From a virus, in the IMG/VR virus record IMGVR_UViG_3300037119_001982, positions 1-22,676 of that record: a stretch of DNA of 22,676 bases; one strand, given 5' to 3'. The notes beneath the pieces were generated by a model. The model was not told the DNA's origin. It saw nothing but the letters and a program-made list of their open reading frames with translations, and made no database searches. Positions 1 through 22,676 of this stretch are shown piece after piece. The translations under genes were made by a program, and so were the position numbers. Positions within the stretch are counted from its first letter, which is position 1. Each line of letters begins with the position of its first letter.

Positions 1-584
1 TACTGCCCCACGTTGTCGAGAATGACGACCTCGGCGCCGCGCGCTCGCGCCTGCTCGCCTAACTCCTCGATGAGCGGCGTGAACATCGGCCGCCCAAACT
101 CGGTCGTAACCAGCGCATTCGGAAGCCCATGCCGCGGCACGATCACCAGGCGCTCCGCGAACTCCTCAAGCCCTACGCCCGCCCAGCGCGCGATCGCGAC
201 CTGGCGCCGCCAGAGCTCGTCATGGTCGTCTTCGCACGCCCACATGAGGCAGCGCCGCGGCGCCTCGATCTCGCCCACGAATGGGCGCCCGAGCGCGAGG
301 CATGAGGCCATCTGCTGCGCGAGCAGCGTCTTCCCGATGCCCCCGGTGCCGACCAAGAGCGTGACGTGCCCAAAGCCGAGCCACCCCTTGATCGCCCAGC
401 GCCGCGCCGGCGGCTCGAGCCCGGCGAGCTTGGGCCAGTCGAGCGCTAGGCTTGTTTCTGCAGGCTGGGGCGGGGGGTGTTCACCATTCGACTTTTTGGC
501 AGGCTTCGCCTTCTTCGCCCCGAGGGGCCAAAGCCCGTCATCTTCGTCGAACGCTGACAAGTCGAAAGCCCCCGCAATAGGCAA
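1..584 (-). CDS. RepA/AAA_25-like ATPase (3' end beyond window)
   Basis: This is a partial P-loop ATPase that runs off the left edge, with 194 residues visible. Walker A GTGGIGKT lies at about residues 79-86, an acidic CEDD stretch at 117-120, and Walker B VVILD at 186-190, followed by NVGQ. The order Walker A, 'CEDDxxEL' and 'ILDN' is that of RecA-fold ATPases of the RSF1010 RepA/AAA_25 type, often replication helicases or loaders in phages and plasmids. Residues 1-60 are a low-complexity Lys/Pro-rich leader. The start is uncertain: the frame is open back to a TAA near 655 but has no ATG or GTG. I chose TTG at 584; TTG at 560 is an alternative with a GGGGG run upstream. It is the last visible gene of the leftward early operon, after a gap of about 85 bases. 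The ATPase call is firm; the replication role is inferred. Confidence 0.8.
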   Translation of the reverse strand, partial: MPIAGAFDLSAFDEDDGLWPLGAKKAKPAKKSNGEHPPPQPAETSLALDWPKLAGLEPPARRWAIKGWLGFGHVTLLVGTGGIGKTLLAQQMASCLALGRPFVGEIEAPRRCLMWACEDDHDELWRRQVAIARWAGVGLEEFAERLVIVPRHGLPNALVTTEFGRPMFTPLIEELGEQARARGAEVVILDNVGQ

Positions 585-600
585 AATCGAATCGGTGGGG

Positions 601-631
601 CTGGCGTGATTGCGGCACGCCAGAGGCGTGC
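601..631. promoter_or_regulatory. Two mutually exclusive hairpins upstream of ATPase gene
   Basis: CTGGCGTG (601-608) pairs perfectly with CACGCCAG (616-623). The second arm is shared with a competing stem, GCACGCC (615-621) with GGCGTGC (625-631), loop AGA. Neither is followed by a T-run, so this is not a standard intrinsic terminator. It sits between the 54-residue gene and the ATPase gene, which lacks an ATG. A role in translation or as an operator is inference only. Confidence 0.35.
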
Positions 632-669
632 GCCCGACCCCGTAGTGATATTACGACATTACGGAAAAA

Positions 670-834
670 TCACGTTACGTTTGTGCCTGGAATCGTCCAT
701 ACGTGTTCGGTCGGCACGTCTTCCCATTCTCCCCACCATAGCCACGGAAAGGATTTCACGCGGTATTGCAGGACCGTCTGGCGCTCGGTTGGGTATTGGT
801 GTTGTGGCCGGTGCAGCCACCGTAATTGGATCAT
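670..834 (-). CDS. Small Trp-rich hypothetical protein (54 aa)
   Basis: This ORF starts at ATG 834, overlapping the TGA of the upstream gene as ATGA, and ends at TGA 672-670. The 54-residue product is rich in aromatic residues, with a central WLWWGEWEDV segment and a basic N-terminus (QLRWLHRPQ). I recognise no family. Its tight coupling inside the early leftward operon, between a 96-residue hypothetical and the ATPase, is the main support that it is real. It could be a small accessory or inhibitor protein, but nothing in the sequence shows a function. Confidence 0.6.
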   Translation of the reverse strand: MIQLRWLHRPQHQYPTERQTVLQYRVKSFPWLWWGEWEDVPTEHVWTIPGTNVT

Positions 835-1121
835 GTCGTCTCGAACCCCAAAGCGATGCGCGCGGCTTCCAGTTCGGCCGCCTCCGCGGCGTCGCCCCGC
901 GCGATCGCGTCGAAGTGCTCCCCGGCAAGCCGATGTTCCACGTGGAACAATTCATCCCGGTAGGCCGCCGCGGCGTTGTGGAGCGTGCGCGCCGCGCGCA
1001 GCCTGGTCGTCATGTCCAAGGTGACGGCGAGCGGCCGGTGGCGCCACGACTGGGGCTGCAGGGGCGCCGGCGCTTCTCCGTGCGAGGGGGCGTCGGCGTC
1101 CCCGGCAGTCCAGTCAATCAT
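831..1121 (-). CDS. Hypothetical phage protein (96 aa)
   Basis: The ORF starts at ATG 1121, overlapping the stop of the nuclease gene (AAATGA junction), and gives 96 residues. An Ala/Pro-rich N-terminus (1-30) precedes a predicted helical region with TTRLRAARTLHNAAAAYRDE and a charged, alanine-rich C-terminal helix (70-92). No signal peptide, membrane segment or catalytic motif is visible. The frame is open much further upstream to 1334, but that part lies inside the nuclease gene and is a shadow, so the coupled ATG was chosen. No function can be assigned; it may assist the neighbouring nuclease or ATPase. Confidence 0.65.
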   Translation of the reverse strand: MIDWTAGDADAPSHGEAPAPLQPQSWRHRPLAVTLDMTTRLRAARTLHNAAAAYRDELFHVEHRLAGEHFDAIARGDAAEAAELEAARIALGFETT

Positions 1122-1570
1122 TTCAGCACCGCCTGTGCTAGTTTTAGCGCAGATCCGTCCCGGATCATGTCCCCGGTGACGTAGTAGACCGTCCAGCCGG
1201 CCAGCACCAGGTCGTTGTGGCGCCTGGCGTCGGCCTTGAACCGCTCCTTGATGCGATGCACCATCCCCTGCACCTCGAACGCGACGCCGGGCTTCCAGTC
1301 TCCGAACGAATAGGCGGACGCCAGCACGGGCCACGCGAAGTCGATGCGGATCCCGCGGTCTGGGAAGGGGCTGAATTGACGGATAGGCGCCCGTATCCCG
1401 GCCGCCTGAAGCTGGTTGGCGAAGTCGTGCTCAAGATGGTGCTTTGCGCTGCGCCCAGTGGCGCGGGCTGCGCTGGGCGGCGCGGGGACGGGCTTCCGGG
1501 GCCACCCCTTGCTGGCGCGCTCCTGCAGCGCCTTGGCGGTCTGCTCGTCCAGGCGCAGCCCTTTAGGCAT
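1118..1570 (-). CDS. PD-(D/E)XK nuclease of Vsr/DUF559 type
   Basis: This 150-residue protein has the restriction-endonuclease-like core of very-short-patch-repair and DUF559 nucleases. A helix carries E47 (LEHDF), then RIDFAWP contains D77, then FEVQG contains E99 and Q101 (an ExQ form of ExK), followed by H105 and a strand WTVYYVTGD. The spacing fits a metal-dependent DNA endonuclease. In phages such small proteins often serve as Holliday-junction or repair nucleases. Residues 1-45 are basic and Pro/Ala-rich. It overlaps both neighbours (TAATG upstream, ATGA downstream), so it is co-translated in the early leftward operon with the ATPase. The fold call is well supported; the substrate (nick, mismatch or branched DNA) is not shown. 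Confidence 0.75.
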   Translation of the reverse strand: MPKGLRLDEQTAKALQERASKGWPRKPVPAPPSAARATGRSAKHHLEHDFANQLQAAGIRAPIRQFSPFPDRGIRIDFAWPVLASAYSFGDWKPGVAFEVQGMVHRIKERFKADARRHNDLVLAGWTVYYVTGDMIRDGSALKLAQAVLK

Positions 1571-1752
1571 TAGAACGTCGACGCCCGGTTCAACAACTCC
1601 ACGACCTCACGCGCATTGCCTTCCGAGAAGCAAAAGCACAGGGCATTGTCGTCGGCGTCATGAATCCGAAAGTGACCCTGAACCGGCATGTACTCGTAGG
1701 AAAATGGGGGGCGGTGCACGAACAGGTGGTCAGTTTTTGCCGCGAGGCGCAC
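1570..1752 (-). CDS. Hypothetical small protein (60 aa)
   Basis: This is a short acidic protein with phage-like composition: HLFVHRPPF near the start, an FRIHDADD turn, a CFCF pair, and a C-terminal helix ending EVVELLNRAS. The stop overlaps the nuclease start as TAATG. I place the start at GTG 1752 because GGGAG lies five bases upstream. An in-frame ATG at 1782 would add ten residues and lengthen the overlap with the preceding gene to 53 bases. No family recognised. Confidence 0.55.
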   Translation of the reverse strand: MRLAAKTDHLFVHRPPFSYEYMPVQGHFRIHDADDNALCFCFSEGNAREVVELLNRASTF

Positions 1753-1939
1753 CTTTGCTCCCGTTCTTGCGCCATCTGGCATTGGCGGCCTGCCTGGCGA
1801 TGAGCCGCCTTCGCTTGGGACTGAGCGCGAGCGCCCGAGCTCGACCGCCAGCGCGCTGCGTCTCCAAGCTGATCCTGTAGGGGCGGCGCGGGATCGTCTC
1901 TTCGTCCATTCCGATGCATGCTAGACGTATCTCAGACAA
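1730..1939 (-). CDS. Small basic hypothetical protein, first gene of leftward operon
   Basis: The product has up to 69 residues and carries the motif LSPKRRRLIARQAANARW. Such 'SPxRRxxIAxxAAxARW' motifs are common in small phage proteins and usually form a short DNA-binding-like helix pair. The longest start is TTG 1939, preceded by a G-rich tract (1941-1960); ATG 1909 is a good alternative giving 59 residues. It is the promoter-proximal gene of the leftward early operon. A regulatory or DNA-binding role is plausible from its basic charge (many Arg/Lys) but not shown. It overlaps the next gene slightly. Confidence 0.6.
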   Translation of the reverse strand: MSEIRLACIGMDEETIPRRPYRISLETQRAGGRARALALSPKRRRLIARQAANARWRKNGSKGAPRGKN

Positions 1940-2011
1940 TCCGCAAGCCCCCGCCCCTCTGCTTGCAATCTTTACTTGCGCTCCGATTGAAGAACGATTA
2001 ATCTGCTTGCT
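1940..2011. promoter_or_regulatory. Divergent intergenic promoter region
   Basis: This 72-base gap separates leftward and rightward operons, so both promoters should lie here. The right half (1961-2011) is clearly more AT-rich than its surroundings. CTTGC occurs three times (1962-1966, 1975-1979, 2006-2010) and could be operator-like. No close match to -35/-10 consensus is visible on either strand, so no box is assigned. The rightward gene starts at 2012 without any Shine-Dalgarno sequence. Confidence 0.5.
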
Positions 2012-2281
2012 ATGCGAGAGAACGACAGCTTCCGCCTCATCGACCAGGACGACGCCGTAATCGTGCTCTGCTTCATCATCGCGCTACTCGTGGTCGCCTT
2101 CGTGCGCGAGGAGAAAGCCGAGGCGCCGCAGCCGCAACCGTCGCAATCCTGCGCGGTCACGGTGGCGCAGTACGGCCCCGGCGAGCGCTTTGCGCCGAAC
2201 GCCAAAGCCCCGGTATGCGCGACGATCGCGCAGGAAATCCCGGCCCACATTCTCACCGTGCCGGTAGTAGAGAAGAAATGA
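2012..2281 (+). CDS. Small single-pass membrane protein
   Basis: This 89-residue protein opens the rightward operon. A short polar N-terminus (MRENDSFRLIDQDD) precedes one hydrophobic helix (about residues 15-31, AVIVLCFIIALLVVAFV), then charged residues REEKAE and a Pro/Gln linker. A C-terminal domain has two Cys (in QSCAV and PVCAT), likely outside the cytoplasm if N-in. Known phage families with this layout are mostly uncharacterised. There is no visible ribosome-binding site before ATG 2012, so translation may be leaderless or weak. It is followed by a nested hairpin with a T-run, which may limit readthrough to later genes. Function unknown. Confidence 0.7.
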   Translation: MRENDSFRLIDQDDAVIVLCFIIALLVVAFVREEKAEAPQPQPSQSCAVTVAQYGPGERFAPNAKAPVCATIAQEIPAHILTVPVVEKK

Positions 2282-2291
2282 AACCCTTTTC

Positions 2292-2361
2292 GAGTGCGTC
2301 ATCTGCGGCGCGCATCCCCCCTTCCCCGCGCGCCATCCCCTGACAGTGACGCACTCTTTTT
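2292..2361 (+). terminator. Nested-stem intrinsic terminator/attenuator
   Basis: GAGTGCGTCA (2292-2301) pairs perfectly with TGACGCACTC (2347-2356), directly followed by TTTTT (2357-2361). Inside the 45-base loop a second perfect stem forms between GGCGCGC (2307-2313) and GCGCGCC (2328-2334). The shape is that of a compound rho-independent terminator. It ends only a few bases before the Shine-Dalgarno (CGGAG) of the next gene, so it may act as an attenuator inside the operon. Confidence 0.6.
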
Positions 2362-2374
2362 ATTCGGAGCCACG

Positions 2375-2596
2375 ATGAACGACCAACTTGACATGCAGAC
2401 GATGCTGACGAGCGTGATCGAGGGGTACTCGAACATGGTGAAAGTCGGCATGGCGGCCGGCGAAGGTCGCTACCGCGACGGCATCGCCGCGCTTGATGCG
2501 GCGTACCGCAAGGCGATGCTCGATCCGCAGACGAAACTGCCGAGTTACCTCGACGCCGCGATCAACATGCTGATCCTCACGCGCAGGTCCGAGTGA
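2375..2596 (+). CDS. Hypothetical phage protein (73 aa)
   Basis: The start at ATG 2375 is supported by CGGAG five bases upstream; the longer frame back to 2294 runs through the terminator hairpin and is rejected. The 73-residue product is mostly helical: MNDQLDMQTMLTSVIEGYS, a Gly-rich turn, and DGIAALDAAYRKAMLD. It ends in LILTRRSE and overlaps the next gene by GTGA. No domain recognised. It lies in the series of small accessory genes upstream of the integrase. Confidence 0.6.
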   Translation: MNDQLDMQTMLTSVIEGYSNMVKVGMAAGEGRYRDGIAALDAAYRKAMLDPQTKLPSYLDAAINMLILTRRSE

Positions 2597-2814
2597 GCCG
2601 CACGCTGACCAACGGCAACAACATCAAGGCGCTGCGCCGAGCGTGGGCGGGCGTCAAGGTCATCTCCTGCGCCGATGGGACTTCCTACGTCAAGCCGCGC
2701 TGGCGCAAGCAATTCCGACAGCACGGCGTTCTCACCCGGCTCTACGTCGCGCGCATGCTGCAGGAATTCATCAACGGGAAGCTGAAGCATGGCGAGTATG
2801 GGATGAAGAAATGA
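2593..2814 (+). CDS. Small basic hypothetical protein (73 aa)
   Basis: The start is GTG 2593, overlapping the TGA of the preceding gene (GTGA), with AGG a few bases before it. The 73-residue protein is strongly basic: KALRRAWAGVK, KPRWRKQFRQ, and a C-terminal KLKHGEYGMKK. This composition suits a nucleic-acid-binding role, but no defined fold is visible. Its stop overlaps the next start as ATGA, so it is translated together with the zinc-motif protein downstream. Confidence 0.6.
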   Translation: MSRTLTNGNNIKALRRAWAGVKVISCADGTSYVKPRWRKQFRQHGVLTRLYVARMLQEFINGKLKHGEYGMKK

Positions 2815-2984
2815 GCGAGCCGCTTTGGTGCGACATCCGACAGCACTATTGCCGCTGCCACGACTACGGCAAGCGCTGCGATGACTTTGACGACGAACCG
2901 GCGTATTGCGAGGCGTGCGGCGGCAAGGGTCAGAAAATGGACGGGCATCCGTGCGCAGATTGTGGCGGGACCGGGCGCCTATGA
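2811..2984 (+). CDS. Small Cys-rich protein with DnaJ-type CxxCGGxG repeats
   Basis: This is a 57-residue protein with eight cysteines. The C-terminal half holds two CxxCGGxG repeats (C33-x2-C36 and C48-x2-C51), the signature of the DnaJ central zinc-binding domain, which could bind one Zn ion. The N-terminal half has WCDIRQHYCRCHDYGKRC with four further Cys. It has no J-domain, so it is not a chaperone cofactor in the usual sense. Isolated zinc ribbons of this type are frequent in phage accessory operons. ATG 2811 overlaps the stop of the previous gene, and its own stop overlaps the next ATG at 2981. Confidence 0.65.
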   Translation: MSEPLWCDIRQHYCRCHDYGKRCDDFDDEPAYCEACGGKGQKMDGHPCADCGGTGRL

Positions 2985-3436
2985 GCCTGCCTTACGAAAC
3001 GGCCACTGCTGGCGATCGTGCCCTAGTAGAACTGCAGCGCATGCTCGCCAAGTTCGGTTGTTCATCGTTTGCCACTGGCACCGACATCGAGCGCGGCGTG
3101 ACGGTCGTCACCTTCAAGCATCGCGACCGAGTGGTGCAACTTGAGGCATCGTGGAGAGGGTACGCACAGGCGCTCCTCCGTAACTGCAAGCGACCACACG
3201 ACCGCCGAGTGCAGGATCGTTGCATGGAGCAGGCCAGGATCAGCGTGTGCTCGGTGCTGCGGGATTGGACGAAGGCGCAGATCACCGCCGTCGAAGCTGG
3301 CGTGATGTCCTTCGAAGCTGTGTTCATGCCGCACATGCTGACGAGGGACGGCCGGCGCGTGGTCGATGCAGCGCAAGCAGCGAATCTACTGCCAGCGCCT
3401 AATGAGAAGGTACGCGAGATTGGAGGGCAATCATGA
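2981..3436 (+). CDS. Conserved-looking hypothetical phage protein (151 aa)
   Basis: Start ATG 2981 overlaps the preceding TGA; the frame extends upstream to 2906 but that part lies in the zinc-motif gene. The 151-residue product begins with a helical region (GDRALVELQRMLAKFGCSSF). It continues with a strand-rich part (GVTVVTFKHRDRVVQLEAS) and a helical C-terminal part with QARISVCSVLRDW and MSFEAVFMPHML. I recall similar proteins as unnamed genes of temperate phages but cannot name a family. It has no membrane segment or catalytic motif. It lies just upstream of a possible recombination protein and the integrase. Confidence 0.6.
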   Translation: MSLPYETATAGDRALVELQRMLAKFGCSSFATGTDIERGVTVVTFKHRDRVVQLEASWRGYAQALLRNCKRPHDRRVQDRCMEQARISVCSVLRDWTKAQITAVEAGVMSFEAVFMPHMLTRDGRRVVDAAQAANLLPAPNEKVREIGGQS

Positions 3437-3633
3437 ATTGCGTTCGCCACCCAGACCGCGAAGTGACGCCCTTCGACGTGGGCGACCAATACTGCAAGGA
3501 ATGCTTCATGCGGGCGTGGAACGGCACGCACTACGTCGCGGCACCGAACTCGCCGCACGTCGACGAACAATCCACCGATGGGCGCTCAATCCTGCGCGAC
3601 CATCGCGGCGAATACAGGAGAAAGGCAATATGA
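3433..3633 (+). CDS. Small putative zinc-ribbon protein (66 aa)
   Basis: ATG 3433 overlaps the TGA of the previous gene. The 66-residue product starts MNCVRHPDR and continues to QYCKECF: Cys3 and His6, then Cys21-x2-Cys24, a likely CxxH...CxxC zinc-binding site. The C-terminal half is polar and basic (ILRDHRGEYRRKAI). The stop overlaps the ATG of the next gene at 3630, and the next gene's Shine-Dalgarno (AGGAG 3616-3620) lies inside this ORF. No function can be assigned. Confidence 0.6.
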   Translation: MNCVRHPDREVTPFDVGDQYCKECFMRAWNGTHYVAAPNSPHVDEQSTDGRSILRDHRGEYRRKAI

Positions 3634-4340
3634 GCACCGATCTAGTCGTGGTTGGAACGAACCCGGCGGCATTGATGGGGCAAGCGACAGATGTTGCGGG
3701 CGTGTGCGCCGAGATCGTCAAGCGCACCGCCATGAGTATCCAAGGGCGCAAGTACGTGCGCGTCGAAGGCTGGCAGTCGATCGCTGCGGCCTACGGGTGC
3801 GTGGCCTCGGCCGTCAATGTCGAGCGCATCACTGGCGGCGTGCGCGCCATCGGAGAACTGCACCGCATTGCCGACAGCGCCCTTATCGCAAGCGCCGTGG
3901 GCTTCGTCGGCGAAGACGAGCCGGTATGGTTCGGCGGCGAAGTGACGCAGTACGGGAAAACGAAGAAGTATGTGAAGCGCCCCGACTACGCGATTCAGGC
4001 AATGGCGCAGACTCGCGCCATCAGCCGCGTGTGCCGCAGCGCGTTCGCATTCGTCGTGGTGATGATCGACGGCAACCTGCAGACAACGCCGGCCGAGGAA
4101 ATGGCTGGCACGTTCACGCAAGAAGAAGAAGCGGCGCCGCCGCCGGCGCCCAAGGTCGCGGCCGAACAAGTCGAGGCGATCCACGTCGCGCTCGCGAAGA
4201 ACAACGTGGAACTCGCCGAGTTGCTGAAGAAGGCCGAGTTGACTGACCTGAAAGAACTCTCGGCAGAGGACGCACCCGGCGCGATCAAGTGGGTAGAGCA
4301 GCAGGGCAAGAAAGCGATGCAAAAGGCCGGGCGCGCGTGA
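3630..4340 (+). CDS. Conserved phage protein, possible recombination/ssDNA role
   Basis: This is a 236-residue protein starting at ATG 3630, ten bases after AGGAG. The core (about 42-160) contains VRVEGWQSIAAAYG, WFGGEVTQYG, an RPDYAIQAMAQTRAISRVCRSAFAF-type block (about 118-141), and TPAEEM at 153-158. I recognise this block as conserved in many phage proteins of uncertain function, often sited where other phages carry single-strand annealing proteins. The link to recombination is inference from position next to the integrase, not from a catalytic motif. Residues 164-180 are a Glu/Ala/Pro linker to a small helical C-terminal domain (AAEQVEAIHVALAKNN...), like the terminal domain seen in some RecT/ERF-type proteins. 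The frame upstream to 3366 is a shadow of the previous gene. Confidence 0.6.
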   Translation: MSTDLVVVGTNPAALMGQATDVAGVCAEIVKRTAMSIQGRKYVRVEGWQSIAAAYGCVASAVNVERITGGVRAIGELHRIADSALIASAVGFVGEDEPVWFGGEVTQYGKTKKYVKRPDYAIQAMAQTRAISRVCRSAFAFVVVMIDGNLQTTPAEEMAGTFTQEEEAAPPPAPKVAAEQVEAIHVALAKNNVELAELLKKAELTDLKELSAEDAPGAIKWVEQQGKKAMQKAGRA

Positions 4341-5275
4341 CGGACTTCAAGCCCTACACGGTCGGCTGGTGTATCGAAAAATATATCGCGGAAATGGCGA
4401 CGAGCGACGAAATGAAGACCCTAGGCGCATCTCAGGTCTACACGCTGCGCGGCGTCGCCGCCTCCATGCTCGGCCCGATGAACGCCGAGAACCTGACCCG
4501 GCAGGAAATCATCGCCTACGCGCGCTGGCGCCGCAATCAGACCATCAAGAGCACCGAGCGCAAGGTGAGCGCCGCAACGTGCGGCCAGTCGATCAGCTTC
4601 CTCGGCGTGGTGCTCAAGTACGCCGGATCCGCGTGGGAAGACTGCGAGAACATCACCGCGGCGTCGATCGTGGCGGCGAAGCCCTTCCTCACCAAGCACG
4701 GGCTTACCGGCAAATCGTCGCCGCGCGACCGGCGCCCGACCGACGATGAGATCGGGGCGCTTCTCGACTATTACGCTTTGCAGTCGCAGCACCGCAATAC
4801 CAAGGTGAACATGCCGCAGGTGATCGCCTTCGCCCTCGCCTCGACCAGGCGCCTCGGGGAAATCTGCCGCATCACGCACGGCGACGTGGACTACGAGCGC
4901 GGCACCTACTGGGTGCGTGACCTCAAGCACCCGACGAAGAAGAAGGGGAACGACAAGGAGTTCCCGCTATTCCCCGAGCTCGCCGAGATCATCAAGCGCC
5001 AACCGAGGCTCACCTTGAGCGCTGACGAGCGGGTCTTCCCCTACAACGCCAAGTCCTGCAGCCAGTCCTATGCCGCGGCGAAGAAGCGCCTAGGCATCAA
5101 GGGGCTGCGCTTCCATGATAACCGGCGCGAGGCCATCACGCGCTGGCTCGCGAAGCTGCAGCCGCATGAAGTGAAGCAGATCAGCGGGCACGAGACGACG
5201 GTTGTTCTTGAGCGCGTGTATCACCGGCCGAAGGCGACTGATCTGCTCGCCAAAGTAGCAGGGTTCAACAGGTAA
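4337..5275 (+). CDS. int: Tyrosine recombinase / phage integrase
   Basis: This 312-residue integrase starts at GTG 4337, overlapping the previous stop. An N-terminal SAM-like core-binding domain (about 5-115) is followed by the catalytic domain. Its residues are all present: R172 in TRRLGEI, a beta-hairpin lysine near K197 (DLKHPTKKKG), H260 and R263 in HDNRREA, H285 in SGHET, and the nucleophile Y295 in RVYHRP. The length is normal for phage integrases. It cuts and rejoins attP and attB to insert or excise the phage genome, so this phage is or derives from a temperate one. No excisionase, CI-type repressor or clear attP core is visible in the window. It sits within the rightward operon rather than at an end. 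Confidence 0.9.
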   Translation: MTDFKPYTVGWCIEKYIAEMATSDEMKTLGASQVYTLRGVAASMLGPMNAENLTRQEIIAYARWRRNQTIKSTERKVSAATCGQSISFLGVVLKYAGSAWEDCENITAASIVAAKPFLTKHGLTGKSSPRDRRPTDDEIGALLDYYALQSQHRNTKVNMPQVIAFALASTRRLGEICRITHGDVDYERGTYWVRDLKHPTKKKGNDKEFPLFPELAEIIKRQPRLTLSADERVFPYNAKSCSQSYAAAKKRLGIKGLRFHDNRREAITRWLAKLQPHEVKQISGHETTVVLERVYHRPKATDLLAKVAGFNR

Positions 5276-5285
5276 GGAATGACGC

Positions 5286-5438
5286 ATGAAACTCATCTGG
5301 ATATTGACCATCGCCCTGTGGGCGGCTGGTGTGATTGTCGGATTCTGGAATCACGGACTGGCGATGGCGCTGTATGCCTTCCCGGCCGGCTATGCAGCCG
5401 GGACTGCGATATTCCACTTGCACGCTGGTGATTCCTAA
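5286..5438 (+). CDS. Small two-helix membrane protein (50 aa)
   Basis: This short gene lies just after the integrase. ATG 5286 is preceded by AAGGA (5274-5278) overlapping the integrase stop. The 50-residue product has two hydrophobic segments, KLIWILTIALWAAGVIVGFW (2-21) and a second one around GLAMALYAFPAGYAAGTAIF (25-44), with only short polar ends. It could be a small inner-membrane protein. Its size and layout are seen in holin-like or superinfection-exclusion proteins, but nothing specific supports either. Confidence 0.6.
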   Translation: MKLIWILTIALWAAGVIVGFWNHGLAMALYAFPAGYAAGTAIFHLHAGDS

Positions 5439-5447
5439 CCCTATAGG
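5418..5447 (+). promoter_or_regulatory. Weak sigma70-like promoter candidate
   Basis: TTGCAC (5418-5423) and TATAGG (5442-5447) are separated by 18 bases and lie upstream of the gene at 5482, which has its own strong Shine-Dalgarno. The match is only 3/6 and 4/6, and the -35 is inside the preceding ORF. It could give the deazaguanine cassette its own transcription start. Confidence 0.25.
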
Positions 5448-5481
5448 TAGCTAATCCGACTGATTCTCATAGGAGAAAAGC

Positions 5482-5940
5482 ATGTTCGTAGAGCACAAGG
5501 AAGCAGGCGAGCTACAGCCCACCAGGGAAAACAGCGAAGCAACGTACTGCCCGCATGGCTACGACGAATGTTGGCGGGGCTGCGTGTATCCGGGCCGCTG
5601 TGGGCGCTTCGAAGGGCTGGACGAGGCGAGCAAACTGCTGCTGAAGGCGGCGGATCTGATCGAGGATCACGGATTTGTTCAGAATCGAATCGGCCGCGGC
5701 GAGGGGGATGGTTTCTGCGTAGCTCATGCGATGGCGCGGGCATTTGGTGGCGATGACCTCTACGAGAGCCACGCTTACAAGCGTCTCCGCCGCAGTTTGG
5801 GTATGGGCCCCTACGAGAGCCACGCTTACAAGCGTCTGCACCGCAGTTTGGGTATGGGCCCGAGCATTTGGAACGACGAGCCCGGCCGCACCAAGGAAGA
5901 AGTCGTCGCCAAACTGCGCGCCGTGGCTCTCGGTGGTTAG
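5482..5940 (+). CDS. DUF6197-like protein with internal tandem duplication
   Basis: The 152-residue protein starts at ATG 5482, with AGGAG at 5471-5475. Residues 22-43 are Cys-rich (YCPHGYDECWRGCVYPGRC), possibly metal-binding. From residue 49 the sequence follows the DUF6197 pattern as I remember it: a helix ASKLLLKAADLIEDHG, then a GFCVAHAMARA segment, and near the end WNDEPGRTKEEVVAKLRAVA. DUF6197 is a family of unknown function found in phages and actinobacteria. Between these parts a 17-residue unit, YESHAYKRL(R/H)RSLGMGP, is present twice (94-110, 111-127), encoded by a 51-bp tandem duplication. Normal members should carry it once. It directly precedes the DpdA-like gene but a functional link is not shown. 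Confidence 0.7.
   Translation: MFVEHKEAGELQPTRENSEATYCPHGYDECWRGCVYPGRCGRFEGLDEASKLLLKAADLIEDHGFVQNRIGRGEGDGFCVAHAMARAFGGDDLYESHAYKRLRRSLGMGPYESHAYKRLHRSLGMGPSIWNDEPGRTKEEVVAKLRAVALGG
5760..5861 (+). repeat. 51-bp in-frame tandem duplication (two units)
   Basis: Unit 1 is 5760-5810 and unit 2 is 5811-5861. They match at 49 of 51 positions; the two differences (CCG versus GCA) change a single codon pair so that Arg becomes His. The length is a multiple of three, so the reading frame of the DUF6197-like gene is kept. The near identity suggests a recent duplication. Confidence 0.9.
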
Positions 5941-5961
5941 CCCTGCCTTCGGTCGATACCT

Positions 5962-6561
5962 GTGATCGTGCTCCTAGACACCGGACAGGATTTAGCGACG
6001 TGCCAGCAGGAACTCGGCTGCGAGGTAGGTCAACTGCTGACACCGCTGACCAGATACACGCTGCGCGAGCCAAGCCGCCAGTGGGCAATCGACAACGGTG
6101 CGTTTTCGGCATTCGAGGAGAAGGCATTCCTGTCCCTGTTGCAGCGCGAGGAGCACCACAAAGCGAATTGCATCTTCGTCACCGTGCCAGATGTCGTCGG
6201 ATCAGCTCGTCGCACGCTTGAGGTCTTTGCCCACTGGAAGGGGCGGCTCGCATCGTGGCCTCTAGCCGTCGCCTGCCAGGACGGACAGGAGCACCTGCCG
6301 ATCCCGTGGGACGACATCGCGGCGGTGTTCATTGGCGGCTCAACGAACTGGAAATTGTCCGACCACGCGGCGCAGTGCATCAAGGCGGCTAAGGCACTCG
6401 GGAAGTGGGCGCACGTCGGGAGGGTCAACGACCCGGCCCGCTTCGAGCACTTCGAGAAACTCGGCGCGGACTCAATCGACGGCAGCGGGATCGCCCGCTA
6501 CACCCACATGCGCGATGCCATCTCCAAGCGAGACAACCAGGAGAAACTCTTTGCTAGTTAG
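5962..6561 (+). CDS. dpdA: DpdA-like deazaguanine DNA transglycosylase
   Basis: This 199-residue protein of the tRNA-guanine transglycosylase fold is of the short phage type. DpdA enzymes exchange guanine in DNA for a 7-deazaguanine base. Visible motifs in order are WAIDNGAF (41-48, equivalent to DSGGF of bacterial TGT, with D44 as the base-recognition or catalytic Asp), VPDVVG (75-80), VFIGGSTNWKLS (122-133), HVGRVN (151-156) and GADSIDGS (168-175, matching the region of the TGT nucleophile Asp). The Cys/His zinc site and tRNA-binding C-terminal part of tRNA enzymes are absent, as in phage DpdA. The start is GTG 5962 with no clear ribosome-binding site. The next genes, a QueF-like protein and a YhhQ-type transporter, strongly support a deazaguanine role. 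Subfamily not decided. Confidence 0.8.
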   Translation: MIVLLDTGQDLATCQQELGCEVGQLLTPLTRYTLREPSRQWAIDNGAFSAFEEKAFLSLLQREEHHKANCIFVTVPDVVGSARRTLEVFAHWKGRLASWPLAVACQDGQEHLPIPWDDIAAVFIGGSTNWKLSDHAAQCIKAAKALGKWAHVGRVNDPARFEHFEKLGADSIDGSGIARYTHMRDAISKRDNQEKLFAS

Positions 6562-6796
6562 GCACTACCTAACAATCACCGCTACATGCCCCGTGGACCG
6601 CAAGCCTGACAACTACGCGGCGGTGATTGAGTGCGGCTACATGGTCAAGGTAGAAGCAATCCTCGCGGCCGTGGAGAGCCTGCGCTCGCGCCGCATCTTT
6701 CAAGAGGAATTGACGCAGGAGCTCGCCCGCGTGCTAGGAGCGAAGGTCACTACATCTGGCTATCACTCAGGAGTAAAAACAGTATGCGAATGCTGA
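6551..6796 (+). CDS. Miniature QueF-like T-fold protein
   Basis: This 81-residue protein sits between the transglycosylase and the transporter. I chose TTG 6551 as start because AGGAG (6539-6543) lies seven bases before it; GTG 6593 would remove the first motif. The layout is one tunnelling-fold unit: strands HYLTITATCPVD and NYAAVIECGYMVKVE, a helical part ESLRSRRIFQEELTQELA, then strands VTTSGYHSG and VKTVCEC. The stretch CPVDRKPD (C13 to D20) matches the QueF active-site pattern CPxTGQPD, with Cys and Asp at the same spacing; FQEE corresponds to FHED. QueF reduces preQ0 to preQ1; QueF-like archaeal enzymes act on the same nitrile. With half the usual length it may lack reductase activity. 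GTP cyclohydrolase-like origin is the alternative. Confidence 0.6.
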   Translation: MLVRHYLTITATCPVDRKPDNYAAVIECGYMVKVEAILAAVESLRSRRIFQEELTQELARVLGAKVTTSGYHSGVKTVCEC

Positions 6797-7263
6797 TCGC
6801 CTCTTACATCGCTGCAATGGTCGTCGCCAACATGCTCGTGTGGTGGCTCGGGCCGTGGTCCTCGCCCTTCATCGCCTTCGTGCTGATTGGGCTGGACCTG
6901 ACGCTGCGGGACGTGATGCACGACAGGCTGACCCGCTGGCAGATGCTCGCCGTAGTGCTGGCCGGCGGCGCGATCACTTGGGCGGTCAACCCTGCTGCGG
7001 CGCATATCGCCATCGCCTCTGCAACCGCCTTCACCGTGTCCGCTGCGGCCGACTGGCTCGCTTACACCTACCTGCGCTCACGGCCCTGGCTGGTGCGCGC
7101 CAACGGCTCCAACGTGGTAGGTGCTGCCGTGGACAGTTTGATCTTCCCGACGATGGCCTTCGGGGGCTTCCTGCCGCACATCGTCGCCATGCAATTCGCC
7201 GCGAAGGTAGGGGGCGGCGCGTTGTGGTCATGGTGCCTTCGCAAGCAAACCTTCGCCCAATGA
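6784..7263 (+). CDS. yhhQ: VUT/YhhQ-family queuosine-precursor transporter
   Basis: This 159-residue integral membrane protein of the vitamin uptake transporter (DUF165/YhhQ) family imports preQ0/preQ1-type bases in E. coli. Hydrophobic segments are at about 3-22, 27-40, 55-72, 75-100 and 115-155. Family-like signatures are LRDVMHDR (42-49), a central ASATAFTVSAAADWLAY, and RANGSNVVGAAVDSLIFPTMAFGG, with the conserved S-N...D-S-x-x-F pattern. E. coli YhhQ has about 220 residues, so this is a compact phage version, perhaps lacking one helix. ATG 6784 overlaps the end of the QueF-like gene by 13 bases, with AGGAG at 6769-6773. The gene would raise precursor supply for the DpdA-like enzyme. Substrate is inferred from family and context. 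Confidence 0.85.
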   Translation: MRMLIASYIAAMVVANMLVWWLGPWSSPFIAFVLIGLDLTLRDVMHDRLTRWQMLAVVLAGGAITWAVNPAAAHIAIASATAFTVSAAADWLAYTYLRSRPWLVRANGSNVVGAAVDSLIFPTMAFGGFLPHIVAMQFAAKVGGGALWSWCLRKQTFAQ

Positions 7264-7276
7264 CTGAGGTGTGCAC

Positions 7277-7366
7277 ATGAAATTCCGCAAGAAGCCGGTC
7301 GTCATCGATGCTTGGCAGTGGGAAGAGCGCGGTTACACGGTGGACTTCTGGCAAATAACCGAGTGA
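7277..7366 (+). CDS. 29-residue fragment of an RKKPVxIDA-type phage protein
   Basis: ATG 7277 opens a 29-codon ORF beginning MKFRKKPVVIDAWQW. Many small phage proteins of roughly 80-150 residues start with this (F/Y)RKKPVxIxA(x)Q pattern, but here a TGA follows after DFWQITE. It is therefore probably a remnant whose C-terminal part was lost, though a functional micro-protein cannot be excluded. It lies between the transporter and the Dam-type methyltransferase gene, a likely site of past rearrangement. Confidence 0.4.
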   Translation: MKFRKKPVVIDAWQWEERGYTVDFWQITE

Positions 7367-7385
7367 CGAACTCGAACAGCTACGA

Positions 7386-7892
7386 ATGCACATGAGCGAA
7401 CAAGAGTCCTTCCTTCCGGTCGTCGAGAACATCAAGGGCACCAAGTTTGCCGATGGTGCTCCTGACGGGAAGCACTATTGGCTGACGCCTCCGGAACTGT
7501 GGCAGCAGTTGAACATGGAGTTCAGCTTCGACTTCGACCCGTGCCCCTTCCCGCTCCCCGAGGGCTTCGATGGCCTGACGTGCGAGTGGGGCAAGAGCAG
7601 CTATGTGAACCCGCCCTTCGGCTCCGTGCTGCACAAGGGCCGCAAGAAAGGGCCGACAGCGTGGGCTAGGAAGGCGCTGGAGGAATCCCGCAAAGGGAAG
7701 CGCGTGGTCCTTGTGTACCCGATTGACAAGTGGATCCTGATGCTCCTCGCCGCCGGGGCGAAGGTCAGGAACTTGGGCGACGTGAAGTGGCTGGCAACCG
7801 AGGACCGCAGCCAAGGGGTCGGAACTGGTCGGCACGTCGCGGCTTTCATACTTGAATGCACCCCTGCCACACACGTACCGGAGAAATCATGA
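7386..7892 (+). CDS. dam: Phage Dam-type DNA N6-adenine methyltransferase
   Basis: This 168-residue protein follows the pattern of the phage DNA N-6-adenine-methyltransferase family (Pfam Dam). WLTPPELW lies at 32-39, FDFDPCP at 48-54, LTCEWGKSSYVNPPFGS at 64-80 with the catalytic NPPF (75-78), a variant of DPPY, and a VVLVYPIDKW strand near 107-116. The enzyme transfers a methyl group from S-adenosylmethionine to adenine N6, typically to evade host restriction. It begins at ATG 7386 (or ATG 7392), without a clear ribosome-binding site. The stop overlaps the next start as ATGA. Placed after the deazaguanine genes it makes this part of the operon a DNA-modification island. Confidence 0.85.
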   Translation: MHMSEQESFLPVVENIKGTKFADGAPDGKHYWLTPPELWQQLNMEFSFDFDPCPFPLPEGFDGLTCEWGKSSYVNPPFGSVLHKGRKKGPTAWARKALEESRKGKRVVLVYPIDKWILMLLAAGAKVRNLGDVKWLATEDRSQGVGTGRHVAAFILECTPATHVPEKS

Positions 7893-8503
7893 GTAGCGAT
7901 ACCCCATGCTGCCACGAAGGTCCAATGGGATGGATTTGCGGCCGCGAGAAAGGACACGAAGGCATGCACTGTGGCAGCAAGGTGTGGGATCAGAAACTGT
8001 CGTACACGTCCAACTCGGAGACGAATACCACCAATGCAGCGCCGCAGGACAAGTTAGCACCGGACTCTGACTCCCACGCCCAGCAATCGGGGCTGAGTGG
8101 TCAGGCGGAGAACCCTGCGGTTGCTGCGCCAGACGATAAGAACGGGACACCGAGGACGGACGCGGAAGTCTATCGCCCGGCTGGCACAGATCGTCCAGAG
8201 GCCGTGGATGCCGCCTTCGCCCGCCAGCTTGAGCGCGAACTGGCGATGGCGGTGGACAACGCAATCGCCCAGATGGAAAAGGCTGGAGAGCAACGACATG
8301 CGTCCGCAACCCATGCCATTAGCGAGGAGGACCGCGAGGGATTGAGCATGGCCCGCACAATGCTGAAACTGCTTGGCGAGGCGATGGCGAAGAACACGCT
8401 GGCCGACATCAACGTGGACGCCGACAGCGGTTACTACTGCATCAACGAAGGCATGGCGACCATCACGAAGTTGCTGGCACCGGCAGATAGGGGGGATGCG
8501 TGA
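7889..8503 (+). CDS. Hypothetical protein with N-terminal Cys/His cluster (204 aa)
   Basis: ATG 7889 overlaps the methyltransferase stop and follows GGAG (7880-7883). The 204-residue protein has three parts. Residues 5-30 form a Cys/His cluster (TPCCHEGPMGWICGREKGHEGMHC) that may bind zinc. Residues 40-100 are a low-complexity polar linker rich in Asp, Asn, Gln, Ser and Ala. From about 105 on it is helical and charged (FARQLERELAMAVDNAIAQMEKAG, GLSMARTMLKLLGEAMA). No known domain recognised. The C-terminal helices could form a coiled coil. Confidence 0.6.
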   Translation: MSSDTPCCHEGPMGWICGREKGHEGMHCGSKVWDQKLSYTSNSETNTTNAAPQDKLAPDSDSHAQQSGLSGQAENPAVAAPDDKNGTPRTDAEVYRPAGTDRPEAVDAAFARQLERELAMAVDNAIAQMEKAGEQRHASATHAISEEDREGLSMARTMLKLLGEAMAKNTLADINVDADSGYYCINEGMATITKLLAPADRGDA

Positions 8504-8646
8504 TTTTCGAGGTCAGGAACGTCGAGCACGATGACGACTACTGGAAGAAAGTCGAGGCCCGCGACGAGGAAGAAGCCGCCGAGGTATGGGCTAGGTGGGA
8601 GGATGCCTACCTCACACCTCAGAACAGTTCGGAAGCGAAAACGTGA
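8500..8646 (+). CDS. Very acidic small hypothetical protein (48 aa)
   Basis: GTG 8500 overlaps the TGA of the preceding gene, with a GGGGGG run (8490-8495) as ribosome-binding site. The 48-residue product is acidic: VEHDDDYWKKVEARDEEEAAE followed by VWARWEDAYL. Small acidic proteins of phages are often DNA mimics or inhibitors, but that is only a possibility here. It is the last gene before a 123-base gap. Confidence 0.5.
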   Translation: MIFEVRNVEHDDDYWKKVEARDEEEAAEVWARWEDAYLTPQNSSEAKT

Positions 8647-8769
8647 AGACGCCACCAAGCACTTTTTTCTCGGGGCTACGGTTTTGTAAGTCGTTGATTG
8701 CTGCATCGCTTCGGCGAAATCGCAAAAGTCGGTTTAGTAAAATGGTGGAGTTTTCATAGGAGAAACGCC
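8647..8769 (+). promoter_or_regulatory. AT-rich intergenic region before the metallopeptidase gene
   Basis: This 123-base stretch has no gene. It contains a TTTTTT run near 8663-8668, a short perfect hairpin TCGC-TTCG-GCGA (8706-8717) and a TAAAAT hexamer (8738-8743) that resembles a -10 box without a matching -35. AGGAG at 8758-8762 is the ribosome-binding site of the next gene. A separate promoter is possible but not proven. Confidence 0.3.
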
Positions 8770-9243
8770 ATGAGACTGAAGAACCACACCGACATTCAAG
8801 ACGAGAAAATCCGCGAGATCATCCGGGCAGTGCGGCCGGCCGGTATCAGCAAGTTCGACGTTAGGGTCAGCAACTTCGGCGTCGGCAAATACCTGCGAGG
8901 CCGCAACGGCTGCGTTGGGCGAGCGTATTGGGGCGGCAGCGGCTACCACGACCGCGCCGTGCCATTCATCGTGGTGCGCGTGTCTCCGGCGATTAGCTGG
9001 CGACCGATCCGCTCGACGTGCGCCCGAGGCGCCTACCTGCCGCACACCTGGGGCACGCGCCTTGAGGCGTTGCTATGGGTTCTGGCACACGAGCTACGCC
9101 ATCTCTGGCAGGCCGCGAATCCCCTGCAGGGCAAGCGGCGCGGGATGGTCTACGGAGCCAAGGGCCGGTTCAGCGAGCGCGATGCCGACGCCTACGCGCT
9201 CCAGATGCTTCGCCGCTATCGGCGCGGAGAACTGGTCGCGTGA
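8770..9243 (+). CDS. Putative HExxH zinc metallopeptidase
   Basis: The 157-residue protein starts at ATG 8770, seven bases after AGGAG; the frame back to 8698 crosses the regulatory region and is not used. LEALLWVLAHELRHLWQ (about 98-114) contains HELRH (107-111), the zinc-binding HExxH helix. It is followed 24 residues later by SERDADAYA (135-143), whose E136 fits the third zinc ligand of gluzincin/ImmA-like peptidases. The protein is otherwise basic, with Gly/Arg-rich strands in the middle. Its substrate is unknown; similar phage proteins are unnamed. It could be a host-targeting or repressor-cleaving protease. It is the last gene of the rightward operon and converges with the late operon, 28 bases away. 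Confidence 0.65.
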   Translation: MRLKNHTDIQDEKIREIIRAVRPAGISKFDVRVSNFGVGKYLRGRNGCVGRAYWGGSGYHDRAVPFIVVRVSPAISWRPIRSTCARGAYLPHTWGTRLEALLWVLAHELRHLWQAANPLQGKRRGMVYGAKGRFSERDADAYALQMLRRYRRGELVA

Positions 9244-9271
9244 TGTATCGCTTCGTTGCTCATGAGGCGAA

Positions 9272-9472
9272 CTACTCCCGCGTCGCGTCGATCGCGCGCT
9301 GGCGCTCCTCGTCCATCACCGCCCGGAGAGCATCGCGGACTTGCTCCGCGGTCGGATCCTCGCCAGCTCGCTCCTTGGCGCGCGTGACGAGTTGGTCTTC
9401 TTTCATGTGAATCTGCGCGGCAGTGATGCCGAGCGAGAACAGTTCCCAGGCTACTGCGGCGGCCGGTGTCAT
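9272..9472 (-). CDS. Small hypothetical protein at end of late operon (66 aa)
   Basis: ATG 9472 overlaps the TGA of the lipoprotein gene (ATGA). The 66-residue product has a mildly hydrophobic N-terminus (MTPAAAVAWELFSLGITAAQI) and a charged helical C-terminal part (TAEQVRDALRAVMDEERQRAIDA). It is the last gene of the leftward late operon. No family recognised; by position it could belong to the lysis group. Confidence 0.6.
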   Translation of the reverse strand: MTPAAAVAWELFSLGITAAQIHMKEDQLVTRAKERAGEDPTAEQVRDALRAVMDEERQRAIDATRE

Positions 9473-9861
9473 TTCTTCTGCTCCTTCGCTTTGCGAGCCT
9501 GCTCGTTGATCTTCCCCTGCAGGAGAGTGAGGACTTTATCTACGGCCGCAGCGTCGAGTTTCGCCACGTCCAAGATCCCTTTGTCGAGCAATTGCTGCGC
9601 CTGGATCACCTTGTCACGACCTTTGTCGAGTTCCACGATCCACGCGCGACCTTCGGCCTTGGTCATCACCTCGGCAGTCACGTTGTCGGCCACGACGCCG
9701 TAGGACGCAGCCAAGGTAGCGGTCGCCCGGTTGATGATTCGCTGCACCTCCTGCTCGGCCGGCGCGAGCTGGTGCGATACCGGGATCTCTTGCTTCTGCG
9801 GCATGAAGTTGCATGCCCCGACTACTGCCGCCGCTAGCAGCGCGGCGATAAGCGCCTTCAT
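9469..9861 (-). CDS. Small lipoprotein in the lysis-type cluster
   Basis: I place the start at ATG 9861, with AGGGAG six bases upstream; this gives MKALIAALLAAAVVGAC, a typical lipoprotein signal peptide with lipobox VVGA-C at about residue 17. An in-frame ATG at 9888 overlaps the upstream stop (ATGA) and would add nine residues. The mature part (about 114 residues) is helical and charged: APAEQEVQRIINRATATLAASYG, ELDKGRDKVIQAQQLL, ending in a Lys-rich tail. An outer-membrane-anchored lipoprotein next to a holin-like gene could be an o-spanin-type lysis protein, but no i-spanin partner is seen. Confidence 0.65.
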   Translation of the reverse strand: MKALIAALLAAAVVGACNFMPQKQEIPVSHQLAPAEQEVQRIINRATATLAASYGVVADNVTAEVMTKAEGRAWIVELDKGRDKVIQAQQLLDKGILDVAKLDAAAVDKVLTLLQGKINEQARKAKEQKK

Positions 9862-9884
9862 GAGGATCTCCCTAGTTAGGTATT

Positions 9885-10277
9885 TCATCGTCCACTTACG
9901 GTCATGTAGAACTCCTCGAGCCCTTCGGTCAAGCCCATGAATTCTCCGAAGCCTCCCTTGGAATCCAGGACGGCGGTTTGCCCATCAAGCGTCCCGAACG
10001 ACTCGGCGACGATGATGCACGCCTCGGAGTCGGTTTCCTTGTTCCCCTTGTGGAAGAGAACTCGCGTGTGCCCCTCCACCATGATCTCGAAGGTGTCGTA
10101 ACCGCCCTTGTGGTAGCGGCTACGCCTGCAGCGGTATACCCCATTCTTGATGATGGGCTGTCCGTCAGCGAAGGTGCGCTCTATTGAAACAGCCATCAGG
10201 CGACCGTCCCAGCAGAGCACGCTGAGACAGCCGTCGTCGCGGACGGCTACAGTCTTCAACTCAAGGCGGCTACCCAT
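9885..10277 (-). CDS. DUF5675 family protein
   Basis: This 130-residue protein matches the DUF5675 pattern: an N-terminal strand region LELKTVAVRDDGCLSVLCWDG, then a 'SIERTF...IIKNGVYRCRRSRY' segment, an EIMVEGHTRVLFHKGN core and SEACIIVAES. The conserved His of HKGN and the Cys in EACIIV resemble the H...GCI signature of the family. Its function is not established; members are common in phages, often near lysis genes, and a cell-wall-active role has been suspected. ATG 10277 overlaps the stop of the preceding gene (TGATG). No other endolysin candidate is seen in the cluster. Confidence 0.7.
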   Translation of the reverse strand: MGSRLELKTVAVRDDGCLSVLCWDGRLMAVSIERTFADGQPIIKNGVYRCRRSRYHKGGYDTFEIMVEGHTRVLFHKGNKETDSEACIIVAESFGTLDGQTAVLDSKGGFGEFMGLTEGLEEFYMTVSGR

Positions 10278-10612
10278 CAGGTCGTAGTCGGCGGCCAGCG
10301 TAACGACTTGCCGGAGTTGTGTTGGTTATACCAGTTCGGTCCCTTCCATGTCGCGCGGCGCAGGAAGCGGTAGGTGTGCCTGCCGAAGAACATGGAGAGG
10401 CCGACGTACAGGACCAGCATGTTCGGAGACACATAATCCGGGATGCCGTCGAAGAACTTCAGGATTCGCGCCACGGCGACGAACGTTATCATCGCCATGC
10501 CGAGCCTGCCAAACAATCCATCGTCGTACTCCTGGTGAAACACGAGCACCAAGCAGCAAAGGACCACAAAGATCGCGCTGACGAGCACGAGGACAACCCC
10601 TACGTCGTTCAT
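10277..10612 (-). CDS. Small integral membrane protein (111 aa)
   Basis: The 111-residue protein has three hydrophobic segments: VGVVLVLVSAIFVVLCCLVLVF (4-25), LGMAMITFVAVARILKFF (37-54) and MLVLYVGLSMFFG (64-76). They are followed by a basic tail, RHTYRFLRRATWKGP. ATG 10612 follows GGAGAG five bases upstream. It lies directly downstream of the holin-like gene, so it may be a second holin or antiholin, though sequence alone does not show this. Confidence 0.65.
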   Translation of the reverse strand: MNDVGVVLVLVSAIFVVLCCLVLVFHQEYDDGLFGRLGMAMITFVAVARILKFFDGIPDYVSPNMLVLYVGLSMFFGRHTYRFLRRATWKGPNWYNQHNSGKSLRWPPTTT

Positions 10613-10614
10613 GT

Positions 10615-10968
10615 TTACTCTCCGTTCGGACGGCGCTTTGTAAAGGCGTCGAAAAGGGACCTGACAAGATCCACCCAGTCGGTCTCCTTGATCAACTTCA
10701 TGAGCGCTGCGGCAAGCGCCATGCCGAATAATCCTGCCAGCAAAGCGATGCCGACTTCTACCTTGGGCTTTAGTTCAAAGAACTCGGTGATCGGCGGGGA
10801 GCCGAAGGCGGCGAGCGCCCAGCCCCCGAGGAAGGTGAGCCACTTTTCCCACCAGTGCAACCCCTCGAAGAACCGCAGGGCCGCGAACGACGTGATGGCG
10901 CCAGCTACTACGTTGACGAGCTTAAGACCGAGCGCGGTCAGCGCTGCGTTGATCGAGTCCCAGTCCAT
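10615..10968 (-). CDS. Holin-like membrane protein
   Basis: This 117-residue protein has hydrophobic segments at about 15-32 (LKLVNVVAGAITSFAALRFF), 43-56 (LTFLGGWALAAFGS) and 72-92 (VGIALLAGLFGMALAAALMKL), and a short charged C-terminus ending FTKRRPNGE. Small size, two or three membrane helices, a basic tail and position after the tailspike gene fit a phage holin, which forms lesions in the inner membrane at lysis. It starts at ATG 10968 with an AAGGGATG-type ribosome-binding site. It is not assigned to a named holin family. Confidence 0.6.
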   Translation of the reverse strand: MDWDSINAALTALGLKLVNVVAGAITSFAALRFFEGLHWWEKWLTFLGGWALAAFGSPPITEFFELKPKVEVGIALLAGLFGMALAAALMKLIKETDWVDLVRSLFDAFTKRRPNGE

Positions 10969-11010
10969 TTCATCCCTTCCATCCTTGGTTCACTTCGTTG
11001 TTCAGGAAGG

Positions 11011-13746
11011 TCATTTGATGACGTAATCGCCCTCGATGCGCAGCTTGTCGCCGCTAGCCCATGTGAACGGGTTGTCGGACTTGACGTATGCAGCCGTTAC
11101 GGTGGAGGAGACGATGCGAACCGTGGCGGCGTCCTGCTGGATGTATCCCTGACCAAGATAAACAGCCGGGCCTGTTGCATCCTCCATGTAGACCGAGACG
11201 ACAGAATCCCGTACGGCGGTGTAGGGCAGCGACAGCGACCAAGCGCCAGTTCCATAGGTCGTTGTGCTGCCTGCGGTCAGTACGATGTTGAAGTGGCATC
11301 GTTCCCCGTCTCTCTGGTACGCGCCGCTCAAGGCACCGTCACCGATCGCAGGATTACCAGCCCCGGTCCATGCTGGCGTGTAGGTAACATTGCGAATGTC
11401 AATCTCGTTGCTTGCGCTTTGCCCCAGAGCGTTGTCATCGAACACCAGCCCTGATACCCATGCGTTGCCGTTGATTGAGCACTGTGCAAGACCTGAAGCG
11501 AACTCGACGCCTGGATTATCGAATGTGCCGTTGAGCGTGCAGCCTGTAATTACAGTGCTGATGCCGTCTATGACCCACAGCATTGAGTCGCCGTCTCCGG
11601 TCGTGACGAGACGGCAACCGACAAGCTGCGTTTTCTTTGACGACGCATTGAACAGCGGGAGCCCGCCTTGACAGTTCACCATCAACGTGTTGTCGGCCTG
11701 TCCGAGGTCAATCAACCTGTGGCCGTAACTCCAGCAAGCTGTGTACATTCGGTTGCCGTTGTTCGCCTCTGAATCAGGCTGCTTGATGCAATAAGTCGTC
11801 CACTTGTTCGCGCCGTCGAGCGTCATACGGACGTTCGTAAGCTGCGCCGCGTATCCCGCTCTGGCGGTGGTGAACTCAACGCAGTAGCTCGCCATGTTTA
11901 GGATAGAGGCGTCGGTGATGCGAACCCACGAGACTTCATCGCCGCCAGCGCTAGGTGCGCCAGCAACGACGACGCCGCGGCCGGTGTAGGTGCCGCCTTG
12001 GCCCTCCAACGTGAGCAGAACGATCTGCCCGAGCTTGCCGAGCGCGATCATCCCGTCTAGATTCGCGCCCTTCTTGATAATCGACTTGACGCCCTCGCCG
12101 ATAAGGATCGTGCCGTCGCCATCGTCAACTACAAGCTGCGCCGTGATGACGTATGTGCCTTTGGGGAAATAAATCCACCGGCCAGGATGGGCATCTAAAG
12201 CGGCTTGGATATAGCTCGATACGTCCGTCGTGCTGGTGCCGGCGATGATCGCGGCCCATTCAGCAGTCGGGATGTAGCTAAAGACGTTAACCGCGAACTG
12301 ACGGATGATGTCTTGAACTGGCGTGCTTACTGCCCCGCTACCGGATTGGGTGAAGATTGCCGCGTTGGCGCTCCCAAACTTCCCGAGTTGCCACGCAGAG
12401 CCGTTGTAGAAAACCTCGCACCATTCGTTCTGCGCGAGCGTCTTAAGGCCGCCTACATCCACTCCCCAAGGGCCTCCGGTATTCCCCGCAGTCCTGACCA
12501 CGCTCACGGTCTGCCCGTTGGAAACGCTCGTCGTCCCGAGAGTCACGGCGCGATCCGCGGTCAGCGTGGTTGCATAGCGGAGGATTGTTTGCGTGCCGAT
12601 GTTCCACGAGACAGCCGCATCCCCGGCGGAGGCCGAAGCTTCGCGCCTGATGACGTGCCCGGTAGATGGCGTGTTGTTCAGGATGTGCTTCCCGATCCGC
12701 GTGTACTCCCCGGCTGCTCCGTTGATGTGCAGGACCAAGCATTCACCCGCGGTGGTGTTGTCGGTGAACGTGCCGGAGGTCTGGTCGTTGCCGACAAACG
12801 CCCCAGACATGGCAGCGTCCAGCGTCGTGTCACCAGTGATTCGGCATCCGTGAACGTAGGTGTTGACGCCAGAGATCGTCCCGAATTCAGCCGAGGACCC
12901 GGTTATGGTGACGATGGAGTTATCGTCGTGCGTCTCAATTCGTAGCCAGCGTCCGCCGTTGATGTCAACCCCGTTTACGCTGTCGAGGTCTATGTAACCC
13001 GCGGGGGCGGCGCAGCCTGTGAACCTGCGGTGCATGGCAGAGGTATCTGTCCCTGTGCAGTGAACCGCGCGGAACTCGGACTGCCCTGAACCTATTTCAA
13101 AGTCGCATAGAACCTTGGCGTTCTGCCCGGCGTTGGCCCCGAACTCGATATGCGAGTCGGTGAAGGATGTGATCTTGATTCCAGGTCCGAATACCGGGTT
13201 ATCGCTGTTGTTGGTGGAGAACACGAACCCCTTACCAGTGAAAGTTCCGTGCTGCCCGTCGATGACCCCGTTGCCGTCTACAGCAAAGTCCTGCGCGCCA
13301 CTATTCGCCACGAGATCGCCATTGAATCCCTTCTTGATCGTCGCGCCCCACAGGACCCACTTGAGGCCGGTATGGGAGGAAGTCAGAGCAATCTGCGAGC
13401 CGATAAGCCACGTTCCCACGAAGAGAACGGCTTTCTTCTGATCTACTGCCGCGACCGAGGCAGCTAGGACCGCAGCCTGATCGTCGGTGACTCCATCCCC
13501 CACACCACCGAACATCTGCGGGGTGATGAACGTTCTGAGGATGTCCTGAACCGACTCGCTGGTGACACCACTACCGGATGCGGTGAAGGACGCGCTATTG
13601 GCGATGAGCTCCCGCGGCGTGATTCTCTTGGTGCCTGCGGCGCCCGCAGAGGCGTCAGCAATGGGGATCTGATCGCCGTCGACATCGACCTCGGCTCCGG
13701 TTAGAGCATCTAGTCCTCGGATGGTGGCTGGGCCGTTGGTCGGCAT
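11011..13746 (-). CDS. Tailspike with two tandem pectin-lyase-like modules
   Basis: This 911-residue receptor-binding protein has a short virion-attachment part (1-55) leading to a linker SGSGVTSESVQDILRTF (57-73). A first beta-helix module begins PQMFGGVGDGVTDDQAA (76-92), the usual start of pectate-lyase-type tailspikes. A beta-rich piece around 385-460 (TLTADRAVTLG, EWCEVFYNGSAWQLG) resembles the end domains of such spikes. Then the linker recurs as SGSGAVSTPVQDIIRQF (468-484), followed by a second beta-helix with WIYFPKGTYVI (524-534). A C-terminal domain with TYTPAWTGAGNPAIGDG follows (about 807-823). Such proteins bind and often cut surface polysaccharide. Two modules in one chain is unusual and suggests a fusion of two spikes. 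Catalytic residues cannot be named from sequence. Confidence 0.85.
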   Translation of the reverse strand: MPTNGPATIRGLDALTGAEVDVDGDQIPIADASAGAAGTKRITPRELIANSASFTASGSGVTSESVQDILRTFITPQMFGGVGDGVTDDQAAVLAASVAAVDQKKAVLFVGTWLIGSQIALTSSHTGLKWVLWGATIKKGFNGDLVANSGAQDFAVDGNGVIDGQHGTFTGKGFVFSTNNSDNPVFGPGIKITSFTDSHIEFGANAGQNAKVLCDFEIGSGQSEFRAVHCTGTDTSAMHRRFTGCAAPAGYIDLDSVNGVDINGGRWLRIETHDDNSIVTITGSSAEFGTISGVNTYVHGCRITGDTTLDAAMSGAFVGNDQTSGTFTDNTTAGECLVLHINGAAGEYTRIGKHILNNTPSTGHVIRREASASAGDAAVSWNIGTQTILRYATTLTADRAVTLGTTSVSNGQTVSVVRTAGNTGGPWGVDVGGLKTLAQNEWCEVFYNGSAWQLGKFGSANAAIFTQSGSGAVSTPVQDIIRQFAVNVFSYIPTAEWAAIIAGTSTTDVSSYIQAALDAHPGRWIYFPKGTYVITAQLVVDDGDGTILIGEGVKSIIKKGANLDGMIALGKLGQIVLLTLEGQGGTYTGRGVVVAGAPSAGGDEVSWVRITDASILNMASYCVEFTTARAGYAAQLTNVRMTLDGANKWTTYCIKQPDSEANNGNRMYTACWSYGHRLIDLGQADNTLMVNCQGGLPLFNASSKKTQLVGCRLVTTGDGDSMLWVIDGISTVITGCTLNGTFDNPGVEFASGLAQCSINGNAWVSGLVFDDNALGQSASNEIDIRNVTYTPAWTGAGNPAIGDGALSGAYQRDGERCHFNIVLTAGSTTTYGTGAWSLSLPYTAVRDSVVSVYMEDATGPAVYLGQGYIQQDAATVRIVSSTVTAAYVKSDNPFTWASGDKLRIEGDYVIK

Positions 13747-13749
13747 CTG

Positions 13750-13932
13750 TCAGGTCCAGATTGGCGAGCCGTTCTCCTGCAGGAGCGGAAAGCCATTCTC
13801 CTGTAGCAGCGTATCGCCGTAGTAATTCACCGGGGCCGTCTCACCGTCGTTCATGACGTAATAGCCGGGCGAGTTTCCAGAGGGCGTGCCGCGGTGTACG
13901 TCTCGCCAGATCGGGCTCTTTTGGCGGATCAT
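13750..13932 (-). CDS. Small virion-associated protein with LLQENG repeat (60 aa)
   Basis: The 60-residue protein starts at ATG 13932, overlapping the stop of the large ejection protein (ATGA), and ends three bases before the tailspike start. The C-terminus contains the repeat LLQENGFP-LLQENGSP, which I remember from small phage genes next to tail genes. The N-terminus is basic and polar (RQKSPIWRDVHRG). Its role is unknown; it may link or decorate the tailspike. Confidence 0.6.
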   Translation of the reverse strand: MIRQKSPIWRDVHRGTPSGNSPGYYVMNDGETAPVNYYGDTLLQENGFPLLQENGSPIWT

Positions 13933-16685
13933 CCACGAACCCCTGCCGATGGCGGGTATGGTCGCGTCGGTAGATCACGCCGGTCTGGAAGCTGGCCGCT
14001 CACCCCAGGGATGCCTTGCGGTTTAGCCGAGTTCGGCGACTCTTGACCCTGCCCAGCAACTTCGGTTCTGACCCCGAGCGACATCATCTGCGTCGCGAAG
14101 TCGATCTTCGCCTTGTCGGTCGGATTCCTGGCGAGGTTCGCGATGGCCTTGGCGGTGTCCTTGTCGTAGAACACCGCTTCCATCGCCACGGCGCGGTGCG
14201 CGCGGCTCATCTGGTCGAACTTGCGCCCGATCAGGAACGCCGCCTCTTGGTGCGTCCCGGTACGTCCGCGGGCGACGCTCATGAGCGACGCGATGATAGC
14301 CCGCGGGCTCGAGCCGACCTTCTGCTCGATGGTGTGCGGCTGCAGGATGCTGCTGCTGACCGCCTCGGGGAGCCTCGAGCGCGAGTTGATCGTCATGGCC
14401 TCGACCGCGGTCTTCAGGTTCTCAAAGTGCTGCTTTCCGAGCGGCGCCAGGCCGACGCGAATGGCTTCCTCGTTCGCCGTCAGGTAGGCCATAGGATCCG
14501 ACTGCTTGGTCACATGCTCGGCGATGCCGCGGGCCAAGCCCTTCGCCACGTTGGGGTCGTTCCGCGCCTGGAAGGCGAGCGCCCGCATCGTGTTCGGCTT
14601 CGTCGTCGCCTCGGCCAGCACGACATCAGGTTCCTTGCCGCGGAATAGCTTGTAGAGGTCGTGCGCCGCCAGTTCCTTCTCGGCGTTGACGATGTACGCC
14701 CGGCGCTCGAGGAGAGCCCCGTTGTCGAGCGATAGTTGCTGCAGTTCCTTCCTGATCTGCGGGAACTCCGAGAGCGTCGGCTCGTGCCGGCGCAGGAATG
14801 TCTCCAGCCCACGCTGGTTGATGCGTCCTTCCTTGGTAATCATCCCGCCAGAGCGGTAGAGCTCGTCCAGGTAGCCGGCGCGCAGCGATGACATGGCCTC
14901 GGGCGACTCCGAGAACAACATGTTGAAGTCCTTCGCCGCCTGGGTATTGTTCGGCCGCTTCGTGATGAGTTCGGTCACGAGCTGGTCCGGCGTGCGGAAC
15001 TCACCGGAGGAGTGCCGCGCGAGCACATCCTGCCCGAAGCCTTGCTTGAACCGCGGCACGTACTCCTGGGCGTAGAAGCGGTTCGCTTCCTTCAGCTTCG
15101 TCGCCACCTCGCCGAACCCCTCGGCCTCAAAACCCTTGATCTTGTCGGTGAGCTTGGTTTTCAGCCCCTCCAGCAGCATCGTCTGGAAGTCCTTGTCTGG
15201 CCGTGCAGAGCCGCGCAGCGACGCAAGGTCAGAATTCGTCCGCTTGTAGAGCGAGTGGAGTTTCTCGAAACTTACTTCCGCTGCCTCGGGCGCCGCCGCT
15301 GGCTTCGTGTCGTACAGTTTGATCTGCTTCCCGGTCGGCGTCGTCTTGATCGTGGGGCCGGCCTTCTCCGCTTCCTTGGCGAACTCGTTCTTCAGTTGCC
15401 GGAAGACCGAAGGGATTTCCGACTTCTGATAGGCATTCATCTCGTTCTTGAGAACGTCATCAACGTAGGACACCGCGTCGTCGATGTTCGCCTTGACGCC
15501 GAGCCGCTCGGCCGCTTCGTACACGGCCTGGTACTTCTGCGAGCGCATCCCAGAGTAGACTTCCTTCTGCTTGAAGAGGAGATCGCGCAGCCGCTGCCCG
15601 TTCTCGAAGTTCGACGGATTCGCCTCAAACACGCGCACCGCATCATCCAGCTTGTCGTCGATCTGCGTCTTGATCGCCGTGAGCCGTGCCTCGGACGCCT
15701 GGGCCAGCTTGCCCACCCGCGCGATCGCCGTCTCGCCTCCGACCTTGGGGAACTTGGTATTGACGTAATCGGCGACCGCCTTCTGATTGGCGTCCCGCAG
15801 CGCGACAGCCTTGTTGAGCGTGGAGGGGTTCTGGTGGGCGAGCAGCGTCTCCTCGGCGAGCAGGCCCGGCGCCCCGCTGCGGGCCGGGAGCGATGGCGCG
15901 AAGCCGCTGACCTCGTCGCTGATCTCGAGCGAGCGCTGGATGTTGGCGCCGCCCTGCGGGTAGCTTTCGAGTTGGTGGGCGATCTCACGACTGGCAGTAG
16001 CCTCGCCAGCCGCCTTGGCGCCCTGCGGCGAAAACCTGCCTCGGACGCGCCCGTAGAGATCCGAGGCCACATTCGGGCCTACGGCGAAGCCTACGCCGCC
16101 CGCCAGTGCCCCCACCGCCTCGCCAGCCTGTCTGGAGAGCCCCAGCCCGCTCGCTACGTCCCCGCCGGCCTCCATGCCCAGCCCGGATCCCACGGTGCTC
16201 GTGACGAGCGGCAGGAGCGTCGCAGGCTTGCTCGCCAAGGCGAACGGCCCGCCGGCGCCGGCCATCTCCGCGACCCCGCCCGTGTAGCGCAGCCAGTCGC
16301 GGCCGGTCTTCATCTCCGGATCGACGCCGAAGCCCTCGCGGTATTGCCCGCTCGTCGCCATGATCGGCGCCGGGGTCGGTTGCACTGGTCCCGTCACCGG
16401 CGCCCCGGCGCGCTCGGCAGAGGCGAACGCTGCAGGCGTGGTGGCGGCCGGCGGGGCAGTTCTGACCGCCTGCACGATGTCGCCTGGCATGCCCAGAAAC
16501 CCAGCCGCCCCCTTCTTGATGCGGTTGAAGAGATACGCGAAGGTCGTCGGCTCCTCGATGGCTTGCGCCTCCCGCTGGGCGTCGATCGCGGCGAGATTGG
16601 CCGCTACCCCAGCGTCCTCGTCAGGAATATCGGCCAGCCTTACCGGCGCTTGTTCTTCCTCGATGCTGTCAAGGCGAACGGCCAC
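13929..16685 (-). CDS. Large putative ejection (internal virion) protein
   Basis: The start is GTG 16685, preceded by GAGGAAG and overlapping the upstream gene by 17 bases; the frame to 16808 is a shadow. The 918-residue protein has an acidic N-terminus and a FAYLFNRIKKGAAGFLGMPG segment. A long Gly/Ala-rich hydrophobic region (GGVAEMAGAGGPFALASKP to VGALAGGVGFAVGPN, about 135-215) may insert in membranes. The remaining 650 residues are charged and helical with coiled-coil character. Length, composition and place between another large helical protein and the tailspike fit podovirus ejection proteins, which enter the host cell with DNA. No lytic transglycosylase motif was seen. The assignment rests on context and composition. 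Confidence 0.65.
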   Translation of the reverse strand: MAVRLDSIEEEQAPVRLADIPDEDAGVAANLAAIDAQREAQAIEEPTTFAYLFNRIKKGAAGFLGMPGDIVQAVRTAPPAATTPAAFASAERAGAPVTGPVQPTPAPIMATSGQYREGFGVDPEMKTGRDWLRYTGGVAEMAGAGGPFALASKPATLLPLVTSTVGSGLGMEAGGDVASGLGLSRQAGEAVGALAGGVGFAVGPNVASDLYGRVRGRFSPQGAKAAGEATASREIAHQLESYPQGGANIQRSLEISDEVSGFAPSLPARSGAPGLLAEETLLAHQNPSTLNKAVALRDANQKAVADYVNTKFPKVGGETAIARVGKLAQASEARLTAIKTQIDDKLDDAVRVFEANPSNFENGQRLRDLLFKQKEVYSGMRSQKYQAVYEAAERLGVKANIDDAVSYVDDVLKNEMNAYQKSEIPSVFRQLKNEFAKEAEKAGPTIKTTPTGKQIKLYDTKPAAAPEAAEVSFEKLHSLYKRTNSDLASLRGSARPDKDFQTMLLEGLKTKLTDKIKGFEAEGFGEVATKLKEANRFYAQEYVPRFKQGFGQDVLARHSSGEFRTPDQLVTELITKRPNNTQAAKDFNMLFSESPEAMSSLRAGYLDELYRSGGMITKEGRINQRGLETFLRRHEPTLSEFPQIRKELQQLSLDNGALLERRAYIVNAEKELAAHDLYKLFRGKEPDVVLAEATTKPNTMRALAFQARNDPNVAKGLARGIAEHVTKQSDPMAYLTANEEAIRVGLAPLGKQHFENLKTAVEAMTINSRSRLPEAVSSSILQPHTIEQKVGSSPRAIIASLMSVARGRTGTHQEAAFLIGRKFDQMSRAHRAVAMEAVFYDKDTAKAIANLARNPTDKAKIDFATQMMSLGVRTEVAGQGQESPNSAKPQGIPGVSGQLPDRRDLPTRPYPPSAGVRG

Positions 16686-18216
16686 GGACTTCCTCGACCA
16701 GTGGTTCCCCGTCTTTGTCGTGCCCGAGGACCTTCCATTGCTTGCCGCCGCGGGAGACGACCTCGCCGACCTTGGTCTTGGCGCCGCCGCCAAGATTGGG
16801 GATGGCATAGCGGATCACGACGTTCTCGGACTTGCCCTTGGCTTCCTTCGCGAGCCGCTCGTAATTACCCTCGATCTTGAGTTGCTGCTTGTTCTGCTCG
16901 CCGAACGCGCGCTTGAGCTCGGTGTACATATCCTTCGCCACGCGATCAGGCAGCGTCTCGCCGCGCTCGACCACTGCCGCTACGGCGGCCGTAAAGCGTT
17001 CCGGCAGGTTCCCCAGTTTCACGAGATCCCTCGTCTCGGAGATCGCGAGCCGGTCGTTCGGGTCGCGCATCTTCGCGTAGGCGAAGGCGAGCGCCGCATC
17101 GCCGGCCGAAGTCCTGTCCTTGGCGGTGCCGTCAGAGTTGAGCCTGTTCGCCATGTAGTCCGTCGCCGAATCGAACAGCGGCCGGCGCGAGGCGAACGAT
17201 TTCGTGTCCGCCCGGTAGTCATCTCGAAGCTTCGCCTCTCGATTGAAGGCGTCTCCGAACTCCTTGCCAGCATCGGCTGGAGACTTGGCGGAGCCTGCGA
17301 GTGAGTAGCGCGGGTCGGTGGCGAGGCGCTGCCCAGGCAGTTTCTTCTCCGGGTCGAACAGATAGCGCTTCCCATCCACATCCAGGTGTGCCGGCGCCTT
17401 GCCTGCTTCATCCTTCCGTTTGGCGCGTGACACCATCACTTGATTCTCGCCCTCTCCGGTCATCACGCCGGAACCGAGAAACACCATCTTGTCGTTGCGC
17501 TTGATGACATCCAGTTCGTCCGGCGTGAAGCGAAGCGGCTCGGGCAGCGACCCCTGCACGGCCATGATGTCGGAGGAGGTAAGCCCGTCCTTCGCCAGTT
17601 CCTTCATCTCCGGCGGCACGACCTGCTGCCAGCCGCCGACCAGCGTGCGGAGCTTCATGTCCGCCGTCTTCAGCAGAGGCTTGTCGGCCGCATCCTTCAG
17701 CGTCTTCACGCCCTCCGCGGTGCCGAAGAACTTGAGCGCCGCTATCGGATTGAGATTCATCAACTGCCGGATCGGTTCCGGCAGGTGCGGCATGTACTTC
17801 TCGAAGGAGGTGAGGAGCGAAGGCTGCGCAGCGATCGCCTTGAAGGTGTCGCGCATGCCTGGGTATACGCGCTCAAGCTGCTCGCCATAGACATTCACCG
17901 CGTTCTCGCGCTCCGCCCCCTCCAGACCCTGCACCAACTGCACGCCGTTCTCGATCGCCGAAATCGTCGTCGCTAGTTCGCGGCGCTTCTCTTCGCGGTC
18001 AATTTGCTGCTGCCGGTTCGCCTGCACGTCTTTCGACGAGTATCCGTACAGCGCCCGCTGCACATGGCCGATGGCGCCAGGAGACTCGGCTTGCTGCATG
18101 TTCAATGGTTTCTGCGGTTCCGGCGAAGACAACCCTACGCCTGACGGTTCGCTGCTCGGCTCCTTCAGCAGCCCCGTATCCTGGTTGTACAAGTCTTCGT
18201 TGAAGAGTGTCGTCAT
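16669..18216 (-). CDS. Putative ejection/structural protein (515 aa)
   Basis: The 515-residue helical protein begins at ATG 18216, overlapping the preceding stop (ATGA). A polar N-terminal part (1-95) is followed by helical regions. Around 365-395 lies SAGDAALAFAYAKMRDPNDRLAISETRDL; 'DxAlxxxYxKMxDPxxxVxExE' patterns recur in internal virion and tail proteins of podoviruses and siphoviruses. The C-terminal 30 residues form a small strand-rich piece (KVGEVVSRGGKQWKVLGHDKDGEPLVEEV), similar to the short terminal domain seen on phage tape-measure or ejection proteins. It is co-translated with the following large protein and likely functions with it in the ejectosome. Confidence 0.65.
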   Translation of the reverse strand: MTTLFNEDLYNQDTGLLKEPSSEPSGVGLSSPEPQKPLNMQQAESPGAIGHVQRALYGYSSKDVQANRQQQIDREEKRRELATTISAIENGVQLVQGLEGAERENAVNVYGEQLERVYPGMRDTFKAIAAQPSLLTSFEKYMPHLPEPIRQLMNLNPIAALKFFGTAEGVKTLKDAADKPLLKTADMKLRTLVGGWQQVVPPEMKELAKDGLTSSDIMAVQGSLPEPLRFTPDELDVIKRNDKMVFLGSGVMTGEGENQVMVSRAKRKDEAGKAPAHLDVDGKRYLFDPEKKLPGQRLATDPRYSLAGSAKSPADAGKEFGDAFNREAKLRDDYRADTKSFASRRPLFDSATDYMANRLNSDGTAKDRTSAGDAALAFAYAKMRDPNDRLAISETRDLVKLGNLPERFTAAVAAVVERGETLPDRVAKDMYTELKRAFGEQNKQQLKIEGNYERLAKEAKGKSENVVIRYAIPNLGGGAKTKVGEVVSRGGKQWKVLGHDKDGEPLVEEVRGRSP

Positions 18217-19085
18217 GGTTTGAAGCTACCAAGCCCTTGCATGAAACTTCCGAATCCGCCCAGCAGCCGCGCCGGGTCGAACCCTTCGCTCTCCTGCGTC
18301 CTGCCGCGGGTGCTGGTAAGTGCCGATAGCGCGCTAGACCCAGCGCCGGATCCTACCTGCGCCAATCCTATGCCGCCGCTCTGCGTCTGCCCGAATAGCG
18401 ACAGCCGGTTCGTCGCCGCCCGGTTGCGCAATTCTGCCTGAAACGCCTTGGTCTGCTCGGCGAGGCTCTGCTGCCCAAGGCCGATGCTGCTCGCGCTTTG
18501 CGGTATCTGCGTCAGCGCCGAGGCGCGGATGTTCTTCGCTAGGCTCGACTTCTCCTTCAGCCCGCGCTCAGAGAGCAACGTCGCCTCGCGCAAGATCGGC
18601 GTGTCCGAGAGCCGCATCCCGCGGGCGTTCGCCAGTTCGTCCGAGATGAGCCCGATGCCCTCCTGGACCGCCGTGTCGATGTCGCCGTACCCGGCCTTGA
18701 TCTGCGCATCGACAGCGGCTTGCTGTCCTGGGGTGAGCTCGCCCCGCATGTTGACGAGTTGCTGCTCGAGGATCTGGTCCTGGATCGGCCCCAGCTTCCT
18801 AGCCCGCTCGAACTCTTCCTTGGCGTACGCCGCCTGGTCCTGCGGAGAGATCGCGGCATCCAATGCCCCAGACTGGGCGGAGGAACGGCGAAGCTCCGAA
18901 AGACTGAGATCGAGCAGTTCCTTCTGGAACGGTGCAAGCTGGTCGATGTTCTCCAGTTGCTTCTTCGACAACTGGGTCGCGATCTTGATGAGTTCCAGTT
19001 CCTCGGCGCTCGGCGGGGCCGTCGTGACGTTCGTCGTCGACGTGCTTTCGCCGCTGCCGAAGAATGACTTGACCAGCCCGCCCAT
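18213..19085 (-). CDS. Putative internal virion/tail protein (290 aa)
   Basis: The 290-residue protein starts at ATG 19085, overlapping the previous stop (TGATG). Its N-terminus GGLVKSFFGSGES is Gly-rich, as in P22 gp7-like or epsilon15-type internal proteins. The body is helical (LELIKIATQLSKKQLENID, ERARKLGPIQDQILEQQLVNMRGE) and the C-terminus Gly/Ser-rich (GLAQVGSGAGSSALSAL ... GFGSFMQGLGSF). The Gly ends and amphipathic body suit a virion protein that crosses the envelope during DNA delivery. No named family can be assigned by eye. Confidence 0.6.
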   Translation of the reverse strand: MGGLVKSFFGSGESTSTTNVTTAPPSAEELELIKIATQLSKKQLENIDQLAPFQKELLDLSLSELRRSSAQSGALDAAISPQDQAAYAKEEFERARKLGPIQDQILEQQLVNMRGELTPGQQAAVDAQIKAGYGDIDTAVQEGIGLISDELANARGMRLSDTPILREATLLSERGLKEKSSLAKNIRASALTQIPQSASSIGLGQQSLAEQTKAFQAELRNRAATNRLSLFGQTQSGGIGLAQVGSGAGSSALSALTSTRGRTQESEGFDPARLLGGFGSFMQGLGSFKP

Positions 19086-19537
19086 CAGCGCAACCTCTTC
19101 ACGAACAGGTTAGCCCGGTAGGTCTTCACGAATCCCATCTTCTCGATGATGGGGGCAAACTTCTTGTTGTCTTCCGCGACCACGCCGCCGACGTACTGGG
19201 CGCCGTAGGCGTAGAGAGAATTCATCGACTGGTACATGAGTTTGCGAAGCCCGATCGCCTTCAGCTTGAAGGGCGCTTCAGGGTGTACCGACAGGAATTC
19301 CACATAGCCCACTGGCTTCGAGAATACGACCTGACAGCAGCCGAAGACGAGATCATCTACGCACGCGATGAGCCAGTGCGGGAAGACATCGTCCCACTTC
19401 ACGTCGAGCTCGATCCCGTTCGCTTTCAGGATGTCGGCGATCTGCGGGCCGGCGGAATTTACCGCGAGTCTGATTTCCACAAGATCGCGCACTCGCTGCG
19501 CGCGGTTGCGCGGCTTCGTCGCGACGCTAGTGTCCAA
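19085..19537 (-). CDS. GNAT-like acetyltransferase-fold virion-cluster protein
   Basis: I chose TTG 19537, with GGAGG four bases upstream, giving 150 residues and an 11-base overlap with the previous gene; the longest frame begins at ATG 19576. Residues 45-150 fit the GNAT fold: a strand WLIACVDDLVFGCCQVV, then a beta-4-like VGYVEFLSVHPEAP, a KAIGLRKLMYQSMNSLYAYG helix, and the terminal KFAPIIEKMGFVKTYRANLFVKRL. The usual (Q/R)xxGx(G/A) acetyl-CoA loop is only weakly kept, so activity is doubtful. GNAT-like proteins in this position occur in podovirus structural clusters, often without proven activity. Confidence 0.65.
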   Translation of the reverse strand: MDTSVATKPRNRAQRVRDLVEIRLAVNSAGPQIADILKANGIELDVKWDDVFPHWLIACVDDLVFGCCQVVFSKPVGYVEFLSVHPEAPFKLKAIGLRKLMYQSMNSLYAYGAQYVGGVVAEDNKKFAPIIEKMGFVKTYRANLFVKRLR

Positions 19538-19820
19538 GCACCCTCCGCGCCTTCGCTTCATCGGCCAGGGCGGCAATGCTCTCGCCGATGACTTCAGCGT
19601 TTTTCACGCTCTCGTTCCTGAAACTTTCCACCGCGGCCCCGGTCTGCCGCTCCATCTGCGCGTTTTCAATGAGGAGCACCGGGAGCCACTTGATCGCGCA
19701 GTCTGGGAAGTCCATCTCGGATTCCGACTGCGGATTCTTGCCTCGGATATGAATCCACCATTTGCACCGTGACTCGATGCAAGCTTTCTTGAGAAGAGGG
19801 CAGAAGGTGTCTTTAGGCAT
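19527..19820 (-). CDS. Conserved phage protein with four cysteines (97 aa)
   Basis: The 97-residue protein opens with PKDTFCPLLKKACIESRCKWW, and DCAIKWLPVLLIENAQ follows at 40-55: Cys7, Cys14, Cys19 and Cys41 are likely zinc ligands or part of a metal cluster. I recognise this pattern (FCPLxKxxCxExxCxxW...DCAIxWLPxLLIEN) as a recurring unnamed gene among the tail and ejection genes of epsilon15/BPP-1-like podoviruses. The C-terminal half is a charged helix beginning RQTGAAVESFRNESVKNAEV. ATG 19820 abuts the divergent promoter of the two-gene insertion. Its exact role is unknown. Confidence 0.7.
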   Translation of the reverse strand: MPKDTFCPLLKKACIESRCKWWIHIRGKNPQSESEMDFPDCAIKWLPVLLIENAQMERQTGAAVESFRNESVKNAEVIGESIAALADEAKARRVLGH

Positions 19821-19848
19821 TGACCCATGTCCTGCAATGGTGTATATC
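19820..19848 (+). promoter_or_regulatory. Sigma70-like promoter of the inserted two-gene unit
   Basis: TTGACC (19820-19825) and TATATC (19843-19848) match the -35 and -10 consensus at five and five or fewer positions, and are exactly 17 bases apart. Transcription would start near 19855, at or one base before the ATG at 19856, so the transcript should be leaderless. The region has no Shine-Dalgarno before that ATG, in agreement. Confidence 0.65.
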
Positions 19849-19855
19849 GTCAGCC

Positions 19856-19999
19856 ATGAAGCGCACGAACATGTACTTCCCAGAGCAGATGTTCAAGCGC
19901 CTCAGCGATCTTGCCAAGCGCACCGGACTATCGGTAGCCGAACTGGTGCGCCGAGCAGTGGATGAATTTTTGAAGCGTTCCAAAGGAGACATACAATGA
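19856..19999 (+). CDS. Ribbon-helix-helix (CopG/Arc-type) DNA-binding protein
   Basis: The 47-residue protein is too short for most gene finders but has the ribbon-helix-helix layout: a short strand TNMYFP (4-9), helix EQMFKRLSDLAKRTG (10-24), a tight turn, and helix SVAELVRRAVDEFLKR (27-41). Family members bind DNA as dimers, usually repressing their own promoter. It has its own promoter immediately upstream, lies on the strand opposite to all neighbouring structural genes, and its stop overlaps the lipoprotein start as ATGA. It probably regulates the pair. The length is typical for Arc/CopG proteins. The DNA-binding call is confident; targets are not. Confidence 0.8.
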   Translation: MKRTNMYFPEQMFKRLSDLAKRTGLSVAELVRRAVDEFLKRSKGDIQ

Positions 20000-20196
20000 T
20001 TCGCCTCGTTTTGATCTCTGCCGTCTTCGCGATTGCCGGTTGTGCCAGCGGACAGACGAACCAAGTCGCCTACACACCTGGCGGATTCGGGAAACCGTGT
20101 CCCTCCGGCGTTGGCATGTGCTTCCAAGGGGGCAACTACCCGGCGTCGTATCTCGCCGAAGGCGGCAACCCGGACAAGGGCACAGACGGGAAGTAG
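19996..20196 (+). CDS. Small lipoprotein, possible lysogenic-conversion factor
   Basis: The 66-residue protein starts at ATG 19996, with AAAGGAG upstream (19982-19988). The N-terminus MIRLVLISAVFAIAGCASG is a lipoprotein signal with lipobox AIAG-C16. The mature part of about 50 residues has Gly and Pro in quantity and two Cys (KPCPSG, GMCFQGG) that could form a disulphide. It is coupled to the ribbon-helix-helix gene. Small phage lipoproteins expressed from a separate promoter in the late region are often superinfection-exclusion proteins that mask an outer-membrane receptor; that role is inference here. Ser/Asp at +2 sorting: Ala17 follows the Cys, suggesting outer-membrane localisation. Confidence 0.7.
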   Translation: MIRLVLISAVFAIAGCASGQTNQVAYTPGGFGKPCPSGVGMCFQGGNYPASYLAEGGNPDKGTDGK

Positions 20197-20222
20197 CAAG
20201 TTTTCCATCCAGAGGCTCATGG

Positions 20223-20732
20223 CTAGCTTTTTGCAGCGATAATCACGTCAACGTAGCTGATGTCCGGCGTGACATGCGTATGCCCGTTACCAGTACCCAT
20301 GTTCCCAGTCGTGCCGGTGCCGGTTGAGCCGGACACGCTGATTCCAGTAGCCGCACCGCTCACTGTGATTTCTGTGGGGCCAGCTATAGCGAGCGTCGTT
20401 GCGACTACGGCAGTCACGGCACCGCCGGTTCCGGTATTGGCAGCTACGTCCCCGCTGCCGGTCGCAGTGACACTCAAACTCGGAATGCTCAATCCGCTCG
20501 CCGGCAAATGGCCCGTGGTCAGCGTTGTGCTCCCTCCAGCGGCGTTAAATACGCTCGTGAACGCAGTGGCCCCTCCGCTTGAAGCAGTCCCGGTGACAAC
20601 CCGCATCGCCTTGTCGTTGTGCGTTGTCTGTTTCGTCCAACCAGGCGGGGCTGTAGTCTGCTGGAAGACCATAAGCGTTCCTGTCGGGAACGCACTCGCG
20701 TACATACCGCTTCCTGGGCGCTTATCTCTCAT
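20223..20732 (-). CDS. Tail-collar-type/short tail fibre protein
   Basis: The 169-residue protein has the familiar end motifs of phage tail-collar-type proteins: FPTGTLMVFQQTTAPPGWTK near the start (about 15-34), then HNDKAMRVVTG, and GHTHVTPDISYVDVIIAAK at the C-terminus. The intervening 100 residues are Gly/Ser/Thr/Val-rich repeats such as VSGAATGISVSGSTGTG. In related phages such proteins lie at the tail tip or base, next to receptor-binding proteins. ATG 20732 overlaps the stop of the preceding gene. The GHTH...DI-x-YVDVI ending is a strong family mark. Confidence 0.75.
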   Translation of the reverse strand: MRDKRPGSGMYASAFPTGTLMVFQQTTAPPGWTKQTTHNDKAMRVVTGTASSGGATAFTSVFNAAGGSTTLTTGHLPASGLSIPSLSVTATGSGDVAANTGTGGAVTAVVATTLAIAGPTEITVSGAATGISVSGSTGTGTTGNMGTGNGHTHVTPDISYVDVIIAAKS

Positions 20733-21073
20733 GTGATCCGGTTGACGTAGCCGTTGACGAGCACGACGTTCGCAGTCGCTGCGAACGCGGTGACGACCAC
20801 GCCGCCTGTGACCAGCAATCCGGGCACCACGAGAATCAGCCCGCCCTCGGCCGCAATCGTCTGCTCGATCAGATCGTCAGGTGAGGAGACTCCGCCGAAT
20901 TCGATGGTCAGCTTACGGTCGGTGGTGTCTGAGTTGACCGCCCACAGCCAGATTTCGTCAAGAGCCGTGGCGTGGGCAGTGTGGATCGTCGTCCCGAGCG
21001 TACTGGTCGGCACCACTTTGATGTTGCGGCCGCTCGTGCTCCCGGAGAGTTTGACCTTGCTGAAGGTAGCCAT
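20729..21073 (-). CDS. Putative small tail/virion protein (114 aa)
   Basis: The 114-residue protein is strand-rich: FSKVKLSGSTSGRNIKVV, ALDEIWLWAVNSDTTDRKLTIEFGG, then GGLILVVPGLLVTGGVVVTAFA and VVLVNGYVNRI. This looks like a compact beta-sandwich virion protein. Position between two tail-fibre-like proteins supports a structural role. No family name is recalled. ATG 21073 lies nine bases after the previous gene. Confidence 0.65.
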   Translation of the reverse strand: MATFSKVKLSGSTSGRNIKVVPTSTLGTTIHTAHATALDEIWLWAVNSDTTDRKLTIEFGGVSSPDDLIEQTIAAEGGLILVVPGLLVTGGVVVTAFAATANVVLVNGYVNRIT

Positions 21074-21082
21074 TTAGCGTCC

Positions 21083-21400
21083 TTAGCTGAAAACCTGCTG
21101 CGCGAGCACGATGCTATCGTGTTGCGCGTAATTCGTCCCGCCCATGCGGAATTCGGTCGCGATCATCGTGAACACGATGGACCCGTTGATCTTGAAGTCA
21201 ATCTGGTCATCCGTAGAGGCGGTGATGCTAGTGTCTGCGTCCGCATCGAGGATCAATTCGAATCCGTTCATATCGAACGCAGCCGTCACCGGAGAGACGA
21301 GGGATACTGGATTGCCGAGAATGTTGTTGAACTCGACGTTTAGGTCTGACGCATACAAAATCTCTCCGTCGTTCCAGACCTTCACTCTTGCCAGTGCCAC
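21083..21400 (-). CDS. Tail-fibre N-terminal-type virion protein (105 aa)
   Basis: The protein begins at GTG 21400, directly after the stop of the preceding gene. Residues 6-31, VKVWNDGEILYASDLNVEFNNILGNP, follow the 'VWxxGExLxASDLNAEFxNIL' pattern common at the N-terminus of phage tail-fibre and tail-knob proteins. The remainder is a short strand-rich region with DADADTSITASTDDQIDFKI and GSIVFTMIATEF, a repeat style typical of fibre shafts. At 105 residues it lacks a receptor-binding end, so it is probably an adaptor rather than a full fibre. Confidence 0.7.
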   Translation of the reverse strand: MALARVKVWNDGEILYASDLNVEFNNILGNPVSLVSPVTAAFDMNGFELILDADADTSITASTDDQIDFKINGSIVFTMIATEFRMGGTNYAQHDSIVLAQQVFS

Positions 21401-22676
21401 TTAACTATTCTCCGTATTGATCGCGTCAATGTGCATAGCCGCGGTGATCGAATGGCACTCGAGATCCTGGTAATTCGCCGAATCCCGAAGCTGGAATTGA
21501 ATGCTGCGAAATTCCCCACCCTGCTCGTTGAACTGGTGGAAGCGGTCTACGTATTGCGAGCCACCAAGCACTGACACGTCCAGCGTGAACTGATTGGAGG
21601 AAGCTGGCGCTAGCACGTCACCGCCGCCCTGCGCCATAGTAAGCGTCTGCTGTGCGGCACCATCCCTCTTCCAGCCGAAGGTAAAGTTGAAGTTGCCCTT
21701 TGGCGCGATGCCGATCGACCCCCATTCCGGGGTCTTCATCGTGCCGGGCTCGCCATAGTTCATGAACGGTGTCGTCACCTTGTAGGCAAGCCCGGTCGAA
21801 CCGTCAATAGAGCGATCTACGATGTTAAGTCGTCGCACGAAGCCGTCGTTCCCGCCGGCGAGCACACGGCGCAAGCCGTTCGTGTCGACGAACGTCCCCA
21901 GGCTCGCAGCGGCGTAGGAAGGAATCTTCGACCACCGGATGTTGTTCGGAGCGCCGCGGAAGTCCATCACCAGCACCTTGTTGTTCGTGTTAGATGTATC
22001 CCACGAGGCCGTGAAGTAGACGAGCCCGGAGAGCTGGTCTGTCGCCGCCCAGATGTTGCGCAGGCGATTGTAGTTAAGGTGGTTCCTGATCCAGCCGACG
22101 TTGATCGGGCGCGACAAAGACGCCTCGAAGAAGTCGCCGAAGGCCGCGGTCGACGAAAGGCTGTGGACCGAGCCGAACTGGCTCACGAAACCGATGTCGT
22201 CGGCGAATCGGAAGATCGAGTTGTGCCACGCCGCGCCCAGGCCGTACACGAACGGCATGCGCGCGAAGGCGTCGTCCCCCGTGGGGGCGGAGCCCGTGAT
22301 GCGGTGGATTGATCCCCTGTTCGGCCCCTTGAACACCCACAGGTCGTTCTTGTGGCTGATGATTCCGGTAATCATGTCGCCGTCGTCCGGGTCGATGTCG
22401 ATGGACCCGGAGCCAGCGCCGACCCAGTCCTCTGGGTTCACGTTCGCGCTGTAGTAGAGCCGCGAGGGGACGGCGTAGTTTCCTGCCGCCCATGCTCGGT
22501 TCTTGTGAGCGGTGCAGAAGGAAAAGCGCGGGGGAGTGCCGGCCAGGTTCTGCGCCGTGGTCTGGTCCCACGACCGCGGCACGTCGGCGGCGGCATCGGA
22601 TGAAATGATGAGGAGGTCGTCGAACGTGCAGTACGACGGCACGGCCCCCGCGGCGAGCCCGGTGAAGATGTTGGCG
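21401..22676 (-). CDS. Tail-nozzle-like beta-propeller protein (5' end beyond window)
   Basis: This gene is open at the right edge: 11 codons precede GTG 22642 in frame (ANIFTGLAAGA), so the true start lies outside. About 424 residues are visible. Repeated strand pairs with Trp and Gly suggest a beta-propeller: RLYYSANVNPEDWVGAG, MITGIISHKNDLWVFKG, IHRITGS, GSVHSLSSTAAFGD, LVYFTASWDTS and RRVLAGGNDGFVRRL. Such 'YYSxxxNPxxWxxxxSGxIxIDPDDG...' patterns occur in the tail nozzle or head-completion proteins of P22/epsilon15-like podoviruses. Being first of the visible late genes, with fibre proteins downstream, fits a nozzle or tail tube role. Exact homology is not tested. Confidence 0.75.
   Translation of the reverse strand, partial: ANIFTGLAAGAVPSYCTFDDLLIISSDAAADVPRSWDQTTAQNLAGTPPRFSFCTAHKNRAWAAGNYAVPSRLYYSANVNPEDWVGAGSGSIDIDPDDGDMITGIISHKNDLWVFKGPNRGSIHRITGSAPTGDDAFARMPFVYGLGAAWHNSIFRFADDIGFVSQFGSVHSLSSTAAFGDFFEASLSRPINVGWIRNHLNYNRLRNIWAATDQLSGLVYFTASWDTSNTNNKVLVMDFRGAPNNIRWSKIPSYAAASLGTFVDTNGLRRVLAGGNDGFVRRLNIVDRSIDGSTGLAYKVTTPFMNYGEPGTMKTPEWGSIGIAPKGNFNFTFGWKRDGAAQQTLTMAQGGGDVLAPASSNQFTLDVSVLGGSQYVDRFHQFNEQGGEFRSIQFQLRDSANYQDLECHSITAAMHIDAINTENS

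Follow-up and report, generated by a model that had tools for sequence, protein, structure and literature searches.

A minimal QueF-Like-type T-fold protein clustered with a DpdA-type transglycosylase and a YhhQ-family transporter in a candidate phage cassette for 7-deazaguanine DNA modification

Modified 7-deazaguanine bases have been identified in the DNA of phages that encode the transglycosylase DpdA: the DNA of phage MED16 contains dADG, as determined by LC-MS (PMC8306585), and that of Streptococcus phage Dp-1 carries dPreQ1 (PMC6884629). Phages possessing DpdA alone, phages bearing QueF-Like (QueF-L) proteins, and the presence of YhhQ in some phages have all been reported earlier (PMC6884629), as has a phage QueF-L of 98 amino acids (PMC7472734). 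Many phages encode dpdA but neither precursor nor tailoring genes, and for these the modification status has been termed hard to predict (PMC6884629). Catalysis by both QueF and QueF-L involves a cysteine that forms a thioimide and an aspartate that serves as general acid/base, with ammonia being used by QueF-L and NADPH by QueF (PMC5485725).

Here, we describe a computational analysis of a 22,676-base (~22.7-kb) viral-contig fragment, a partial genome referred to below as the window, in which a TGT-type gene, a gene encoding a very small T-fold protein designated P0002, and a transporter gene are adjacent (Table 1). We present evidence that this cassette is very probably a DpdA-based DNA modification module. 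Furthermore, we find that the middle gene belongs to a family of minimal T-fold proteins (the mini family) that resembles the archaeal QueF-L enzyme and recurs beside TGT-type genes.

Table 1. Features of the window, followed by a small protein encoded beside DpdA in other phages
Feature	Coordinates	Strand	Remarks
DpdA/TGT-type DNA transglycosylase (predicted)	5962..6561	+	199 aa, GTG start
Minimal QueF-L-type T-fold protein (P0002)	6551..6796	+	~80 aa, TTG start, overlaps both neighbours
YhhQ/VUT-family membrane protein, putative 7-deazaguanine precursor transporter	6784..7263	+	159 aa
DUF6197 protein, directly upstream, same transcriptional direction	5482..5940	+	PF19698 E 2e-14
Dam-like adenine methyltransferase, downstream	7386..7892	+	PF05869 E 5e-4, 20.3 bits, cut-off 28.1
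GGLE.RFI-type small protein	L056 3678-3938 (Pam5), L060 2512-2757 (RHph_X2_30), L059 3723-3977 (DMCA)		

The first-pass annotation had described three adjacent genes that overlap in translation, and all three frames and their overlaps are present. The best start for P0002 is the TTG at 6551, a few bases past AGGAGA, and the transporter starts at ATG 6784, likewise with AGGAG upstream. Pairwise comparison with the homologous cassette in locus L008 yielded dS/dN values of 1.5/0.20 for the TGT gene, 1.0/0.17 for the middle gene and 1.1/0.13 for the transporter gene (dN/dS of ~0.11-0.16 for each of the three), indicating that all three are protein-coding and under purifying selection and that none is a chance frame. 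A megablast search of sequenced phages found no relative. Upstream of the cassette, positions 4289-5275 encode a phage integrase (PF00589, 44 bits), and the phage may therefore be temperate. The Dam-like gene is a possible second DNA-modification gene outside the conserved trio; a DNA methyltransferase gene also lies near dpdA in MED16 and RHph_N3_2.

The product of gene 1 matches phrog_15826 (E 1e-36) and, by tblastn, shares 62% identity with a protein from a Synechococcus phage and 38-42% with proteins annotated as DpdA-like TGT, with E values down to 4e-27. An iterated gene 1 profile extends to other phage TGT/DpdA subfamilies, including the phrog_887-type and that of the TGT annotated in SHIN8 (Seuratvirus; E 4e-6). 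Further DpdA subfamilies, as well as the enzymes DpdL, DpdM and DpdN, have reportedly been named in later work; gene 1 is classed here simply as DpdA-type with the conserved His. In an alignment of 29 diverse relatives, D44 (within D[N/S]GAF), D77, G125, H151, S171 and D173 are unchanged; the D(N/S)GAF and SxD aspartate motifs recur in the DpdA of SHIN8 and of Dp-1, and H151 is probably the counterpart of His196 in 9g-type DpdA. The motifs DNGAF, IGGSTNWK and GADSIDG, cited initially for a DpdA-like identity, are present, and that identity is upheld by clear homology to annotated DpdA-like proteins. Single-protein searches of Pfam and NCBIfam returned nothing useful for genes 1 and 2, DpdA sets compared by profile with E. 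coli TGT were uninformative, and comparison of the DpdA-set profiles A4 and A5 gave a weak score with both aspartate motifs aligned. The initial proposal had also hinged on a TGT fold for gene 1, and structure prediction did not refute it. In the AlphaFold (AF2) model (pLDDT 88) the best structural match by VIA is a TGT (4q8p; Z 13.3, rmsd 3.0 over 178), in a tie with other TIM barrels: pyruvate kinase scores Z 13.0, within 0.3 Z, so that the fold of gene 1 alone cannot discriminate, and other, generic TIM barrels ranked ahead in Foldseek. The protein is predicted to act by base exchange in DNA.

Gene 3 passes the Pfam family PF02592 (Vut_1; 45.7 bits, cut-off 27.2) and falls below the equivalog cut-off of TIGR00697, the queuosine precursor transporter (32.2 versus 50.95 bits). 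A profile of its phage VUT relatives matches E. coli YhhQ, which, together with the Pfam score, bears out its earlier assignment as a YhhQ/VUT transporter; it putatively carries a preQ0-type precursor. In agreement with the first-pass annotation, a profile search for QueC, QueD and FolE found none of these three preQ0 synthesis genes in the window. The same search yielded none above cut-off in any of 29 contigs (0/29), where the sole FolE signal came from the mini gene of one contig, scoring below cut-off; the contigs are fragments and may be incomplete, and such missing genes therefore prove little. From the frequent clustering of VUT and the synthesis genes not found, we infer that the module is fed by salvaged precursor.

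P0002 matches no Pfam or NCBIfam family, including the Pfam QueF family PF14489, to which three of 27 mini-family relatives gathered from viral contigs match weakly (best E 0.006). A profile built from these 27 members and compared with PDB sequences gave a sole significant match, the archaeal QueF-Like protein 5jyx (E 5e-5). FolE scores slightly higher than QueF in profile comparison, and hhalign of the family with single QueF sequences was weak. The AF2 model of P0002 (pLDDT 94.9) is a complete bbaabb T-fold that superposes over all 80 residues on QueF-L 5k0p with an rmsd of 1.2 A, and the structural ranking by VIA Z score is QueF-L (13.4), FolE (11.3) and QueF (9.8). The small QueF-like protein of the first-pass annotation accordingly resembles archaeal QueF-L rather than the reductase QueF. 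P0002 also matches phrog_37496 (E 1e-5). In a scan of genome contigs the mini family had no cellular relative, and tblastn searches of 50,697 phages with P0002 and four relatives as queries came up empty; the mini protein of Mae-JY30, a better query, led to those of Epa33 and RHph_X2_30.

Cys12-Pro13, Tyr21, Glu34, Glu51 and His71 are invariant among 19 very diverse mini members, including these three isolated phages. Cys12 occupies the position of the QueF thioimide cysteine; Cys12 and Asp19 align with QueF-L Cys21 and the aspartate seven residues on, and a Glu aligns with QueF-L as well. A T-fold with the catalytic Cys-Pro and an Asp at Cys+7 characterizes P0002 and most relatives; this Asp is missing in some of the distant members, those of Epa33, Mae-JY30 and RHph_X2_30 among them. 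The His-Glu pair of the QueF/QueF-L pocket is replaced by Gln-Glu in P0002 and all 27 profile members, His-Glu being found within the family only in the Epa33 and Mae-JY30 relatives, and the invariant H71 is a different histidine from that of the pair. The NADPH-binding motif of QueF (ESKSLKLY-type), present in Dp-1 QueF, is absent from P0002, which reads VEAILAAV.

The mini-family search was made independently of DpdA; some loci were first fetched via the TGT gene and 33 via the mini gene alone. At 41 of 41 mini loci, which form 23 clusters at 90% identity and 14 at 70%, a TGT-type gene adjoins the mini gene or lies within ~0.6 kb. Such TGT genes are rare (24/50,697 and 104/50,697 phage records with two queries), making chance adjacency negligible. 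The order is TGT-mini-VUT in the window, L008 and L010, and VUT-mini-TGT in L024, L026, L028, L029 and L035; TGT-mini and mini-TGT also occur. Across the loci, VUT is often in the cluster. The TGT partners are spread over two or more PHROG families of DpdA, and the partner at L009 is 43% identical to the DpdA of MED16, the phage with dADG in its DNA. By these gene contexts, the trio is a recurrent module in many unrelated phages and not a one-off.

The mini genes of the isolated phages Epa33, Mae-JY30 and RHph_X2_30 are each recorded as 'hypothetical protein'; Epa33 is a Pseudomonas phage and RHph_X2_30 a Sinorhizobium phage. Their orders are mini, TGT and then a C5 cytosine methylase in Epa33; TGT and then mini in Mae-JY30; and VUT, a small gene, mini and TGT in RHph_X2_30. 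Arthrobacter phage Aoka (L017 5083-6567) has VUT, a 109-aa protein and DpdA, and the middle protein, gp39, clears the QueF cut-off of Pfam, which independently supports the middle gene of the trio being QueF-related. Within the Aoka record only DpdA is recognised, VUT being a 'membrane protein' and the Pfam-QueF gene a 'hypothetical protein'.

Several further arrangements surround DpdA-type genes. In phage Pam5, where the order is likewise DpdA, small gene, VUT, the small gene bears no relation to the T-fold family. A small conserved protein with the pattern GGLE.RFI.ER.DG.PI...RY..VLDFSGADP is encoded beside DpdA in Pam5, RHph_X2_30 and DMCA, which are unrelated phages. Caulobacter phage DMCA (L059 2705-3001) and Synechococcus phage Yong-M4-211 (L014 4690-5004) carry a gene of 98-104 aa directly before a DpdA-type gene, that of DMCA barely clearing the Pfam PTPS/QueD cut-off; these genes possibly encode a second kind of minimal T-fold partner for DpdA. 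Escherichia phage SHIN8 has, besides an annotated full-length TGT and folE, queD, queE and queC, a second, window-type TGT gene between its clamp and DNA polymerase genes (L016 7863-8521), which is split into two overlapping frames and has a matching two-piece hit in phiG7. Two different TGT-type genes lie ~2.4 kb apart in Arthrobacter phage Sonali (L063 2938-3555 and 5925-6471), and PAPS-reductase-like genes adjoin or lie near a DpdA-type gene in Erythrobacter phage R6L and Rhodococcus phage ReqiPine5 (L018 7397-8440, L019 6655-7572).

The model we favor, at a probability of roughly 60% when all steps and a dG+-type product are counted in, reads the cassette as a phage operon that modifies DNA with a 7-deazaguanine obtained by salvage. 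In it, the YhhQ/VUT protein would boost uptake of a 7-deazaguanine precursor, for example preQ0, and the short DpdA would swap guanines in phage DNA for the imported precursor. The invariant cysteine of the 80-aa T-fold protein would then attack the nitrile of the inserted preQ0, forming a thioimide as QueF and QueF-L do; ammonia would resolve this thioimide to a formamidine, yielding dG+ (2'-deoxyarchaeosine). Such a base may protect the DNA from restriction and benefit the phage. By analogy, dG+ (archaeosine) is the most likely product: P0002 is like archaeal QueF-L and not the reductase QueF, and it lacks the NADPH lysine motif found in the QueF of Dp-1, whose DNA has dPreQ1, so that a formamidine is predicted over an aminomethyl group.

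The same module might instead make another product, with the T-fold protein hydrolysing the nitrile to an amide (dADG) or reducing it to dPreQ1 on the free base before DpdA acts. We consider this unlikely, while giving it some weight: dADG occurs in the DpdA-only phages 7-11 and MED16 (PMC6884629, PMC8306585), and phage proteins initially called QueF-L proved to yield dPreQ1 (PMC6884629). The active site of P0002 also differs from that of QueF-L in its Gln-Glu pair and in its extra invariant His. Against this, the missing NADPH-motif lysines speak against a reductase, and structure and profile both favor QueF-L; moreover, MED16 has dADG although dpdA was the sole pathway gene detected in it (PMC8306585), and a T-fold partner is thus not needed for dADG.

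Two further readings appear improbable. The fold of the 80-aa protein is second-best matched by FolE, and its Gln-Glu pair and late His are FolE-like by eye, as would be expected of a degenerate FolE-like T-fold with a structural or regulatory role in place of a QueF-L-type enzyme; however, of the FolE zinc ligands Cys110, His113 and Cys181, only the Cys110 position is kept in P0002 (by eye), the Cys-Pro motif is QueF-type, and the mini profile scores 26 bits to QueF-L versus 14 to FolE. That Cys and Glu stay invariant across 19-27 divergent members argues for catalysis. YhhQ usually serves queuosine, and relatives are named 'queuine tRNA-ribosyltransferase' in PHROGs and GenBank, which would fit genes that act on host tRNA in queuosine supply, or host-helping morons, rather than phage DNA modification. 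The gene 1 product, however, has roughly half as many residues as E. coli TGT (375 aa), phage DpdA has been tied to DNA modification independently of host TGT (Hutinet et al., PMC6884629), and the queuosine-specific QueA, QueG and QueH were not found in phages (PMC6884629).

What is new relative to the literature consulted is a tiny unnamed QueF-L-type T-fold family consistently paired with DpdA without precursor synthesis. More tentatively, this ~80-aa family, whose members are the smallest of QueF-L type in this analysis, may be a dedicated DNA-acting nitrile-tailoring enzyme of phages that works only with DpdA and salvaged preQ0, which would make it the first QueF-L-type archaeosine synthase on DNA. 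A compact module for salvage, insertion and tailoring provides a concrete prediction of how dpdA-only phages could obtain and finish a modified base, names cultured phages in which that prediction is testable, and puts a testable function on a PHROG family lacking one. The catalytic T-fold that it suggests is very small and might be a convenient enzyme for labelling DNA.

Several described systems share parts of this module. Family phrog_37496, which contains or closely matches the mini proteins of Epa33 gp12 (E 2e-49), Mae-JY30 and RHph_X2_30, is listed in PHROGs without function or structure. Pectobacterium phage PEAT2 and Acinetobacter phage AB3P2 have dpdA-yhhQ pairs with no listed preQ0 synthesis genes nearby and differ from the window in that no mini T-fold match was obtained. 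The VUT-QueF-DpdA trio of Aoka likewise has no such genes listed nearby, its 109-aa middle protein being nearer to canonical QueF. DpdA, QueF and the queuosine-type transporter QueT cluster in Dp-1 as in the window trio; in contrast, Dp-1 encodes the full preQ0 pathway and a canonical QueF with the NADPH motif, and has dPreQ1 DNA. Sphingomonas phage vB_StuS_MMDA13 gp33 (98 aa, 'archeosine synthase QueF-like', PMC7472734) is a small phage protein of QueF-L type with CPVN..PD in a dpdA cluster, but it matches the mini family marginally, and its full folE-queD-queC-queE cluster is absent from the window-type module. The closest likeness is to the Pyrobaculum calidifontis QueF-Like archaeosine synthase (5jyx/5k0p; PMC5485725), with which P0002 has in common the T-fold, the catalytic Cys, the Asp seven residues on and a Glu, all 80 of its residues superposing on a part that is also without the NADPH-type motif. 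The P. calidifontis enzyme differs in being archaeal, in its length of ~109 aa, in its preQ0-tRNA substrate, and in the His of its His-Glu pair, which is Gln in P0002. Unlike archaeal QueF-L, the phage mini protein is encoded beside DpdA, and a DNA substrate would therefore be expected.

Follow-up and report, generated by a model that had tools for sequence, protein, structure and literature searches.

An 81-residue viral protein is identified here, from its modelled structure and an independent sequence profile, as a complete T-fold unit of the QueF-Like type and not as half of one. Its gene lies on a 22.7-kb viral contig (22,676 nucleotides, the whole of which was analysed and is called the window below), in an operon of three overlapping plus-strand genes that also includes a DpdA-like gene and a Vut/YhhQ gene (Table 1). 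In our judgement there is an even chance that the protein is a small QueF/QueF-Like-branch enzyme and acts together with the DpdA-like protein in 7-deazaguanine modification of DNA: Cys13 would capture the nitrile of preQ0, which would then be converted without NADPH, likeliest to the amidine (archaeosine) in subfamily A, to which the window protein belongs. What is new here is that comparison of its relatives ties the family, phrog_37496, to DpdA and splits it into two subfamilies. DpdA-carrying phages without preQ0 synthesis genes would gain a candidate tailoring enzyme, and the family would give an idea of the minimum size possible for a QueF-type catalyst.

Table 1. Features of the three-gene operon in the window.
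Feature	Position	Strand	Basis
DpdA-like (guanine transglycosylase-type) gene, 199 aa	5962-6561	+	phrog_15826, alignment A3, AlphaFold2 barrel
AGGAG ribosome-binding site	6539-6543	+	direct reading; ends 7 nt before TTG 6551
QueF-Like-type T-fold protein, 81 aa, phrog_37496 family, subfamily A	6551-6796	+	TTG start
CPVDRKPD: Cys13 (predicted thioimide cysteine), Asp20 (subfamily A only)	6587-6610	+	alignment, n=52
FQEE: Gln51 and invariant Glu52	6698-6709	+	alignment, n=52
GYHSGVK: invariant His72	6758-6778	+	alignment, n=52
Vut/YhhQ-family (PF02592) queuosine-precursor transporter, 159 aa	6784-7263	+	Pfam

The first-pass annotation of this DNA had read an 81-residue frame from a TTG codon, with a Cys and an Asp spaced seven residues apart in CPVDRKPD and with FQEE further on, and all of these are present. 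The 5' end of the gene overlaps the 3' end of the DpdA-like gene by 11 nt, and its last 13 nt are shared with the Vut gene, which begins at ATG 6784. Comparison of the window protein with a relative of about 79% identity in locus L015 (same contig as L003) gave a dN of 0.163 and a dS of 1.008, which shows that the frame encodes a selected protein; the TTG start and the upstream AGGAG are both conserved in that relative. Judged by these rates, the frame is a real gene under purifying selection. A start at GTG 6593 was rejected because it would remove the Cys-Pro pair, present without exception in the 52 non-redundant relatives; many relatives begin at an ATG well 5' of this pair, and homologues that consistently start at the GTG and lack CPxxxxPD, a case once raised against the longer frame, are not what the family contains. 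No preQ1 riboswitch or other Rfam element was detected in the window at the gathering score, and promoters and terminators near the operon were no more numerous than in shuffled sequences. Just 3' of the operon, at 7386-7892 on the plus strand, lies a possible second DNA-modification gene, which weakly matches the phage Dam-type N6-adenine methyltransferase family PF05869 (E 0.00047, below the curated cut-off). The ORF at 5482-5940 (DUF6197) contains a 51-bp tandem duplication at 5760-5861 (2.0 copies, 96% match), by which 17 residues of its protein are repeated in frame.

The AlphaFold2 model of the 81-residue protein, built on alignment A7, has a mean pLDDT of 96.5 and the order E-E-H-H-E-E, that is, a single beta-beta-alpha-alpha-beta-beta T-fold unit; this is the strand and helix order expected by the first-pass annotation, and the model is a T-fold rather than some other fold. 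When the PDB was searched with Foldseek, the best rows were archaeal QueF-Like (archaeosine synthase) of Pyrobaculum calidifontis (5k0p/5jyx, E about 1e-6), and VIA placed the same entries first (Z 13.7 and 13.4, rmsd 1.1 Å, 81/81 residues, 28% identity), above FolE (GTP cyclohydrolase I; Z 11.9) and unimodular bacterial QueF (4f8b; Z 10.1), so that the suggested comparison with these three families came out in favour of QueF-Like. In a search of the PDB with a 51-row sequence profile, QueF-Like was the sole significant sequence (E 0.00067; the next had 0.52), and the alignment was in register with its Cys21 and Asp28. Among viral structure models, the best match was an unnamed protein of 83 residues, and the third and fourth had 109 and 111 residues, the fourth being named archaeosine synthase. 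It is the structure matches together with the independent profile that point to a complete QueF-Like-type unit, and the earlier description of the protein as half-size had to be given up, since the solved archaeal enzyme is itself only some 100 residues long and the model spans a full unit of it.

Relatives were gathered from profile searches of IMG/VR, from one Roseateles prophage and from the annotated genomes of three phages (RHph_X2_30, Epa33 and Mae-JY30). All three genomes list the homologue as a hypothetical protein, a point to set against the earlier remark that ATG-based gene calling misses the gene. These three phages were reached via other family members and not via the window protein, for which a tblastn search of 50,697 phage records returned chance-level matches only (E 0.6-9 among the matches listed); the proteins of L006 and L028 had no match among the phage records, and the other relatives come from viral contigs. 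The genome_contigs scan yielded one locus, the Roseateles prophage, and a search of 399 genomes of the order of Roseateles yielded one match, in the same genome. The locus survey examined 79 loci, with RHph_X2_30 included and Epa33, Mae-JY30, L001 (no match to the gene) and loci that repeated a contig already present left out; 76 of these carry the gene, and 52 remained in the non-redundant set after removal of rows shorter than 65 residues (the truncated L076) and rows above about 92% identity. Loci L023 and L025 are one prophage, and both are among the 76 and one among the 52. Every member of alignment A7 (51/51) matched the phrog_37496 profile, to which no function is assigned. By Pfam, no family recurs among the members (13 weak matches, each to one member) and none matched the window protein; the QueF model PF14489 had no match at E ≤ 1 in any of 54 records, and the same model was positive in 11 of 14 control genomes. 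The family would serve to mark 7-deazaguanine phages that are overlooked when Pfam QueF is used. A description of this DpdA-linked family was not found in the literature searched, which was a limited collection.

Cys13, Pro14, Glu52 and His72 are invariant in all 52 non-redundant members, each of which has Asp or Asn as residue 16. Two subfamilies are separated by a branch with 100/100 support, in a tree of 83 columns that resolves little else. In subfamily A (n=20, the window included), Asp20 and Gln51 are each found in 20 of 20 members, and in subfamily B (n=32) residue 20 is Ile or Val throughout and residue 51 is His in 27 members and Gln in five. Six members of subfamily A have the Asp one residue later in the raw string and in the same alignment column, and a single member of subfamily B (1/32) has an Asp seven or eight residues past the Cys in the raw string. 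The Cys/Asp pair, earlier taken as the signature, therefore belongs to subfamily A and not to the family, and the triad common to all members is, by this alignment, Cys13, Glu52 and His72. Overall, the T-fold, the kinship to QueF-Like and the link to DpdA have survived from the earlier interpretation, and the half protein and the Cys/Asp family signature have not. Glu52, from its position in the aligned motif, is what we take to be the base-binding Glu of T-folds. An ESK-type stretch (E-S/L-K) is the NADPH motif of QueF; no such motif is present in the window protein, in agreement with the earlier remark that the NADPH-binding part is absent, and the columns of the ESKSLK stretch of Dp-1 QueF read V-E-x-I in nearly all 52 members.

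Archaeal QueF-Like resembles the window protein in being one short T-fold unit without an ESK-type motif and in having Cys21 at the place of Cys13 and, for subfamily A only, Asp28 at the place of Asp20. Unlike it, the window protein is about 20 residues shorter, viral and partnered with a DNA-type transglycosylase. The His-Glu pair of QueF-Like (LHEE) is not kept, Glu52 being retained and Gln51 standing for the His in the window as in the rest of subfamily A, where the His is treated as QueF-Like-defining by an assumption from one sequence; in our reading of the alignment, invariant His72 falls on a Tyr of the P. calidifontis enzyme. These two exchanges indicate that the active site is not the same as that of QueF-Like. 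Bacterial QueF (4f8b; Dp-1 gp1) shares the T-fold core and the Cys-Asp spacing of seven and differs in its ESK-type motif, and hhalign gave a probability of 3.7 between the family and Dp-1 gp1. FolE also shares the core and gave weak HMM matches. The zinc site of FolE has a C-x-x-H motif, which is missing here, all 52 members having Asp or Asn at position 16, and a FolE function was rejected on this ground; the rest of FolE is absent as well. MMDA13 gp33, a 98-residue protein annotated as phage QueF-like, is another small T-fold candidate, which has CPVNHLPD and lies in a cluster with a DpdA gene, but it is very distant (profile E 0.0031, hhalign probability 60). At E ≤ 1 the family had no match in eight viral genomes associated with 7-deazaguanine in DNA, namely the Cellulophaga phages phiST and phiSM and six named in published work (Dp-1, HVTV-1, nt-1, 7-11, MED16 and CP220; PMC6884629, PMC8306585). 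It was reported that the MMDA13 phage encodes the whole preQ0 pathway (PMC7472734), that phages may carry QueF or QueF-L with DpdA, some of them with YhhQ (Hutinet et al., 2019; PMC6884629), and that dPreQ1 occurs in the DNA of Dp-1 and HVTV-1 (PMC6884629).

A DpdA-family profile matched 76 of the 76 loci that carry the T-fold gene, the profile having been seeded with 18 neighbours (16 from the 76 loci and two others), so that 60 loci were unseeded; among these, L023 is the same prophage as the seed locus L025. In the non-redundant set, the DpdA-like gene is on the same strand as the T-fold gene in 52 of 52 loci, with a median gap of 21 nt (60 nt or less in 39/52), upstream in 20 and downstream in 32. 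Among the sense-strand families within 3.5 kb, clustered by BLAST, the T-fold gene occurs in 52 loci, DpdA in 41 and 11 (its two sequence groups), Vut in 15 and every other family in at most eight. Because the T-fold relatives always lie beside a DpdA gene, whose product presumably replaces guanines in DNA by modified bases, the 81-residue protein probably determines which modified base the phage DNA carries. Subfamily A is paired with both DpdA groups (9 and 11 loci) and subfamily B with the first only, a distribution from which it is probable that partners have been exchanged.

The identity of the neighbour as DpdA rests on profile matches and invariant residues, the fold search alone being weak. 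The window DpdA-like protein matched only phrog_15826 (E 1.2e-36, function unassigned) and no Pfam family; among the 18 DpdA-like relatives of alignment A3, 10 match phrog_887, annotated as queuine tRNA-ribosyltransferase, and Asp44, Asp77, His151, Ser171 and Asp173 are invariant. Its AlphaFold2 model is a barrel for which the best VIA rows were mostly TGT (Z 12.7, in effect level with the 12.6 of pyruvate kinase), Foldseek ranked EAL and glycerophosphodiesterase barrels first, and the A3 profile search placed the DNA-guanine transglycosylase 7ui4 first at an E of 0.48. DpdA-like and Vut genes occur without a small T-fold gene in the flank at L011:5001-6127 and L012:5001-6145, so that cassettes of otherwise similar make-up can lack the T-fold gene; the DpdA-like gene of L009 likewise has no T-fold gene in its flank. 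In Synechococcus phage Yong-M4-211 (L001:6001-6618), a DpdA-like homologue of 68.8% DNA identity is annotated as hypothetical and is one gene away from an integrase gene. At L054:4249-4917, a stop codon divides the DpdA-like neighbour of the T-fold gene into two pieces that share a reading frame, which may reflect either a pseudogene or an error in sequencing.

The window Vut protein matched PF02592 above the curated cut-off (E 1.2e-11) and TIGR00697 below it (E 8.6e-8), and Vut was found in 14 of 51 records in addition to the window. QueC was above the cut-off in none of the 51 records and PTPS/QueD in one, many of the records being fragments (23 of 51 exceed 34 kb); neither was found in the window. 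The Roseateles genome with one prophage copy encodes QueC. Since QueC is missing from these records, QueD is nearly so, Vut lies nearby and a host has QueC, the predicted substrate is most simply preQ0 from the host or the medium. In E. coli, YhhQ is required for the salvage of preQ0 and preQ1 (PMC5372724).

In the mechanism that we infer, which covers the substrate, the covalent step, the product, the oligomer and the order relative to DpdA, preQ0 made by the host or imported by the Vut/YhhQ protein of the operon would enter the T-fold pocket, where Glu52 would hold its guanine-like edge and Cys13 would attack the nitrile to form a thioimide. As an NADPH site is lacking, this adduct would be resolved by a nucleophile other than hydride. 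In subfamily A, which keeps the Cys and Asp of QueF-Like, ammonia would be the likeliest nucleophile and the amidine of archaeosine the product, formed on the free base preQ0 or else after DpdA has inserted preQ0 into DNA. Amidine formation by subfamily A is our first choice by analogy, at about even odds. Against it stands Gln51 of the window protein, where both QueF-Like and QueF have His. Moreover, subfamily B has the same DpdA partner without the Asp, and nitrile chemistry may therefore not be the function shared by the whole family. We know of no phage with the T-fold gene whose DNA bases have been measured. In QueF-Like, the thioimide is formed between Cys21 and preQ0, an Asp acts as acid/base, and free ammonium yields archaeosine on preQ0-tRNA (PMC5485725); the Dp-1 protein is called QueF-L by homology and the DNA base of this phage is dPreQ1, not dG+ (PMC6884629).

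The alternatives are ranked in the order hydration, carrier role, decarboxylation and reduction. If water instead resolved the Cys13 thioimide, the protein would be a nitrile hydratase that forms 7-amido-7-deazaguanine (ADG), with which the fold, the Cys and the DpdA partner are equally compatible; a missing Asp or His could alter the nucleophile, and the origin of dADG in phages is called unexplained in two papers (PMC6884629, PMC8306585). The dADG phages 7-11, MED16 and CP220, however, have no T-fold gene (0/3 at E ≤ 1), and we consider hydration unlikely, though worth keeping in mind. Somewhat less likely again is a non-catalytic role, in which the protein would bind 7-deazaguanine, perhaps covalently, and deliver it to DpdA, or would be a DpdA subunit. 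The strict one-to-one linkage and the overlapping genes would suit such a carrier, as would the five of 32 subfamily B members that lack both the Asp and the His of QueF, but the invariant Cys13, Glu52 and His72 look catalytic, and the DpdA-like relatives of L009, L011 and L012 in the viral collection indicate that DpdA can manage alone.

Action on another substituent appears improbable, the example being DpdL, a 7-carboxy-7-deazaguanine decarboxylase reportedly named by Cui et al. in 2023. The single QueD among 51 records gives little sign of a phage-supplied carboxy-deazaguanine, and the Cellulophaga phages phiST and phiSM, which we take to be linked to dDG/dCDG, gave no match (0/2). Homology to DpdL, if true, would lower the novelty of the T-fold family. 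In favour of such a function are the loss in subfamily B of the Asp of nitrile enzymes and the versatility of T-folds (see also PMC5485725). A minimal preQ0 reductase that forms preQ1 is the reading in which we place least belief: QueF and QueF-Like have the fold and the Cys in common, and a T-fold protein takes part in dPreQ1 formation by phage Dp-1 (PMC6884629), but the V-E-x-I columns in place of ESKSLK and the failure of PF14489 in all 54 records argue against hydride chemistry.

Beyond the preferred amidine reading for subfamily A, we suggest, as a tentative and rather doubtful extension, that phrog_37496 is devoted to DNA hypermodification and that its 80-residue T-fold scaffold, in constant association with DpdA, has diverged into two chemistries (Cys/Asp/Gln/Glu/His in subfamily A; Cys/His/Glu/His without Asp in subfamily B). 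These would convert host-scavenged preQ0 into two different 7-deazaguanine end groups, of which one or both would be new to DNA. The modified base is directly testable in a cultured temperate phage, Pseudomonas phage Epa33 (a Hollowayvirus); the copy in Rhizobium phage RHph_X2_30 is likewise of the subfamily B type. At L093:7001-7971, Epa33 has its subfamily B-type T-fold gene and, after it, a gene of 726 bp, and the annotation of both is hypothetical.
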